Source of the DNA: Methylocystis rosea
GTDB lineage: Bacteria > Pseudomonadota > Alphaproteobacteria > Rhizobiales > Beijerinckiaceae
Assembly: GCF_003855495.1 (NCBI RefSeq)
Contig: NZ_CP034086.1
Location: 1,959,501 to 2,023,500, forward strand
Length of the DNA: 64,000 nt
Direction: 5' to 3'
Positions 1 to 64,000 of the stretch are shown piece after piece. The notes under the pieces are model-generated. The model was not told the origin of the DNA, ran no database searches, and saw only the letters and a list, made by a program, of their open reading frames with translations. Positions within the stretch are counted from its first letter, which is position 1; every line of letters starts with the position of its first letter. The position numbers and the translations under genes are program-made.

Positions 1-327
1 GTCGGCGAAGAGCACAAGGAGGTCGTCAGCTCCTTTAGCGATGGCGTGGCGCGCGGCGAGAACGGCGTGCGCCGTGCCGCGTCTTTCGCTCTGCACGAAG
101 ATTTCCGCCTCAGGGATGAAGCGGCGCGCCTCCGCGCCGACGTCATCACGACCCGGCCCGACGATCACGGCGACGCTGCCGACGCCCGCCGACATGGCGC
201 TCGAGAGCACATTGCCAAGCATCGAGCGCCCGGCGACCTCGTGCAGCGCCTTCGGTCGGTCGGATTTCATCCGCGTGCCTTCGCCGGCGGCAAGGACGAT
301 CGCGAGCGCGCTTCTTTCTGTCGGCAT
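1..327 (-). CDS. glmU: GlmU, bifunctional UDP-GlcNAc pyrophosphorylase/GlcN-1-P acetyltransferase (N-terminal part)
   Basis: Only the first 109 codons are inside the window; the gene runs off the left edge. Reading down from the ATG at 327, the protein begins with the nucleotidyltransferase signature [11 protein letters not shown] (residues 12-22), followed by [10 protein letters not shown] and later a [12 protein letters not shown] stretch. These are hallmarks of the GlmU uridyltransferase domain, including the Gly-rich loop and the catalytic Arg/Lys. GlmU makes UDP-N-acetylglucosamine for peptidoglycan and LPS in the cytoplasm. The acetyltransferase left-handed beta-helix half lies outside the window and cannot be checked. 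A MobA-type or other sugar nucleotidyltransferase is the only real alternative, but the LHEVAGR motif favours GlmU. Confidence 0.9.
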
Positions 328-576
328 CGGGCGCCCAAAGGCTAGACGTTGGCGTAAGGAGCCGGCGTACGACGCCGCTCAGGCCGCGGTTCTGGCAGAT
401 TCGAGCGGCGGAACGCAAGCCGCCGCGGCTTTCGCGCGCAGCCCTCAAAAACCGCCAAGAAAACCATTTTGTCTCCTTAGCTTTCTTGTATAGAGGGGCT
501 GTCGCCCAGCCCAGCGCCGCAAAATGGCTCAATCACACGTTCATGGACCGCGCGGATCGGCCTCCTTCGGTAGCTC
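328..576. other. Intergenic region between divergent glmU and opgG
   Basis: This stretch of about 250 bp separates the divergent glmU (minus) and opgG-type (plus) genes and must hold both promoters. Open frames on either strand here overlap glmU or lack a ribosome binding site and look like high-GC shadows. No convincing hairpin or operator was seen. Confidence 0.5.
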
Positions 577-2121
577 ATGTTTGAACGTCGAGATGTTTTG
601 AAAGCGGGCTTGGGCGCAATCGCGGCGGGAATCGTTCCGCCGCCGTCAAGCGCGGGGACCGCCAGTCAGGCAGCCCCCCCGACGGTTCAAAAGCCAGCGC
701 CATTCTCGCGCGACATGGTCGTCGAACTTGCCCGCGCGCTGGCCGCGAAGCCTTATACGCCGCCGCGAACCGACCTGCCCGAACCCTTCGCCAATCTCTC
801 CTATGAGCAATTCGTCGGGATCAAGACGAAGCCAGATGCGGCGATTTGGCGTCACGACAATACGGGTTTCAGCATCGAGCCGCTTCACCGCGGCCATATT
901 TTTGCAGCTGCTGTGGATATCTACGTCGTGGAGAACGGCGCCGCCGCGCGACTGCCTTATGAGGCGAGCCGCTTCGACTATGGGGCGCTCAATGTCCCGG
1001 AGACGCTTCCCAACCTCAGCTTTTCGGGCTTTCGGGTGCTTCACGCCCAAAATGGCGGCGCCGAGGCGGAGCTGGCCATATTTCAGGGAGCGAGCTTTTA
1101 TCGGGCCGTCGCGCGCGGGCAGAATCTCGGCGTGACGGCGCGCGGGCTCTCCATTCGAACGGCGGATCCGCGCGGCGAGGAATTCCCCGCCTTCCGCAGC
1201 TTCTGGATCGAAAAGCCCGCGCTCAGCGACAACGCGCTCGTCATCCATGCTCTGCTCGATTCGCCAAGCGTCGCCGGCGTCTATCGCTTCACGCTGCGGC
1301 CGGGCGAAGCGACGCTCATCGACACCGAATTGACCCTCTATCCGCGCACGGCGGTCGATCATTTGGGAATCGCCGGTTTTGCCGGCGCTTCGCTCTTTAC
1401 GCCGCTCGACCGTCCCAGACTCGACGATTGGCGGCCGATGGTCGCCGACATCAACGGCATTCAGATGCTCAGCGGCCAGGGCGAATGGCTCTGGCGACCC
1501 GTGTCGAACCGGGAGAGTCTGCAGTTCTCCTCCTTTGTCGACGACAATCCGCAGGGCTTTGGCTCGCTGATCCGGCAGCGCGACATTGACGACTATGAGG
1601 ATGACCAGCAGCACTGGGAGCGCCGTCCCTCGCTGTGGGTCGAACCGCTTGGCGAATGGGGCGAAGGCGCCCTGCAGCTCGTCGAAATTCCCTCCGAATC
1701 CGAAATCAACGCCAATATCGTCGCCTATTGGCGGCCCAAGACCGCTCTCGTCGCCGGCAAAGAGACGTCATTCGCCTATCGGCAGTTCTGGTGCTGGGAG
1801 CCGCCGACGCGGCCGCCGCTGGCGATCGCCATGAGCGCGCGCTCCGGCCGTGCGCCGGGCGCCAAGCTCCGCCGTTTTATTGTCGTGTTTTCCGGCGACG
1901 TGTTGGCGGACCCTCAACGCACAACGCAGCTGAAAGCGGCGTTGACGACCTCTCCGGGATTGGCGACGAATATTCGGACCTATTTAAATCCGTCGGCAAA
2001 GTCCTGCCGCGTCGCCTTCGACGTAGACCCTGCCGGCGAGAACTACTGCGAGCTTCGGCTCGTTTTGCAGTCCGACGAGCGACCGATCAGCGAGACCTGG
2101 CTTTATCGATGGACGTCGTGA
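577..2121 (+). CDS. opgG: Periplasmic glucan biosynthesis protein, OpgG/OpgD (MdoG/MdoD) family
   Basis: A 514-residue exported protein of the MdoG family, which acts in the periplasm on the beta-glucan backbone made by OpgH to form osmoregulated periplasmic glucans. The N-terminus (MFERRDVLKAGLGAIAAGI) has an RR-x-V-L-K motif and a short hydrophobic stretch, which is a twin-arginine signal. Tat export is typical of the OpgD paralogue, while OpgG usually has a Sec signal, so the choice between the two names is open. Family segments include PFANLSYEQFVGIKTKPDAA near residue 70 and the FWIEKP region near 210. The gene overlaps opgH by 13 bp, so the pair is co-translated, as is usual for this operon. 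Confidence 0.9.
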   Translation: MFERRDVLKAGLGAIAAGIVPPPSSAGTASQAAPPTVQKPAPFSRDMVVELARALAAKPYTPPRTDLPEPFANLSYEQFVGIKTKPDAAIWRHDNTGFSIEPLHRGHIFAAAVDIYVVENGAAARLPYEASRFDYGALNVPETLPNLSFSGFRVLHAQNGGAEAELAIFQGASFYRAVARGQNLGVTARGLSIRTADPRGEEFPAFRSFWIEKPALSDNALVIHALLDSPSVAGVYRFTLRPGEATLIDTELTLYPRTAVDHLGIAGFAGASLFTPLDRPRLDDWRPMVADINGIQMLSGQGEWLWRPVSNRESLQFSSFVDDNPQGFGSLIRQRDIDDYEDDQQHWERRPSLWVEPLGEWGEGALQLVEIPSESEINANIVAYWRPKTALVAGKETSFAYRQFWCWEPPTRPPLAIAMSARSGRAPGAKLRRFIVVFSGDVLADPQRTTQLKAALTTSPGLATNIRTYLNPSAKSCRVAFDVDPAGENYCELRLVLQSDERPISETWLYRWTS

Positions 2122-4337
2122 CCCTCGCTCCTTCAGACGATCCGTCGCGGGCAATGGAATGGCGGACCGCCAGCTCCGATCCCGCCGCCGCCCCGCCGAC
2201 CCCGATCGAGAACCGACTGTCGATGCCGGCGCAAAACCTTTTTAAATTCGACAAGCGGCAGCAGCGCAAAGCCGAAGCGCCTTGGCTGTGGCGCACGCCA
2301 TGGCTTGCGAGGATTGTCACCTTTGGCGGCGGTCTGGCGCTGACGGCCTATGGCGCTCACGAGATGTATAAGGTCGTCGACGTCGGCGGGGTGACCACAT
2401 TGAAGTGGGCGCTGCTGGGGCTGTTCGTGCTGAACTTCTCCTGGATCGCGCTGTCCTTCACGAGTTGCATCGTCGGCTTCGCACTGCTGATGCGCCAGCG
2501 CCGGCGCCCGGCTCTGCCGACGGCGCTCGCCGAGACCACCGCCGTCGTCATGCCGATCTACAATGAGGCGCCGAGCCGAGTGTTCGCCGCCCTGCAGACG
2601 ATCTACGAAGACGTGCAAGCGACCGGCCTTGGCGCGCATTTCGATTGGTTCTTCCTCTCCGACACCACCAATCCCGACATCTGGGTCGCCGAAGAGCGCG
2701 CCTTCATCGGCATTCGCCGCCGACTGGGCCCACAGGCGCGAATCTTCTACCGCCGGCGTGAAAAGAACACCGGACGCAAGGCGGGCAATATTGAAGATTT
2801 CGTCTCGCGCTGGGGCGGCGCCTACAAGCACATGGTGGTGCTCGACGCCGACAGCCTGATGAGCGGGCCGACCATCGTGCAGCTCGCCGCCGCAATGGAG
2901 GCCGACCCCGACAGCGGCATCATCCAGACCCTTCCGCTGATCATCAACCGCAACACGCTCTTCGCCCGGGTCCAGCAATTCGCCGCGCGCATCTATGGGC
3001 CCGTCATCGCGATGGGGCTAACGGCCTGGATGGGCCGCGACGGCAATTACTGGGGGCATAACGCGATCATCCGCACGGAGGCCTTCGCCCGCTACTGCGG
3101 CCTGCCCGACCTGCGCGGCCGCCCGCCCTGGGGCGGCCATATCCTGAGCCATGACTTCGTCGAAGCCGCGCTTATCCGCCGCGCCGGATACGCGGTCTAC
3201 ATGACGCCGACGCTCGGCGGCTCCTATGAGGAAAGCCCGCCTTCTCTGATCGATTTGTCGATTCGCGACCGCCGCTGGTGTCAGGGCAATCTGCAGCATT
3301 CGCGCGTACTGCTCGGCAAAGGCTTTCACTGGGCGTCGCGGCAGCATTTTCTCACCGGCATCTTCGGCTATCTGACGTCGCCGCTCTGGCTGCTGCAACT
3401 TCTCATCGGCATCGTCATCGTCTTCCAGGCGAGCTATTTCCGACCGGAATATTTCACCGGCGAATTTGCGCTGTTTCCGACCTTCCCGCGGTTCGACGCC
3501 GAACGGTCGCTCGAACTCTTTGGACTGACGATGGGCATTCTCCTCGCTCCCAAGATGTTGGGCTTGATCGTCGCCATCAACGAGCCGGAAACGCGCAAAG
3601 GCTCCGGCGGCGTGATCATGCTGTTGATCTCGACCCTTTTCGAAGTCGTGCTGTCCGCCCTGCTCGCGCCGATCATGATGCTGATTCAGACCGGCCATGT
3701 GCTGCACATCGTTTTCGGCTTCGATACCGGTTGGGATCCGCAGCGACGCGACGACGGCTCAGTGCCGTTTGCCGATATCGTCCGCCGCCACATGTGGCAC
3801 GTGGCGCTGGGCCTCTTAAGCCTCATCGCAGGCTTCATGATCTCGCCCTCGCTCGCGGCCTGGATGTCGCCGACGATCGCCGGCCTCGTGCTCGCGATCC
3901 TTATCTCCTGGGCGACGAGTCAACGTTGGCTCGGCCTGATGTTTCGTCGCGCCGGCGTGCTGACGACGCCCGAAGAAACCACGACGCCGCCGATCGCCAA
4001 GCGGGGCAAGGCGCTCTCCAAAGCGCTGGCGCGCGCCGCCGAAGATGACGTCAATGGTCTGCTGGCGCTCCACGCCGATCCCGAGTTGCGCGCGCTGCAC
4101 GAAAGCTGGCTGCCGACGCGACGCCCGAGGCAGCGCGGGCAGATCAGCGCGGACCGCGCCTTGGCCGAAACCAAGATCGCCGACGCCGAGACAATTGAGG
4201 ACGCAGTCAATTGGCTGAACCGCGGCGAGCGGCTTGTGGCGCTCTCCGACCGTGCGCTCATCGGCATGGTCGCGCGTCTGCCGCGCCGCGCCGCGCAGGC
4301 GGCCGTTGCGCAGAGAACCCCGCGCGCCGCGGAGTGA
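2109..4337 (+). CDS. opgH: OpgH/MdoH glucan biosynthesis glucosyltransferase H
   Basis: Inner-membrane family 2 glucosyltransferase that polymerises UDP-glucose into the linear backbone of periplasmic glucans. I place the start at the ATG at 2109 (742 aa), which overlaps the end of the upstream gene. An in-frame extension back to 1635 is open but only because it runs antiphase through opgG. Two membrane spans precede the catalytic domain. The GT2 residues are visible: the KNTGRKAGNIEDF segment, VVLDADSLMSG (DxD) and DRRWCQGNLQH (Q/RxxRW-type), followed by several C-terminal membrane helices. The hydrophilic tail of about 130 residues is Arg/Ala-rich. Length is normal for the family. Start uncertainty: a second ATG lies at 2153. 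Confidence 0.93.
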   Translation: MDVVTLAPSDDPSRAMEWRTASSDPAAAPPTPIENRLSMPAQNLFKFDKRQQRKAEAPWLWRTPWLARIVTFGGGLALTAYGAHEMYKVVDVGGVTTLKWALLGLFVLNFSWIALSFTSCIVGFALLMRQRRRPALPTALAETTAVVMPIYNEAPSRVFAALQTIYEDVQATGLGAHFDWFFLSDTTNPDIWVAEERAFIGIRRRLGPQARIFYRRREKNTGRKAGNIEDFVSRWGGAYKHMVVLDADSLMSGPTIVQLAAAMEADPDSGIIQTLPLIINRNTLFARVQQFAARIYGPVIAMGLTAWMGRDGNYWGHNAIIRTEAFARYCGLPDLRGRPPWGGHILSHDFVEAALIRRAGYAVYMTPTLGGSYEESPPSLIDLSIRDRRWCQGNLQHSRVLLGKGFHWASRQHFLTGIFGYLTSPLWLLQLLIGIVIVFQASYFRPEYFTGEFALFPTFPRFDAERSLELFGLTMGILLAPKMLGLIVAINEPETRKGSGGVIMLLISTLFEVVLSALLAPIMMLIQTGHVLHIVFGFDTGWDPQRRDDGSVPFADIVRRHMWHVALGLLSLIAGFMISPSLAAWMSPTIAGLVLAILISWATSQRWLGLMFRRAGVLTTPEETTTPPIAKRGKALSKALARAAEDDVNGLLALHADPELRALHESWLPTRRPRQRGQISADRALAETKIADAETIEDAVNWLNRGERLVALSDRALIGMVARLPRRAAQAAVAQRTPRAAE

Positions 4338-4369
4338 CTCGGCGGGCTTGAGACAAGGCTGATGGGTTC

Positions 4370-4714
4370 GTGACTCATATCTACAAAATCATTTCGCAGT
4401 CGGAGTGGCGTGCGGCGGAAGCGGCCGGCCTCTTTAGCGGCGCGGCCGTCGATCTCGCCGACGGCTTCATTCATTTCTCAACCGCGGATCAGGTTGAGGA
4501 AACGGCGGCGAGGTATTTCGCCGGCCAAACCGATCTGCTGCTCGTCGCCGTGGACTTCACGCAGCTGGGCGACGCGCTCAGATGGGAGGTTTCGCGCGGC
4601 GGCGCGCCGTTTCCCCATCTTTATGCGCCGCTTTCGCTCGAGACGGTGGCGCGCGTCGATCCGCTGCCCTTAGGCGCGGACGGCCGGCACGATTTTTCGG
4701 CCGTCCTGAAATGA
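4370..4714 (+). CDS. DUF952 family protein
   Basis: A 114-residue cytoplasmic protein that matches the DUF952 pattern: an N-terminal THIYKI, then [20 protein letters not shown] text (here [15 protein letters not shown]), and a terminal segment with HLY. It starts with GTG at 4370, 32 bp after opgH, and its stop overlaps the pyrD start (ATGA). The family is structurally related to ADP-ribosyltransferase-like folds, but no activity is established. The translational coupling to pyrD is the only functional clue and may simply reflect shared transcription. Confidence 0.8.
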
Positions 4715-5763
4715 CGGACGCCTTCGCGATCGCATCGCCGCTTTTGCGTCTGCTCGACGCTGAAACCGCGCACCATGCAACGATCGCGACGCTAAAACTG
4801 CTGCCCCGTCGCGCGCCGTCGGCGGATGATCCACGCCTCGCGGTCCACGCCTTCGGTCTCGACTTTCCTAATCCGATAGGCCTCGCGGCAGGCTTCGACA
4901 AAAATGCCGAAGTCGCCGACGCGATGCTCGGTTTCGGATTTGGCTTCGTCGAAGTCGGCACGCTGACGCCGCGCGCGCAGCCCGGCAATCCGCGTCCGCG
5001 CGCCTTTCGACTCATCGAGGATCGCGCCGTCATCAATCGCTACGGCTTCAACAATGAGGGCCATGCGCCGACGCTGGCGCGCCTGTCGAAGCGCGCGCGC
5101 CGAGGAATCGTCGGCGTGAATATCGGCGCCAACAAGGACGCTGGCGATCGCGTCGCCGACTATGTCGCGGGCGTCAGCGCCTTCGCCGATGTCGCGAGCT
5201 ATTTCACGATCAACGTCAGTTCGCCGAATACGCCGGGCCTGCGCGATCTTCAGGAGCCTGAAGCGCTGTCCGATCTCCTCGCGCGCGTCATTGAGGCGCG
5301 TGACGCGGCGCCGGTTCGGCGGCCTTTACTCCTCAAAATCGCGCCCGATCTCACGCTCGAACAGCTCGACGCCATCGTGCGCGTCGCGCGCGACAAGCGC
5401 ATCGACGGCATGATCGTCTCGAACACGACGATTTCGCGGCCCCTAACGCTGCGCTCGCCACAGGCTAAGGAAGGCGGCGGCCTCTCCGGCGCGCCGCTGT
5501 TCGATCTCTCGACGCGCAAGCTCGCGCAAACATTTCTGCGCGTGGAAGGTCAGTTTCCGCTGATCGGCGTCGGCGGGGTCGACAGCGCGGATGCGGCGCG
5601 CGCCAAAATCGAAGCCGGCGCGACGCTGGTGCAGCTTTATTCCGCGCTGGTTTATGAAGGGCCAGGGCTGGTCACGCGCATCAAGCGCGGGTTGGCGGAA
5701 ACGCTCGCGCGAGACGGAGAGGCGCTGGCCGCAAGGATCGGCAAAAGGGCGAAGTCATTTTAG
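4711..5763 (+). CDS. pyrD: Dihydroorotate dehydrogenase (quinone), class 2
   Basis: Membrane-associated flavoenzyme that oxidises dihydroorotate to orotate in pyrimidine synthesis, passing electrons to quinone. The ATG at 4711 gives 350 residues, the usual class 2 length; the longer open frame back to 4582 runs through the DUF952 gene and is rejected. Visible motifs are [12 protein letters not shown] (FMN/substrate loop), [25 protein letters not shown], the [12 protein letters not shown] loop carrying the class 2 catalytic serine, KIAPDL, SNTTI and the C-terminal IGVGGV and LYSALVY FMN phosphate motifs. Start and stop overlap links it to the gene before. Confidence 0.96.
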
Positions 5764-5809
5764 CGCCGGATGAAACGCTCGACGGGGTTTCCCCTGCGAT
5801 TCTCCATCG

Positions 5810-6217
5810 CTACTCGCCCTGAGAAGGATGCGCACGCCGACCGCGCGCCGTCAGGCGCACGATTGAGCCGCCCGGACGCGGAAATACGAGCTGCAAACAA
5901 TCTCCCGGTCCGTTGGTGATTTCCCACGGATGGGTCAGAAAGGTGCTGATCGTTTTGCGCTCTCCAGGATTAAGACCGCCATAGCTCTTGTCGCCGCCAG
6001 AGAAGTCCTTCCAGTAAATGCCGCGATATTCGCCCGACTGATTGACGAAGGTGATCGTCGTCGCGACGTCGCTGTTTTGTGAACGCGCGCTCGGACAACC
6101 GGCGTGCGCCGAGGTTGCGGCTCCTAGGGAGGCAGCCGCAACAATCGCGACCCAGAGCCGCAACGATGACCGAGTTCGATTGTCTGTCACAGGGTTCCCC
6201 TTCACGATGCGTGCCAT
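5810..6217 (-). CDS. Small secreted protein with a VHL-beta-like domain
   Basis: A 135-residue protein with an N-terminal hydrophobic segment (about residues 20-39, ending SAHAG) that reads as a signal peptide or lipoprotein-like leader; Cys41 follows directly. Residues 51-111 resemble the von Hippel-Lindau beta domain: a TITFVNQSG strand, IYWKDFSG, the LNPGER turn and ISTFLTHPWEIT, in the same order as in VHL (FCN-S, W-F-G, L-PG, I-S--GH-W). Bacterial VHL-beta proteins exist in databases but have no general assigned role. The gene diverges from the Fae homologue with about 130 bp between them. Identification is by eye and needs a profile search. Confidence 0.6.
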   Translation of the reverse strand: MARIVKGNPVTDNRTRSSLRLWVAIVAAASLGAATSAHAGCPSARSQNSDVATTITFVNQSGEYRGIYWKDFSGGDKSYGGLNPGERKTISTFLTHPWEITNGPGDCLQLVFPRPGGSIVRLTARGRRAHPSQGE

Positions 6218-6349
6218 GTTGAGGGCGCGCGCCGCCTATAATGACGCGCGGCCGATGCGCCGGCAACGCCGCTCAGCCGGAGGATCGCCGGCTTCCATGT
6301 GACGGCGCGCGATGCTATCGAGCCCTCGATCAACGCAAGAGGAACGACG

Positions 6350-6892
6350 ATGACCGAGCATATCTGGCTGGCGACGGGCGAAGCGACGGTTCTGGCCGCG
6401 GACGGACAATACACTGACGCCATGCCGGAAGTGATGATCGGCAACGTCAAGGGTCCGGTCGGGCACGCCTTCGCCAGCATGGCCGGCCAAGTCGCCGGCC
6501 ATCCGCGCATGTTCGTCATCCGCGACCTCAACCAGCAGGTGCGGCCGTCGACCATGATGACCACGAAGATGACGGTCAAATCGGAAGATTACGTCGAGCT
6601 TCTCGGCGGAGTCGTGCAGGCGGCGACCGGCGACGCCATCGTCGACTGCATTGCCGAAGGGATTCTCCCCAAGGATCAGCTCAACGAGCTCTGCATGATC
6701 ATCATGGTCTGGCTCGATCCGCGTTGCGCGACGCATACGGAGCTCGACAAGAAAGATCTCTATCGCACCAATTACGAAGCGACGAAGCTCGCGATCTCTC
6801 GCGCCATGAAGGGCGAGCCGACGGCCGACGAACTCATCGCCAACCGCAAGAGCGTTCAGCACTACGCGCTTGAAGGCGTGTTCGAAGACTGA
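6350..6892 (+). CDS. Formaldehyde-activating enzyme (Fae) homologue lacking the catalytic histidine
   Basis: A 180-residue member of the Fae family. Fae condenses formaldehyde with tetrahydromethanopterin in methylotrophs. Evidence is the colinear match to Fae: TGEATV...DGQ, MIGNVKGP, a D--AEGI-P segment (CIAEGILPKDQ), and the strongly conserved YEATKLAISRAMKGEP followed by NRKS. The ATG at 6350 has an AGAGGA site just upstream; a GTG at 6299 is possible but less likely. At the position of the conserved N-terminal Fae histidine (the AHIDL motif) this protein has Met25, so normal Fae catalysis is doubtful. It is probably one of the divergent paralogues (Fae2/3-like) and could bind or sense a C1 adduct. 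Its 3' end overlaps the convergent bufC by 31 bp. Confidence 0.85.
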   Translation: MTEHIWLATGEATVLAADGQYTDAMPEVMIGNVKGPVGHAFASMAGQVAGHPRMFVIRDLNQQVRPSTMMTTKMTVKSEDYVELLGGVVQAATGDAIVDCIAEGILPKDQLNELCMIIMVWLDPRCATHTELDKKDLYRTNYEATKLAISRAMKGEPTADELIANRKSVQHYALEGVFED

Positions 6893-7701
6893 TCGTCCTC
6901 GCGGACGCGCACGCCGATAATCATGCCGTCCTCGAACCAGCTTGAGAGACATTGCGCCAGCCGCTCTGGCGCAATCTCGCCCGCCTGCTGAAAGGCGGTC
7001 ATCTGACAAATGTCGCCGAAGGCGTGGCCGGCGCGCGCTTCGGACAGCGCGACATATTCGTCGGGCTCGAGCTGGCGATAGGCGGATTCATGATCGACGC
7101 GCCATACGGCGGCATGTTCGATGTGTTCGCCCGGCGCGGGCTTATCGACGCTCGTTGGCGGTTCCTCGCTAATCGCCGCGCCATAGGCCTCGACCGTGCC
7201 GGCGGCGAGTTCGAGCAGCGTGAGGCTCGGGTCGAATTCGAAGGCGAGCCGCGCCCAATCGTCGGGCGCAAAGCCCGCCAGCGCCTGCACCGTCAACGGC
7301 GTTTCGTCAGTCGTGTCGAAGGCGTCGACCATGGCGCGCTCAAACAGCGCCATGGACGCCGCCGCAACATCGTCGCGCCAGTGCGCATTTTCGCGCATGA
7401 AGTCCGGCAGTCCGGTCGTAAACCAGCGCGCGTTCGGATCGCGCGACGGACGCTGGTCGATGTAGTCGTCGACCAGCGCGTCAAACGCCTCGTCTCCGAG
7501 AATCGCGCGCAGCCCCGGGTGATCCTGCGAAACAAAGTCCGCAAGCCGAATGCGGTAGCCCGTCTGATAGACGTCCAGCAGCGTCTCCGGCGCGGCGCCG
7601 CGCGGCGACGGCCGTAATTTTTTCAGGAGCGGCTTGTCCGCCTCTCCAGAGCCGGCCAGCACACGCTGCTGAAACAGAGACTGAAAGTCGGCGAGCTTCA
7701 T
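6862..7701 (-). CDS. bufC: DUF2063 (BufC/HvfC-type) partner of the MNIO enzyme
   Basis: A 279-residue protein with an N-terminal DUF2063 domain (about residues 1-100), seen in LADFQSLFQQRVL, then DVYQTGYRIRLADFV, PGLRAILGDEAFDALV and a YI--RPS motif, and a second alpha/beta half to residue 270. In bufferin and related RiPP systems this protein binds the MNIO enzyme and recognises the precursor leader. Its start overlaps the MNIO stop (ATGA), so the two are translationally coupled. The 3' end overlaps the convergent Fae homologue. The name follows the neighbourhood; direct function is inferred from family. Confidence 0.87.
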   Translation of the reverse strand: MKLADFQSLFQQRVLAGSGEADKPLLKKLRPSPRGAAPETLLDVYQTGYRIRLADFVSQDHPGLRAILGDEAFDALVDDYIDQRPSRDPNARWFTTGLPDFMRENAHWRDDVAAASMALFERAMVDAFDTTDETPLTVQALAGFAPDDWARLAFEFDPSLTLLELAAGTVEAYGAAISEEPPTSVDKPAPGEHIEHAAVWRVDHESAYRQLEPDEYVALSEARAGHAFGDICQMTAFQQAGEIAPERLAQCLSSWFEDGMIIGVRVREDDQSSNTPSSA

Positions 7702-8543
7702 GCCGCGCTGAGCGCTCGCTCTTTTGAGATGCGGGCGTCGATGTCGCGCATATTCTGGAGTTCGTCCAAAAGCTCCGCGAGCGGCGGATAATTGTCGTCG
7801 CGCTCAATCATGGCGGAGACGTCGCCACAGCGACGACGCGCGTGCTCGTAGAGCGCCCAGACCTCATCACAGACCGGCTGGTCGTGCGTGTCCACGCGAT
7901 GCGTCTCGTGATCGGTGTGACCCGCCATGTGAAATTGCACGACGCGATCGGCCGGAACGCCGTTGATGAAGGCGACCGGATCGAAGCCGTGGTTGAAGCT
8001 CGAAACGAAAACATTGTTGACGTCGAGCAGCAACAGGCAATCGGCGCGCTCGGCCATTTCGCGGACGAACTCGTGTTCGCTCATCTCCGAATCGACAAAC
8101 GACACGTAGGTTGAGGCGTTTTCAACGACTAGCCGGCGCTTGAGAAAATCCTGCACCCGCTGGATGCGCTCGACGATATGCGCAAGCGATTCGCGCGTGT
8201 AGGGAATGGGCAGCAGATCGTGGAGCGTCACGCCATGAACGCCTGTCCAGGCGACGTGATCTGAAACCCATGCCGGCTGGACGCGTTCGGCGAGCGCCTT
8301 CAACTGCCTTAAATAGTCGAAGTTGAGCGGGTCGGTTGACGCAAGCGACATCGAGACGCCATGCATGACGACGGGATAGTCGGCGCGTATGCGCTCCAAC
8401 ATCGCCAGAGGTCGGCCGCCCGCGAGCATGTAGTTTTCAGAAATGATTTCGAACCAGTCGATCGGCGGGCGGGACGAGAGGATCTCTTCATAATAGATCG
8501 GCCGCAGACCCAAGCCGTAGCCAAGCGGCGCGGGTTTTTCCAT
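7698..8543 (-). CDS. bufB: MNIO (DUF692) multinuclear iron oxidase, BufB-type
   Basis: A 281-residue TIM-barrel enzyme of the DUF692 family, which uses an iron cluster to oxidise cysteines of ribosomal peptides, for example to thiooxazole or oxazolone. Signature residues are present in order: GLRP, FEIISENYM, VMHGVSMSLAS, SDHVAWTG, HDLLPIPYT, VVENASTYV, LLLDVNNVFVSS, QFHMAGH and DTHDQPV, which include the His, Asp, Glu and Asn metal ligands. I choose the ATG at 8543 because a GAGGGA site lies seven bases upstream; the open frame extends to 8564. It sits between the candidate precursor and BufC, in bufferin order. Confidence 0.92.
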   Translation of the reverse strand: MEKPAPLGYGLGLRPIYYEEILSSRPPIDWFEIISENYMLAGGRPLAMLERIRADYPVVMHGVSMSLASTDPLNFDYLRQLKALAERVQPAWVSDHVAWTGVHGVTLHDLLPIPYTRESLAHIVERIQRVQDFLKRRLVVENASTYVSFVDSEMSEHEFVREMAERADCLLLLDVNNVFVSSFNHGFDPVAFINGVPADRVVQFHMAGHTDHETHRVDTHDQPVCDEVWALYEHARRRCGDVSAMIERDDNYPPLAELLDELQNMRDIDARISKERALSAA

Positions 8544-8596
8544 GACGTGTTCCCTCTCAGGCATCGCCGCTCATGCCGGAGCCGCATCAGCGTGGC

Positions 8597-8621
8597 GGGG
8601 ACGGCCGTAGGAGCCGGCCCC
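8597..8621 (-). promoter_or_regulatory. Hairpin between RiPP precursor and MNIO gene
   Basis: A 9-bp stem with one mismatch (8597-8605 pairing 8613-8621, loop of 7) sits 11 nt after the precursor stop codon. There is no T-run in the direction of transcription, so it is more likely a partial attenuator or mRNA-stabilising hairpin that raises precursor output over the enzymes. Seen directly; role inferred. Confidence 0.45.
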
Positions 8622-8632
8622 GCGCAAGGCGA

Positions 8633-8863
8633 TTACTTGCTGTGGCAGCGGCTCTTCATGTTGCAGCGGCCCTTGTGGTGGTGACACTGCGCCTTGTGGT
8701 GGCACTTGGCCATGCCGCGGCATGTTCCCTTGGCGCCGCAATGTGTCTTCGCGTGGGTCGACTTCGCGGAATGCGCGTGGGCGGGCGCAACCGACGCGCC
8801 GCTCAGAGCAAGGGCGACGGCGGCGGCGGCGAGAGCCGAACCTGAAATAATATTCGTCTTCAT
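8633..8863 (-). CDS. bufA: Candidate bufferin-like RiPP precursor, Cys/His-rich exported peptide
   Basis: A 76-residue peptide. Residues 1-30 form a Sec signal peptide (hydrophobic LAAAAVALALSGASV, cleavage likely after PAHA). The remaining 46 residues hold six cysteines at 42, 48, 54, 60, 67 and 73, with spacings X5, X5, X5, X6, X5, plus many His and Lys, including CHHKAQCHHHK. It has an AGAGGAG ribosome site just upstream and is first in an operon with an MNIO enzyme and a DUF2063 protein, the gene order of copper-binding bufferins. It lacks the EGKCG motif common in other HvfA/BufA1-type precursors, so it would be a variant class. Role as the modified substrate and in metal (copper) binding is inferred; it could also be an unmodified metal-binding peptide. 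Confidence 0.75.
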   Translation of the reverse strand: MKTNIISGSALAAAAVALALSGASVAPAHAHSAKSTHAKTHCGAKGTCRGMAKCHHKAQCHHHKGRCNMKSRCHSK

Positions 8864-8912
8864 CTCTTTCTCCTCTTTATATCCCTATCGCAACGACGGG
8901 AAGTCGACGCTC

Positions 8913-8930
8913 TCGCCGTCTGGACGGCGA
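8913..8930. promoter_or_regulatory. 18-bp near-perfect palindrome upstream of the RiPP operon
   Basis: TCGCCGTC-TG-GACGGCGA is an inverted repeat 50-67 bp upstream of the precursor start. It could be a dimeric regulator operator or a leader hairpin. No regulator gene lies next to it, so the binding protein is unknown. Confidence 0.35.
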
Positions 8931-9227
8931 AGGCGAAGTTCACTGGACTTCGGCCAAGTGGCCGGGCGCCCATGTTGCGACCAGCGGCGTCGCCGCCGCT
9001 GACGTCTGCGGCGCGCCGAAGCCTGGCAGTCGACGCAGACTATGCGTGCGGCTGCGATTCCGCTAGCGAGAAATTCGCCAATAAATGAGCCTTTTTGAGT
9101 TATGATTATTATATTAAATCAGTATATTGTTAACTTATTGCAGTGCAATATCATGACTTTGGTAAGGCTGAGCCGACTGTTTTCTTTTTGGCGCGCTTGC
9201 GACGGCGGCGCGACGCTGGTAGATAGG

Positions 9228-9253
9228 CCCCGCCTCGGTAACCAAGCCGGGGC
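9228..9253 (+). other. Imperfect hairpin in the rpsA leader region
   Basis: CCCCG at 9228-9232 pairs with CGGGG at the far end, and GGT pairs with ACC near the centre, with two mismatches. T-rich sequence (GGTTTTC) follows some 10 bases later. It may be part of an rpsA leader structure or the end of a small transcript from the AT-rich promoter-like patch. Confidence 0.3.
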
Positions 9254-9288
9254 ATTCGCTTTGGTTTTCGACATCGGGCCGCGCCGGC

Positions 9289-9308
9289 AGTTCGCTTAGC
9301 GAACTTTT
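9289..9308 (+). terminator. Hairpin plus T-run in the rpsA leader (attenuator-like)
   Basis: AGTTCGCT at 9289-9296 and AGCGAACT at 9298-9305 form a perfect 8-bp stem around one base and are followed by TTT. The loop is so short that the top pairs would open in RNA. It lies about 105 bp before rpsA, so it would act as a leader attenuator if it works at all. Confidence 0.35.
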
Positions 9309-9411
9309 CGTCCAGCCTCGCGTTTAGCCGCGGGGGACGTCCGATCGCCGAAAGCCCTCTGCAACGCTAACCCTCGCCGGCGCCGCCCTCTCTGGGCTCT
9401 CAGGAGAACAA

Positions 9412-11157
9412 ATGTCCGCCACGACCGATCGCGCGCCTACGCGCGAAGATTTCGCCGCTCTGCTTGATGAGAGCTATGGCCAGAACGAGGCCTTCGAAGG
9501 TTCCGTCATCAAGGGCCGCGTCGTCGCCATCGAAAAGGATGTCGCCGTCATCGACATCGGCCTCAAGACCGAGGGCCGCGTCGCCATCAAGGAATTCACC
9601 GGCTATGGCCGGGACCCCGCCCCCCAAGTGGGCGAAGAAGTCGAAGTCTACCTGGAGCGCGTCGAGAACGCGCTCGGCGAAGCTGTCATTTCGCGCGACA
9701 AGGCGCGCCGCGAAGAGAGCTGGGTCAAGCTCGAAAAGGCCTTCGAGACCAATGAAAAGGTCGAGGGCGTCATCTTCAATCAGGTCAAGGGCGGCTTCAC
9801 CGTCGACCTCGACGGCGCCGTGGCCTTTCTGCCGCGCAGCCAGGTCGACATTCGTCCGATCCGCGACGTCGGCCCGCTGATGAACGTGCCGCAGCCGTTC
9901 CACATCCTGAAGATGGACCGCCGACGCGGCAATATCGTCGTCTCGCGCCGCACCGTGCTCGAAGAGAGCCGCGCCGAGCAGCGCCACGAGATCGTCGCCA
10001 ACCTCGAAGAGGGACAGGTGATCGACGGCGTCGTGAAGAACATCACCGACTACGGCGCCTTCGTCGATCTCGGCGGCATCGACGGCCTGCTGCATGTCAC
10101 CGACATCGCCTGGCGGCGCGTCAATCATCCGTCCGAGGTGCTGACCATCGGTCAGACCGTCAAGGTGAAGATCATCAAGATCAATCACGAGACGCACCGC
10201 ATCTCGCTCGGCATGAAGCAGCTCCTCGAGGATCCCTGGCAGGGCATCGAGGCGAAATATCCGATCAGCGCCAGGTTCCACGGCCGCGTGACCAACATCA
10301 CCGACTACGGCGCTTTCGTCGAACTGGAGCCTGGCATCGAAGGCCTCGTCCACGTCTCGGAAATGAGCTGGACGAAAAAGAACGTCCATCCCGGCAAGAT
10401 CGTCTCGACGAGCCAGGAAGTCGACGTTCAGGTGCTCGAGGTCGATCCGGTCAAACGTCGAATTTCGCTGGGCCTCAAGCAGTGCCTGCAGAATCCTTGG
10501 GAGGCCTTCGCCGAGAAGCATCCGGTCGGCTCGACCGTCTCGGGCGAAGTGAAGAACAAGACCGAGTTCGGGCTCTTCATCGGGCTCGACGGCGACGTGG
10601 ACGGCATGGTCCATCTGTCGGACCTCGACTGGAACCGTCCCGGCGAGCAGGTCATCGAGGAGTATAAGAAGGGCGACATGATCAACGCCCAGGTCCTCGA
10701 TGTCGACGTGGAGAAGGAGCGCATTTCGCTTGGCGTCAAGCAGCTCGCAGGCGATCCGTTCGCTTCCGTCAGCGCCGAAGAAGGCGGCGAGCTCAGAAAG
10801 GGCCTTGTCATCACCTGCGAGGTGATCGAGGTGAAGGATTCCGGCATCGACGTAAAGATCGCCGGCACCGATCTCTCCACCTTCATCAAGCGCAGCGAAC
10901 TCGCTCGCGACCGCGCCGACCAGCGTCCTGAACGGTTCGCCGTCGGCGAGAAAGTCGACGCCCGCGTGACGCTGTTCGACCGCAAGGCCCGCAAGGTCTC
11001 CGTCTCGATCAAGGCGCTCGAAGTCGCTGAAGAGAAGGAGGCCATCGCGCAATATGGCTCGGCCGACTCCGGCGCTTCGCTGGGCGACATCCTTGGCGCG
11101 GCGCTCAAAGCCCGCGAAGAGACGCCCAAGAAAGCCAAGAAGGACGAGGAAGAGTAA
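9412..11157 (+). CDS. rpsA: 30S ribosomal protein S1
   Basis: A 581-residue protein with six S1 RNA-binding repeats. The first repeats include [21 protein letters not shown], and later ones show the [22 protein letters not shown] signature at about residues 205-230 and again near 295. S1 helps mRNAs bind the 30S subunit. Start ATG 9412 has a CAGGAGA site. The C-terminus ends in a Lys/Glu-rich tail (KKAKKDEEE). In many relatives cmk precedes rpsA; here the upstream neighbour is the RiPP operon on the other strand, so rpsA is transcribed alone and ends in a strong terminator. Confidence 0.98.
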   Translation: [581 protein letters not shown]

Positions 11158-11181
11158 GACCTTCTCGACCGGCAGTTTCAG

Positions 11182-11210
11182 GCCCGCGCCGCAAGGCGCG
11201 GGCTTTTCTT
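11182..11210 (+). terminator. Rho-independent terminator of rpsA
   Basis: GCCCGCGCC (11182-11190), loop GCAA, GGCGCGGGC (11195-11203), then TTTTCTT. A perfect 9-bp GC stem with a T-run, 24 bp after the rpsA stop. Confidence 0.93.
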
Positions 11211-11343
11211 TGCGCCTCGCGTAAACCTTTCATTCACCAAACCCCAATTCGCGCAGAGCCGTTAACGCTAACTTCTGAAACGACTGGGCAAAGTCGGCGT
11301 GTTTTCCGCCCGCGGCCGCCGCGGGCCGCCGGAGTCGCGTCTC

Positions 11344-12279
11344 ATGAGCGTTGCCGAAGTCGACCCCAACTACAGGCGTTATGCGCAGCCGCTGCGCGCC
11401 CGCCCGGCGGGCGTTCGCGCAGCGATCGGAATGGGTGTCGGTGCGACGCTCATTCTCTTCGCCGCACTCGTCCTTCTTCCGCGCGGAGCTCAGATCCCAG
11501 AACCGAAAGTCGCGGCGAACGTCGAGCAACCGCGCGTCACTGTCGCGCCTTCGCGCAAGATTTCCACCAAGGTTTCCGTCGAAGCCATCGAGGCCTCGGC
11601 GCTGATGGCGAAGCCCTTCAGCGCATTCGACATCGCCGCGCCGGAATTCGACCGGGAGAAAAAAACGATCGCCGTGCGCGACAGCGAGAACGGCTCCGGC
11701 CGTATCGACACGATCGCCGTCGGGCAATTTGCAATGGGCGCGCCATTCATGCGCGTCGATATTCATCAGGATATCGTCGACAAGGAAAAGACGTCCGATT
11801 TCTTCCTCGATATGGCCCGACACGCCGCCCAGGCCGGCCTTAATGTCGCGAAGATCGGCCAGCCGAGCGCGCTCAACACCAAATTCGGGGCGTTTGAGAC
11901 GGCCGAAATACGGCTCTCGCAAACCGCATCCGAGGGCGTCGCGGCGAGCGAACGCAGCTGCGTTGCGGCGCGTTTCATCGATGGGAAGCTCGCTCTCGAA
12001 ATCGCCGGACTGGCCTGCGGCGAATCGGCGAAACCAATCGACCGAGTCGCGCTCGGCTGCCTGCTCGACCGCATCAACTACACGGCGAGTCCGGATAATC
12101 CGGCGCTGAACGATTTCTTCGCGCAAGCGGCGTCGACGCGCGCCATTGGCTGCGGCAATATCTCGCGCGACGACCTGACCGCGACCATCCCAGCGCAAAA
12201 GAACGCCGCGCGTTCAGCGCAGGGCGCCCGCCGCGCGCATGCGAGGACATCGCGCCAAGGCGCACAGATCACGCGCTAG
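11344..12279 (+). CDS. Hypothetical single-span membrane/exported protein
   Basis: A 311-residue protein, not recognised. The first 32 residues are Arg-rich and cytoplasmic-looking; residues about 33-50 (GMGVGATLILFAALVLL) form one membrane span, so the rest is probably periplasmic. The soluble part has RVDIHQDIVDKEKTSDFFLD near residue 140 and two possible disulfide pairs (C in ERSCVAARF, IAGLACGES, LGCLLDR, AIGCGN). The C-terminus is Arg/Ala-rich. It starts at ATG 11344; there is no operon partner. Similar hypothetical proteins occur in Rhizobiales, but no function can be claimed. Confidence 0.75.
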   Translation: MSVAEVDPNYRRYAQPLRARPAGVRAAIGMGVGATLILFAALVLLPRGAQIPEPKVAANVEQPRVTVAPSRKISTKVSVEAIEASALMAKPFSAFDIAAPEFDREKKTIAVRDSENGSGRIDTIAVGQFAMGAPFMRVDIHQDIVDKEKTSDFFLDMARHAAQAGLNVAKIGQPSALNTKFGAFETAEIRLSQTASEGVAASERSCVAARFIDGKLALEIAGLACGESAKPIDRVALGCLLDRINYTASPDNPALNDFFAQAASTRAIGCGNISRDDLTATIPAQKNAARSAQGARRAHARTSRQGAQITR

Positions 12280-12393
12280 GCGTTCCGCATTCACCCTGAC
12301 GGCGGATTGCTGCCGGGAAAAGCCGGCTTTAATTCGCTTTTGCGAAACGATCCGCTATTATGAGATACGGCGTTAGTCCGAAAGGGGATCGTG

Positions 12394-12732
12394 ATGCGCA
12401 GGAATAAAGTGCTGTCGGCGGGGCTCGCCTGTCTGGTGTTGTTCGCGGCGGGCGATGCGCTCGCCAAGTCCCGCTATCGCGTCGCCTCGGGCGATGCGTG
12501 TTGCGGCCGTGGTCCGATCGACATCCAGCGCCGCAGCTGGCTCGATCCCGGCACCCAGGTGCCGGTCGGCAGCACCAACCGCTACATGGTTCAGCAGACC
12601 TACCTCAATCACGATCCGATCGAGCGCAACCAGCGCAGCTGGTATATGCAGGAGACGCTTCCGCAGCGGCCGCCCTACAACGCGAGCATGATCGTGCCTT
12701 ACGATGAGGGTTTCCCATTCTGGTGGCCGTAA
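12394..12732 (+). CDS. Hypothetical exported protein, Tyr/Pro/Arg-rich
   Basis: A 112-residue protein with a Sec signal (KVLSAGLACLVLFAAGDALA). The mature part has a CC pair (DACCGRG), two related RSW segments (IQRRSWLDPGTQVPVG and NQRSWYMQET) and ends in FPFWWP. Start ATG 12394 is preferred over the adjacent GTG 12391 because GGGG sits six bases upstream. Not recognised; small periplasmic or secreted protein of unknown role. Confidence 0.7.
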   Translation: MRRNKVLSAGLACLVLFAAGDALAKSRYRVASGDACCGRGPIDIQRRSWLDPGTQVPVGSTNRYMVQQTYLNHDPIERNQRSWYMQETLPQRPPYNASMIVPYDEGFPFWWP

Positions 12733-13009
12733 GTCGGCCTTTCTCGAGATTCTTGACTTCGGGAGCGCTTTCCTTTAGCTCCCCACGAGCCTGACGCGAC
12801 CCGTTCGCGCCAGGCCAGCACCCGTGGCGTTTGCTGCAAACGCCTGTCGGCCGGTGACGGCAGAGGAGGGCGCGTTCTTGAAGCCCCGGCGCTGGCCGGG
12901 GGCGGCGAGAGACGCGATTCTGGACGACGTCCGAGCGCAACGCTCCGGGCGCATTTCGTCTTTCGCCTCTCGCACGCCACAACGCGACCATGAGAGGACG
13001 ACAGTCAAA

Positions 13010-13627
13010 GTGACGAAGCGCGCAGAATCAAAATATAAGCTCGACCGCCGCCTCGGCCAGAACATCTGGGGCCGCCCGAAGAGCCCGGTTAACCGCCGCG
13101 AATATGGCCCCGGACAGCACGGACAGCGGCGCAAGGGCAAGCTCTCCGACTATGGCACGCAGCTCAAAGCCAAGCAGAAGCTCAAGGGCTACTACGGCAA
13201 TATTTCCGAAAAGCAGTTTCGCAAATATTATGCGGAAGCGATCCGCTTGAAGGGCGACTCCGGCGACAATCTGATCGGCCTTTTGGAGCGGCGCCTTGAC
13301 GCGGTCGTCTATCGCGCGAAATTCGTGCCGACGGTTTTCGCCGCGCGCCAGTTCGTCAATCACGGCCACATCCGCGTCAATGGCAAGCGCGTCAACATTC
13401 CGTCTTATCAGGTGAAGGTCGGCGACGTGATCGAGGTGAAGGAAGCCTCGAAACAGGCCGTGACCGTGCTCGAGGCGGTTCAGCTCGCCGAGCGCGACGC
13501 GCCGGAATATTACGACGTCGACCACTCCAAGATGACCGCGAAGCTCGTCCGGGTGCCGCATGCGACGGAGGTGCCCTATCCGGTGCAAATGGAGCCGAAC
13601 CTCGTCATCGAGTTCTATTCGCGCTAA
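13010..13627 (+). CDS. rpsD: 30S ribosomal protein S4
   Basis: The GTG at 13010 gives exactly 205 residues, the normal S4 length; the open frame continues upstream to 12824 but that part has no S4 homology. S4 nucleates assembly of the 30S body. Visible parts: N-terminal [34 protein letters not shown], and the S4 RNA-binding domain at about residues 95-155 with [14 protein letters not shown] and [17 protein letters not shown]. The ribosome site (GAGAGG, 12992-12997) is 12 bases from the start, which is long. The gene is isolated from the alpha operon, as in other alphaproteobacteria, and has its own terminator. Confidence 0.98.
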
Positions 13628-13653
13628 CCTCGACGCGCAGCGATGTAAGAAGG

Positions 13654-13680
13654 ACAGCCGCGTCGAGCGGCTGTTTTTTT
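13654..13680 (+). terminator. Rho-independent terminator of rpsD
   Basis: ACAGCCGC (13654-13661), loop GTCGA, GCGGCTGT (13667-13674) followed directly by TTTTTT. Classic terminator 27 bp after the stop codon. Confidence 0.95.
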
Positions 13681-13719
13681 ATGCCCGTTCTTGACTGTGG
13701 GACCACAATCGGAAAGTCT

Positions 13720-13832
13720 GGAGCGCTTCCGATCGCATGGATTCATGTGATCGATAAGGAATCGCTCAAAATCAAAATGTTGGAGCAGGTTCTCATCGAA
13801 AAAGTCCGTCAACTTTTTCGGAACCTGCTCTC
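13720..13832. repeat. RIME-like intergenic repeat with long hairpin
   Basis: Starts GAGCGCTTCCGATCGCATGG and ends with a long two-part hairpin: GAGCAGGTTC (13783-13792) pairs with GAACCTGCTC (13821-13830), enclosing CGAAAAAGT (13797-13805) paired with ACTTTTTCG (13812-13820). This layout matches the RIME/Bru-RS type intergenic elements common in Rhizobiales (recalled by pattern). A 62-codon frame across it is an artefact. Confidence 0.7.
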
Positions 13833-13907
13833 GCACAAAAGCGCCGTCATCACTTGCAAGCCAAGCTGAAAGGCGGCAGCGCCGAGGGAACGCAGAAGGA
13901 GAGGCAC

Positions 13908-14111
13908 GTGTCCGGGCTATCGAAGAAGCGGCCGGCGGAGAAGGAACGCGGTCAGCGTCCCCTCTGGATAGCGATCGGCGGCTTGCTGGTCAGCGTTCTA
14001 AGCTACACCATGAGGGACCTGATGCTCGGCGACGTCGTTTTCTGGTTCGGCGTCGTGCTCGCTTTTATCGGCGTGCTTTACTGGTTCATTCGGCCGAAAC
14101 ACGGGCTGTAG
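13908..14111 (+). CDS. Small two-span membrane protein
   Basis: A 67-residue protein starting at GTG 13908 with an AAGGAGAGG site upstream. The first 20 residues are Lys/Arg/Glu-rich (SGLSKKRPAEKERGQR); two hydrophobic segments follow (PLWIAIGGLLVSVLSY and LGDVVFWFGVVLAFIGVLYWFI) and a short RPKHGL tail. Not recognised. The good ribosome site supports a real gene. Confidence 0.65.
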   Translation: MSGLSKKRPAEKERGQRPLWIAIGGLLVSVLSYTMRDLMLGDVVFWFGVVLAFIGVLYWFIRPKHGL

Positions 14112-14210
14112 CGCCCGGTTAGCGGCGCCCCATTCTCCTCGCCAGATTTGATTTGCCACAATTGTCGAAGACGATATGGTCTTTGGCGTCGCAACAGTTA
14201 CGGACCGCCC

Positions 14211-14864
14211 ATGCCCTTCGCTTTTATTATGCCCCGTCGTGGTTTCCTTGTCGGCGCCGCCTGCGCGCTCCTCGCCGCAATGCCCGCCCTTGCCGAAAAG
14301 TCTGCTTCGGGCAAGGTCGCAATTGACGAGCTGATGGCGCCGAACGCTCTGCCGGACGTGGTGGAAGGCGCGGCGGACGCTCCCGTGACGATCGTCGAAT
14401 ATGCTTCGATGACGTGCAGCCACTGCGCGGCGTTCCATCACGACGTGTATCCGGAGCTGAAGAAGAACTACATCGACACGGGCAAGGCGAAATTCATTTT
14501 GCGGGAGTTTCCGCTCGATCCGCTCGCGACGGCCGCCTTCATGCTGGCGCGCGAACTCGGCGACAAGCGCGACGCGACGGTCGATCTTCTGTTTTCGCAG
14601 CAGAAGAATTGGGCCTTCTCCGACAAGCCGCTGGACGGCTTGGCCAATGTCTTGAAACAGGCTGGGCTCGGCCAGGAGAAGTTCGAGGCCGTCTTAAAGG
14701 ATCAGACGCTTTACGAGAACGTCAATAAGGTGCGTAATCGCGCCGCCGAGAAATTTGGCGTCAACTCGACGCCGACCTTCTTCGTCAATGGCGACAAATA
14801 CACCGGCGAGATCGGCGTCGAGGACTGGGAAAAGATCATCACGTCGAAAACCGCAGCGAAGTAA
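14211..14864 (+). CDS. DsbA-family thiol:disulfide protein (exported)
   Basis: A 217-residue exported thioredoxin-fold protein. An N-terminal RRGFLVGAACALLAAMPALA segment looks like a Tat or Sec signal; the start may be ATG 14211 or 14229. The active-site motif is CSHC in ASMTCSHCAAFHHDVYP (about residue 70), with the cis-proline loop STPTFFVNGDKYTG near residue 185. DsbA-like proteins of this group (close to ScsC/BdbD/DsbA_4 types) oxidise or isomerise disulfides in the periplasm. It has no operon partner. Confidence 0.88.
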   Translation: MPFAFIMPRRGFLVGAACALLAAMPALAEKSASGKVAIDELMAPNALPDVVEGAADAPVTIVEYASMTCSHCAAFHHDVYPELKKNYIDTGKAKFILREFPLDPLATAAFMLARELGDKRDATVDLLFSQQKNWAFSDKPLDGLANVLKQAGLGQEKFEAVLKDQTLYENVNKVRNRAAEKFGVNSTPTFFVNGDKYTGEIGVEDWEKIITSKTAAK

Positions 14865-14923
14865 TCGCTTCCTGCGCGGGACGGCGGTGTAAAGCCAGCC
14901 CTGACGGCTCTCAAAAACGCCCT

Positions 14924-15529
14924 CTAGAACGCGGTACGCCGCTCCAGCGCCGCCGCTAGCGTTCCCTCATCGAGATAGTCGAGTTCGCCGCCGACCGGCA
15001 CGCCGTGGGCGAGCCGCGTCACCTTCACGCCGGACGGCGACAGCACATCGGCGATGTAATGCGCGGTCGTCTGGCCGTCGACCGTTGCGTTGACCGCAAG
15101 CACGACTTCGCGAGTCTCCTCTCCGCGCACACGCGCGACGAGGCTGGCGATGGCGAGATCGTCCGGGCCGACGCCGTCAAGCGGCGACAGCACGCCGCCG
15201 AGCACGTGATAGCGCGCGTTGAGCAGCCCTGCCCGCTCCAGCGCCCATAGGTCGGCGACCGTCTCGACGACAACCAGGATCGACCCGTCGCGGCGCGCGT
15301 CGCGGCAGATCGTGCAGGGATCGCTCGTATCGATATTTCCGCAGACCGAGCAAACGACGATGCGCTCCTGCGCGACGCGCATCGCTTCGGCGAGCGGCGC
15401 CAGCAGTTCTTCGCGTTTGCGGATGAGATGCAGCGCCGCGCGCCGCGCCGACCGCGGACCAAGCCCGGGCAATTTGGCCAGGAGCTGCACGAGTTTTTCG
15501 ATCTCGGGACCGGCCACCTTTTCCGCCAT
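14924..15529 (-). CDS. recR: Recombination mediator RecR
   Basis: A 201-residue protein of normal RecR length. It has the helix-hairpin-helix [17 protein letters not shown] (residues 18-34), the zinc finger [15 protein letters not shown] (residues 60-76), and the TOPRIM domain with [16 protein letters not shown] and [18 protein letters not shown]. It loads RecA with RecO at gaps. It is the last gene of the dnaX-ybaB-recR cluster, separated from ybaB by a 150-bp gap carrying a repeat. Confidence 0.97.
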
Positions 15530-15558
15530 AGCCGGATCAACGCCTCATGTGGTTTCGC

Positions 15559-15659
15559 GTCATGCCCGCGCGTGTCGCGGGTCCACGTCAGAATGCTACG
15601 TATTTGGAAGCTTTGGGCGACGTCATCACGTGGATGGCCGGCTCGAGGCCGGCCATGAC
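15559..15659. repeat. Paired-hairpin intergenic repeat (GTCATGCCC family)
   Basis: The 101-bp element begins GTCATGCCCGCGCG and ends GGCCGGCCATGAC. Each end folds into its own hairpin: CCCGCG/CGCGGG on the left and ATGGCCGGC/GCCGGCCAT on the right. Inner GTCCACG and CGTGGAT arms also pair. The layout resembles bacterial interspersed mosaic elements and the 107-bp elements elsewhere in the window, but the sequence differs. Confidence 0.6.
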
Positions 15660-15681
15660 GCGGGAATTGCAGCAATACGCA

Positions 15682-16005
15682 TCAAAACGGCAGTTTGAAG
15701 CCCGGCGGCAACGGCAGCCCGCCGGTGAGCGCTTTCATTTTTTCAGCCATGGCCTCCTCGGCTTTGGCGCGCGCCTGCATGTGGGCCGTGAGGATCAGGT
15801 CTTGAAGAATTTCCTTCTCGTCGGGCGTCAGCAGACTCTGGTCGATGGAGATGCTTTTCATCCCGCCTTTTGCGGTAAGCGCGACCCTCACCATGCCGCC
15901 GCCCGCCTCGCCTTCGACGACCGTCTGTTCGAGCTCCAACTGCGCTTCGGCCATTTTGGCCTGCATCTGCTGCGCCTGCTTCATCAGGCCCATGAAGTCC
16001 ATCAT
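15682..16005 (-). CDS. ybaB: YbaB/EbfC nucleoid-associated protein
   Basis: A 107-residue protein with the YbaB pattern: FMGLMKQAQQMQAKMAEAQ at the N-terminus, then a VVEGEAGGGMVRV segment, AKGGMKSISIDQSLL, and an EILQDLILTAHMQARAKAEE helix. It binds DNA as a dimer. Its start overlaps the dnaX stop, so translation is coupled. The order dnaX-ybaB-recR is conserved in bacteria. Confidence 0.95.
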   Translation of the reverse strand: MMDFMGLMKQAQQMQAKMAEAQLELEQTVVEGEAGGGMVRVALTAKGGMKSISIDQSLLTPDEKEILQDLILTAHMQARAKAEEAMAEKMKALTGGLPLPPGFKLPF

Positions 16006-17879
16006 TGCGCGTCTCCGTCGTCTTCCTCGATTGGCGTCGCGTCATCATAGAGCGTTTCGGCGGACGCTGCGCCCTCGTCCCTGCCCCGCACGGCCACGAT
16101 CTGCGCGCCGGGAAAACGCGCGAGCACGCTCGCGACGAGCGGATCCGATTCAAGCGAGGAACGGCGTTGGCGCTCTTCAGCATCACGCTGTTCCTTGAGC
16201 GTCGGCGTGCCGCCCGAGGCGACGACTGACACCATCCAGCGCTCGCCGGTCCAGGCCTGAAGCCTCTGCATCAAGGTCGACGCCAGTTCACGCGCGCCGC
16301 CCGGCGCGAGTTCGAACTCGATCCGCCCCTGTTCAAACCGCACCAGCCGCACTTCGGATTCGAGCCCGATCTTGAGGCGCATGTCACGTTTCTGCGCGGC
16401 AAGCGCCACAAGCGCATCGAAGCTTTCGATGATGATTCTTGGCTCCGGCGCCGCAGATCTTGGCGACGGCGCTATAGAAGGCTGAGGCGCTGCGGAGCGC
16501 GGCGCGGGCGCGAGCGCCTGGCCGCCGCCGCGCCCTTGCAGCGCAGCGCCGCCGCCGGCAGGCCCTGCGTTTCGTGTCGAGGGCGCCCCGGAGTTGGCGC
16601 TCGATGCGCTCTCGCCCAAACCCAGGCGCCGCAGCGCCTCCGCCGGCGACGGCATGTCGGCGGCGTAAGCGAGCCTGACCAGCACCATGTCGGCGGCCGC
16701 CAACGGTCGCTGCGAGCCGCGCAATTCATCAACGCCTTTCATCAAGATCTGCCAGGCGCGCGTGAGCGCAGGAACCGAGAGGCGCGTTGCGGCCTCTTCG
16801 CCGCGGCGTTTCTCTTCGGGCGTCAGCGCCGCCGACTGGGCGGTCTCCGGCGCAAGCTTCAGGCGCGTCGCGAGATGCGTGAATTCGGCGAGTTCGAGCA
16901 GCACCTGCGCCGGATCGGCGCCGCCATTATACTGATCTTCGAGAATAGCGATCGCCTTGGCGATATCGCCCGACATCGCCGCTTCGAAAAGATCGATGAT
17001 TCGCGCCTTGTCGGCGACGCCGAGCATCAGCCGCAGATCCTCGGCGGCGATCGCGCCGCCCGCAGAATGCGCCGCGCCATAGGCGATCGCCTGATCGAGC
17101 AAGGACAGCGCGTCGCGGGCCGAGCCTTCCGCGGCGCGCGCGATCATGGCGAGCGCATCCGGCTCGATCGCGACGCCCTCGGCCTTGCATACGCCAAGCA
17201 GGTGATTAGCGAGCAGACCGGCGTCGATGCGGCGCAGATCAAAGCGCTGGCAGCGCGAACGCACCGTCACCGGCACCTTGTCGATTTCGGTCGTCGCGAA
17301 GATGAACTTCACATGCTCGGGCGGCTCTTCAAGCGTCTTTAAGAGACCGTTGAACGCGGCCTTCGAGAGCATGTGCACTTCGTCGATGATGTAAACCTTG
17401 GTCCGCGCCATGACCGGGCGGTAACGGGCGTTGTCGATGATCTCTCGGATGTCGTCGATGCCCGTGTGCGAGGCGGCGTCCATTTCGAGCACGTCGACAT
17501 GGCGCGAGTCGATAATCGCCTGACAGTGGACGCCGAGCTCCTCCATATGAATCGTCGGCTGATTGATCGCGGGCCGCCCGTCTCCCGCCGGCAGTTCATA
17601 GTTGAACGCGCGCGCGAGAATGCGCGCGGTCGTCGTCTTGCCGACGCCGCGCACGCCGGTCAGCAGATAGGCCTGATGAATTCGGTTGAGATCGAAGGCG
17701 TTTTCGAGCGTGCGCACCATCGGCTCTTGGCCGATCAGGTCTACGAAGGTGGTCGGTCGATATTTGCGCGCCAGCACGCGATAGGCCGACGGCGGCGCCT
17801 GATCGGCGCCAAACAGCGAAGGCCCGTCATCGGGCGCCAGCGATGGCCTCGGCGGATCGTGCTCGTGGTCCATCTGCAT
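16002..17879 (-). CDS. dnaX: DNA polymerase III subunits gamma/tau
   Basis: About 625 residues, the clamp-loader ATPase. The AAA+ module shows RVLARKYRPTTFVDLIGQE, Walker A GVRGVGKTTTARILA, Walker B VYIIDEVHMLS, and sensor/arginine-finger FATTEIDKVPVTVRSRCQRFDL. The zinc motif is divergent in spacing. A proline/alanine-rich linker (about residues 420-490) precedes the C-terminal tau domain, which ends in an acidic tail. I see no obvious slippery A-run for gamma frameshifting. Start is ATG 17879 or 17873; the open frame extends to 18155 but would run through the SRP RNA gene. It sits just downstream of ffs. Confidence 0.96.
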   Translation of the reverse strand: MQMDHEHDPPRPSLAPDDGPSLFGADQAPPSAYRVLARKYRPTTFVDLIGQEPMVRTLENAFDLNRIHQAYLLTGVRGVGKTTTARILARAFNYELPAGDGRPAINQPTIHMEELGVHCQAIIDSRHVDVLEMDAASHTGIDDIREIIDNARYRPVMARTKVYIIDEVHMLSKAAFNGLLKTLEEPPEHVKFIFATTEIDKVPVTVRSRCQRFDLRRIDAGLLANHLLGVCKAEGVAIEPDALAMIARAAEGSARDALSLLDQAIAYGAAHSAGGAIAAEDLRLMLGVADKARIIDLFEAAMSGDIAKAIAILEDQYNGGADPAQVLLELAEFTHLATRLKLAPETAQSAALTPEEKRRGEEAATRLSVPALTRAWQILMKGVDELRGSQRPLAAADMVLVRLAYAADMPSPAEALRRLGLGESASSANSGAPSTRNAGPAGGGAALQGRGGGQALAPAPRSAAPQPSIAPSPRSAAPEPRIIIESFDALVALAAQKRDMRLKIGLESEVRLVRFEQGRIEFELAPGGARELASTLMQRLQAWTGERWMVSVVASGGTPTLKEQRDAEERQRRSSLESDPLVASVLARFPGAQIVAVRGRDEGAASAETLYDDATPIEEDDGDAQ

Positions 17880-17949
17880 CCATCCGGCGGCAGACGAGCG
17901 ACGAACAGCGCAGTATATTGCGCCACGCCATTCGCTGCTCGCCGAAGAA

Positions 17950-18052
17950 GGTGGGAGGCTGAACGAAGACCCGCCCAAGCTCGTTAGGGCTGCTTCCTTC
18001 CGGACCTGACCCGGTTGGCGAGTGAAGCGTCCACCGCCAACCTCCCGGCCCC
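17950..18052 (-). ncRNA. ffs: Signal recognition particle RNA, small bacterial type (4.5S)
   Basis: The minus strand carries the universally conserved SRP domain IV GGTCCGGAAGGAAGCAGCC, flanked by arms that pair (AGGTTGGCGGTGGACGC near the 5' side, CCAACCGGGTCA and TAACGAGCTTGGGCGGG on the other) and closing GGGAGG/CCTCCC ends. Length of about 100 nt and location directly upstream of dnaX are usual for alphaproteobacteria. Ends are approximate. Confidence 0.93.
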
Positions 18053-18190
18053 TTATTTGGCAGACGAGCGCGCGGGATGCAAGGCTCCGGACCGCGGCCT
18101 TTGCTTTGCGGCGTTCACCTTTCGCCCGGAGCAGGGGTGCGCGCGCGCGGCGCACTTGCTAAAGAGAGCGCAAATTCGAGGGATTTGCGC

Positions 18191-19336
18191 TTGAACGCCG
18201 TCACCGCCACTTCAGCAGAACGCGAAGCTACGAGCCTTGCGGCCATTCTCGCGCATTTCGCGCGCGAGGGATTCGCGCGCTGCGAGCCGCGTCTCCTGCA
18301 GCCCGCGCATGTCTTTCTCGACCGCTCGGGCGAGGATTTCCGCGGCCGGCTTTATCTGACGAGCGATGGCTCAGGCGCCGAATTTTGCCTGCGGCCGGAA
18401 TATACGATTCCGGTCTGCCTCGATTATCTCGCCTCCGCCCGGGCCGGCGATCCGGCGGCATATGCTTACGGCGGCTCGATCTTTCGCGCGCCTGAACATG
18501 GCGCGACCGGCGACGGCGAATTTCTTCAGGCTGGGCTGGAGAGCTTCGGCCGCCAGGACCGCGAAGCCGCGGACGCCGAAATTCTCGCCGCTTCGCTCGA
18601 CGCCGCGGCGGCGGCCGGCGCGAGGGCGCTCAAGGTTCTGATCGGCGACGCCGGGCTCGTCGCCGCCTTCCTCGAAGGGCTTGAGATGCCGCCGGTCTGG
18701 CGCCGGCGTCTGGCGGCCGGGCACGCGCGCGGCCAGAGGCTATCCGATATTTTTGCCTCGCCCGAACGCAATGGCGGATCGGAACAGTCGGGCGTATTGG
18801 CGGCGCTGACGAAAGTCGACCCGTCCGATGCGCGCCGTCTCGTCGAGGACTTGCTGTCCATCGCCGGCATCACCGCCGTCGGCGGCCGCAGCGCGGCTGA
18901 AATCGCGGAACGCTTTCTCGATCAAGCGACGCTCGCCGAAGGCGCGGGCGTTTCCAACGAGACGCGCGCGCTGGCGGAGACTTTTTTCACCATCGAAGGC
19001 GCGCCCGAGTCAGCTTCCGCAGCCATGCGCCGGCTGGCCGCCGACGCGCAGCTCGACCTCTCCGCCGCGCTGGACGCGTTTGATGCGCGCGCAGAGGCCA
19101 TTAGCGCGCGCGGCCTCACGGTTCACGAGATCCGCTTTTCGGCAAGCTTTGCGCGTCATCTCGACTATTACACGGGCTTCGTTTTCGAGGCCCGCCACTC
19201 CAGCGACGGCGCGCCGGTGATCGGCGGCGGACGTTACGACCGACTGCTCAAAACGCTCGGCGCGGCGTCGGACATACCGGCTGTCGGCGCCGCCATCTGG
19301 ATAGACCGTCTTTCCCCGAGCGCGAGAGAAGTATGA
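18191..19336 (+). CDS. hisZ: ATP phosphoribosyltransferase regulatory subunit HisZ
   Basis: A 381-residue HisRS-like paralogue without tRNA charging activity that activates short HisG enzymes. It has class II synthetase-type motifs ([23 protein letters not shown] near residue 95) and ends in a HisRS-like [11 protein letters not shown]...[12 protein letters not shown] choose TTG 18191 because a GAGGGA site lies seven bases upstream; the frame is open back to 18077 but lacks a site. The stop overlaps the hisG start (ATGATG), so the two subunits are made in step. A catalytic HisRS is unlikely given the coupling to hisG. Confidence 0.93.
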
Positions 19337-20307
19337 TGGCCCCCGCGCAAAAACTCATTATCGCTTCCCCGTCAAAAGGCCGGCTGCAGGAGAACGCCGC
19401 CGCCTTCTTCGCACGCGCCGGCCTGGAGCTGACTCAAGGCCGCGGCGCGCGCGACTATCGCGGCGCCGTCGCCGGAGTCGAAGGCGCGGAAGTCGCCTAT
19501 CTCTCCGCTTCCGAGATCACGCGCCGTCTGGCCTTGGGCGAAGCCCATCTCGGCGTCACCGGCGAAGATCTGGTGCGCGAGGAGATCGCCGACGCCGACA
19601 ACAAAGTGGAGCTTCTCGCGCCGCTCGGCTTTGGCGCCGCCAATGTCGTCGTCGCGGTTCCGCAAGCCTGGATCGACGTGCGCTATATGAGCGATCTCGC
19701 CGACGTCGCCGATGGATTTCGCGCACGCCACGGCCGCGGGCTGCGGGTCGCGACGAAATACATCAATACGACGCGGCGCTTCTTTGCCGCTCATGACGTA
19801 TCGGACTATCGCATCGTCGAGAGCTCCGGCGCCACTGAAGGCGCGCCCGCCGCAGGCTCCGCCGATCTCATCGTCGACATCACGACGACAGGCGCGACGC
19901 TCGCAGCGAACGCGCTGAAGATCATCGAGGACGGCGTCATTCTACGCTCGCAGGCCAATCTCGTCGCCTCGCTGACGGCGCCGTGGAACAATGCGGCGCG
20001 CGAAGCCGCGCGCGTCATTCTCTCCCGCATCGCGGCGGAAGAAGAAGCGCGCACGACACGCGACGTGCGCGCAAGTCTGCCAACGCCGAGCGAACATATC
20101 CTGCGAGAGGCTGAGGCAAACTTCGGCGCCGGATTGCGCGAAATGAGCGACGAGTCAGCGACGTTCTCCTGTCCGGCGAAACAGGTGGCGGCGCTCGCCG
20201 ACTGGCTCATCGCGCGAGGCGCCAAAAGCGTCACCAGCGCGCGGCTCGATTATATCTTTCAGGCGGAGAACGCCTTGTGGAGCAGGCTGGCGGCGCGGCT
20301 TGGGTAA
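19333..20307 (+). CDS. hisG: ATP phosphoribosyltransferase, catalytic subunit
   Basis: First enzyme of histidine synthesis, condensing ATP and PRPP. The 324-residue protein has [20 protein letters not shown] at the N-terminus, [38 protein letters not shown] and the PRPP-binding [17 protein letters not shown]. Its length matches Bradyrhizobium-type HisG, which works with HisZ but is longer than the minimal short form. Translationally coupled to hisZ. A 107-bp repeat follows the stop codon. Confidence 0.96.
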
Positions 20308-20314
20308 TCCTAAT

Positions 20315-20421
20315 GTCATTCCCGGCAGGTCGAAGACCTGACCGGGAATCCAGAGCCGCTAAACCGAATCCAAGATTTTTCTGAATTCCCGATCACGCGC
20401 ATGGCGCGTGTCGGGAATGAC
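20315..20421. repeat. 107-bp paired-hairpin repeat, copy 1
   Basis: Bounded by GTCATTCCCGG and TCGGGAATGAC. The left hairpin is CAGGTCgaaGACCTG within CCGG...CCGG; the right is CACGCGCATGGCGCGTG. Same orientation as the copy at 31719-31826 and inverted relative to 56113-56219. It lies between convergent hisG and the HDAC-family gene and could act as a bidirectional terminator. Confidence 0.8.
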
Positions 20422-20436
20422 AAACCGCAAACCGAT

Positions 20437-21459
20437 TCACGCTTCCATCAAGGCGCCTACATGCGCCGCAGCGCTGTGCGCGAGATCTTCAGGTCGATAG
20501 CCGCCCTCGAGCAGTGAGACGATGCGTCCCTTGCAGCGGCGCGCGGCGATCTCCATCACGCGCAGCGTGACGTCCCTGAAATCTTCGGCGACGAATCTTA
20601 ATCCGCCGAGCGGATCGTGGAGATGCGCATCGAAGCCGGCGCAAAGAATGATGAGATCGGGCGAGAAAGCATCGAGCCGCGGCAGAATGCGCGAATTGAG
20701 CGCCTCGCGAAATTGCGCGCCGCCGTCGCCCTTTGCGAGCGGCGCGTTGACGATCGTGTCATGCGCGCCGGTCTCGCTCACCGCCCCAGTCCCGGGATAG
20801 AGCGGCATCTGATGCGTCGAAGCGTAAAGCATGTTTCGATCGCTCCAGAAAATCTCCTGGACGCCATTGCCGTGATGCACGTCAAAATCGACGATGGCGA
20901 CGCGCGAGGCGCCATGGGCCGTTCGCGCATGCAAGGCCGCCACGGCGGCGTTGTTGAAAAAGCAAAAGCCCATCGGCGCATCGCGAGTCGCATGATGGCC
21001 CGGCGGCCGCATGGCGACGAAAGCGTTCTTGGCGTCGCCGCGCATCACCGCATCGACGGCCGAGAGAGCGCCGCCCGCGGCGCGCAACGCCGCTTCATGC
21101 GTGGCGCCGTTCATGGCGACGTCGGGACCGATGCGCGCATAGCCGTCTGCGGGAGCCGATTTCGCGAGACGCGCGAGGTGTTCAAAACTATGCGCGCGCA
21201 ACAAAGCTTCCTGCGCCGCTAAAGGCGCTTCGGCGCGCATGAGGCCCGCGAAGCGCGCGTCGTCAAGCGCGTGGAGAATGGCGCGAAGGCGTTCCGGCCG
21301 CTCAACATGCGCCGGCCCCATGTCATGCGCCAACCCCGCAGGGTGCGTGACGAGCAGGGTCGAGGCCGTCGCGGCTCGCGCGCCGAAGGCGAGGCATGCG
21401 CCAGCGCCGGCGATCGCCGCTCGGCGCGTAAGATTGGCGGCGTGACGTTCTCCGGCCAT
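20437..21459 (-). CDS. Histone deacetylase/acetylpolyamine amidohydrolase family protein with Tat-type signal
   Basis: A 340-residue zinc hydrolase of the HDAC/AcuC/APAH family. Visible motifs: HVERPERLRAIL, MRPPGHHATRDAPMGFCFFN, IVDFDVHHGNGVQEIF, YASTHQMPLYPGTG and LCAGFDAHLHDPLGG, which together give the charge-relay His-His and the Asp/His/Asp zinc ligands. The start ATG 21459 exposes an N-terminal TRRAAIAGAGACLAFGARAATAS-like leader, read as a twin-arginine signal, which is unusual for this normally cytoplasmic family. Substrate is unknown; acetylpolyamines or acetylated sugars are possible. The gene diverges from ada. Confidence 0.87.
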   Translation of the reverse strand: MAGERHAANLTRRAAIAGAGACLAFGARAATASTLLVTHPAGLAHDMGPAHVERPERLRAILHALDDARFAGLMRAEAPLAAQEALLRAHSFEHLARLAKSAPADGYARIGPDVAMNGATHEAALRAAGGALSAVDAVMRGDAKNAFVAMRPPGHHATRDAPMGFCFFNNAAVAALHARTAHGASRVAIVDFDVHHGNGVQEIFWSDRNMLYASTHQMPLYPGTGAVSETGAHDTIVNAPLAKGDGGAQFREALNSRILPRLDAFSPDLIILCAGFDAHLHDPLGGLRFVAEDFRDVTLRVMEIAARRCKGRIVSLLEGGYRPEDLAHSAAAHVGALMEA

Positions 21460-21570
21460 TTCCCCGGTCCGTGGCTTCAAACACACACCATAGGATCGCC
21501 TAACGGACGTGTCAGCCGGATTTGGATTTGACAGCAAGAAACGCATTGCAGCGATCGTCGTAAAAGATGG

Positions 21571-22659
21571 ATGATGCGCGACATGCAGACGAACGACATG
21601 ACCCAGGCAAATGCACTCGACCTCGACGAGACGCGCTGGGCTGCGGTTGTCGCGCGCGATCCGCGCCGCGACGGCGACTTTTACTATTGCGTCGAAACGA
21701 CCGGCGTCTATTGCCGCCCTTCCTGCCCCTCTCGCCCGGCGAAGCGCGCCAATGTGCGCTTTTGCGCCACGGCCGCCGAAGCGGAGCGGGCAGGTTTTCG
21801 TCCCTGCCGCCGCTGCCGGCCGGAGGCGCCATCTCAGCAAGAGCGGGACGCGGAGAAGATCGCCCGCGCCTGCAGAATGATCGAAGCGGCGGAAGCGCCG
21901 CCGACGCTTGCGCAGCTGGCCCGCGCCGCCGGGCTTAGCCCCTATCACTTCCACCGACTTTTTTCGCGCATTTCCGGCGTCACGCCCAAAGCCTATGCGC
22001 AGGCGCATCGGCGCGCGCGCCTACAAGAAGCACTGAAGGAAAGCCAGACAGTGACCGATGCAATCTATGGCGCAGGCTATAATTCGAGCGCGCGGTTCTA
22101 CGCGAAGGCGCAGGAAACGTTGGGCATGACGGCAGGCGCCTATCGCGCGGGGGCGCCGCGCGAAACGATCCGCTTCGCCATCGGCCAGTCGTCTCTGGGC
22201 GCGGTGCTCGTCGCGGCCAGCACGAAGGGCGTTTGCGCCATTTCGCTTGGCGACGACCCCGAAGATCTGCTGCGCGATCTGCAACATCGATTTCCGCGCG
22301 CGAGCCTCATCGGCGGCGATGAGTCGTTCGAACGCTATGTCGCCGCGGCGGTGGGCATGGTGGAGCGGCCGCAATCATCTTTCGATCTGCCGCTCGATAT
22401 GCGCGGCACGGCCTTTCAGCAGCGCGTCTGGGCTGCGCTGCGCGACATTCCGGCGGGAGAGACGGCTAGCTACGCGGAGATCGCGAAACGCATCGGCGCG
22501 CCGACGGCGACGCGCGCGGTCGCGGGCGCCTGCGCGGCCAATCCGGTGTCGCTCGCGGTTCCCTGCCATCGCGTCGTGCGCAGCGACGGCGCGCTTTCCG
22601 GCTATTATTGGGGAGTGGAGCGCAAACGCGAGCTGCTCGAACGTGAACGCAAGCCGTGA
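21571..22659 (+). CDS. ada: Ada, bifunctional DNA methylphosphotriester/O6-methylguanine methyltransferase and regulator
   Basis: A 362-residue three-part protein. The N-terminal zinc domain has VETTGVYCRPSCPSRP and GFRPCRRCRPE, supplying the four cysteines. An AraC helix-turn-helix follows (LARAAGLSPYHFHRLFSR, residues about 110-180), then the MGMT domain with the acceptor site NPVSLAVPCHRVV near residue 325. Ada repairs alkylated DNA and, once methylated, activates its own regulon. Several in-frame ATGs occur at the start. It diverges from the HDAC-family gene with about 110 bp between them. Confidence 0.95.
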   Translation: MMRDMQTNDMTQANALDLDETRWAAVVARDPRRDGDFYYCVETTGVYCRPSCPSRPAKRANVRFCATAAEAERAGFRPCRRCRPEAPSQQERDAEKIARACRMIEAAEAPPTLAQLARAAGLSPYHFHRLFSRISGVTPKAYAQAHRRARLQEALKESQTVTDAIYGAGYNSSARFYAKAQETLGMTAGAYRAGAPRETIRFAIGQSSLGAVLVAASTKGVCAISLGDDPEDLLRDLQHRFPRASLIGGDESFERYVAAAVGMVERPQSSFDLPLDMRGTAFQQRVWAALRDIPAGETASYAEIAKRIGAPTATRAVAGACAANPVSLAVPCHRVVRSDGALSGYYWGVERKRELLERERKP

Positions 22660-22668
22660 ACGAGCGCT

Positions 22669-23370
22669 CTATGCGCTTCGAAGCGCCGCATGTTCTTCAT
22701 TGATCGCGTCGTGCATCTCTTTCCACAGAGCATTGATGCGCACGTCCGGCCCCCAATTGTAGAGCGCCTTGGCGACCTCCGCGATCGTCTCATTGATGGG
22801 CTCGCTCTCTCCCTCCTCCAACTCGAGAGAGAAAAGCCTCGGCGGCGCATCGCTTTTCCAGGCGTCCCAATGTTCATTCGAATAGATCGAGACGCCACGC
22901 TGCGCGGCGAGCAGTTCCGGCACATATTTGGCAAAGCGCCGATGCAAAGGTCCGTCGCTCGGTTCTGCGCGATAGGCGTCGCGCACAACGAAATAGCGCA
23001 CATGCTGCAGTTCATGCGCAAGGCAGCAGCCAAGGCGCGCGTCGCTCATCTGCGGGTCGTAATAGATTTCAATGCGGCCGTCGGGAAAGGACTGTCCCTC
23101 CGAAGTGAAGCTTTGGCCGAGATAGTTGAACGTCTTTTTCTGTAGGCTGAGGATCACTTTGCTGACGTCGTAGCCGAACTCCGCCACGAGCGCCGCGAGC
23201 CTTTGCCGCTTCCTTGAGAAATCGGGCGCGTTTTCGATCTCGCTCACCATCTGCGCGGGCGCCGGTTCGGCGCCCCTCTTGCGCCGTGCGGCAAGCCTTG
23301 AGCGGAGAAAGGACAGCGCGTCGAATCCCCGCCGCTCACGTTCTAGGCGCACTTCCGAACGGCTCCTCAT
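22669..23370 (-). CDS. Hypothetical protein with HExxH metallopeptidase-like motif
   Basis: A 233-residue protein, not recognised beyond an HELQH motif (His119-Glu120-His123) in CCLAHELQHVRYFVV, typical of zinc peptidases, with candidate third ligands downstream in INETIAEVAKAL. The N-terminal 35 residues are very basic (Arg-rich). No signal peptide is seen, so it is likely cytoplasmic. It overlaps the preceding gene (23336-23824) by 35 bp and ends 9 bp from the convergent ada stop. Function unknown; a minimal gluzincin-like fold is my guess. Confidence 0.7.
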   Translation of the reverse strand: MRSRSEVRLERERRGFDALSFLRSRLAARRKRGAEPAPAQMVSEIENAPDFSRKRQRLAALVAEFGYDVSKVILSLQKKTFNYLGQSFTSEGQSFPDGRIEIYYDPQMSDARLGCCLAHELQHVRYFVVRDAYRAEPSDGPLHRRFAKYVPELLAAQRGVSIYSNEHWDAWKSDAPPRLFSLELEEGESEPINETIAEVAKALYNWGPDVRINALWKEMHDAINEEHAALRSA

Positions 23371-23824
23371 GCGTGATCACCCAATCGAACTCCGGATGCG
23401 CCGCGGCGACATGCTCCCACCATCGCCTGCCGTCCGGCAAGCGCGGCGAAAGGTCATTGACTCGCAGCAGCCGGAACGCGCCGGGTTGCTCCTTTACCCC
23501 GGCGATGACGGCCTCAACCATCGCCCGCCCCAAGCCGCGCTGCAAAGAGTTGATCTGCTCGAAAACCAGCGACGGCGGCTCATATGCGCCGGCGAGCAGA
23601 AGCGCGATCCCGGACGCCTCCCTCCCGTCGGGCGTGGTGATGAGCTTTGGAGAGGTCGAGGCTCTGATTTCAAAGAACCCGCGCCCGTATGGCCGCGAAT
23701 CGACGAACAGGCCGAGCGCCGAAAGATTATCGGAGATGGCCTCGGCGATCGCCCGCATCGCTGGGTCCGGCAGAGTCGCCGGCTTCCTCCGCCAGAACCC
23801 CAAGACCTCCCAAAACGCCATCAT
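23336..23824 (-). CDS. Hypothetical protein, partner of the HExxH protein
   Basis: A 162-residue protein of unknown family. It starts at ATG 23824 with a GGGAG site five bases upstream; the open frame extends upstream through a repeat and is rejected. Content: helical N-terminus, RPYGRGFFEIRASTSPKL, a long alanine/glutamine-rich helix (INSLQRGLGRAMVEAVIAG), and a WWEH motif near the end. No signal or membrane segment. The 35-bp overlap with the next gene suggests the two are made together. Confidence 0.65.
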   Translation of the reverse strand: MMAFWEVLGFWRRKPATLPDPAMRAIAEAISDNLSALGLFVDSRPYGRGFFEIRASTSPKLITTPDGREASGIALLLAGAYEPPSLVFEQINSLQRGLGRAMVEAVIAGVKEQPGAFRLLRVNDLSPRLPDGRRWWEHVAAAHPEFDWVITHEEPFGSAPRT

Positions 23825-23858
23825 ACGATCTCCCACGATCCCAATGTTTGGCGCGACA

Positions 23859-24019
23859 TACCTCCCCCTTGCGGGGAGGTCGGCGATCGCAGGCAAGTTT
23901 ACGCAGCCTGCGTAAACTTGGCTGCGGGATCGCCGGGTGGGGGACCTCACGTCCTCGAGCAAAATTTTACCCCACCCGTCCCCGCTTCGCGGGGCCACCC
24001 TTCCCGTCAAGGGGAGGGA
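23859..24019. repeat. 161-bp nested-palindrome intergenic element
   Basis: Outer ends are inverted (CCTCCCCCTTG and CAAGGGGAGGG). Inside are a perfect 12-bp stem around one base (23895-23919, arm AAGTTTACGCAG), arms GCGATCGC/GCGGGATCGC, CCCGCTTCGCGGGG, and GGGTGGGG/CCCCACCC. It looks like a non-autonomous MITE or mosaic element between the hypothetical gene and hemW. No coding content. Confidence 0.65.
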
Positions 24020-24095
24020 TATGCAAACGCCCAGCCTTTTCCAATGCCAGCGACCATCGCCGTGCCCTTCCCGCTGTTCCGTGCGATAAAGGACC

Positions 24096-25265
24096 ATGGC
24101 GACACCGATTCGCAACGCTTTCGACCCCGGCTTTGGCGTCTATGTCCACTGGCCGTTTTGCCTGTCGAAATGCCCCTATTGCGACTTCAATAGCCACGTG
24201 AGGCGCGGCGACGTTGACGAGGACCGTTTCGTCGAGGCCTTCAGCGCGGAGCTTGCGCATCGCGCCGCCCTGACGCCAGGGCGGGAAGTCCGCTCGATCT
24301 TCTTTGGCGGCGGCACGCCGTCGTTGATGGCGCCTTCGACCGCTCAAGCCATTCTCTCCCAGATTTCGAGCCACTGGCCCCTCGCCAAGGACTGCGAAAT
24401 CACGCTCGAAGCCAATCCGACAAGCGTCGAGGCCTCGCGTTTCAAGGGCTTCAAAGCCGCAGGCGTCAACCGCGTCTCGCTCGGCGTGCAGGCCCTGAAC
24501 GACATTGACCTGCGCGCACTCGGCCGGCAGCATTCCGTCGCGGAAGCCCTGATGGCGCTCGACGTCGCCAATTCGGTCTTTGAGCGCACGTCCTTCGATC
24601 TGATCTACGGCCGCACGGGCCAGACGCCCGCCGCCTGGCGAAAAGAGCTGGAGCTGGCGCTCACCCGTTCGCCAGAGCATGTCTCGCTCTATCAGCTGAC
24701 GATCGAGCCGGACACGATGTTCGAGCGCATGGTCAACACCGGCAAGATGGCGTTGCCCGACGTCGAAACGCAGCGCGCGCTCTGGGACGTCACGCAGGAA
24801 GTCACCGCACGCGCCGGCCTGCCGGCTTACGAAGTCTCCAATCATGCGCGGCCCGGCGCCGAGTGCCGGCACAATCTGGTGTATTGGCGCTACGGCGAAT
24901 ATGTCGGCGTCGGCCCCGGCGCGCATGGGCGGGTGGTCACGCCGCGCGGGCGGCGCGCCCAGTCCACCGAGCGGCATCCCGAGATGTGGCTGACCTGCGT
25001 CGAGACCGAAGGCCACGGCATCATCGAGGACGAATTGCTCTCGTCCGAGCAGGAAGGCGATGAATTCCTGCTGATGGGGCTGCGGCTGCGCGAAGGCGTC
25101 GATCCGCAGCGCTATTTCCTGCTGACCGGCAAACGCCTGTCGCAATCGCGCATCAGCGAACTTATCGGCGACGGGCTGGTCGAATTCACCCGCGACAACA
25201 GGCTGCGCGTCAGCTCGGAAGGCTTCCCGGTGCTCGATGCTGTCGTCGCCGATCTCGCGGCGTAG
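24096..25265 (+). CDS. hemW: HemW, radical SAM heme chaperone (formerly HemN-like)
   Basis: A 389-residue radical SAM protein. The cluster motif is CLSKCPYCDF (CxxxCxxC) in VYVHWPFCLSKCPYCDF at residues 15-31, followed by FFGGGTPSLM, the EANPTSVE loop and RVSLGVQALND. The C-terminal half carries YEVSNHARPGAECRHNLVYW and a HemN-like winged domain. HemW inserts heme into respiratory enzymes. It lacks the N-terminal features of true coproporphyrinogen oxidase HemN. It stands without its frequent partner rdgB. Confidence 0.93.
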   Translation: MATPIRNAFDPGFGVYVHWPFCLSKCPYCDFNSHVRRGDVDEDRFVEAFSAELAHRAALTPGREVRSIFFGGGTPSLMAPSTAQAILSQISSHWPLAKDCEITLEANPTSVEASRFKGFKAAGVNRVSLGVQALNDIDLRALGRQHSVAEALMALDVANSVFERTSFDLIYGRTGQTPAAWRKELELALTRSPEHVSLYQLTIEPDTMFERMVNTGKMALPDVETQRALWDVTQEVTARAGLPAYEVSNHARPGAECRHNLVYWRYGEYVGVGPGAHGRVVTPRGRRAQSTERHPEMWLTCVETEGHGIIEDELLSSEQEGDEFLLMGLRLREGVDPQRYFLLTGKRLSQSRISELIGDGLVEFTRDNRLRVSSEGFPVLDAVVADLAA

Positions 25266-25289
25266 CGGCGCGCCGCCGCTCGTGGCGCA

Positions 25290-25805
25290 ATGGCCGCAAC
25301 AGTGACCTACATCGTAAGGCTCTCAGCTCTTTCTGACGCCGACACGGTGAGCGCCCTTCTGGCGGCGAGCTACTCAACTCTGTTGGCGTCGCATTACGAA
25401 AAGGGGCTGCTCGAGCGAGCCTTGCCTTTCATGACAAAGGCCAATCCGACACTCCTCGCCTCTGGCGCCTTTTACGTCGCGCAGAGCAGCCACGGCGAAC
25501 TCATCGGGTGTGGCGGCTGGTCGCTTGAGCGTCCAGGAACTGCAAAGATCGTCCGAGGGGAAGCGCATATCCGCCATTTCGCCACCCATCCCGGCTGGAC
25601 TCGCTTGGGCGTCGGGCGTTCGATTATGAATCAGTGCTGCATGGACGCCAAGGCGCGAGACGTAAGCGAACTTCATTGTTGCTCAACATTCGCCGCCGAA
25701 AATTTTTACAAGGCGTTAGGCTTCAAAACCGTAGCGGGGGCAGATATCCCTCTCGACTCGCAGGTCTCATTCCCGGCCGTTCTGATGCAGCACGCATTGC
25801 CGTGA
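25290..25805 (+). CDS. GNAT-family N-acetyltransferase
   Basis: A 171-residue acetyltransferase. The acetyl-CoA loop region is HFATHPGWTRLGVGRSIMNQC (about residues 92-112), followed by LHCCSTFAAENFYKALGF, the usual motif B. The protein has an unusual number of cysteines. Substrate unknown. It follows hemW by 25 bp and ends at a strong hairpin shared with the convergent PmoC homologue. Confidence 0.87.
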   Translation: MAATVTYIVRLSALSDADTVSALLAASYSTLLASHYEKGLLERALPFMTKANPTLLASGAFYVAQSSHGELIGCGGWSLERPGTAKIVRGEAHIRHFATHPGWTRLGVGRSIMNQCCMDAKARDVSELHCCSTFAAENFYKALGFKTVAGADIPLDSQVSFPAVLMQHALP

Positions 25806-25864
25806 GCAAGATGTCCGCCGCATGGGTGCGCCGGCCTCCGCACACGACGAACCTGGGAATGCAA

Positions 25865-25892
25865 CCGGCGCCGCTCCAACGAGCGGCGCCGG
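25865..25892. terminator. Strong hairpin between convergent GNAT and PmoC-like genes
   Basis: CCGGCGCCGCTC (25865-25876), loop CAAC, GAGCGGCGCCGG (25881-25892): a perfect 12-bp stem. No long T-run on either side, so it may terminate weakly or protect mRNA 3' ends in both directions. Confidence 0.65.
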
Positions 25893-25916
25893 CTTCGCAA
25901 CATACTGCAGGCGAAC

Positions 25917-26690
25917 TTAACGTCGATAGAGCTGCTCAAGCGCATCCGCGCCGAGGAGTTCGCGAAGACGGCCAAGGATCAGCAGCACGACGCCGAAAGT
26001 CGCCAGCGACATCCAGCCGAAAAAGACGAAGCCCCAGTGCAGCGGACCTGCAAAGCCTTCGTCCATCGCCCAGAACGTGTGACCCCATTCATTGAATCCC
26101 ACATTCGGGATCGTCATGAAGACGCCGACGACAAGAACCACGAAGGCGAGAGAATATCCCTTCGCGAAAGTCGGCAGACGCGTTTTCGCATAGAAGAACG
26201 CGCCGAGGCCGATGATCGCAAAGAGCGGATATGCAATATAGAAGGTGATGATATTGCTCGGCGTGAAATCCGTGTCGCGTACGGCGGTCATGTGCCAGAC
26301 AGCCGTCTGCTCCGAAAAGAAGCTTAAGCCCCAAAACAGGGCGAGCGAGAAAACGAGCAGCCACTGGACGAGATAAACGAGCCGTCGCATTTCAGCTGCG
26401 GCTCCCAACTTCGCCAGATCGCGATCGCGCGTGCGCCACAGAAAGCCGACGAGGCCGATCGCGGCAAAGCTCGAAGCCATAATCGCAAACTGCAACAGGC
26501 CCATCCAATAGAGCTGAAACTCGGGGGAGAAGGAATCGAGACCAAATCTCCAGGCGAAAAGTTGTTCGTAGAGGCGCAGGATAGCCACGAACAGCATTAA
26601 GACCGGAACGCCGATAAGAACGGGCCTGGTGTCGATAATTCGTTCAGCGCTTCGGGCGGCCGAACGGGCCTCTGCTTTTGTCATGCTCAT
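25917..26690 (-). CDS. Stand-alone PmoC/AmoC-family protein with partly lost metal ligands
   Basis: A 257-residue membrane protein of the particulate methane/ammonia monooxygenase subunit C family: LDSFSPEFQLYWMG, FLWRTRDRDLAKL, RDTDFTPSNIITFYIAYP, FYAKTRLPTFAKG and IPNVGFNEWGHTFWAMDE match PmoC in order, with about six membrane spans. Relative to M. capsulatus PmoC (constant offset of 27 residues), the CuD ligands Asn227/His231/His245 are kept as Asn200/His204/His218. Of the CuC ligands Asp156/His160/His173, only His133 remains; the others are Thr129 and Asn146. No pmoA or pmoB is adjacent. ATG 26690 has a TTGGAG site. It may be a non-catalytic or altered paralogue. Confidence 0.93.
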   Translation of the reverse strand: MSMTKAEARSAARSAERIIDTRPVLIGVPVLMLFVAILRLYEQLFAWRFGLDSFSPEFQLYWMGLLQFAIMASSFAAIGLVGFLWRTRDRDLAKLGAAAEMRRLVYLVQWLLVFSLALFWGLSFFSEQTAVWHMTAVRDTDFTPSNIITFYIAYPLFAIIGLGAFFYAKTRLPTFAKGYSLAFVVLVVGVFMTIPNVGFNEWGHTFWAMDEGFAGPLHWGFVFFGWMSLATFGVVLLILGRLRELLGADALEQLYRR

Positions 26691-26888
26691 TAGTCATCTC
26701 CAAAATTCTGGTTATGCGGGGCATGAAAGCCCCTTCGAATAGTTTTGATGCGCGCGCGCTCGGCAGTCGCCGCGTCTGCTCTCGCAGCCGTGGCGGCAGG
26801 ATCCGTTGAAAGATTCGTCGCGAACGCGCTCGCTTGCATCGCCATCGCAAGGATGGCGGCTGCGTTGAATTTCAGCGCGAGAAAACCT

Positions 26889-27272
26889 TCAGACCTGTCG
26901 GGGAGGAGCTCGTGGCGATTGTGGCGCGCGCCGTGGCTCGATGCGCGGCGCTTGACTGGAAGTGTCCGGCCGAGGCGAATGAGCCTCGGTGGGAAAAATC
27001 AGAGCGATCGAAACAACTGGCTTGGAAGGAGGAACGTCCAACGCGCCCTTGTGAAAAACGCAACAGAGTCCATGGCGGTGGCGTTCATTCGGGAAAGGCG
27101 GCGGTTCGCCGTTCACCACATCCTGCGGCGCGCAGACCGTACCGAAAGCGACGCCTTCTCCCAGCGCAACGGCGCCTGCGCCCGCGCTCGTGGTCTGCAC
27201 GAGCATAAGCAAGGCGACGAGCGCCGCAAAAATGCGCGCGCGCTGATTTGTCCGCAGGAAAATTGGATCCAC
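26889..27272 (-). CDS. Small exported Cys/His protein, DUF2946-like
   Basis: A 127-residue protein if started at GTG 27272 (GAGAGG site five bases upstream); an ATG at 27296 is the alternative. A hydrophobic signal (ARIFAALVALLMLVQTTSAGAGA) is followed by VCAPQDVVNG and a HRHGLCCVFHKGAL segment, the C...H.HG..CC...H layout of DUF2946-type proteins, which are often near copper genes. The C-terminus is Pro/Arg-rich. It is on the same strand as the PmoC homologue, 198 bp upstream. Family assignment is by pattern only. Confidence 0.6.
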   Translation of the reverse strand: MDPIFLRTNQRARIFAALVALLMLVQTTSAGAGAVALGEGVAFGTVCAPQDVVNGEPPPFPNERHRHGLCCVFHKGALDVPPSKPVVSIALIFPTEAHSPRPDTSSQAPRIEPRRAPQSPRAPPRQV

Positions 27273-27515
27273 CGTGGCCTCTCGGGTTCCAAGCATCGAA
27301 CTTAGGTTTTAATCCTGGACATGGTCAAGCGAAGTGACGAAAAACCGCTGTGCGACGAAGCGACGCGTCTATTCTTGAAGCCGGACAAACACATGCGCGG
27401 CCGTCTCCAACTTCCAGCTTTGCCGTAACTGTGCGTGAGCGGCTACGTCTGAGGCGCAGGGTGCGATTAAGATGTTCCGCCAAGCCGACTCGCCGAGTCG
27501 ACTCGCGAACACGCG

Positions 27516-28598
27516 TCACCCCACCTGCCCGCGATGGCGCAGGAAATGATCGGCGAGCACGCACGCCATCATCGCTTCACCGACAGGAACCGCGCGAATG
27601 CCGACGCAGGGATCGTGACGGCCCTTGGTGACGATGTCTGTCTCCTTGCCGAAGCGATCGATCGTGCGGCGGGGCGTCAGGATCGACGACGTCGGCTTCA
27701 CTGCGAAGCGCACGACGATGGGCTGGCCTGTCGAAATGCCGCCGAGCACGCCGCCGGCGTTGTTCGACAAAAACTCCGGTCCGTTTTGTCCGGCGCGCAT
27801 CTCGTCGGCGTTGTCTTCGCCGGTGAGTTCGGCCGCGGCGAATCCGGCGCCGATCTCGACGCCCTTCACCGCATTTATCGACATCATCGCCGCAGCGAGG
27901 TCGGCGTCGAGCTTGCCGTAAACCGGCGCGCCCCAACCGACCGGAACGCCCTCGGCGACGACCTCGATCACCGCGCCGATGGAGGAGCCGTCCTTGCGCA
28001 CGTCGTCGAGATAGTTCGCCCATAGTTCCGCCGCGCGCGCGTCGGGACAAAACAGCGGATTGCGCTCGACCTCCGCCCAATCGAAATTCGCGCGATCGAT
28101 TTTATGCGGGCCAATCTGCACCAGCGCGCCGCGAATCGTCACGCCGGCGATGACCTTGCGCGCGACAGCCCCGGCGGCGACTCGCGCCGCGGTTTCCCGC
28201 GCGGAGGAGCGCCCGCCGCCGCGATAATCCCGAACGCCATATTTCGCGTCGTAGACGTAATCGGCGTGGCCGGGCCGATATTTGTCGGCGATCTCTCCAT
28301 AGTCCTTCGAGCGCTGGTCGGTATTTTCGATCACGAGCGCGACCGGCGCGCCGGTTGTCACCTGTCGGCCGTCGCGGTCGGCAAAAACGCCCGAAAGAAT
28401 CTCTACCTCATCGGCCTCCCGCCGCTGCGTGGTGAAGCGCGACTGTCCGGGCTTGCGCTTGTCCAGAAAGCCCTGGATCTCCTGCGCTTCGAGCGGGATG
28501 TTCGGCGGACAGCCGTCAACGATCGCGCCGAGCGCCGGCCCGTGGCTCTCGCCGAAGGTGGTGACGCGGAAAAGATGGCCGAAACTGTTGTGGGACAT
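27516..28598 (-). CDS. aroC: Chorismate synthase
   Basis: A 360-residue FMN-dependent enzyme that forms chorismate from EPSP. It begins [30 protein letters not shown], the family signature 1, with [20 protein letters not shown] as signature 2 and the C-terminal [17 protein letters not shown] as signature 3. Full length. It diverges from polA with 92 bp between starts. Confidence 0.97.
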
Positions 28599-28690
28599 GC
28601 GATCTTCTAGGCTTGGCGCCGGCGAGGGTCAAACGGCGGTTTCAGGCGCGGGCGTCATGACGCGGCGCGCGCGCGCCGCTAAGATAGGGC

Positions 28691-31684
28691 ATGACCCTCA
28701 CACATAAGCCCGTCGGCCCCGGGAGCCACATCTTCCTCGTTGACGGCTCCTCCTTCGTCTTTCGCGCCTATTTCCAATCGATCCGACAGGATGCGAAATA
28801 TAACTATCGCTCCGACCGGCTGCCGACCGGCGCCGTGCGGCTGTTCTGCACGAAGCTGTTGCAGTTCGTGCGCGAAGGCGCTGCCGGCGTGAAGCCCACG
28901 CATCTCGCCATCATCTTCGACAAGAGCGAGCACTCCTTCCGAAAAGACCTTTATCCCGACTACAAGGCGCACCGCACCGAGCCGCCGGACGATCTCATTC
29001 CGCAATTCCCGCTGATGCGCGCCGTCGTGCGCGCTTTCGGCCTCACCCCCATCGAACAGGACGTCTACGAGGCCGACGATCTCATCGCCACCTATGCGAC
29101 GCAGGCGCAGGCCAAGGGCGCGGACGTGCTGATCGTCTCGGCCGACAAGGATCTGATGCAGCTCGTCGGTCCCGGCGTCAGAATGTACGACCCCGCCTCG
29201 GGGACGGCTGGAACGAAAGGCGCGCGCGAAGAACGCCTCATCGGCGAAACCGAGGTCGTCGACTATTTCGGCGTTACGCCGGACAAGGTCGTCGACGTGC
29301 AGGCGCTCGCGGGCGATTCCACCGACAATGTGCCGGGCGCAAAAGGCATCGGCGTCAAGACCGCCGCTCAGCTCATCAACGAATACGGCGATCTTGAAAC
29401 GCTGCTCGCCCAAGCGTCGGGCATCAAGCAGCCGAAGCGCCGCGAGGCGCTGACCGAGCCGGATGCGGTCGCGCGCATCCTTCTTTCAAAGAAACTCTGC
29501 GAACTCGTGCGCGACGCGCCGCTCCAAACACCGCTCGAAGACCTTGGTCTTCATCAACCTGACGCGGCGAAGCTCATCGCTTTTCTGCAGGCGATGGAGT
29601 TCACGACGATCACCCGCCGCGTCGCCGAGTTGTATGGGGTCCAGGCGCAGGATATCGAGCCGGATCCCGGTTTTGTCGGCGCCGCCGGCTGGCGCGGGCG
29701 CAACGGCGAATTGTCCGAGATCGCAGCGCCCGCTGCCGAAGCGCCGAACCGCGCAGAGAAGCCGGCGAGCGACGCGCTCACGCCCGCGAACCTCGTCGCC
29801 GTGCGTCTCATCGAAGCGAAGGCGGTCAAGATCGACCGCTCCACCTATGAAACAGTCATCTCGGCCGAGCGTCTGGACGATTGGATCACGGAAGCCGCTG
29901 GCGCAGGACTGGTCGCAATCAATGTCGAGACGACCTTGCCGGACCCGATGCGCTGCGAACTCATCGGCGTCTCGCTGGCGACCGCGCCGGGGCGCGCCTG
30001 CTATATCCCGCTACAGCATCGCTCCGGCGACGCGGCTGACCTATTTTCCGGCGCCGATTTGGTCGAGGGACAGATCCCGCTCGACGCGGCTCTCGCGCGA
30101 CTCAAGCCGCTGTTTGAGGACGCCTCGATCCTCAAAATCGCACATAATATGAAGCATGATCTGCTGGTTCTTTCGCGCTACGGAATCGACGTCGCGCCGA
30201 TCGACGACGCCATGCTCATGTCCTACGCGCTGGACTCGGGGCGTGGCGATCATCGTCTCGAAGAGCTGGCCCGCAACTATTGCGGCCATGACGCTCTGAC
30301 CTTCGCCTCCGTCGCCGGCGCGGGCCGCAATTTTCTCGGCTTTGCCCGCGCTGCGCTCACGGCGGCGACGGAATACGCCGCGGAACAGGCGGACATTTCC
30401 CTGCGCCTTTGGCGCGTGTTGAAGCCGCGGCTTTTGGCGGAACGCATGAGCACCGTCTACGAGACCTTAGAGCGCCCCATGGTCGCGACGCTCGCGCGCA
30501 TGGAGCGAAGGGGCGTCATGGTCGAGCGCGCGACCTTGTCGCGGCTCTCCGGCGAATTTGCGCAGGACATGGCGCGTCTCGAGGCCGAGATCTTCGAACT
30601 TGCCGGCGAGAGTTTCAACCTTGGCTCGCCCAAGCAGTTGGGCGACATCCTTTTCGGCAAGATGGGGTTGCCCGGCGCGAAGAAAACGGCGACCGGCGCC
30701 TGGTCGACTTCCGCAAGCGTTCTCGAAGACCTCGCCGTCGCCGGCAATGATTTTTCGCGCCGCATTCTCGATTGGCGACAGCTCTCAAAGCTCAAGAGCA
30801 CCTATGCCGACGCCCTGCCCGGCTATATCAACGCCGAGACCGGTCGCGTGCACACGAGCTATGCGCTCGCCGCCACGACGACGGGACGGCTCTCTTCATC
30901 CGAGCCCAATCTGCAGAACATTCCCGTGCGCAATGAGGCTGGACGCAAAATCCGCAAGGCCTTTGTCTCGGCGCCCGGCCATGTGCTGATCTCTGCGGAT
31001 TATTCGCAGATCGAGTTGCGGCTGCTCGCTCATATCGCCGACATTCCTCAGCTCAGACGCGCCTTCGCCGAAAATCTCGACATTCACGCGATGACGGCGA
31101 GCGAGATGTTCAATGTGCCCATCAAGGACATGCCGCCCGAAACGCGCCGCCGCGCCAAGGCGATCAACTTCGGCATCATCTACGGCATTTCCGCCTTCGG
31201 CCTCGCCAATCAGCTGAGCATTCCGCGCGAAGAGGCGAGCGCCTACATCAAACGCTATTTCGAACGCTTTCCCGGCATTCGCGACTATATGGATTCAACG
31301 CGCAAGACGGTGCGCGAGAAAGGCGAAGTCTCAACGATTTTCGGCCGAGTCTATCACTTCCCCGGCATCTCATCGGCCAATGCGTCAGACCGCGCCTTCT
31401 ATGAGCGCGCGGCGATCAACGCGCCGATCCAGGGAGCGGCCGCGGACATCATCAGACGCGCCATGATCCGGATGGATGACGCGCTCATTCGCGCCGGTCT
31501 CGCGGCGCAGATGCTTCTGCAAGTTCATGACGAGCTTGTGTTCGAAGCGCCGAACGAAGAAGCGGAGGCGACGATCGAACTCGCGCGCCGCGTCATGGAG
31601 CAGGCGCCCGCGCCCGCCGTCCATCTTGCCGTGCCGCTGAAAGTCGATGCCCGCGCCGCCGCCAATTGGGACGAAGCGCACTGA
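28691..31684 (+). CDS. polA: DNA polymerase I
   Basis: A 997-residue Pol I with all three domains. The 5' nuclease (1-300) starts with LVDGSSFVFRAYF and includes EADDLIATYA and DSTDNVPG. The 3'-5' exonuclease-like domain spans about 390-590 and the polymerase about 600-997, with motif A ISADYSQIELRLLAHI, motif B RRRAKAINFGIIYG and motif C LLQVHDELVFE. In the proofreading site, the first acidic ligand (Asp355 of E. coli, in the DTE motif) is Asn411, while Glu413 and the later Asp residues (HNMKHD, AEQADISL) are kept. Proofreading may therefore be weak. A repeat follows the gene. Confidence 0.97.
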   Translation: MTLTHKPVGPGSHIFLVDGSSFVFRAYFQSIRQDAKYNYRSDRLPTGAVRLFCTKLLQFVREGAAGVKPTHLAIIFDKSEHSFRKDLYPDYKAHRTEPPDDLIPQFPLMRAVVRAFGLTPIEQDVYEADDLIATYATQAQAKGADVLIVSADKDLMQLVGPGVRMYDPASGTAGTKGAREERLIGETEVVDYFGVTPDKVVDVQALAGDSTDNVPGAKGIGVKTAAQLINEYGDLETLLAQASGIKQPKRREALTEPDAVARILLSKKLCELVRDAPLQTPLEDLGLHQPDAAKLIAFLQAMEFTTITRRVAELYGVQAQDIEPDPGFVGAAGWRGRNGELSEIAAPAAEAPNRAEKPASDALTPANLVAVRLIEAKAVKIDRSTYETVISAERLDDWITEAAGAGLVAINVETTLPDPMRCELIGVSLATAPGRACYIPLQHRSGDAADLFSGADLVEGQIPLDAALARLKPLFEDASILKIAHNMKHDLLVLSRYGIDVAPIDDAMLMSYALDSGRGDHRLEELARNYCGHDALTFASVAGAGRNFLGFARAALTAATEYAAEQADISLRLWRVLKPRLLAERMSTVYETLERPMVATLARMERRGVMVERATLSRLSGEFAQDMARLEAEIFELAGESFNLGSPKQLGDILFGKMGLPGAKKTATGAWSTSASVLEDLAVAGNDFSRRILDWRQLSKLKSTYADALPGYINAETGRVHTSYALAATTTGRLSSSEPNLQNIPVRNEAGRKIRKAFVSAPGHVLISADYSQIELRLLAHIADIPQLRRAFAENLDIHAMTASEMFNVPIKDMPPETRRRAKAINFGIIYGISAFGLANQLSIPREEASAYIKRYFERFPGIRDYMDSTRKTVREKGEVSTIFGRVYHFPGISSANASDRAFYERAAINAPIQGAAADIIRRAMIRMDDALIRAGLAAQMLLQVHDELVFEAPNEEAEATIELARRVMEQAPAPAVHLAVPLKVDARAAANWDEAH

Positions 31685-31718
31685 CGGCGCGTCCGGCTGA
31701 TCCGTTCGCTCGGGCCGT

Positions 31719-31826
31719 GTCATTCCCGGCAGGCCGAAGGCCTGACCGGGCATCTAGAGCCACAACAAGGGTAATGGGTCTCGCTCTGGATTCCCGATCG
31801 CGCGCGTTGCGCGCGTCGGGAATGAC
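31719..31826. repeat. 107-bp paired-hairpin repeat, copy 2
   Basis: Bounded by GTCATTCCCGG and GTCGGGAATGAC. Left hairpin CAGGCCgaaGGCCTG, right hairpin CGCGCGcgttGCGCGCG. It lies between convergent polA and cysN and has the same orientation as the copy at 20315. Confidence 0.82.
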
Positions 31827-31853
31827 ACCCGAGCAGTTCGAACGGATGTCTTA

Positions 31854-33482
31854 TTACAGGCTGGGGTCATCTCGGTCAGGGGCGTCTTCGGTCCCCAGCC
31901 CGAAGCTTAATCGCAACCAGAACCGCTCGTGAAGATAATAGAGCGCAAAGATCGCGATCATCTCAACGCCGGTGATTTCGGCGGCGAGTGCGGCGCTCTG
32001 AACGAAAGCGTAGACGATCAGAAATGTCGAAATGCTTGCCGGCAGGAGCCAGGACAGCGCCTTCACCAGGCTGCGCGTCGGGGTCGGTCGAAACGACTCC
32101 CGCGCCAGCGGCAGTCCTTCCATGGAGGCGTAGCTGAGGTCCGTCAGCGGCGGCGCGACGCGGCCGTTCGATGCGGCGACGGCTTTGACCATGCCGACCG
32201 CGACCGTTTCATTGGTGATGCGGTCGATGAGAATGAATCCGCCGGTCTCGCGGTTCTCGCCATAGGGATCGCAGGCGATCACGGTCTCGAGCGACAGGCG
32301 CGCGCCGCCGATCTCGTTGAAGGCGAGCGTCGACCCTTCAGGGAGCGGCTGCGGCAGGCCGGTTTCGATGTCGATGCGCGCATCGACCGCGGTCACGGCG
32401 GCCGGCGCCGTCTTCGTCCCGAGCTTCAAGAGATAGCTCTTGCCGACGACAAGAGGCTCACGCACCAGCCACAACAGCCTCGCTTCGAGACGATCCCCGG
32501 TCTTCGACGGCGAGACCGGCGAACACAAAAGATCGCCGCGCGAAATGTCGATCTCCTCGGTGAGCGTGAGGGTCGCCGATTGGCCGGAAACGGCGCTTTC
32601 GAGATCGCCGTCGAAGGTCACGATCCTGGCGACGCGCGTGTCGCGCCCCGAGGGCAGAACGCGCACGATGTCGCCCGGCTGAATATTGCCGCCGCTGATG
32701 AAGCCCGAGAACCCGCGGAAGTCGAGATTAGGCCGATTCACCCATTGCACGGGCATGCGGAAGGGCGCGATCCGCGTGGCGTCCTCCACCGCGACGCCCT
32801 CAAGATAGGAGAGCAGCGGCGGCCCATCGTGCCAAGGCATATGGGCGCTGTGGTGGACTAGATTATCGCCGTCCTTGGCGACAAGCGGCGCGACGTAAAT
32901 GGATGCAAAGCGAAGATGGTCGGCGAAGGCGTGAAAATCCGCTTCGATCTTGCGGAACACCTCTTCGCTGTAGCCGACAAGATCCATCTTGTTGACCGCG
33001 ACGACGACATGGCGGACGCCGAACATCGAGGTGATGACGCTGTGACGCCGCGTTTGCGGCAGAATTCCCTTGCGCGCGTCGACAAGCAGAATGGCGAGTT
33101 CCGCGGTTGAGGCGCCGACGGCCATGTTGCGGGTGTATTGCTCGTGGCCAGGCGTGTCGGCGACGATGAACTTGCGCTTGTCGGTCGCGAAATAGCGATA
33201 GGCGACGTCGATGGTGATGCCCTGTTCGCGCTCGGCCGCGAGCCCATCGACGAGCAAGGCGAAATCCAGCTCTTCGCCCTGAGTGCCGTGCTTTTTCGAA
33301 TCGCTCTCCAGCGCTGCGATAATGTCGTCGGGCGCAAGATCGGCGTCGTACAGCAGACGACCGATCAGCGTCGATTTGCCGTCGTCGACCGAGCCGCAGG
33401 TGATGAATCGCAAGAGCGGCTTTTCGCCGACCAGGCGCGCTGGCGCGCGCGACGGCGATGCGGCAGCGACGGCGCCGTGCAT
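31854..33482 (-). CDS. cysN: Sulfate adenylyltransferase GTPase subunit CysN fused to a DUF2061 membrane domain
   Basis: A 542-residue protein. Residues 1-460 are CysN, the EF-Tu-like GTPase that drives ATP sulfurylase: P-loop GSVDDGKSTLIGRLL, DTPGHEQYTRNMAVG, NKMDLVGY, then the beta-barrel domains. In place of the APS kinase domain of CysNC fusions, residues about 470-530 form a DUF2061 two-helix membrane domain (RSLVKALSWLLPASISTFLI and ALYYLHERFWLR), so the enzyme is probably membrane-tethered. The start lies two bases before the cysD stop. There is no APS kinase motif, consistent with direct APS reduction by CysH. Confidence 0.93.
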   Translation of the reverse strand: MHGAVAAASPSRAPARLVGEKPLLRFITCGSVDDGKSTLIGRLLYDADLAPDDIIAALESDSKKHGTQGEELDFALLVDGLAAEREQGITIDVAYRYFATDKRKFIVADTPGHEQYTRNMAVGASTAELAILLVDARKGILPQTRRHSVITSMFGVRHVVVAVNKMDLVGYSEEVFRKIEADFHAFADHLRFASIYVAPLVAKDGDNLVHHSAHMPWHDGPPLLSYLEGVAVEDATRIAPFRMPVQWVNRPNLDFRGFSGFISGGNIQPGDIVRVLPSGRDTRVARIVTFDGDLESAVSGQSATLTLTEEIDISRGDLLCSPVSPSKTGDRLEARLLWLVREPLVVGKSYLLKLGTKTAPAAVTAVDARIDIETGLPQPLPEGSTLAFNEIGGARLSLETVIACDPYGENRETGGFILIDRITNETVAVGMVKAVAASNGRVAPPLTDLSYASMEGLPLARESFRPTPTRSLVKALSWLLPASISTFLIVYAFVQSAALAAEITGVEMIAIFALYYLHERFWLRLSFGLGTEDAPDRDDPSL

Positions 33483-33483
33483 G

Positions 33484-34401
33484 TTAGAAATATCCTTCCT
33501 GCTTCTTTTGCTCCATCGAGCTGGAGCCGTCGTGGTCGATCAGCCGCCCCTGGCGCTCCGAGGAGCGGCTTTCGCGCATCTCCGCAATGATCTCTTCGAG
33601 GCTGGCGGCATCGCTTTCGATGCCGCCGGTCAACGGATAGCAGCCGAGCGTACGAAAGCGCACCATCTTATGTTCGATGGATTCGCCGGGCGCGAGCTCC
33701 ATGCGCGGGTCATCGACCATGATGAGCGTGCCGCCGCGGCGCACGACCGGCCGTTCCTTGGCGAAATAGAGCGGAACGACGGGGATGTTCTCGCGCGCGA
33801 CGTAATCCCAGATGTCCGCCTCGGTCCAATTCGACATCGGAAAGACGCGCAGGCTCTCGCCGGGGGCCTTTCGCGTATTGTAGAGACGCCAGAATTCCGG
33901 GCGCTGATTCTTCGGGTCCCAACGGTGCTGCGCCGTGCGAAATGACAGCACGCGCTCCTTGGCGCGGGATTTTTCCTCGTCGCGACGCGCGCCGCCAAAA
34001 GCGGCGTCGAACTTATACTTGTCCAACGCCTGCTTCAGCGCCTCGGTCTTCATGATCTCGGTGTGAAGCTTCGAGCCATGAACGAACGGGCTGATGTTCA
34101 TCTCAATCCCTCTGGGATTGATATATTCGATGAGTTCGAGGCCAAGCTCTTTCATGCGACGGTCGCGAAACTCGATCATCTCGCGAAATTTCCAGGTCGT
34201 GTTGACATGGAGCAGCGGAAACGGCGGCTTGGAGGGATAAAAGGCCTTCATGGCGACGTGCAGCATCGCCGCCGAATCCTTGCCGATCGAATAGAGCATC
34301 ACCGGCCGTTCGCACTCGGCGACGGTCTCGCGCATGATGTGGATGCTCTCGGCCTCGAGTCGGTCGAGATGGCCGAGCGGACGTGTCGCCAGCGCCGTCA
34401 T
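33484..34401 (-). CDS. cysD: Sulfate adenylyltransferase subunit 2
   Basis: A 305-residue PP-loop ATPase that forms APS from ATP and sulfate with CysN. Motifs: [20 protein letters not shown] (PP loop), [32 protein letters not shown], and [20 protein letters not shown] 34401 overlaps the cysH stop (ATGA); the frame is open further upstream into cysH. Ends with the usual GRLIDHD...EQKKQEGYF tail. Confidence 0.97.
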
Positions 34402-35147
34402 AGGCTCGCCTCTTGCGGCGCGCCGCGTCGCAACACGCCGTCTTCGCCGACATGCAGGCCGCATTCCTTTTTGTTGTCTTCTTCCCACCACCAGCGTCCG
34501 GCGCGTTCGTCCTCGCCGGGCTGCACCGCGCGCGTGCACGGCGCGCAGCCGATCGATAGAAACCCCTTGGCGTGGAGATCGTTGATCGGCACTGAAAACT
34601 CCTCGACCGCGGCGACGACCGCGTCGCGCGTATAATCTGCCAGCGGATTGAGCTTGAGCACCCTGTGGGTCTCATCGAAGGCGATGAGCGGCGCCTCGGC
34701 GCGCGCCTGCGACTGGTCCGCGCGAAGCCCCGTCACCCAGCCCGAAACGCCCTCGAGCAATCGCGACAGCGGTTCAACCTTGCGAACATGACAGCAGGCC
34801 TTGCGAGCGTCCACGGACTTATAAAAGCCGTTGATCCCCTGCTCCTCGATGAGCGCTTCGAGCGGCGCGGCCTGCGGGTAAACCGCGCGAATGCGCCGCG
34901 CATAGCGCGCTTCGGTGCGCTCCCACAGCTCGTAGGTTTCGGGAAAGAGCCGCCCCGTGTCGATCGTCGCGACGTCGATATCGAGGCCCTGCGTGAAGAT
35001 CGAATGCGCGATGAACTGATCCTCGACGCCAAAACTCGTGGTGAAGACAATCCGGCCGGGAATGAATTCGCGCACGAGCAGCAAACGATGATCGAGATCG
35101 AGCGGCGCCAGTCGCGGCGCCAGCGTTTCGGGGATCGAAGGCTTCAT
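34398..35147 (-). CDS. cysH: Adenylylsulfate (APS) reductase, thioredoxin-dependent
   Basis: A 249-residue CysH. The iron-sulfur type is shown by the Cys118-Cys119 pair ([10 protein letters not shown]) and C201-x-x-C204 ([10 protein letters not shown]), with the catalytic Cys229 in KKECGLH. These bind a [4Fe-4S] cluster found in APS-using enzymes rather than PAPS-using ones. It reduces APS to sulfite. Start ATG 35147 overlaps the DUF934 stop. It also supports the absence of APS kinase in this operon. Confidence 0.94.
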
Positions 35148-35633
35148 GAACGCACCGCCTTTCGGCGCGCGTCGAGGATCGAGCCGCGCCCGGCGTAGCC
35201 GCGCTGATAGCTCATTGAATAGGCGTTGAGCGCGGCGCGCCACTGTCCTTCGTCCTGGCGTTCGGCGAGATCGTCAGGAATTTCGATCGTATCAAAGCCG
35301 CAGCCGATCGCGTGAGGATATTGGTCGGCGACAAGCCGCCCGCTGGCGCGCAACTCGCCTTTAAACTCCGCCCGCCGCAGCAGGCGCGCCAAAGAGAAGC
35401 CGCGGCCGTCAGCGAAAGCCGGGAAAGCGATCGAGATGAGGTCGAGCCGCGGCAAGGCGGCGATGAGCGCCGAAGGTTCCGTCGTGTTCGGAACGATCAC
35501 GCCAAACGTGGCCGTCGGCCCGAGGACCTCCACGGCATGTTCGAGTCGCGGCAATGACACGATGAACTTGCCGGTCTTTGGCAGCGCTTCCTCATCGGCA
35601 AGTCGGCGCCATGCGTCCTCGATAAAGCGGCCG

Positions 35634-35650
<17 letters not shown>
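35144..35650 (-). CDS. DUF934 family protein of the sulfite reductase operon
   Basis: A 168-residue soluble protein matching DUF934: FIEDAWRRLADEEALP, a central GVIVPNTTEP segment, LDLISIAFPAFADGRGFSLARLLR and the C-terminal FDTIEIPDD with AYSMSYQRGY. DUF934 genes nearly always sit between cysI and cysH in alphaproteobacteria; the role is unknown, possibly an oxidoreductase-associated factor. Its start overlaps the cysI end by 17 bp and its stop overlaps cysH. Confidence 0.9.
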
Positions 35651-37354
<1,704 letters not shown>

Positions 37355-37358
<4 letters not shown>

Positions 37359-37672
37359 AACGCGCCCTCGCCCGCCTGCTTGCCAAGATCCAAGCGAACG
37401 CTCGGTCCCTTCACGCGCATCTTCTCTCGATAATGTAACGGCGTCGGCGCGCCGTCGCTCCCGATCTCGACATCGGCGAGATAGACGTCAACCACGCGAT
37501 TGGCTGAAATGTCGCGCTTGCCCAAGTCTTCCAGTGCGGTCGCCTCGTCGGCCTTCCGCGCGACGCGCGCGCGGCGGTGGTCGCGCTCCCAGCCCGAGGG
37601 GCCGAGAAACACCACTTCGCCGTCCGTCAAATTCGAGGCGATCAGGATCTGGGGATGTTTGAAGACGGGCAT
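37355..37672 (-). CDS. DUF2849 family protein
   Basis: A 105-residue protein with the DUF2849 pattern: ILIASNLTDGEVVFLG, then RARVARKADEATALE and a VVDVYLADVEIG segment before RIR/REKMRVKGP. DUF2849 precedes sulfite reductase in many alphaproteobacteria; no activity is known. It shares a TGATG junction with the ferredoxin upstream and ATGA with cysI downstream, so the set is coupled. Confidence 0.87.
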
Positions 37673-38043
37673 CACGTTTCCTGCGCCAGCTTCAGCCGAA
37701 GGCCGCTCATCTCGTCGGACCAGATGATCTGGCAGGAGAGACGCGAATTTTCGTAAAGCATCGGCAATTCATCAAGCTTTTCGACTTCCTCTTCGCGCGG
37801 CGGCGGCACGCGACGGGCGGACTCCGCGTCGAGAACGACGTGGCACTCCGCACATGCAAGAGCGCCGCCACAGGTGTTGTCCATGCCGACGCCGTGGTCG
37901 CGCAAGATCTCCATCAGCCGCCAGCCTTCCACGGCTTCGAGTTCATGGACAACGCCGTCGCGATCCTCGACGTGCAGGGTCGGCAGACTCTGCTGCGACG
38001 ATTCGGCGGGCCGCCGCGCGACGATATTCTCGATATTGCTCAT
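37672..38043 (-). CDS. [2Fe-2S] ferredoxin, adrenodoxin-type
   Basis: A 123-residue ferredoxin with cluster ligands Cys58, Cys64, Cys67 and Cys104 (CGGALACAEC, spacing X5 and X2, then RLSCQI), plus the MEILRDHGVGM and YENSRLSCQI segments of the adrenodoxin/ISC type. It is the first gene of the sulfate-reduction operon, in the place where the siroheme gene cysG often sits. It is a plausible electron donor for the ferredoxin-type sulfite reductase. ATG 38043 is preferred; the frame is open to 38118. Confidence 0.9.
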   Translation of the reverse strand: MSNIENIVARRPAESSQQSLPTLHVEDRDGVVHELEAVEGWRLMEILRDHGVGMDNTCGGALACAECHVVLDAESARRVPPPREEEVEKLDELPMLYENSRLSCQIIWSDEMSGLRLKLAQET

Positions 38044-38318
38044 GCCTTGACGCGCCGACCTGGTCCGCGCCGGCCAGCAGCCACGGACGTTCTGTATTTC
38101 GAACGCATAAACCTCCAAACCGCACGAATGTCAATTCACGATCATATTGTGGTGCTTGGGTTTAATTACAAACTTTATGTGTTGTTTTAAGCGCGTCACA
38201 ATTGGAGCGCCATCCGCAGTTAGCTGAAACAGAGCATGACAAGCGCTAAAAACCATGTTTGTTGAGCGCTTGTCATTCATAAACAGCGGCGCCAGCGCGA
38301 CATGCGATAGGAGCACCC
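38044..38318. other. AT-rich divergent promoter region
   Basis: About 275 bp between the minus-strand sulfur operon and the plus-strand ParA-like pair. The stretch at about 38130-38195 is markedly AT-rich for this genome, so both promoters probably lie here. No riboswitch or clear operator was recognised. Confidence 0.5.
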
Positions 38319-39155
38319 ATGGTTAAGAAGCCGGTCAAAATCACCAGGGAAGCGCCCGCGAAACGCGAGGCGGAAAGCCGGCCGCGTAAGGTCGAGGCTC
38401 CGGCCCCCGCCGCGAACGCCGCCGCGCGCCCGGCGGTCATCGTCGTTGGCGCGGACAAGGGCGGCGTCGGCAAAACCACGATCGCCAGAGCCATCCTCGA
38501 CTTTCTTTCGCTAAATGACATCCATACGCGCGCGTTCGACACCGAGACGCCGCGCGGAACGCTTCATCGCTTCCACCCTGACGAGACGATGATCGTCGAT
38601 CTGACCGAACCCTCGGACCAGATGAAGATCATCGACACGCTGAATACGTCGCAGGCCAAGGTCAGCGTCATCGACGTGCGCGCCGGCGGGTTGAGCCCGG
38701 CGCTCGGGGCGCTCGATGAAATCGGCTTCTTCGATGCGGTGAAAGGCGGCGAATTCCGCTTCGTGCTGCTGCATGTGATCGGGCCCTCCATCGCTTCGTT
38801 GGAGGAGATCGCCGAAATTGCGCCCTATGTCGCGGACGCCAACTATTTCATGGTGAAGAATCACGTCAACGACACGACCTTCTTCGAGTGGGATCCACAA
38901 ACGCACGCGAAATATTTCGAGCATGTCGTCACCTCGGGCGAGATCACGATCCCCAAGCTCAGCGAACTCGCCTACGAGCAGGTCGAGCTCTCCGGCACGC
39001 CGTTCTCGACATTCATCGGCAATCAGGACGCGCAGGGCCGACCGGCGGAGCATTCGTTCGTGTTGCGCGGCTACGTCCGCACGTGGCTGGCGCGCGTCGC
39101 CGATGAGTTCGAACGGGTCGGCCTTCTCGATCTTGTTGGCGATAAGAGGCGATAG
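38319..39155 (+). CDS. ParA/MinD-like P-loop ATPase
   Basis: A 278-residue deviant-Walker-A ATPase. After a basic, Pro/Ala-rich N-terminus (about 37 residues), IVVGADKGGVGKTTIARAIL carries the KGGxGKTT motif (Lys47, Lys52), followed by AFDTETPRGTL and a Walker B-like VSVIDVRAGG. It may bind DNA or membranes non-specifically, or sort a cargo. The next gene is a paralogue that lacks the P-loop lysines. No ParB or partition site is nearby, so it is probably an orphan cargo-positioning or plasmid-derived ATPase, not the chromosomal ParA. Confidence 0.85.
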   Translation: MVKKPVKITREAPAKREAESRPRKVEAPAPAANAAARPAVIVVGADKGGVGKTTIARAILDFLSLNDIHTRAFDTETPRGTLHRFHPDETMIVDLTEPSDQMKIIDTLNTSQAKVSVIDVRAGGLSPALGALDEIGFFDAVKGGEFRFVLLHVIGPSIASLEEIAEIAPYVADANYFMVKNHVNDTTFFEWDPQTHAKYFEHVVTSGEITIPKLSELAYEQVELSGTPFSTFIGNQDAQGRPAEHSFVLRGYVRTWLARVADEFERVGLLDLVGDKRR

Positions 39156-39193
39156 AGGGTCGCGGCGGCGCGCATCGTCTCCGCGAAGACCAC

Positions 39194-39907
39194 ATGGCGC
39201 CTCGCACTCTTGCGTTCTTCGTTTGCTCGCCGCACTCGCGAACAGGCGTGACGACAGCGGCGCGTTTGCTCACCGATTATTATCTGTCGCGCAATGTCGA
39301 CGTGGAAGGCTTTGACACGGATTTCCGGGAGCCGCTTTATGCAGTGTTCTTTCCGGAAGCGACGCGCATCGTCGACGTTAGCGAGATCAAGGGACAGATT
39401 TCGCTCTTCGACCGCCTGCTCGTCGCCGACGAGACGCCAAAGATCGTCGACGTCTGGCATCGCTCCTATGAGCGTCTGTTCGCGACCATCGCCGAAATCG
39501 GCTTTCTCGAAGAAGCGCGGCGGCGCGGCGTGGAGCCGATCGTGCTCTTTCAGACGGACGTCACGGAGAGCGCGGCGAACAGCGCGCTGGTCCTCAAGAC
39601 CACATGGCCGGATCTCATGATGAGCGTCATTCACAATCGCGGCGCCTCGCCGCTCGGCCGCGACTCCTTGGCGATTCTTGCGCGCTATCCCGCGAGCGGC
39701 AAATTCGTGATCCCGCGTCTTGAGGCGCCGATCGCGCGCGCTCTCGACGACGTCAATCTGTCGCTGTCCCGCTTCACGAGAGAGCCGCCGCCGGAAATGT
39801 CCATCGTGGTTCGCGCGGCGCTCAAAGCATGGCTGTCGCCAATCTTCACCCAATTTCAAAGCTTCGAACTGCGGCTCGCGCTGCAGTCGAGCGAATGGCT
39901 TCGTTAA
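39194..39907 (+). CDS. ParA-like paralogue with degenerate Walker A
   Basis: A 237-residue protein colinear with the preceding one: FDTDFREPLYAVFFPEATRIVDVSE parallels FDTETPRGTLHRFHPDETMIVDLTE. The P-loop reads CSPHSRTGVTTAARLL: both lysines of KGGxGK are absent (replaced by Ser and Val). ATP hydrolysis is therefore unlikely, and it may act as a pseudo-ATPase partner or have lost function. The gene starts 38 bp after the first and appears co-transcribed with it. Confidence 0.75.
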   Translation: MAPRTLAFFVCSPHSRTGVTTAARLLTDYYLSRNVDVEGFDTDFREPLYAVFFPEATRIVDVSEIKGQISLFDRLLVADETPKIVDVWHRSYERLFATIAEIGFLEEARRRGVEPIVLFQTDVTESAANSALVLKTTWPDLMMSVIHNRGASPLGRDSLAILARYPASGKFVIPRLEAPIARALDDVNLSLSRFTREPPPEMSIVVRAALKAWLSPIFTQFQSFELRLALQSSEWLR

Positions 39908-39919
39908 GGGACGGGCGCC

Positions 39920-40969
39920 GTGGAATACCGCAAACTTGGTGACAGCGATCTCTCCGTTTCGGCCATCTGTCTCGGCTCAATGACGTGGGGACAGCAGAAC
40001 AGCGAAGCCGACGGCCATGCGCAACTGGATTACGCCTTCGATTGCGGCGTCAATTTCATCGACACGGCGGAAATCTATTCCATTCCGCCGAGGCAAGAAA
40101 CTCAAGGCTCCTCCGAACGCATCATCGGGAGTTGGCTCGCGGCACGTAAGAACCGTGACAAGGCGATCATCGCCACTAAGGTCGCCGGCCGCGGCGACGC
40201 CAATTGGCTGCGTCCGGGGCGCGTGGGAACGGTTCTCGACGCCAAGAATATCAACTCTGCGATCGAGGGATCGTTGAAGCGGCTGCAAACAGATTACATC
40301 GATCTCTATCAATTGCACTGGCCGGATCGCTCGCTGCCGCTGTGGGGCGCTGGCGGCACGGTCTATCGACGCCCGACGAAGCGCGACGAAACTCCCATCG
40401 AAGAGACGCTGGAAGCGCTAACGCGGCTCGTCAAAGCCGGCAAGGTTCGGCATATCGGCCTGTCCAATGAAACGCCGTGGGGCGTGGCGCGCTTTCTGCG
40501 CGCTGCGGAACTCGGTCATGGGCCGCGCGTCGTCTCGATTCAAAACGCCTACAACCTCGTCAACCGCACCTTCGAGATCGGGCTCGCTGAGTTCGCTGAG
40601 CGCGAGCGCGTCGGATTGCTCGCCTATTCGCCGCTCGCGCAAGGATACCTCACCGGAAAATATCAGGGCGGCGCGCGGCCGCCCGGCGCACGCACGACGC
40701 TGTTCGAGCGCGCGCAGCGTTATGAGAAGCCGGAAGTCGAAAAAGCGATCGCCGCCTATCTGGCGCTCGCGCAAGATATTGGAGTCGATCCGGCGCAGCT
40801 CGCCATCGCCTTCGTGACGTCCCGGCCCTTCGTGACGTCAAATATTATTGGCGCGACGACGATGGCGCAGCTCAAAGCCGACCTCGCGTCGGTGGAGTTC
40901 AGGATCACGCCTGAAATCGAGCGGCGTATTGACGCGATCCATCATCTTCACAGCAACCCTGCGCCATGA
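39920..40969 (+). CDS. Aldo/keto reductase, Tas-like
   Basis: A 349-residue NADPH-dependent reductase of the AKR superfamily. It begins MEYRKLGDSDLSVSAICLGSMTWGQQ with FIDTAEIY (catalytic Asp and Tyr), a catalytic Lys in IIATKVAG, and the DYIDLYQLHWPD segment (His). Length and the PIEETLEALTRLVKAGKVRHIGLSNE segment match the Tas/YghZ type. GTG 39920 starts 12 bp after the ParA paralogue and its stop overlaps the next start (ATGA), so the genes may be one transcript. Substrate unknown. Confidence 0.93.
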   Translation: MEYRKLGDSDLSVSAICLGSMTWGQQNSEADGHAQLDYAFDCGVNFIDTAEIYSIPPRQETQGSSERIIGSWLAARKNRDKAIIATKVAGRGDANWLRPGRVGTVLDAKNINSAIEGSLKRLQTDYIDLYQLHWPDRSLPLWGAGGTVYRRPTKRDETPIEETLEALTRLVKAGKVRHIGLSNETPWGVARFLRAAELGHGPRVVSIQNAYNLVNRTFEIGLAEFAERERVGLLAYSPLAQGYLTGKYQGGARPPGARTTLFERAQRYEKPEVEKAIAAYLALAQDIGVDPAQLAIAFVTSRPFVTSNIIGATTMAQLKADLASVEFRITPEIERRIDAIHHLHSNPAP

Positions 40970-41460
40970 CCGAAGGCGCAAGTCTTCGCGCGGAAACGCC
41001 GCAGGATCATTCCGCCATACACGAGCTGCTCGTTGCGGCTTTCGACCGATACGGCGAGGCCGAACTCGTCGAGGCGCTGCGCAAGGAAGGCGACCTGGTT
41101 TTTGGCGGCGTCGCGACTGTCCACGGCGTCATCGTCGGCTACGCCGCCCTGTCCAGGATGAACGCTCCCTTTCCGGCGCTCGGGCTCGGTCCTGTCGCCG
41201 TCGCCGCGGCATATCGCGGAAAAGGGATCGCCAACGCTCTTTTGCGCTGGAGCTTGGCGCGTGCGCAGGACGACCAGTGGCGCGCGATTTTTGTGTTGGG
41301 CGACGGCGCCTTTTACGGCCGTTTCGGATTTCGACCGGAGCTTGCCGCCGGCTTCGACACGCCATATGCGGGACCGCATTTCATGGCGCTGGCGCTTAAC
41401 GGCGCGCTTCCAGCCAAGGAGGGACCGGTAGACTATGCGCCAGCCTTCGCTCGGCTCTGA
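40966..41460 (+). CDS. GNAT-family N-acetyltransferase
   Basis: A 164-residue acetyltransferase with the acetyl-CoA binding LGPVAVAAAYRGKGIANALLRW motif split across residues about 82-102 and the FYGRFGFRPE motif near residue 120, typical of YhbS-like GNATs. Coupled to the aldo/keto reductase by ATGA. The neighbour across the convergent junction is YqgE. Confidence 0.88.
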   Translation: MTEGASLRAETPQDHSAIHELLVAAFDRYGEAELVEALRKEGDLVFGGVATVHGVIVGYAALSRMNAPFPALGLGPVAVAAAYRGKGIANALLRWSLARAQDDQWRAIFVLGDGAFYGRFGFRPELAAGFDTPYAGPHFMALALNGALPAKEGPVDYAPAFARL

Positions 41461-41468
41461 ATCGACGC

Positions 41469-42119
41469 TCAGGCGTGTCCCGCATGTGTCGACAGCCGTT
41501 GTGGATCGACGCCGATCGAGCGCAGCGCGCGCGCATATTTCGTCTCGAGGTCATGATCGAACAGCAAGGCGGGATCGGTCGGACAGTTCAGCCAACCGTT
41601 GCGCTGAATCTCTTCTTCGAGCTGACCCGGGTCCCAACCCGCATAGCCGAGCGCCAGCAGCGCGCGGTCCGGGCCGCGCCCTGCGGCGATGGCGCGCAGA
41701 ATGTCGATCGTCGCGGTGAGCGAGACGCCGTCGTCGATCGGCAAGGTGGAATTGTCGAGGAAGAAATCCGGCGTATGCAGCACGAAACCGCGGTCGGTCT
41801 GCACGGGCCCGCCTGACAGAACCTGGATGTCTTCGGCGCGGCTCGGCAGGCTGATGCGCTCCTGGGGGGCGATCACTTGCAGCTGCACGAGCAAATCGGG
41901 AAAATTGCGCACACGGGCCGCCTGGTTGACGACGATGCCCATCGCGCCTTCTTCGGAATGGGCGCAAAGATAGATCACCGAGCGCGCGAAGCGCTGATCC
42001 AACATGCTCGGCATCGCGATCAGCAATTGGCCATCGAGAAAACGGCGCTCGTCGGGACGACCGCTGCGGCGCTCGCCCACCCTCTCCGCGAAATCTTGCT
42101 TCTTGCCGCTCGGCCTCAT
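41469..42119 (-). CDS. YqgE/AlgH family protein (UPF0301)
   Basis: A 216-residue protein with [12 protein letters not shown] near the start, then [38 protein letters not shown] and [16 protein letters not shown], the family signatures. The first 28 residues are variable, so the start could be later. The family's function is unsettled; AlgH is linked to alginate regulation in Pseudomonas. Convergent with the GNAT gene. Confidence 0.94.
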
Positions 42120-42215
42120 AGGGTCATGCTACGCCCGCCGCGTCCTCAGGACAAGCGGCGCAAATCACGTAACTGACTGCCTTGACTGGGGGACCGGGGG
42201 CGCCGAAGGGTCACG

Positions 42216-43022
42216 ATGCGCTCAAAATTCTTTCTCTTCGCGCCGCTAGCCGTCACGCTGGCGCAGATCTTTCCGGCGTCGTCGCTCGCGGAGAACACGG
42301 CCTTCGCCTCTGCGATCGTAAAGGGGGCCGCGTCGAGCGCTCGGCTCTTGTCCGCCGGCCCTCTGCAGGCCGGGGCTTACCGCGCCGCCGTCGAGATCGC
42401 GCTCGCGCCTGAAACCATCACCTATTGGCGCCAGCCTGGCGAGGCGGGCTCGGCGCCCGCGTTCGATTTCTCAAGATCGGTCAATGTGGCCAAAGTCGAA
42501 CCGTCCTTCCCCGCGCCGAAACATATCGACGAGGCCGGAACCATCGTCGCCGGCTATGATGCGCGCGTCGTCCTGCCGTTGAAGGTGACGCCACGCGATC
42601 CCAATGCGCCGGTGACGCTCAATCTCGTGCTCGACTACGCCTCCTGCGGCAAGATCTGCCTGCCGGCCCGCGCTGATTTGTCTCTGGAGCTGCCGCGCGA
42701 CGGCGCTTCGCCTCATGCGGCGGCGATCGCCGAAGCCGAACGGCTGGTGCCAAGCAAGCTCACCGCGGCCGAGGCCAAAAAGCGCTTCGCTGTTTCGCGG
42801 AATAACGCGGAAGGGTCGTGGCGGCTGCGCTACCTCGGACCCGGCAAGGCCGAGGACGTCTTTGCCGAAGCGCCTGAGCCGTTCTTCATTGAAAGCACGC
42901 GCGCGGGAGAGGGCTTCGAGCTTAAGCTCTTTTCCGGAAGCAAAGCGGCCAAGGCCGCCGACGCGACGTTAACGATCGTCACCGACGCCGGCGCTTTCGA
43001 GGCCCCGGCGCGGCTGGAGTAA
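42216..43022 (+). CDS. Free periplasmic DsbD N-terminal domain (DsbD-alpha-like) protein
   Basis: A 268-residue exported protein with signal KFFLFAPLAVTLAQIFPASSLA. It has the DsbD N-domain features WRQPGEAGSAPAFDFS and the redox pair Cys144/Cys148 in DYASCGKICLPA, which in DsbD passes electrons to periplasmic acceptors. The membrane (beta) and thioredoxin (gamma) domains are absent. It therefore needs a separate reductant, such as a CcdA or ScsB-type protein elsewhere. AAGGG precedes the ATG. The convergent neighbour is the GT2 operon end. Confidence 0.88.
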   Translation: MRSKFFLFAPLAVTLAQIFPASSLAENTAFASAIVKGAASSARLLSAGPLQAGAYRAAVEIALAPETITYWRQPGEAGSAPAFDFSRSVNVAKVEPSFPAPKHIDEAGTIVAGYDARVVLPLKVTPRDPNAPVTLNLVLDYASCGKICLPARADLSLELPRDGASPHAAAIAEAERLVPSKLTAAEAKKRFAVSRNNAEGSWRLRYLGPGKAEDVFAEAPEPFFIESTRAGEGFELKLFSGSKAAKAADATLTIVTDAGAFEAPARLE

Positions 43023-43039
43023 GCGCGACCGCCCTCGCC

Positions 43040-44335
43040 CTACTCCACCTCAGCGTCGATCGGCGTCGCAGCTTCATGGTCGAGCTTCGGCGTGCGCTTG
43101 AACGTCGATTTGCGCCCTCGCAGGGTCTGGAGAATCTTCGCGCCATTGGCGAAGGCGAGATAGATCATCAGCGGCGGAATCGACGCGACCGTTTTCACAT
43201 AATCGGCGACTGTCCCGCGCTTGAGCGCCAGATAGGGCGGCAGCGTGATGCCAAGCGCCACCAGCACCGTCATGAGTCCGATGATCTCCAACATCCCGGC
43301 GAAGGGCGCGAGCGATCCGTGCAGAATCACGCCAAGGACAAATGCGATGAGTCCGATGGCGGCCGTGGGGAAGAAAATCTGATGAGCGATCAGCGAGATC
43401 GCCATCACCCGGCGCGTCAGGCTCCATGGCGAACGCCAGATCGGCAGGACGGTCTTTTGCGCGACCTGCACGAATCCGTTCGACCATCGCCTTTGCTGGC
43501 GACGGAAATCGCGGATTCCCTCCGGCACCTGGCCGGGAATCGGCGGCTCCGAGACAAACAGCCCATGCCATCCCTGGAGCGCCGCGCGCACGGTGAGGTC
43601 GAGGTCCTCGCAGAGCGAATAGTCGGACCAGCCGCCGGCGTCCTCGACCGTCGCGCGTCGCCAAATTCCGCCGGTGCCGTTGAATTGAAAGAGCCAGCCG
43701 GCATGCGCGCGTGAGCGCTGTTCGACGAGATAATGGCCGTCCTGCACGAGGCCCTGGGCGCGCGTCAGCCAGTTTTTCTCGAAATTCTGGAACTCGCAGC
43801 GCGACTGCACGAAGCCGATGCGATCGTCGGTCAGGAAAAGCGGCACCGTTCGCTTCAGCCAATTGGGCGGCGGACGAAAGTCGGCGTCGAGCATGGCGAC
43901 GAAGGGTTCGTCGGTCAGCGTGAGGCCATGCGCGCAGGCGCCCGCCTTAAAGCCCGAGCGATCGGCGCGCCGCACATGGTCGATCACGGCGCCGCCGATG
44001 CGCAGCTCCGCCGCCACTGCGTCCGCCCGCGCGCTTGTCTCGTCGGTCGAATCATCGAGAAGCTGAATGCGCAGCCGGTCCTTCGGCCAGTCGAGAAGCG
44101 CGACGCAGCGCAACGACTGCTCGGTGACGAGCGGCTCGTTGAAAACGGGGATTTGCAACAGGACTCGCGGCAGATCCGAGTCAGGCGTTGCGGGCGCCTC
44201 CGGATCACGCACGCCGCGCAGCTGGTCGTAACAGAAGCGGCCGATGACGATCAGATAGCCGATCCCGATCGCCATCAGGATCGAAGCGCAGACCATCGCG
44301 ACCGAGTCGACGAGGAATTGAAAAAGCCCCAGCAA
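43040..44335 (-). CDS. Membrane family 2 glycosyltransferase (cellulose-synthase-like)
   Basis: A 431-residue GT2, last gene of the seven-gene lipid operon. A first membrane span (CASILMAIGIGYLIVIG) is followed by the catalytic domain: LLQIPVFNEPLVTEQSL, LLDDSTDET, MLDADFRPPPNWL (DxD), EDLDLTVRAALQG (third Asp) and RRQQRRWSNGFVQ (QxxRW), then four more spans. Closest in pattern to mannan/glucan CslA-type synthases; it probably adds a second or repeated sugar. The TTG at 44335 has an AAGGAT site and lies just after the GT21 stop; ATG 44296 is an alternative. Confidence 0.9.
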   Translation of the reverse strand: MLGLFQFLVDSVAMVCASILMAIGIGYLIVIGRFCYDQLRGVRDPEAPATPDSDLPRVLLQIPVFNEPLVTEQSLRCVALLDWPKDRLRIQLLDDSTDETSARADAVAAELRIGGAVIDHVRRADRSGFKAGACAHGLTLTDEPFVAMLDADFRPPPNWLKRTVPLFLTDDRIGFVQSRCEFQNFEKNWLTRAQGLVQDGHYLVEQRSRAHAGWLFQFNGTGGIWRRATVEDAGGWSDYSLCEDLDLTVRAALQGWHGLFVSEPPIPGQVPEGIRDFRRQQRRWSNGFVQVAQKTVLPIWRSPWSLTRRVMAISLIAHQIFFPTAAIGLIAFVLGVILHGSLAPFAGMLEIIGLMTVLVALGITLPPYLALKRGTVADYVKTVASIPPLMIYLAFANGAKILQTLRGRKSTFKRTPKLDHEAATPIDAEVE

Positions 44336-44340
44336 ACGGC

Positions 44341-45501
44341 CTATCCTTCTTCGTGCGGAACCGGCGAGGGCTTCGCCCCGGCGCGCGCATTCACGCTGTC
44401 CTTCGCCCAAACCACCTGGTCAGTGACCCAGGCGTTCAACCAGACCGCCAGCATCGTCGCCTCGCGAACCACAAACACCGCGGGCGCAGCCCACGATAAC
44501 TGCCATCCTTTGGCCACGGAAAGCAATGTCTCAAGCGCAAACCACAGCAGAAGCGTCGCCGACGCAGCTGCAATGGGCGCGACCCCGACGAGCGGCGCCG
44601 CGATCGCCGAAGCGATAACTGCTGGAACCGCTTGGCATATTGGCTCGGCCAGGAAGGAGATGAGTTCATCGCTGCGGCGAACGACGCTCCAGCGCAATTG
44701 CCGCTGATAAACATCTTCGAACGCGCGCGCGCCGAGTTCCTGGCGCACAAGCCTGTGAGAAAAGACCGGCCGTTTGCCGATCCGCCGCATCGCCTTGGCC
44801 AAGGCGTTGTCTTCGCCGACCGTATGGGAAATCGCGTCAAAGCCTCCGGCGCGCAGGAAGTCCGAACGTCGAAACAACATGATCTTGCCGACGCCATGCC
44901 CCTGCCCCAGCGCCGAGGCGAGAAACAGCATGCGGGCGTGCGGACCGTTAATGATCGCGGCCTCGACTTGCGCGGCGAAATTTTCAAGGCGCGCGCAATA
45001 CGGAATGGCGCAGACGAGCCCGACTTCGTCCGTCAGCTGCCTGACGTGCTGCGCCAGCGCGTCGGGCTCGAGCAGCACATTGGCGTCCTTCATCAGTATG
45101 ACGTCGTGCGTCGCCTGCATGAAAGGCGCATAAAGATTGTCGACCTTCGGACTGACGGCGAATTTCGCTGTCGAACGCAGGATGCGGGACGGCACAGTCG
45201 GGTGACGCGCGAGAATGGCGCGCATGCGCTCGACTGCCGGTCCCTCGACGTCGGTTGCGGAGACGGTCACGTCGAAATCGCTGTAGTGCTGCGTCAGCGC
45301 CGACTCTTGCGTGCGGTCGAACTGGTCCTCGAGCATCTTAACGGGAAGCACGACCGAGACTGGCGGCTGGTCTCGGCGCGTGGCGCGGCGCGCGGCGAGC
45401 CAAGGCTGCGCGATGGTCGCCGCGACCGAGACGACAAGCAACACGACGGCGATCATCCAATAGGCGCCTGCGGCCCACGCGAGGATGATGTAAGCCGTCA
45501 C
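44341..45501 (-). CDS. GT21-type (ceramide glucosyltransferase/HpnI-like) glycosyltransferase
   Basis: A 386-residue membrane glycosyltransferase. A first span (AYIILAWAAGAYWMIAVVLLV) leads to SVVLPVKMLED, then FAVSPKVDNLYAP, LMKDANVLLEPD (D2), GEDNALAKAM (D3) and YQRQLRWSVVRR, the (Q/R)xxRW acceptor motif of family 21. GT21 enzymes glucosylate ceramide; the related HpnI acts on hopanoids. GTG 45501 overlaps the SDR stop. In this operon the likely acceptor is the acyl product of the upstream ACP/KAS/hot-dog/SDR set, which is inference. Confidence 0.88.
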   Translation of the reverse strand: MTAYIILAWAAGAYWMIAVVLLVVSVAATIAQPWLAARRATRRDQPPVSVVLPVKMLEDQFDRTQESALTQHYSDFDVTVSATDVEGPAVERMRAILARHPTVPSRILRSTAKFAVSPKVDNLYAPFMQATHDVILMKDANVLLEPDALAQHVRQLTDEVGLVCAIPYCARLENFAAQVEAAIINGPHARMLFLASALGQGHGVGKIMLFRRSDFLRAGGFDAISHTVGEDNALAKAMRRIGKRPVFSHRLVRQELGARAFEDVYQRQLRWSVVRRSDELISFLAEPICQAVPAVIASAIAAPLVGVAPIAAASATLLLWFALETLLSVAKGWQLSWAAPAVFVVREATMLAVWLNAWVTDQVVWAKDSVNARAGAKPSPVPHEEG

Positions 45502-46358
45502 GAAATTTCCCGTTCCGGCGTCTCCGGGACTTCGGCGGGAAACTGGCGCATGACGCCGTCGACGAGCGCCGCCGGCAACAGCGAGAAGAGGCGCATCGCC
45601 CAATACATGTAACGCGGAAAGGCGATGACGTTGCGGCGGCGTTCCAGCCCGTTCTTGATGATGCGCGCGGCTTCTGCGTCGGAAAGGGCGCCAGGTTGCC
45701 AGGATTCGACGCCCGCCGACGCTGGCGTCTTTGGGAAAGCGCGCGCCGAAAAGGGCGTCTTCACGATGGTGCGCGCCGACATGGGCGTCTTCACATAACC
45801 CGGCACGATCAGCGCGACATGCACGCCATGGGCTGCAAGCTGGGCGCGCAGGCTGTCCGCCCACATGTGCACGCACGCCTTCGCCGCACAATAGGCCGGC
45901 GAATGCGGGAGCGCGCGCACGCCGGCCATCGAGCCGACAATGGCGATCCTGCCGCTCTTTCGGGCGCACATCGGCAGAATTGCCGGCTCGACGGTGTTGA
46001 AGACGCCCTCGACATTGATCTTGAGCATTGCTCGGACCGCCTCGGGCGTTTCGAGAAGCTGGCCGGGCGAAAGGCCCGTCGCGACGCCGGCGTTGGCGAC
46101 GAGAATGTCGATGGGGCGCTTTTCTTGCGCAGATCGAACGATGCGCCCCATGGCTTCGCGATCCCGCACGTCGGCGAGGTGAGTCTCCGCCTCCTCTGCG
46201 CCGGCCGCGAGACAGGCGCGCGCGGCGCCCTCGAGGCGCTCGGCGTCGCGGCCAAGCAAGACAAGGCTCGCGCCTTCGTGCGCATAGGCGAGCGCCAAGG
46301 CGCGCCCGATGCCGCTCGAGGCGCCGGTGATAAGAACACGAACAGCGCTCTTAGCCAT
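45498..46358 (-). CDS. Short-chain dehydrogenase/reductase with 10-residue repeat insertion
   Basis: A 286-residue SDR. It has TGASSGIGRALALAYA (cofactor loop), NAGVATG, and the catalytic Ser-Tyr-Lys in VGSMAGVRALPHSPAYCAAK. An in-place tandem repeat follows the PGYV segment: KTPMSARTIV, KTPFSARAFP, KTPASAGVES, three 30-bp units at 45702-45791, lengthening the substrate loop. The C-terminus (YMYWAMRLFSLLPAALVDGVM) is membrane-binding in character, as in 3-ketosphinganine or sterol-type SDRs. Start ATG 46358; ATG 46391 is possible. Confidence 0.9.
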   Translation of the reverse strand: MAKSAVRVLITGASSGIGRALALAYAHEGASLVLLGRDAERLEGAARACLAAGAEEAETHLADVRDREAMGRIVRSAQEKRPIDILVANAGVATGLSPGQLLETPEAVRAMLKINVEGVFNTVEPAILPMCARKSGRIAIVGSMAGVRALPHSPAYCAAKACVHMWADSLRAQLAAHGVHVALIVPGYVKTPMSARTIVKTPFSARAFPKTPASAGVESWQPGALSDAEAARIIKNGLERRRNVIAFPRYMYWAMRLFSLLPAALVDGVMRQFPAEVPETPEREIS

Positions 46359-46391
46359 ATGCGCGCCCTGCCCTACGGCGCCGCCGACCAT

Positions 46392-46796
46392 TCATGTGGC
46401 TGGCCCCGGCCGCAAGGTCGCTTCGCCGACGATGCCGGGCGCCCGCGCCGCCCCATAGGCCACCAGACGGACGAAAATCTCGTTTTCGGTCGCGCGCAGC
46501 ACGCGGCCAGACAATCTGACGGTCTCGCCGCGCAAGATTGGCTGCACGAACTTCCCGGCAATTGAAGCGATGACGAGGTCGCCGCGCCACGCCCTCAGCA
46601 TTGGTTCAAACGCGGCCAGGAGCTTCATGCCATGTACCGGCGGCGCGGCAAGCCCGATCGCCGCCGCCACGGCGTCGTCGAGATGCAATGGATTTGCGTC
46701 GCCCGAGACCTCGGCGTAGCGCGCAAGCGAAGGCGCGTCGAACGGGCCAATGACGCTCTCCGGCAGTTTGTCGCCGACTTTGATGGGATCGCTCAT
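46392..46796 (-). CDS. MaoC-like (R)-hydratase/dehydratase
   Basis: A 134-residue hot-dog fold protein with the hydratase motif YAEVSGDANPLHLDDAVAA (catalytic Asp and His) and PPVHGMKL. These enzymes hydrate or dehydrate 3-hydroxyacyl-thioesters. It is translated with the next hot-dog protein (ATGA at 46793-46796), which suggests a heterodimer of catalytic and non-catalytic halves. In the operon it would remove water after ketosynthase and reductase steps. Confidence 0.9.
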   Translation of the reverse strand: MSDPIKVGDKLPESVIGPFDAPSLARYAEVSGDANPLHLDDAVAAAIGLAAPPVHGMKLLAAFEPMLRAWRGDLVIASIAGKFVQPILRGETVRLSGRVLRATENEIFVRLVAYGAARAPGIVGEATLRPGPAT

Positions 46797-47188
46797 GACG
46801 CGCTCCCAAATCCCGCGCGCGGCACGAGCCGCAAGATGGTTTCGATGCGTGCGCAGGGCTCGCCTTGGGGCGTTGCGACTGTCCCGACCATCGTCAGACG
46901 CGGCGGCGTTTCCTCGCTGCTCATGGTGACGCTCAAGTCGTAGCTCTCGCCGGCGACGAGGGGCGCGTCATAGGAGAAGCTCTGCGACTCATGCACCGGC
47001 ACGACGTCGCGCTTCGCGCAGAGGTCGCGCACAACTGAAAAAAGCGAAGGCTCGGCGAGCCAGATCGCCGGATAGGCGAGCGGAACGCTCGCGCCATCGC
47101 CGCCGGTCTCGCGCGCATAAGCTGCGGCGCGCGCCGGATCGACGCGCAACCGAAAAGGTCCCAGCGCAAGCGGCGGGTCAGACGGCAT
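46793..47188 (-). CDS. Hot-dog fold dehydratase-like subunit (FAS1-type N-terminal domain)
   Basis: A 131-residue protein resembling the N-terminal half of MaoC-type dehydratases: ARAAAYARETGGD, PAIWLAEPSLF, VPVHESQSFSYDAPLVAGESYDLS and a terminal TILRLVP. It lacks the D--H catalytic motif, so it is most likely the structural partner of the following MaoC gene. It overlaps the ketosynthase end by 11 bp. Confidence 0.82.
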   Translation of the reverse strand: MPSDPPLALGPFRLRVDPARAAAYARETGGDGASVPLAYPAIWLAEPSLFSVVRDLCAKRDVVPVHESQSFSYDAPLVAGESYDLSVTMSSEETPPRLTMVGTVATPQGEPCARIETILRLVPRAGFGSAS

Positions 47189-48413
47189 GACGCACGATCA
47201 ACACGGCGTTGATCCCTCCGAAGGCGAAGGAGTTCGACATGGCGGCGTCGATCTTGTGCTTGCGCGCCGCGTTCGGCACGACATCGAGCGGGCACTTTGG
47301 GTCCGGCTCCAGGAAATTGATCGTCGGCGGCGCAATCTGTTCGCGAAGCGCATGAATGGCGATGGCGAGCTCCAAGCCGCCGCTGGCGCCCAGCGCGTGG
47401 CCGTGGATAGGTTTCGTCGACGACACTGGCACCACCCGTCCATAATCGCCGAACACGCGCAGAATCGCTTCGGCTTCGGTGATGTCATTGGCGTGGGTCG
47501 CGGTGCCATGCGCGTTGACGTAATGAACCTCCTGCGGAGCCATTCCCGCGTCTTCGAGCGCCAGGGCGATCGCGCTCGACGCGCCTTCAAGATCTGGCCG
47601 CACGGGGTCCTTGGCGTCGCTCGTCGTGCCGTAGCCGGCGAGTTCGCACAGGGGCGCGTGGCCGCGCGCCCGCGCCGCCTCCTCCGTCTCCAGCACGAAA
47701 ACCGCCGCGCCTTCGCCAAGCGACATGCCGTTGCGGCCCTTGGAGAAGGGACGGCACAAATTCGGGCTCAGCACGCGAAGGCCTTCCCACGCGCGGATAG
47801 TCGCGTTGATGACGCAGGCCTCGGCGCCGCCGACGATGGCCTTGTCCACAAGGCCCTGTCGGATCATCTGCATCCCAAGTCCGATCGACTGCGACGCCGA
47901 GGAGCAGGCGCTTCCGATCGAGAATGTCGGGCCGTGGCAAGAATAGCGCATCCCGAGCGTCGCAGGGGCCGCGCTCGGGATGAGCTTGGGAACGCTCAAC
48001 ATCTCGGGCCGCGTTCCTTCGACATAATAGCGGTAGATGCCGTCCTCGATCGTCGTCATGCCGCCGATGCCGGAGCCGATGATGACGGCCGTTCTCGGCC
48101 CGGCGATGTCCTTGCGTCCGAACCCCGCCTGCGCCACCGCTTCGTCGGCGGCGACGATGCAGAACTGCGTAAACGGATCGCAGAACGGAAGAACGTTGGG
48201 TTCGATGTAGTCGGCGGGATTGAAGTCGGGGACCTGCGCCGCGATCTTGATGCGCCCGTCATAAGGACGCTCCGTCTTGAGCGGACGAATCTGGGCGACG
48301 CCGTCGCGCGCCGCTTCCCATAGCTTTTGCGCGCCGACTCCAGAGGCGCAGACCGCGCCCATGCCAGAAATAACGACGCGGCGCCCTTCGGCCCGCGCTC
48401 GCGAGAATGCCAT
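47178..48413 (-). CDS. Beta-ketoacyl-ACP synthase (FabF-like)
   Basis: A 411-residue ketosynthase with the Cys-His-His triad: Cys170 in GSACSSASQSIGLG, NAHGTATHANDITEA (His near 306) and KPIHGHALGASGGLEL (His near 345). It extends acyl chains on the adjacent ACP. Not named fabF because it sits in a dedicated lipid operon and the primary enzyme is probably elsewhere. Its ATG directly abuts the ACP stop. Confidence 0.93.
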   Translation of the reverse strand: MAFSRARAEGRRVVISGMGAVCASGVGAQKLWEAARDGVAQIRPLKTERPYDGRIKIAAQVPDFNPADYIEPNVLPFCDPFTQFCIVAADEAVAQAGFGRKDIAGPRTAVIIGSGIGGMTTIEDGIYRYYVEGTRPEMLSVPKLIPSAAPATLGMRYSCHGPTFSIGSACSSASQSIGLGMQMIRQGLVDKAIVGGAEACVINATIRAWEGLRVLSPNLCRPFSKGRNGMSLGEGAAVFVLETEEAARARGHAPLCELAGYGTTSDAKDPVRPDLEGASSAIALALEDAGMAPQEVHYVNAHGTATHANDITEAEAILRVFGDYGRVVPVSSTKPIHGHALGASGGLELAIAIHALREQIAPPTINFLEPDPKCPLDVVPNAARKHKIDAAMSNSFAFGGINAVLIVRHAV

Positions 48414-48689
48414 TTACTGCTTCTCGCGCTCTTTCTGGATGTGGTCCGCAATCGCCTCGATCAGACTTTTGACGTCTTTGGCTTCCTGCAGCGACCCGTC
48501 CATGGGGATGTAGACGTTGAACTTTTCCTCCAGCGCCGTGAGAATCATAACGATGTCGACGGATTTGAGGTCGAGGCTCTCGATTGACGCGTCGGGGGTG
48601 ATCTTGCTTTTGTCGACCATGCCTTCCGACGCGATCACTTCGATGATCTCGTCGACGAGCTGATTCTTGTCCTGCGGATTATCAGTCAC
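48414..48689 (-). CDS. Acyl carrier protein
   Basis: A 91-residue ACP, first gene of the lipid operon. The phosphopantetheine site is Ser43 in SLDLKSVDIVMILTALEEKF, in place of the common DSL. The C-terminus (ADHIQKEREKQ) is longer and more basic than in the housekeeping ACP. GTG 48689 has a GGAGGG site. It is a dedicated carrier for the downstream ketosynthase, by position. Confidence 0.92.
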   Translation of the reverse strand: MTDNPQDKNQLVDEIIEVIASEGMVDKSKITPDASIESLDLKSVDIVMILTALEEKFNVYIPMDGSLQEAKDVKSLIEAIADHIQKEREKQ

Positions 48690-48968
48690 GAATCCCTCCG
48701 TTTCAGGCCCTGCGCCGCCGACACAGCGCTCGCGACGCATTGACGCGGCAGCGCCGATCCGACGCCTTGATTCGGGCGCGTGGCCAGAACCGCCCGCCTC
48801 TGGCTCTTCCGCTCCAGCGCCCCGTTCCCGCCCTCGGGCGCAGTCGGCACTGGTTAAGGCGTTTGGTCCCGAAAATAAAGCCCGCCGCGCTCTCGGCGGA
48901 TTTGCAGTGGCCCGGCGGAGCGCTTCATGCGAAAACGCCGCCCGAAACAACCGAGGGCGACAGCGAAC

Positions 48969-50834
48969 ATGACGGGACAGGAGACGGCGCTGGCGGGGGT
49001 CTTTCCGCAGGCCACTGACGCGCAGTGGCGCGCCCTTGTTGAGCGGGCGCTCAAAGGCGCGTCCTTCGAAACGCTCGTCTCTAAGAGCTATGACGGGCTT
49101 TCCCTTGAGCCCATCTACGCCCGCGCCGCGGGTTCGCCTGTCCCGGTGCTGCGCAAAAACCCCGGCCGCTGGGCGATTCTCGCGCGCGTCGACGTGCCGA
49201 ACGCTGACGCCGCCAACCGCTTGGCGCTGCAGGACCTCGACGGCGGCGCCGACGGATTGCATCTCGTCTTCGCCGGCTCGATCGGCGCCTATGGCGGGGG
49301 GATTGTCGGCGATGACGATGACGCGATCGCTCACGCGCTCGCCAATGTTCGCCTCGACTACCGCATTCCGCTGACGCTCGACTCGTCGCCGCGCGCGCCA
49401 GGCGCCGCGCAGGCGCTCATGCGTTTTGTCGACCGCCAACATATTGAACCGTCGCTCACCCGCGTTTCAATGGGCTTCGATCCGCTGGGCGCGCAGGCGC
49501 GGCACGGATTCGCTGCGGAGCCCTGGGCGCAAGCCTCCAAAAGCTTCGCGCGGGACGTGAAGGCGGCCGCCGACGCCGGCTTCGTCTACGCGACCGCCGT
49601 CGCCGACGCCCGCGTCGTGCATTCGGCGGGCGGGACCGAGTCGCAGGAGCTGGCTTTCGCGCTTTCTTCCGGGCTCGCCTATCTACGCGCGCTGGCGGAC
49701 GCCGGAGTCGACCTCGACGCCGCGCGCGGTCTGATCGCGTTTCGATTCTGCGCCGACGCCGACGAATTGCTGGGCGTGGCGAAATTCCGCGCCGCGCGGC
49801 GCCTTTGGGCGCGCGTTGAAGAGGCCTGCGGCCTCTCCCCCAAGCCAACGCTGGTCTTCGCCGAGACGGCGTGGCGGATGATGTCGCGGCGTGACCCGTG
49901 GAACAATATTCTGCGCGGGACGCTCGCCGCGTTCTCGGCGGCGATCGGCGGCGCCGACGCCGTCTCCGTCCTCCCCTTCACTCAGGCGCTCGGCGCCCCC
50001 GACGAATTCGCGCGGCGGCTGGCGCGAGACACCCAGCTCGTGCTGCAGGACGAATCGCATATCGACGCCGTCGACGATCCGACGAGCGGCGCGGGCGGCT
50101 TCGAGGCGCTGACCGACGCGCTGTGCGCGCGGGCGTGGGGACTTTTTCAGCAGATCGAGGCCGACGGCGGCCTTCCCACAGCGTTGGAGACGGGAGTCTT
50201 TCAGGCGGGCGTCGCCGAAGCCGCCGCGTTACGGGCGAAGAACGTCGCGCGCGCAAAGGATAAGCTCATCGGCGCGAACCAGTTTCCCGATATTCACGAG
50301 GGCGCGCTCGACGTTCTCGCGCCCTATGACGCCGCGGCTGAAACGGCTGAGCCGCCAACCGGCGCGCGAATGAGCGCTCCGCTCGCGCCACGCCGTCTCG
50401 CCGAGCCCTTCGAGCGGCTGCGTGACGAGTCGGACGTCAGCCTCGCGCAGTTAGGCGATCGCCCGAAGATTTTCCTCGCAAATCTCGGCCCGGTCGCCGC
50501 ATTCACCCCGCGGGCGAATTTCGCCAAGAATTTTTTCGAGGCCGGCGGCGTCGAAGCGGTCTTTGGACCCGAAACCGAGTCCACGACCGAATTGGTCGAC
50601 GCCTACCGGGAGTCTGGCGCCAAACTCGCTTGCCTCTGTTCCTCCGACAGGATCTACGGAGACTCGGCGGAAACGGCGGCGCTGGCGCTAAAGGGCGCAG
50701 GCGCTGGGCTTTATCTCGCCGGCCGGCCGGGCGAACTCGAAGAGCGTCTGCGCCATGCGGGCGTGATGGAGTTTATCTACGCGGGCTGCGACATGCACGG
50801 CGCGCTGCGGCGCGCGCTTTCGGAGGCCAAATGA
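48969..50834 (+). CDS. mcmB: Methylmalonyl-CoA mutase small (beta) subunit
   Basis: A 621-residue protein matching the small mutase subunit: ALAGVFPQATDAQWRALVERALKG, YDGLSLEPIYAR, PGRWAILARVDVPNADAAN, GAYGGGIVGDD, and a C-terminal B12-fold half with LANLGPVAAFTPRANFAKNFFEAGG. It lacks the DxHxxG cobalamin motif, as expected for the non-catalytic subunit. The large subunit is not adjacent; in M. extorquens the two genes are also unlinked. It serves the ethylmalonyl-CoA/serine-cycle route or propionate use. ATG 48969 matches the family start; 48927 is possible. Confidence 0.93.
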   Translation: MTGQETALAGVFPQATDAQWRALVERALKGASFETLVSKSYDGLSLEPIYARAAGSPVPVLRKNPGRWAILARVDVPNADAANRLALQDLDGGADGLHLVFAGSIGAYGGGIVGDDDDAIAHALANVRLDYRIPLTLDSSPRAPGAAQALMRFVDRQHIEPSLTRVSMGFDPLGAQARHGFAAEPWAQASKSFARDVKAAADAGFVYATAVADARVVHSAGGTESQELAFALSSGLAYLRALADAGVDLDAARGLIAFRFCADADELLGVAKFRAARRLWARVEEACGLSPKPTLVFAETAWRMMSRRDPWNNILRGTLAAFSAAIGGADAVSVLPFTQALGAPDEFARRLARDTQLVLQDESHIDAVDDPTSGAGGFEALTDALCARAWGLFQQIEADGGLPTALETGVFQAGVAEAAALRAKNVARAKDKLIGANQFPDIHEGALDVLAPYDAAAETAEPPTGARMSAPLAPRRLAEPFERLRDESDVSLAQLGDRPKIFLANLGPVAAFTPRANFAKNFFEAGGVEAVFGPETESTTELVDAYRESGAKLACLCSSDRIYGDSAETAALALKGAGAGLYLAGRPGELEERLRHAGVMEFIYAGCDMHGALRRALSEAK

Positions 50835-51253
50835 GAATTTTAGCGTTGGCGCTTGCGGTCTGCGTAGTTGCCCAGGGAGCGTCCGCCAAGCAGCCGCGGG
50901 GCCAAAAGGCGCAGCCAGACAACGAACGAGCACTGTCCGGCCCGGTCGGCGATCCAAACGGCAGATGGAACATCGAAGCGACGACGACCGTCGGAGAGTG
51001 TCGCAGTCTCATTCCGCCGTCTTTCGACATCGTCGGCAATAAAATCGCGGCCGCGCCGGGGCCGGCCGCCTCTTTTTGGGGCTATGTCGACGAGGAAGGC
51101 ACAATCGTCGCGCGATTCACCGGCGACGGTGAGCGGGTCGTGCGCTTCCACGGAACGCTGCGGGGCGGCAGGGGCTCCGGCCCTTGGTCATCGTCCACCG
51201 ACCTTTGCGGCGGAACCTGGCGCGCCTCGCGCAGCGCCGCGGCGGCGCAATAG
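50831..51253 (+). CDS. Hypothetical exported protein
   Basis: A 140-residue protein with a Sec signal (RILALALAVCVVAQGASA). The mature part has GRWNIEATTTVGECRSLIPPSFDI and ends with a Cys in STDLCGGTWRASR, suggesting one disulfide. The fold looks like a small beta barrel. Its ATG overlaps the mutase stop (ATGA), so it is co-translated with mcmB, probably by chance of genome compaction. Not recognised. Confidence 0.75.
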   Translation: MRILALALAVCVVAQGASAKQPRGQKAQPDNERALSGPVGDPNGRWNIEATTTVGECRSLIPPSFDIVGNKIAAAPGPAASFWGYVDEEGTIVARFTGDGERVVRFHGTLRGGRGSGPWSSSTDLCGGTWRASRSAAAAQ

Positions 51254-51262
51254 GGCCGCAGT

Positions 51263-52609
51263 TTACCGGGCACGCTCCTCGAAATAGCTGTCGTCGTCGT
51301 TCGGGAACAATCCTTCGCCGCGCACCGGACGCGCCGCCTGCACCACCGTCGGCGCCGGCGAATCGGCGCCGGCTGACCGCACGCCGAGGCCGTCGCGCTG
51401 GTAGATGTCATCACGGAACTGGGTGACGCCATCCGGCGCCGCCCATGCCGTAATATAGACCCAGTAGACCGGCACGGCGGGCGTGATCTTGACGTCCACG
51501 CGTTCGCCGGAGGCGATGACCTGGTCAATATGGTCGCGGTCCCAGCCGGGGGTCTCCTTCAGCAGCCAGGCGACATAGTCGCGAACGTTCTGAAGCCGGA
51601 TGCAGCCCGACGAGACGAAGCGGAAGTCGTCGCCAAAGACGCCTTTAGCGGGCGTGTCGTGCATGTAAACGCCGTAGGGATTGGCGATATCGATGCGCAC
51701 GACGCCAAGCGAGTTGAAGTCGCCGCCAATGTCCTGCCGGAAGCGGAAATTGAGCGCGTCGAGCGAGCGCCAATTGATCTGCTCGGGCTGCAGCTCCTGA
51801 TTGTCCTTGCTGTAGACGCGGATGTGATTGGCGGTGAGATAGTTTGGATCCGCCTGCATCTTGGGGATCAAATCCTTGCGGATCACCGACGCCGGCACGG
51901 TCCAGAACGGATTGAAATTGACCTGGATCGCCTTGGTCTGCATCACGGGCGACTGGCGGTCGATCTTGCCGACGCCGGCCATGTGATGGGTGACGACCTC
52001 GCCGTTCTCGACTGTCTCCACCGAAGCGGCCGGGATGTTGGCGGTGACGTAGCGGTTGCCGAGGTCGTGCGAAAAGCTGCGCAGACGCACCAAATTGGTC
52101 TCGAGCTGCCTCAGCCGGGTCTCAGCCGGCACATTCATCGCCTGAACGGTCTGCTGATTGACGACGCCGGTCGAAATGATGCCGTGGCGCGCCTGGAATC
52201 GGCGCACCGCCGCTTCGACATAGGAGTCGAACACCGGGCTCGCGCCGGTTTCGGCCCCAATGTCGCCGGAGACGATCAGGCGGCGGCGTAACGCCGAGAC
52301 CGCCGGACTGTTCGACCCCAGCCGCAGCTGTTGTCCGCCCGGCACCTGTGGCCAGCCGCCATTGGCCGCAATTTCGCGCAAACGCTCGATCGCCGCTTCC
52401 GTGGCGGCCACCGTATGAGCGGACAGGATGGGGGTCGTCGAGCGTGATACGGTCAGGCGGGCGTCGGCGTCATAGCGCTGCGCCCATTCAGCCTGTCCGT
52501 CCTGGTCCCAGGCGGCTGCGGCGGGCGTGAGGGCGGCCGCGCCAAGGACGAGCGCGGCGCCGGCAAACTGGAAAATTGCGGATTCTCGCACAGATCGCTC
52601 CAATCGCAT
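51263..52609 (-). CDS. L,D-transpeptidase (YcbB-like) with peptidoglycan-binding domain
   Basis: A 448-residue exported enzyme that makes 3-3 peptidoglycan cross-links or anchors proteins. Signal peptide at residues about 1-33 (ALVLGAAALTPAAAA). A peptidoglycan-binding helix bundle follows (GSNSPAVSALRRRLIVSGD...YVEAAVRRFQARHGI), then the YkuD catalytic domain with His in YGVYMHDTPAKGVFG and Cys in RFVSSGCIRLQN. The C-terminus is long and Pro/Arg-rich. Substrate specificity and physiological role are not resolved by sequence. Confidence 0.93.
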   Translation of the reverse strand: MRLERSVRESAIFQFAGAALVLGAAALTPAAAAWDQDGQAEWAQRYDADARLTVSRSTTPILSAHTVAATEAAIERLREIAANGGWPQVPGGQQLRLGSNSPAVSALRRRLIVSGDIGAETGASPVFDSYVEAAVRRFQARHGIISTGVVNQQTVQAMNVPAETRLRQLETNLVRLRSFSHDLGNRYVTANIPAASVETVENGEVVTHHMAGVGKIDRQSPVMQTKAIQVNFNPFWTVPASVIRKDLIPKMQADPNYLTANHIRVYSKDNQELQPEQINWRSLDALNFRFRQDIGGDFNSLGVVRIDIANPYGVYMHDTPAKGVFGDDFRFVSSGCIRLQNVRDYVAWLLKETPGWDRDHIDQVIASGERVDVKITPAVPVYWVYITAWAAPDGVTQFRDDIYQRDGLGVRSAGADSPAPTVVQAARPVRGEGLFPNDDDSYFEERAR

Positions 52610-52788
52610 CGCCGGAGCATGCTCCGGCGGTCAAGCCGAAAGACGACGCCGCCTAGAGGACCGCGCCGGCTCTTTCGATCGAGTTGTGCATCTTCGGCGT
52701 TAACAAGGGACGAATAGTCCGGCGATTTTGTGGCCTGCCGGAGCGCGGCGAAGGGCCGCCGCCAAGTCTTCGCTCCCATTCCTGCCGG

Positions 52789-53520
52789 CTAGTCCACCCG
52801 GACCCAGCCGCTCATGCCCAGGCGCTCTTGAGGCAGGAAGCGCGACTTATATTCCATTTTGCGCGAACCTTCGACCCAATAGCCAAGGTACACATGCGGC
52901 AATCCAAAGGCGCGGGCGCGCTCCGCATGATCCAGAATCATGAAGGCCCCGAGCGATCTGTGCTCGAGTTCAGGCTCATAGAAGGAATAGACCATCGACA
53001 GCCCGTCCGAGAGCCGGTCGGTCAAGCAGCAGGCGACCAGCGCGCCAATCTCGCCATTGCCTTGGGCGAGACGATATTCGACGAGCCGCGTGTCGACGTG
53101 GCTGTCTTCGATCATCATCTGATAGTCGATCATGCTCATGTCGGCCATGCCGCCGTCGGAATGGCGGGCGCTGACGTAGCGGCGAAACAAGGCGTATTGC
53201 TCCTGCGTCGCCCGCGCCGGCCGTGTTTCGGCGACAAGCTCGGCGTTACGCCGGCGGACGCGACGCATGCCGCGCGAGGGCGTGAATTCGTCGATCTTTA
53301 CTCGCACCGAGACGCAGGCTCGGCACTGCTCGCAAGCGGGGCGGTAGGCGATGGTCTGCGACCGACGGAAGCCGGATTGCGTCAGCGTGTCATTGAGCGC
53401 GGGCGCGCGCAGCCCGATCAGATGCGTGAAGACCTTCCGCTCCTCGCGGCCCGGCAAATAGGGGCACGGCGCCGGAGAGGTCAGATAGAATTGCGGCGCG
53501 TCGCGCGGCTCTTTCGTCAC
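52789..53520 (-). CDS. bpt: Leucyl/arginyl-tRNA--protein transferase Bpt
   Basis: A 243-residue enzyme of the ATE1/Bpt family, which attaches leucine to N-terminal Asp/Glu (or arginine) and so tags proteins for ClpS/ClpAP. Family motifs: [40 protein letters not shown] (Cys cluster), and the transferase end [21 protein letters not shown]. Alphaproteobacterial genes of this length are annotated Bpt. Confidence 0.95.
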
Positions 53521-53605
53521 GCTCTAAAATCCCAGATTCAAAACTAATCTAGAGCGCCCATGTGGCGTGCGCCAACGGAGATTTGCGGCGTCGAAGTTGC
53601 GGATT

Positions 53606-54088
53606 TTAAGACGAGCGCCGCAAAACGATGACGTCCGCGAGCATGTCGTGCAGGCACCGCTTGTCGCCCGTAAACAGCGAGAGGAGCAGCAGCGGCGGGA
53701 ATAGCCAGGTGACATAAAACAGCACGGCGTGGACGGCCGCCTGCAGAAACGGCACCGGGTCTCCTTCCATGGTGCGCATCTCCAGGTCCATGAACGCCAT
53801 GCCGGGCGTCGCCATTCTTCGCCCCGACACTGTCAGACCGTTGTAGAAAAAGGCGACGATCGGGAACAAAGGCGGCAGGATGAACGCAGACAATCCGGCG
53901 CTAAGGATGAATAGGGCGACGAAGAGCGCCGCCGACATGCTGGCGACGAGAATCAAATCAAGCGTGACGGCGATGACGCGGCGCGTCCGCACGCCCTCGA
54001 GCGCCTGTGGCGGAATGTAAGGCGCGGCGCGCGCCCCGATTGGGGCCATGGGGCGCTCGCGACTGGAAAAGGGATCCCGCTCGGTCAT
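53606..54088 (-). CDS. RDD family membrane protein
   Basis: A 160-residue protein starting at ATG 54088. It has an [21 protein letters not shown] span, then [16 protein letters not shown] and [20 protein letters not shown], and a third span at the C-terminus with LLLLSLF. RDD proteins have two to three spans and unclear roles, with some linked to ion transport. Next to bpt and gapR without coupling. Confidence 0.9.
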
Positions 54089-54277
54089 CAATTTACGGCC
54101 TTTCTGGTGGCACGCCAAAGATCGGCGACCTTAAGGCCGGTTTCAAGTGCGCCGCTCGGGGTGCGGAATTCGGGGATTAGTGGCCCTGCCGCCTTGACGA
54201 GCGCCGCCGGTTTGTCGCAAGGCTCCCGCCCAGCCGGCGCGCGCCCCGCCCGCCCGGAGCAGCCTCGGGAATTGCAC

Positions 54278-54520
54278 ATGACCAGCAACGCCGTCGACGG
54301 CGGACATTTGCGCGCCTTCATCGAGCGGATCGAGAAGCTCGAGGAGGAGAAGCGCGCGATCAGCGACGACATCAAGGATGTCTACGCCGAAGCGAAAGGG
54401 ACCGGGTTCGACCCGAAGGTGATGCGCAAGATCGTGTCGATACGCCGCTTGGATAAGCACAAGCGGCAGGAGGAGGAGGAAATCCTCGACCTCTATCTTT
54501 CCGCGCTCGGCATGGAATAG
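54278..54520 (+). CDS. gapR: GapR, DUF2312 nucleoid-associated protein
   Basis: An 80-residue coiled-coil DNA-binding protein: [38 protein letters not shown] and [21 protein letters not shown] match GapR, which binds overtwisted AT-rich DNA ahead of replication forks in alphaproteobacteria. ATG 54278 is chosen; the open frame to 54107 is not part of the family. Monocistronic. Confidence 0.95.
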
Positions 54521-54605
54521 GCTCGATCAAACCCAAAGCGGACTGGCCGCGGGGGACGGTTCGCCTCTTGCACGGCGTCAGTGGGCGCGAGTTCTGAGAC
54601 TCCAT

Positions 54606-56111
54606 ATGGATTTTGGCGCGCAAGATGAAGTCGTGCGCTTTCTCGCCTCGCTCGAGGGCGGCGCGGAGCGAATCGTCACGACTCACATTTCCGTCGTCGC
54701 GCTCTGCAGGACGCATGCCTATAAGCTGAAGAAAGCGGTGCGCTTCCCCTATCTCGACTTTTCGACGCCGAGCCGCCGGTTGGACATGTGCGAGCGCGAA
54801 GCGATGCTCAATACAAGCTTCGCGCCCGAACTTTATCTCGGCGCGCATCGCGTGACCCGCGAGAGGGACGGGCGGCTGGCGCTCGACGGCGCGGGCGAGA
54901 TGATCGACGCCGTGGTCGTCATGCGGCGCTTCGCCGACGAAGACCTCTTCGAACAGATTGCGCAGGACGGCCGTCTGACGCCCGTGATGGTGGAGGCCCT
55001 GGCGCATCGGGTTGCGAAAACCCACGACGAAGCCAGGCCGAACGATGAAAAGGGCGGCGCGGCGTCGATGCGCCGGACGCTGGACGATACGGCGTTGAGC
55101 TTGCGCAACGCGGCGGCTGCAAGCGCGGAGCGAATCGATGCGCTTGTCGCGCGCCTCAACGCAGCCCTCGACGCGCAAAGCGCGCTTTTCGACGCTCGAA
55201 AGGCGCGGGGCAAGGTGCGCCGCTGCCATGGCGATCTGACGCTGCGCAACATCTGTCTGTTCGAGGGCTCCCCGACGCTGTTCGACTGCCTCGAGTTCGA
55301 CGACGAGATCGCAACGATCGACGTGCTGTACGACGTCAGCTTCCTGCTGATGGATCTGTGGCGCGTCGGCGCGTTTGGCTGCGCCAATCTGGCGTTGAAC
55401 CGCTATCTCGACGCGCGCGACGAAACTGATGGCCTGCCGCTGCTTCCCTTCTTCATGTCGCTGCGCGCCGCCATACGCGCGCATGTCGAGGCGTCGCAAC
55501 AAAACTTAAAACGCGCGCGCCTCTATTTCGATCTCGCGATGACTCTGCTTGCGCCGGCCGCAGGCGCCGTCATCGCGATCGGGGGACTGAGCGGATCGGG
55601 TAAGTCGAGCGTCGCCGCGGCGCTTGCGCCCGTCATCGGATGTCCGCCCGGCGCGCGCGTCATCAACAGCGATCGCATTCGCAAACGGCTGTTCGGCGTC
55701 GCGCCGACCGCGCGTCTCCCGCAGGAAGCTTACGCGAGCGCCGTTTCGGCGCAGGTCTATGGCGAAATGTTCGAGATTGCGGCGCGAACGGCCGCGCGCG
55801 GCTGGCCCGTCATCGTCGACGCCGTCTTCGACCGTTCTCAAGATCGCGAAGCGATAAAAGCCGCGGCCGAGCGTGCGCGAGCGCCGTTCCTTGGCGTCTG
55901 GCTCGATCTCGATCTCGACCGGCGCGCGGCGCGCGTCGATGCGCGCATCAACGACGTGTCCGACGCCACGCGCGACGTGCTCGAAGCGCAGATGGAGAGG
56001 CCGACCGGCGAAATTGAATGGTTCAAGATCGACGCGTCGAAAGACACGGCGATCATCGCCGCTGAGATTGGGAATGCTTTGAAGTCGTCATCGCAAGCCG
56101 TCAAACTGTGA
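54606..56111 (+). CDS. Fused aminoglycoside-phosphotransferase-like and P-loop kinase protein
   Basis: A 501-residue two-domain protein. Residues 1-310 are an APH-like kinase (AYKLKKAVRFPYLDF, RRCHGDLTLRNICLFEG catalytic loop, LFDCLEFDDEI). Residues 325-495 are a P-loop kinase (IAIGGLSGSGKSSVAAALAP, then INSDRIRKRLFG). This COG2187-COG0645 arrangement is widespread, but its substrate is not known. Expressed alone; followed by a repeat. Confidence 0.9.
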   Translation: MDFGAQDEVVRFLASLEGGAERIVTTHISVVALCRTHAYKLKKAVRFPYLDFSTPSRRLDMCEREAMLNTSFAPELYLGAHRVTRERDGRLALDGAGEMIDAVVVMRRFADEDLFEQIAQDGRLTPVMVEALAHRVAKTHDEARPNDEKGGAASMRRTLDDTALSLRNAAAASAERIDALVARLNAALDAQSALFDARKARGKVRRCHGDLTLRNICLFEGSPTLFDCLEFDDEIATIDVLYDVSFLLMDLWRVGAFGCANLALNRYLDARDETDGLPLLPFFMSLRAAIRAHVEASQQNLKRARLYFDLAMTLLAPAAGAVIAIGGLSGSGKSSVAAALAPVIGCPPGARVINSDRIRKRLFGVAPTARLPQEAYASAVSAQVYGEMFEIAARTAARGWPVIVDAVFDRSQDREAIKAAAERARAPFLGVWLDLDLDRRAARVDARINDVSDATRDVLEAQMERPTGEIEWFKIDASKDTAIIAAEIGNALKSSSQAVKL

Positions 56112-56112
56112 T

Positions 56113-56219
56113 GTCATTCCCGACGTGCGCGAAGCGCGCGATCGGGAATCCAGAACGAAACCCATCACTCATGCCTTTGCTCTGGATTTCCGTCAGGCCT
56201 TCGGCCTGCCGGGAATGAC
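56113..56219. repeat. 107-bp paired-hairpin repeat, copy 3 (inverted)
   Basis: Bounded by GTCATTCCCGA and CCGGGAATGAC; here the GCGCGC-type hairpin is on the left and the CAGGCC/GGCCTG hairpin is on the right, so it is inverted relative to the copies at 20315 and 31719. It lies in the convergent gap between the kinase fusion and the alcohol dehydrogenase. Confidence 0.82.
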
Positions 56220-56263
56220 AATCGGCAACCGCCTATCATTGCGGAGCGCGCAGCGATCACGGC

Positions 56264-57259
56264 TTACGGAATGAGCACCGCCGCGCCTTGCAGGCGACCT
56301 TCACGCAGATGGGCGAGCGCCTCATTCGCCTGCGCCAGAGGATAGCGCGTCGCATGCATTTTCAGCGGAATTGTCGGCGCGAGCGCAAGGAACTCGCGCG
56401 CATCTTCGCGCGTGAGATTCGCCACGGAGAGCAGTCGCCGCTCCTCCCAAAGCAGCGCGTAGGGAAAGCTCGGAATATCGCTCATGTGAATGCCGCCGCA
56501 GACGACAGCGCCGCCTTTCTTCGTCGCGGCGAGCGCGCGCGGAATGAGCGCGCCGACCGGCGCAAAGATCAGCGCGGCGTCGAGCTTCTCCGGCGCCTGC
56601 GCGTCCGATCCTTGCGCCGAGGCCGCGCCGAGCGACAGCGCGAATTCCGCCGCCGCCTGATCGCCCGGCCGCACGAAGGCATGAACGCGCTTGCCTTGAG
56701 CGATCGCCACCTGAGCGATGATATGGGCGGCGGCGCCGAAGCCGTATATGCCGATCGCTTCCGCCGGACCCGCCATCTTCAGCGTGCGCCAGCCGATGAG
56801 GCCCGCGCAGAGCAATGGCGCGAGCGTCGCCGGATCTCCAGTCTCCGGCAGCGGGAAGCAGTAGGACGCATCGGCTACGGCGTGAGACGCATAGCCGCCA
56901 TCGCGCGTGTAGCCGGTGAAGAGCGGATCGTCGCACAGATTTTCGCGCGCGCTCATACAGTAGGGGCAATGCCCGCAGGTGTAGCCAAGCCAGGGAACGC
57001 CGACCCGCTGTCCAAGCGAGAAACCGGTCACGCCAGCACCGATCGCGTCGATGCGCCCGACGATTTCGTGGCCCGGAACGATCGGAAGCTTCGGCCGGGT
57101 CAGTTCGCCGTCGACGACATGGAGATCGGTGCGACAGACGCCGCAGGCCTCGACCTTGAGCCGTAACTCCCCGACGCCGGGCGACGGGATCGGCCGCTCC
57201 TCCATGACGAGCGGCGCGTGGGGCCGCGGCAGGACCATCGCTTTCATGATCTCAGTCAT
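56264..57259 (-). CDS. Zinc-dependent alcohol dehydrogenase (AdhP-like)
   Basis: A 331-residue medium-chain dehydrogenase. Catalytic zinc ligands in EACGVCRTDLHVVDG and PGHEIVGRID; structural zinc cysteines in YTCGHCPYCMSARENLC. The cofactor loop is GIYGFGAAAHIIAQVA, which has lost the usual GxGGxG form. Acts on an alcohol or aldehyde, unknown here. Its ATG overlaps the GNAT stop, so the pair is an operon. Confidence 0.93.
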   Translation of the reverse strand: MTEIMKAMVLPRPHAPLVMEERPIPSPGVGELRLKVEACGVCRTDLHVVDGELTRPKLPIVPGHEIVGRIDAIGAGVTGFSLGQRVGVPWLGYTCGHCPYCMSARENLCDDPLFTGYTRDGGYASHAVADASYCFPLPETGDPATLAPLLCAGLIGWRTLKMAGPAEAIGIYGFGAAAHIIAQVAIAQGKRVHAFVRPGDQAAAEFALSLGAASAQGSDAQAPEKLDAALIFAPVGALIPRALAATKKGGAVVCGGIHMSDIPSFPYALLWEERRLLSVANLTREDAREFLALAPTIPLKMHATRYPLAQANEALAHLREGRLQGAAVLIP

Positions 57260-57687
57260 CGGAGAGGCTTGCTTAGGGAGATGCGGCTGTGGCCCGGCGG
57301 AAAATCCGCGATTTCACCCACGCGCGCGAAGCCGAGCCGCTCATAGAATGCGGCGACGCGTTTCTCGAATGTGTCGATATAGACGCCGACGCACCCACGA
57401 TCCCGCGCGAGGCGCTCCGCCTCCCCCATCAGCCACGCGCCGAGGCCCTGGCCGCGCCACGACTCCGCCACCCAGAGATGGCGCACATAGGCCCATCGCC
57501 AATGGATGAGTCCATTGATCCCGCCGATCAGCGCGCCATCTTTCCCGCGCGCCAGAATGGAGAAAGGCGTTTCGTCGCGCGGGCCGAACTGGCGCGCGAT
57601 GTCCTCGCCGAGCATTGCCGCAACCTCGCTCGACTCCTTCGACTCGACCGAAAGGGCGATCTTCTCAATCTCTTCTTTTTTTATCAT
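57256..57687 (-). CDS. GNAT-family N-acetyltransferase
   Basis: A 143-residue acetyltransferase: VRHLWVAESWRGQGLGAWLMGEAE is the acetyl-CoA motif and VYIDTFEKRVAAFYERLGF is motif B. It is coupled to the alcohol dehydrogenase by ATGA. Its start and that of the divergent deacetylase gene are only 9 bp apart, so the two promoters must overlap the coding regions or one start is further in. Confidence 0.88.
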   Translation of the reverse strand: MIKKEEIEKIALSVESKESSEVAAMLGEDIARQFGPRDETPFSILARGKDGALIGGINGLIHWRWAYVRHLWVAESWRGQGLGAWLMGEAERLARDRGCVGVYIDTFEKRVAAFYERLGFARVGEIADFPPGHSRISLSKPLR

Positions 57688-57696
57688 GATCGCGCC

Positions 57697-58668
57697 GTGA
57701 GACGGGCCGTCGTTCTGCTATTGTGGACATGCGTCGCCGGCGCCGCAACGGCGCGCGGCGAAGACAGCGCCTGCGCGCCGGTCGACATCGCGCCATCTCC
57801 GACGCCGGCAGCCTCGCGCGTTAAGAATTATGCGCCGGTTTTCGAGAGCTGCGCGAGCGAAAGCGGCTCAACGCGGCTGGCCATCCGGCGCATGAGCCTG
57901 GACGGCACGCCCTTGATCCTGACGGTCGACCCGCAATCGCTCCAGACGTCGCTGGAGCGCGCGGCATGCTGGCGCTGCGAGGCGACGAGCGATGCGGCGC
58001 AAGCCGAGACTCGCTATCTCAAGGCGCTGCATCCGCCGCAAGACCCCACGCGTCCGCCGGCGCTCGTCAACGCCGGCCTCATTCACGGCGCCGGCGGCGG
58101 CGCCTTTGTAACCGGCGATCTCTGCCCGAGCCGCAAGCCGCTGGACCGCGCCTTTTTCGAAGAACTCGCCGCGCAGGGGCCGCGCACGCCCGTGATGCTC
58201 GCCGTCTCCGGCGGCTGGATCGCCCGCCACGGAGCCGACTTCGCCTGGCTGCGCGAGAAGGCGCGCAGCGGGGCGCTCGACATCGCCTGGGCCAATCATT
58301 CCTACAGCCATCCCTATGTTCGCCGCCTTCCGGACGGGCGGAATTTCTTCCTGCGGCCGGGCGTGGACGTCGATCGCGAGATATTCGAGACGGAAAAGCT
58401 CATGGTCGCCCAAGGCGAAACGCCGTCGGTATTTTTCCGCTTTCCGGGCCTTGTCGCCGACGCCGCGCTGCTGGAGAACGTCCGCAGCCGACATCTCGTC
58501 GCGCTCGGCGCCGACTCCTGGCTGGCGCTCGGCCCGAGGCCCCACCCGGGCTCGATCGTGCTCGTGCACCCGAACGGAAATGAGCCGGTGGGCATAAGGC
58601 TGTTTTTGCGGCTGATGCAGACCGGCGGTATGCCGTTGCCCCTACGCCCCATCAATGAGGCTCCATGA
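57697..58668 (+). CDS. Exported polysaccharide deacetylase-like protein
   Basis: A 323-residue exported protein starting at GTG 57697, with signal RAVVLLLWTCVAGAATARG. The NodB-type metal motif is reduced: FVTGDLCPS replaces TFDDG (one Asp kept), while NHSYSHPYV keeps the two histidines and FFRFPG is the arginine/proline motif. It may deacetylate a periplasmic sugar or be partly inactive. The last segment reads VLVHPNGN. Neighbours do not suggest the substrate. Confidence 0.82.
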   Translation: MRRAVVLLLWTCVAGAATARGEDSACAPVDIAPSPTPAASRVKNYAPVFESCASESGSTRLAIRRMSLDGTPLILTVDPQSLQTSLERAACWRCEATSDAAQAETRYLKALHPPQDPTRPPALVNAGLIHGAGGGAFVTGDLCPSRKPLDRAFFEELAAQGPRTPVMLAVSGGWIARHGADFAWLREKARSGALDIAWANHSYSHPYVRRLPDGRNFFLRPGVDVDREIFETEKLMVAQGETPSVFFRFPGLVADAALLENVRSRHLVALGADSWLALGPRPHPGSIVLVHPNGNEPVGIRLFLRLMQTGGMPLPLRPINEAP

Positions 58669-58672
58669 GCCC

Positions 58673-59089
58673 CTATTTGACGAGGTTGATCGTGTAATTA
58701 TTGTAGCTGCCAATATATTTCTCGCGGAAGCCGACCGTCCGGCATGTCGGCGAGCAACAGGTGTTGATGCACCACTCGTAGGCGCTCTGCGGCACGCATG
58801 TGTTGAAAGGGCCGCTCCACACAGCGCCGTCGTTCGACTCGGCGTACCAATAATAGTAGGTGTTGACGCTCTGCAGATCTTTGCCGAAGACGGTTTTCGT
58901 CTGGCCCGGCTCCAATTTCCACCACCCCTTTTTCGTCCAGTCGCCGCCGTCCGAACAGCCCGGCGAATACCAAAGAAATGAAACCCACACCGTGGCCTTG
59001 GTGGTGTTGCGGAACTTGAACCAGGCCTGAGCGGCGTTCGGCGCACAGACGATGCTGAGCGTGGCCAATAAGATCAAAAATCTGCGCAT
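58673..59089 (-). CDS. DUF1036-like exported protein, Cys-rich
   Basis: A 138-residue protein with a Sec signal (FLILLATLSIVCAPNAAQA). The mature part shows DUF1036 features: FRNTTKATVWVSFLWY, TKKGWWKLEPGQTKTVFG and YYYWYAES. It also carries a dense cysteine tail (CVPQSAYEWCINTCCSPTC). Function unknown; extracytoplasmic. Confidence 0.8.
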   Translation of the reverse strand: MRRFLILLATLSIVCAPNAAQAWFKFRNTTKATVWVSFLWYSPGCSDGGDWTKKGWWKLEPGQTKTVFGKDLQSVNTYYYWYAESNDGAVWSGPFNTCVPQSAYEWCINTCCSPTCRTVGFREKYIGSYNNYTINLVK

Positions 59090-59132
59090 GGTTCCCTCCC
59101 CTGCGAAAATGCGCGGGCGCGACTAAAAAGAA

Positions 59133-59426
59133 TTAAGGCTTGGGCGTGGGCTGGGCCGCAGGGTCGCGGCGGATGGACCGCGCCTTGGTGGGAACTTGCG
59201 GCTCTTTGGAAACGTCGCCGACGCCCGGCCGGGCGTCCTCCTCGCCGGAGACGGGCTTCTTGCTCGGCGGCGCGGCTTCTTCCTTGGAAGGCGCCTTCTC
59301 GCCGAAGTGCTCCGTCGGGCTCACACCGGCTGCGGAAGGGGTTCGGCGCTGAGCCTCCGCCGTCGCGCCGCCAAGAAAAATTGCGGCGCCAAGAGCGGCG
59401 AAAAACGTATAATGACGGCTGGCCAA
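59133..59426 (-). CDS. Small exported Pro/Lys-rich protein, TTG start
   Basis: A 97-residue protein. I place the start at TTG 59426 because a full AAGGAGGT site lies about five bases upstream; the open frame to 59486 would run the site inside the coding region. The signal HYTFFAALGAAIFLGGATAEAQ is followed by a low-complexity tail rich in Pro, Lys, Glu and Ser. Not recognised; probably an unstructured periplasmic or secreted protein. Confidence 0.65.
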   Translation of the reverse strand: MASRHYTFFAALGAAIFLGGATAEAQRRTPSAAGVSPTEHFGEKAPSKEEAAPPSKKPVSGEEDARPGVGDVSKEPQVPTKARSIRRDPAAQPTPKP

Positions 59427-59773
59427 TGGGACCTCCTTAATTCTATTCCGAATATGAACGCGCGACCGTAAAAAACGATTGGTCAAGCGACGCTAGGCGC
59501 AGCGCTGACCGCCGTCAACGTCCGTTTGGCTTACCCTCAGGCGATGGGGGTCAGCCCTGATCCACATGGCGTCGCGAGAAAATCCCTTACATTGACAAGG
59601 TTTCCGGCGGCTCTTATCTCTCCGGCGGAAATGTCGCGTCGATCTTGGCGCCCCGCCGTTGGCGCGATGTCGCAGGCGGATGTTATTCATGCATTATGTG
59701 ACGTTCCGCCGGCCGCCATTCCCCGGCGCGCCGAGAAGGCGGCAGACGCTGCGCGGGAGAAAGGTTCGCAAGT
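59427..59773. other. Intergenic region upstream of secA
   Basis: About 350 bp between the divergent small exported gene and secA. No supported gene; the plus-strand open frame that reaches the secA start has no ribosome site or homology. It must contain the secA promoter. No SecM-like arrest peptide was seen. Confidence 0.5.
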
Positions 59774-62596
59774 ATGATCGGCGCACTCGCCAAGAAGATT
59801 TTCGGCACGGCGAACGATCGCCGGCTTAAGACATATGCGCCGAAGGTCAACGCGATCAACGCCCTGGAGCCGGAAGTCGAGGCGCTGACCGACGAAGAGT
59901 TGCGGGATCGCACCCGCCGGTTCCGCGAAGAGCACGCCGCCGGCAAGTCGCTCGACGATCTGCTCGTTCCCGCTTTCGCCACCGTGCGCGAGGCGGCCAA
60001 GCGCACCCTCGGGCAACGCCATTTTGACGTCCAGCTCATCGGCGGCATGGTGCTGCACGAAGGCGCGATCTCGGAGATGCGCACGGGCGAAGGCAAGACT
60101 CTCGTCGCCACGCTCGCCGTCTATCTCAACGCGCTCGCCGGCAAAGGCGTCCATGTCGTCACGGTGAACGACTATCTCGCCAAGCGCGACTCCGAATGGA
60201 TGGGGCAGATCTACAGATTTCTCGGCATGAGCGTCGGGGTCGTGGTGCATGACCTCGTGGACGAGGATCGCGCCGCCGCCTACGCTTGCGACATCACCTA
60301 CGGAACGAATAACGAATTCGGCTTCGACTATCTGCGCGACAATATGAAATATGAGTTCTCGCAGATGGTTCAGCGCGGACATAATTATGCGATCGTCGAC
60401 GAAGTCGACTCGATCCTGATCGACGAGGCGCGCACGCCGCTCATCATCTCGGGCGCCATCGACGACAAGTCCGATCTTTACAACACGATCGACAAGCTGG
60501 TCCCCAAGCTCAACGCCGACGACTTCGAACTCGACGAGAAGCAGCGCACGGTTCATCTGACCGACGCCGGCAATGAGCATATGGAAGAGCTGCTGACCGA
60601 GGCCGGCGCGCTGACCGAAGGCGCGCTTTACGAAGCGCACAACGTGACGCTCGTGCATCACGTCAATCAGGCGCTGCGCGCGCATAAGCTCTTCCAGAAG
60701 GACAAGGATTACATCGTCCGCAAGGGCGAGGTGGTCATCATCGACGAATTCACCGGCCGCATGATGCCGGGCCGCCGATATTCGGAAGGCCTGCATCAGG
60801 CCCTCGAAGCGAAAGAGCATGTTCAGGTTCAGCCTGAAAACGTCACCTTGGCGTCGATCACCTTCCAAAATTACTTTCGTCTCTACGGCAAACTCGCCGG
60901 CATGACCGGCACCGCGGCCACAGAGGCAAATGAATTCTCCGAAATCTACAAGCTGGACGTCGTCGAAATTCCGACGAACCGCGACGTCTGCCGGCTCGAT
61001 GAAGATGACGAGGTTTATCGAAGCGCCAAGGAAAAGCTCGGCGCGATCGCCGCCGAGATCCAGGACGCCAATGGACGGATGCAGCCGCTTCTCGTCGGCA
61101 CCACGTCGATCGAAAAGTCGGAGCAGCTTGCGGAATTCCTGCTGACGCAGGGCTACACGATGATCGACTTCGCCGATCCCAAGGGGCTGACGGGGCTCTA
61201 CGCGGCGGCGCGCTCTGGCAAGCCGTCGAAGCTTTTCGCGGTGCTCAATGCGCGCTTCCACGAGCAGGAAGCCTATATCGTCGCGGAAGCCGGCGTGCCC
61301 GGCGCGATCACCATCGCCACCAACATGGCCGGCCGCGGCACCGACATTCAGCTGGGCGGCAACGTCGAGATGCGCGTGACGCAGGAATGCGCCGGCCTTG
61401 AAGGCGACGCGCGCGCCAAGAAGGAAGCGGAGATTCGCGAGGAGGTCGCGGACTTCAAAGAGAAGGCCATCGCTGCCGGCGGCCTTTACATCATCGGCAC
61501 CGAGCGCCACGAGAGCCGGCGCATCGACAATCAGCTGCGCGGCCGCTCCGGACGTCAGGGCGACCCTGGCCGCTCGAAATTTTTCCTGTCGCTGCAGGAC
61601 GATCTCATGCGCATCTTCGGCTCCGAGCGCATGGACTCGATGTTGGTGAAGCTCGGCCTGCAGGAGGGCGAAGCCATCGTCCATCCTTGGATCAACAAGG
61701 CGATCGAGAAGGCGCAGCATAAGGTCGAGGCGCGCAACTTCGACATCCGCAAGAACATCCTCAAGTTCGACAACGTCATGAACGACCAGCGCAAGGTGAT
61801 CTTCGAGCGCCGGCGCGAAATCATGGATGAGGAGAGCGTCGAGGAGCAGACCGCCGACATGCGCGCCGATGTGGTCGACGCGATGGTGTCGCAGCACATT
61901 CCGCATGACGCCTACGCCGAGGCCTGGGACGTCGACGGGCTGGCGGAAGACGTCAAAGCGAAGCTCAATCTCGATCTGCCGGTCGCCGACTGGGCGAAGG
62001 AAGAAGGCATCGCCGACGAGGAGCTCAAGGAGCGCCTGCTTGAGGCGGCCGACGCCGCTTACGCCGAGCGCGTCGAAAAGAACACTGAGCCGCTGATGCG
62101 CATGATCGAGAAGCAGGTCGTCCTGCAGTCTCTCGATACGCTGTGGCGCGAACATCTCGTCGCGCTCGACCACCTTCGGCAGGTGATCGGCTGGCGCGGC
62201 CTGGCGCAGCGCGATCCCCTTAACGAGTACAAGTCCGAAGCGCTCGAGCTCTTCAAAGGCCTGATGACGCGGTGGGACGAAACGGTGACCACGCAACTGA
62301 TGCGCGTCGAAGTGTCCTTCGAAGCTCCGCCTTCCGCGCCGCCGGAACTGCCGCCGATGGAAATGTCGCATCCAAATCCCGAGGCGCTGATCGGCGGCGG
62401 CGCGCAGCTTGCGCTCGATGATCTCAATACGCGTCTCGCGGGGGCCGATTTCTCGGCGCGCGGGCTCGCGGTCAGCGAAGCGCCCGCTGCGCGCGACGCG
62501 AGCAATCCCGCCACTTGGGGCAAGGTGGGACGCAATGAGCCCTGCCCTTGCGGCTCGGGTAAGAAATACAAGCATTGCCACGGCGCTCTTGTCTAA
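59774..62596 (+). CDS. secA: Protein translocase ATPase SecA
   Basis: A 940-residue motor of the Sec pathway that pushes unfolded preproteins through SecYEG. Motifs: [14 protein letters not shown] (Walker A), [20 protein letters not shown] (Walker B region), [10 protein letters not shown], and the high-affinity [18 protein letters not shown]. The C-terminus keeps the zinc SEC-C motif [13 protein letters not shown] that binds SecB. GAGAAAGG precedes ATG 59774. A 1003-codon frame on the opposite strand is a shadow. Confidence 0.98.
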
Positions 62597-62603
62597 GCCG
62601 GGG

Positions 62604-63029
62604 ATGCGGACGGCGATGTGGAAGATCAGCGTCTCGGCTCTCCTGTCGACGCTGGCGTCTTCCGCATCGGCCCGCGCCGAGTGGGTGCAGGTCTCCAAGG
62701 ACGATTTCTCGACCGTCTATATGGACGCCGGCTCGCGTCGGACCTCGCCCGACGGGTTCGTCACGGTCGACGCGCTCACCGATTACAACGCCGCCTCGCC
62801 AAAAGCCGCGGCGTTCGGCCTCGCCGAAAAGGGGCTGTCGGAAATCGAGAAAGTGTCGCTCGATTGCGCCAATCGGAAATACAGGTCCGAGGGCGGCGGC
62901 TGGCGGCAGGGTCAGATGGGCGAAGGAAAGATAACCAAGCCCTATCCGCCGAAAGACGAATGGTCGCCGGTGCCGCCCTATTACGACGGACTCTTCGCCA
63001 AGGTCTGCGCGCGCACGACCTCGGGATGA
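62604..63029 (+). CDS. Exported protein with surface-adhesin-E-like domain
   Basis: A 141-residue protein with a signal (WKISVSALLSTLASSASARA). The mature part EWVQVSKDDFSTVYMDAGS, VDALTDYNAASP and the single-Cys VSLDCANRKYR resemble the Adhesin_E (surface-adhesin protein E) domain, which appears in many proteobacterial periplasmic proteins and does not prove adhesion. The start is ATG 62604 or 62616, just after secA. Confidence 0.75.
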   Translation: MRTAMWKISVSALLSTLASSASARAEWVQVSKDDFSTVYMDAGSRRTSPDGFVTVDALTDYNAASPKAAAFGLAEKGLSEIEKVSLDCANRKYRSEGGGWRQGQMGEGKITKPYPPKDEWSPVPPYYDGLFAKVCARTTSG

Positions 63030-63144
63030 GCGGCCGGATCGATTTGAACCGCCTCGCGCCTGAGAATATAAGCGCAGCGCGGTTGGAGCGCCGCCGTCTC
63101 GCGTTCGCGAGAAAGCGGCCGCCGCGGGTTTCCAGGAGCTTGTC

Positions 63145-64000
63145 GTGACCGCCATTGATTTTTCTAAAGTGCTCGTCGCTCAGGGCGGCGGCCCCACCGC
63201 CGTCATCAATCAGTCGCTCGTCGGGGCCGTGCTGGAGTCCCGCAAATTTCGCGAGGTCGAGCGGGTTTATGGCGCCTTCCACGGCGTTCGCGGCATCGTC
63301 AACGAGGATTTCGTCGACCTCACGCAGGAGACGACTCATAATCTCGAACTCGTCGCCTGCACCCCGTCTTCGGCGCTCGGCTCGACGCGCGACAAGCCGG
63401 ATCTAAAATATTGTCAGGAAATCTTCCGGGTCCTGCGCGCGCATGGGGTCGGCTGCTTTTTCTATATCGGCGGCAATGATTCCTCGGACACGGTGCGCAT
63501 CGTTTCGCAGGAGGCCCAAAGCGCCGGCTATCCGCTGCGGACGGTGCACATTCCAAAAACCATCGACAACGATCTGATGATCAACGACCACACGCCGGGC
63601 TTTCCCTCGGCGGCGCGCTGGGTGGCGCAGGCGTTCGCCGGCGCCAATCTCGACAATTGGGCTCTCCCCGGCGTGTATGTCGCCGTCGTCATGGGCCGGC
63701 ACGCGGGGTTTCTGACCGCCGCCTCGGCGCTCGGCAAGAAATTCCCCGACGACGGCCCGCATCTCATCTACATCCCTGAGCGCGCCTTCATCATCGACAA
63801 ATTCCTCGCCGACGTTAAGGCGACCATGGCGAAATACGGCCGCTGCGTCGTTGCGGTGTCAGAAGGCGTCTGCGACGAAAACCATACCCCCATCGCCGAA
63901 AAGCTCGCCAAAGCGGTGGAGCGCGACGATCACGGCAATGTCCATCTCGGGGGCGGCGCGCTGGCCGACGAACTCACCCGCCTCGTGAAGGACCGGCTCG
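63145..64000 (+). CDS. pfp: Pyrophosphate-dependent 6-phosphofructokinase (N-terminal part)
   Basis: The first 285 codons of a phosphofructokinase, cut by the window edge. GTG 63145 has a CAGGAG site. The PPi type is shown by FFYIGGNDSSDT, where ATP enzymes have GGDGS, and by HIPKTIDNDLM, where ATP enzymes have GTIDND. MGRHAGFLTAASA binds fructose-6-phosphate. PPi-PFK is reversible and is characteristic of methanotrophs, where it may also phosphorylate sedoheptulose-7-phosphate. Confidence 0.93.
   Translation, partial: MTAIDFSKVLVAQGGGPTAVINQSLVGAVLESRKFREVERVYGAFHGVRGIVNEDFVDLTQETTHNLELVACTPSSALGSTRDKPDLKYCQEIFRVLRAHGVGCFFYIGGNDSSDTVRIVSQEAQSAGYPLRTVHIPKTIDNDLMINDHTPGFPSAARWVAQAFAGANLDNWALPGVYVAVVMGRHAGFLTAASALGKKFPDDGPHLIYIPERAFIIDKFLADVKATMAKYGRCVVAVSEGVCDENHTPIAEKLAKAVERDDHGNVHLGGGALADELTRLVKDRL

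Follow-up and report, generated by a model that had tools for sequence, protein, structure and literature searches.

We found, in a 64,000-nucleotide stretch of Methylocystis rosea DNA (the window), a three-gene operon that joins the leader, maturase and genomic position of the Buf2 bufferins to a core peptide of a different make. With a probability of roughly 0.7, we read it as an MNIO RiPP operon of the Buf2 lineage in which leader, maturase and locus were kept, while the core was replaced, and whose modified product binds copper. The closest known precursor is BufA2 (Buf2; BUF_6/12Cys; NCBIfam NF050166; Cys-Lys captophorins).

Results

The coordinates and gene order that a first-pass annotation had given for this operon were confirmed (Table 1), and the start codon of the DUF2063 gene overlaps the stop codon of the MNIO gene. 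The MNIO scored 376 bits on the NCBIfam model MNIO_BufB (cut-off 310) and 368.4 bits on Pfam MbnB_TglH_ChrH, and the partner protein scored 63.1 bits on DUF2063 (gathering threshold 27.2), which places the pair as a Buf2-type BufB with a BufC (PME type 1) and bears out the earlier assignment to the bufferin-type operons. Searched against PDB sequences, the partner found nothing up to E 1, and neither a copper regulator nor a DoxX or sigma factor gene lies within the three-gene operon. The fae-family gene and rpsA, which served as synteny markers, flank the operon in all 14 loci L061-L074, and rpsA also does so in L177. At gathering threshold, an SRP RNA was the sole Rfam match in the window.

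Table 1. Features of the operon and its surroundings, in window coordinates
Feature	Position	Strand	Description	Basis
Whole operon	6862-8863	(-)	order precursor-MNIO-DUF2063	
Precursor	8633..8863	(-)	76 aa	ORF, Cys/His positions, profile relatives
Precursor parts			putative signal peptide about 1-30, then core with Cys in C-x-x-K-x-x-like units	
MNIO maturase (BufB, Buf2 type)	7698..8543	(-)	281 aa; ATG 8543-8541	NCBIfam MNIO_BufB
DUF2063 partner (BufC / PME type 1)	6862..7701	(-)	279 aa	PF09836
fae-family gene (formaldehyde-activating enzyme)	6302..6892	(+)	convergent flank	PF08714, 185.5 bits
rpsA (30S ribosomal protein S1)	9412..11157	(+)	divergent flank	NCBIfam 1075 bits, cut-off 878
Inverted repeat ATATTGC-N3-GCAATA	9136..9151	(-)	rpsA/precursor divergent intergenic region	alignment of 10 upstream regions

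The precursor starts with a conserved segment that, read from the sequence, resembles a signal peptide, and carries cysteines at 42, 48, 54, 60, 67 and 73 (steps 6, 6, 6, 7, 6) together with ten histidines, as the first-pass annotation had placed them. Chance does not account for this cysteine pattern: the six frames of the window contain it a single time, 60 triplet-shuffled windows not once, and of 200,000 shufflings of the core residues 1 reproduced it. When the window was compared with 13 near loci (14 sequences in all), the six cysteines were identical throughout, and the pN/pS ratio came to 0.09 for the signal peptide and 0.20 for the core. The precursor is under purifying selection, and a chance ORF or pseudogene is ruled out by the shuffle controls and pN/pS. 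Cysteine number varies from 4 to 9 among close relatives. An AlphaFold prediction of the new precursor was uninformative (pLDDT 49.2, pTM 0.15); that of a canonical BufA2 was weak too (56.7, 0.37) and shows a C-terminal strand-helix-strand part, which the new core lacks.

The maturase belongs among the enzymes of the canonical BufA2 type. It keeps all 17 H/D/E/N columns that are invariant across 74 MNIOs and common to Buf2 and Buf1 enzymes, and the residue after the catalytic-type Asp is Asp in 29/29 MNIOs with the new core. In a tree from a quick search without bootstrap (74 rows, 29 of them bearing the new core; row L038 is not counted among these, since a precursor is missing at that place in its genome, G105), the new-core MNIOs nest among the canonical-BufA2 MNIOs and group with the canonical-type MNIO of G089 (SH-aLRT 87), without appearing as one clade. 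G089, a Methylocystis relative, has the same rpsA-precursor-MNIO-BufC-fae synteny as the window, and its precursors at that locus are a canonical BufA2 and another small peptide, whose core has two cysteines. The BufB score above cut-off, the tree position inside Buf2 and the G089 locus together identify the operon as a Buf2 bufferin (captophorin) operon.

The precursor shares with Buf2 the A-B-C gene order, the putative signal peptide, the DUF2063 partner and six cysteines, the MNIO subtype including its Asp-Asp motif, and the genomic locus in a relative; the two types part at the core. Compared with five canonical BufA2s, identity is 47-77% in the signal peptide and 22-26% in the core, while the signal peptide of the same genome's BufA1 is 33% identical to that of the precursor. 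On the BufA2 model, the precursor scored 18.3 bits, below the cut-off of 60, and this weak match carries no weight for Buf2 over Buf1, because the genome's own DUF2282 (Buf1) precursor reached 20.0 bits as a control. Across the new type, the model matched 11 of 17 precursors at E<=0.1 (best 1.2e-5); an hhalign match of 98.4% probability, which covers columns 1-49 only, was counted for Buf2 kinship. The claim of a new precursor class was right as far as the BufA2 cut-off is concerned, but the peptide is linked to Buf2 by its signal peptide, by the tree of the enzymes and by synteny, and so does not form an unrelated class.

Canonical BufA2 precursors have cysteine steps of 6, 6, 7, 6 and 13-14 in 58 of the 60 readable precursors of L080-L140, which span many genera, and the window departs from this spacing. 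None of its six core cysteines is followed by lysine; in ten new-type precursors Cys-Lys accounts for 9/68 cysteines, against 237/357 in 60 canonical ones (cysteines past residue 30; L098 was left out for a masked stretch at the precursor). The new type has instead a lysine at Cys-3 (59/68 versus 69/357) and a core with 19.0% histidine versus 1.2%, and it lacks the last, C-terminal cysteine and the GG end of canonical BufA2.

Other MNIO systems were rejected as the home of this operon. The precursor contains no EGKCG in its 76 residues, as had been noted earlier; that motif, however, marks the HvfA/oxazolin group, whereas Buf1 is the DUF2282 family (PMC12452194), so that the earlier coupling of EGKCG to BufA1 did not stand. 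The MNIO, at 275.1 bits, also stays below the HvfB cut-off of 360, and membership in the EGKCG/oxazolin group is rejected. The HvfA/oxazolins, fontiphorins and bulbicupramides (Lys-Cys captophorins) resemble the operon in their MNIO and DUF2063 proteins and in a conserved leader followed by a core of repeat units whose copy number varies, but the window precursor has 6-residue C-x-x-K-x-x units without EGKCG, and its MNIO has Asp after the catalytic Asp where the EGKCG-type enzymes have Phe. Buf1 is excluded as well: no DUF2282 model matched the precursor up to E 1, while the same genome's Buf1 copy (L002) gave 86.8 bits as a positive control. That copy shares the operon type but differs in its cysteine arrangement and in its MNIO, which is 40% identical to the window MNIO; three aligned Buf1 MNIOs have Asn at the specificity site, where the window MNIO has Asp. 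Methanobactin, likewise an MNIO-made copper RiPP present in this genome (L004; MbnB 453 bits, MbnC 286 bits as positive control), is rejected on the MbnB score of the window MNIO (79.9 bits, cut-off 325) and on the DUF2063 partner; MbnA has no signal peptide, and MbnC takes the place of DUF2063.

Among the genomes searched, the new-type precursor was found only in two genome groups, g1 and g42, which we take to be Methylocystis and Methylosinus. The first-pass annotation had bound the fate of its proposal to the company that related peptides keep, and each of the 39 close homologues, found in 37 genomes, is followed after 63-373 nt by a close MNIO gene, which rules out a peptide that occurs mostly without MNIO. 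No other match above 52.2 bits emerged from 397 genomes of the family, a search limited to 13 scored candidates per genome, which weak orphans could escape, and extended to all candidates in Methylosinus; in 397 genomes drawn from the order, no match outside family f1 exceeded 35.6 bits. Some operons carry two or three tandem precursors upstream of the MNIO. Canonical BufA2 has been retained, as 1-3 genes, in 20 of 20 Methylocystis genomes where the new core is present and any other Buf2-type MNIO is absent; one of the copies counted, G234 C51, is interrupted by an in-frame stop. This retention suggests that a single maturase serves both peptide types. The genome of the window holds two canonical BufA2 genes, at C1:1169190 and C1:2334446. 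In G057 and G164, near-complete genomes from the same genus group, nothing matched the window MNIO at E<=1e-40. The methanotrophic host is borne out by the nearest named loci, which are those of Methylocystis rosea SV97 and a Methylocystis MAG, and by two PmoB genes in the same genome.

The inverted repeat upstream of the precursor, which recurs without mismatch as ATTGC-N3-GCAAT in 10 of the 14 loci L061-L074, is a possible regulator site, for the precursor or for rpsA. It is absent from the other buf loci of the same genome, among the loci compared, and a genome scan at one mismatch gave 3 forward and 3 reverse matches versus 0 and 1 in the reversed control; we therefore claim no regulon.

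Discussion

The MNIO-PME1 systems that have been characterised to date form 5-thiooxazole and, in general, bind Cu (PMC13097082). In the mechanism that we propose here, the DUF2063 partner would hold the precursor by its signal peptide, or leader, and the MNIO would oxidise core cysteines, most likely to 5-thiooxazoles with a change of -4 Da each. The product would reach the periplasm by Sec and bind copper there, with the histidines that stand beside many of the cysteines as added ligands. The core at this locus may have been swapped for C-x-x-K-x-x repeats in the ancestor of, or early within, Methylocystis and Methylosinus, and the repeat number appears to change easily, with leader, maturase and position unchanged. 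The same maturase probably still acts on canonical BufA2 peptides encoded elsewhere. Against this reading speaks that the MNIO keeps an Asp linked to Cys-Lys substrates, though the window core has no Cys-Lys, an observation that fits equally well with a maturase kept for canonical BufA2. Moreover, peptides in which a charged residue follows Cys were left unprocessed by FonBC, an EGKCG-type enzyme (PMC13097082), and the enzyme might therefore act poorly on C-H or C-R sites. The lack of a copper regulator, DoxX or sigma factor gene in the operon also speaks against the reading, as does the finding that the mmr (bulbicupramide) genes of Microbulbifer were not copper-responsive (PMC12538549).

The retained Asp leads to a rival that we regard as unlikely: the precursor might not be an MNIO substrate at all, but an unmodified, Cys/His-rich, metallothionein-like periplasmic metal sponge with a borrowed bufferin signal peptide, BufB and BufC being kept only for canonical BufA2 in trans. 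The persistence of canonical BufA2 without another Buf2-type MNIO agrees with this, as does the existence of some bufferin precursors that lack MNIO genes (PMC12452194). The new-type precursors, however, sit upstream of an MNIO wherever they were found above the search scores given, tandem copies included, and their leader is nearer to BufA2 leaders than to the BufA1 leader. A merely diverged, ordinary Buf2 bufferin, with an altered spacing of no functional meaning, is very improbable in our view; although operon, signal peptide and locus are common to both types and cysteine steps stay near six, canonical spacing is almost invariant across its loci, whereas the new type has lost the last cysteine and Cys-Lys, varies in cysteine number among close relatives and is matched by the BufA2 model in only part of its members, the window far below cut-off.

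A further alternative concerns function. A modified bufferin could serve copper supply, by storage or by delivery to particulate methane monooxygenase, or could handle another metal, rather than protect against copper excess. The confinement to two methanotroph genera among the genomes searched, the PmoB genes and methanobactin locus in the same genome and the His-rich core would suit such a role. We consider it rather improbable, given that G057 and G164, compared on the MNIO alone, show the system to be dispensable and that the bufferins of C. vibrioides guard against copper excess (PMC12452194).

The preferred reading, a Buf2-lineage operon with a replaced core, can be carried further, if only tentatively and with the odds against it. 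One MNIO/DUF2063 pair might read the signal peptide and thereby serve both a canonical Cys-Lys BufA2 in trans and up to three tandem C-x-x-K-x-x peptides (2-9 Cys) in cis; cysteines modified beside histidines might then make up a copper site with both thiooxazole and His ligands, adapted to methanotrophy, in a leader-fixed, core-variable system of Methylocystaceae.

If the replaced-core reading is true, the operon represents a natural experiment on the tolerance of a RiPP enzyme for a new core, in which the core has changed in motif, cysteine number and metal ligands under a leader, an enzyme and a locus that hardly vary. It would become testable what decides which cysteines a 5-thiooxazole MNIO selects (the Asp/Phe site) and whether the signal peptide acts as recognition leader, and a possible periplasmic metal peptide would be added to the methanotrophs, which are in this respect best known for methanobactin. 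The captophorin precursors published to date, in three groups (DUF2282, Lys-Cys and Cys-Lys), would then not cover this lineage. Some new-type ORFs may already be among the unclassified precursors with 1-18 Cys in Table S2 of PMC12452194, and one protein of the lineage (P0005) is still named 'hypothetical protein' by NCBI.

Results

The genes for a precursor, its MNIO maturase (BufB) and the DUF2063 partner protein (BufC, PME1) form a compact operon on the minus strand of the window. The precursor has ten histidines in total and cysteines at positions 42, 48, 54, 60, 67 and 73, a spacing beyond chance, because the pattern arose in 0 of 60 shuffled windows and in 1 of 200,000 core shuffles. Purifying selection acts on the gene, with a pN/pS of 0.09 in the signal peptide and 0.20 in the core (91 pairs from 14 sequences). 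The host is a Methylocystis, going by the closest named loci (those of M. rosea SV97 and of a Methylocystis MAG, 99% identical in the MNIO) and by two PmoB genes in the genome. An ATTGC-N3-GCAAT inverted repeat (window 9136-9151), located between rpsA and the precursor gene and exact in 10 of the 14 loci L061-L074, could belong to either gene. Adjoining fae, a small secreted-looking protein (5810-6217, minus strand) matches the VHL beta domain (37.4 bits, cut-off 21).

Features of the window operon and the other MNIO loci of its genome
Feature	Position	Strand	Remarks
Precursor	8633-8863	-	76 aa; reads as signal peptide plus 46-residue core
MNIO	7698-8543	-	fitting ATG at 8543-8541
DUF2063 protein	6862-7701	-	start overlaps MNIO stop
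L002, Buf1 operon			DUF2282 precursor 86.8 bits; DoxX 50.4 bits; sigma-70 family factor
L003, TIGR04222 locus			78 bits, cut-off 43
L004, methanobactin locus			methanobactin peptide; MbnB 453 bits; MbnC 286 bits

For precursors of this new type, with cores of C-x-x-K-x-x repeats, scores across the family genomes (n=397; E<=0.001) were bimodal: 39 genes scored 100-131 bits and all other matches 52.2 bits or less. A search of a 397-genome sample of the order gave no match above 35.6 bits outside the family. The 39 new-type genes are spread over 37 genomes (28 in genus group g1, taken to be Methylocystis, and nine in g42, taken to be Methylosinus), and every one lies 63-373 nt upstream of a same-strand MNIO at least 74% identical to the window's. 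Likewise, all 19 named-record loci L061-L079 (MNIO 73-99%), titled Methylocystis, Methylosinus, Methylocystaceae or unclassified MAGs, hold a new-type precursor; a DoxX match was found in none of them within the stretch examined. An MNIO of at least 73% identity stands without a new-type precursor in five genomes, and canonical BufA2, the known Buf2 precursor, is present there in G089, G215, G261 and G332. The Methylosinus genome G105 (L185 1182-3007) yielded no precursor of either type, beside MNIO and BufC or by profile across the genome; both reading frames are open, and it is apparently a maturase without substrate.

Two tandem precursors occur in several Methylocystis (e.g. G151, G177, G247, G017, G277, G114, G322 and G312), and sets of three are found in G282, G302 and L077, made up of a 2-Cys peptide whose tail is charged, a 9-Cys peptide and one with six cysteines that resembles the window's. 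The 9-Cys peptide resembles the window core at its end and the Methylosinus core at its start, as if module recombination had produced it. Tandem precursors alike in signal peptide but different in core precede a single MNIO in L150 (1167-2072), L151 (1137-2074), L077 (3016-3921) and L148 (1190-1782), and the first precursor in several Methylocystis has two to three core cysteines and a long Ala/Pro/Lys/Glu-rich tail.

The new core differs from canonical BufA2 in several respects. Canonical cysteines follow steps of 6, 6, 7, 6 and 13/14 at 58 of the 60 loci that could be read (L080-L140, with one of the 61 masked), and the new core lacks an equivalent of the last of them. Lysine follows cysteine at 237 of 357 canonical positions, thus two in three canonical cysteines are Cys-Lys, as against 9 of 68 in ten new-type precursors and 0 of 6 in the window (cysteines past residue 30); lysine at Cys-3 is found at 59 of 68 new-type and 69 of 357 canonical positions. 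Histidine makes up 19.0% of new-type and 1.2% of canonical cores, Asp plus Glu 0.4% and 5.7%. In Buf1, a disulphide links the first and last cysteines (PMC12452194); by analogy, the outer two cysteines of canonical BufA2 may form such a pair. Two Bradyrhizobium MAG precursors, the BufA2 peptides encoded upstream of the MNIO in L099 and L112, lack the fourth cysteine (steps 6, 6, 13, 13).

A search with a 17-member alignment against 5.8 billion proteins, in which the best 7992 candidates were scored, gave at least 97 matching proteins, 21 canonical and 76 other. Among the non-canonical matches listed, 74 of 76 have, from protein sequence alone, 2-9 core cysteines, often in C-x-x-K-x-x steps, while P0088 and P0091 have none; where the listed name includes a taxon (P0005, P0009, P0023), it is Methylocystis or Methylocystaceae. 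NCBI names P0005 'hypothetical protein' and canonical relatives such as P0085 BufA2. Five short peptides (L180 2096-2482 of G215, P0056, P0079, P0083 and P0097) have similar signal peptides and hexad cores in which Cys-Lys or Cys-Arg abounds and a C-terminal cysteine is missing; they seem to stand between the canonical and the new type.

Discussion

Our comparisons identify the operon as a genuine Buf2 variant, conserved and lineage-restricted; enzyme, leader and genomic place all assign it to Buf2. The window MNIO scores 376 bits with the NCBIfam model MNIO_BufB (cut-off 310) and 275 with HvfB (cut-off 360). In a quick tree of 74 MNIOs (41 beside canonical BufA2, 3 Buf1, 30 labelled new core, 29 truly bearing it), the new-core enzymes nest within those neighbouring canonical BufA2 and group with that of G089 (SH-aLRT 87); a single origin of the new core is compatible with this tree, though not demanded by it. 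Window and G089 share the order rpsA-precursor-MNIO-BufC-fae, with a canonical BufA2 as precursor in G089. In all 14 of the loci L061-L074 the operon sits between rpsA and fae; L075-L078 showed rpsA but not fae, and L079 showed neither. In each of G089, G261 and G332, an MNIO with 75-80% identity to the window's is preceded by canonical BufA2 together with another small peptide that has two core cysteines; extra precursors therefore occur where the new core is absent.

In the signal peptide, the window precursor shares 47-77% identity with five canonical BufA2s and 33% with the same genome's BufA1. The core reaches 22-26% against the five canonical cores, about the level that unrelated sequences can reach, profile-profile comparison with BufA2 aligns columns 1-49 alone, and the BufA2-model score of 18.3 bits is non-discriminating, because the genome's Buf1 precursor reaches 20.0. 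Remodelling of the BufA2 core and its replacement by a paralogue are therefore both possible origins.

Among the 28 new-core Methylocystis genomes, eight have another Buf2-type MNIO (64-71% identity; a partial match in G302), and each of the 20 without one has between one and three canonical BufA2 genes that reach the model cut-off. Methylosinus G174 and G146 likewise keep three and two such genes; in G212 (86% complete) no copy passes the cut-off. The simplest reading of these gene inventories is that BufB and BufC of the new-core operon would mature both canonical BufA2 and new-core peptides. The Buf1 MNIO could mature canonical BufA2 instead, and the gene for the Buf1 precursor does lie some 1.5 kb from one of the two BufA2 genes in the window's genome. 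The residue after the catalytic Asp is Asp in Cys-Lys enzymes and Phe in EGKCG enzymes (PMC13097082), and by alignment Phe in PDB 3BWW. It is Asp in 29 of 29 new-core and 40 of 41 canonical MNIOs, which fits continued service of the new-core enzyme to Cys-Lys BufA2; with the new core, this Asp might face the His or Arg that follows Cys.

The first-pass annotation had suggested a new precursor class with a copper role. The MNIO-PME1 pairs characterised so far convert Cys to 5-thiooxazole, a change that removes 4 H per residue and brings absorbance near 305 nm, and their products generally bind copper (PMC13097082). Preliminary data describe the same mass loss per Cys and a Buf1-like action for C. 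vibrioides Buf2, and for Buf1 they suggest that the signal peptide belongs to the recognition sequence (PMC12452194); in EGKCG peptides of Microbulbifer, likewise, the leader is conserved and the repeat core varies (PMC12538549). By extension, the window peptide would receive the same 5-thiooxazole modification and, once modified, would buffer copper in the periplasm. The main doubt comes from a possible alternative, a Cys/His metal sponge that stays unmodified. Among the titles and abstract openings listed from an open-access library, in several cases the top of a longer list, we found no description of a bufferin-type precursor with C-x-x-K-x-x or CHHK motifs, nor of the operon in methanotrophs. 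The value of this Buf2 variant lies in a clean natural test of leader versus core specificity and of metal-site design.

The window's genome holds four MNIO loci (the window operon, L002, L003 and L004). The TIGR04222 membrane protein (L003 2297-3220), with a Gly/Ser/Cys-rich tail, adjoins a third MNIO. The methanobactin peptide (L004 516-1373) can be read as the tail of a longer sigma-factor-like ORF; an NCBIfam 'exception' model covers such a fusion, and L004 matches it in the last 30 residues only. In genome G000, two canonical BufA2 genes each lack an MNIO of their own (L141 5679-5951, near the Buf1 operon, and L142 4381-4683), and at that near-Buf1 position G114, G151 and G177 carry a complete BufA2-B2-C2.
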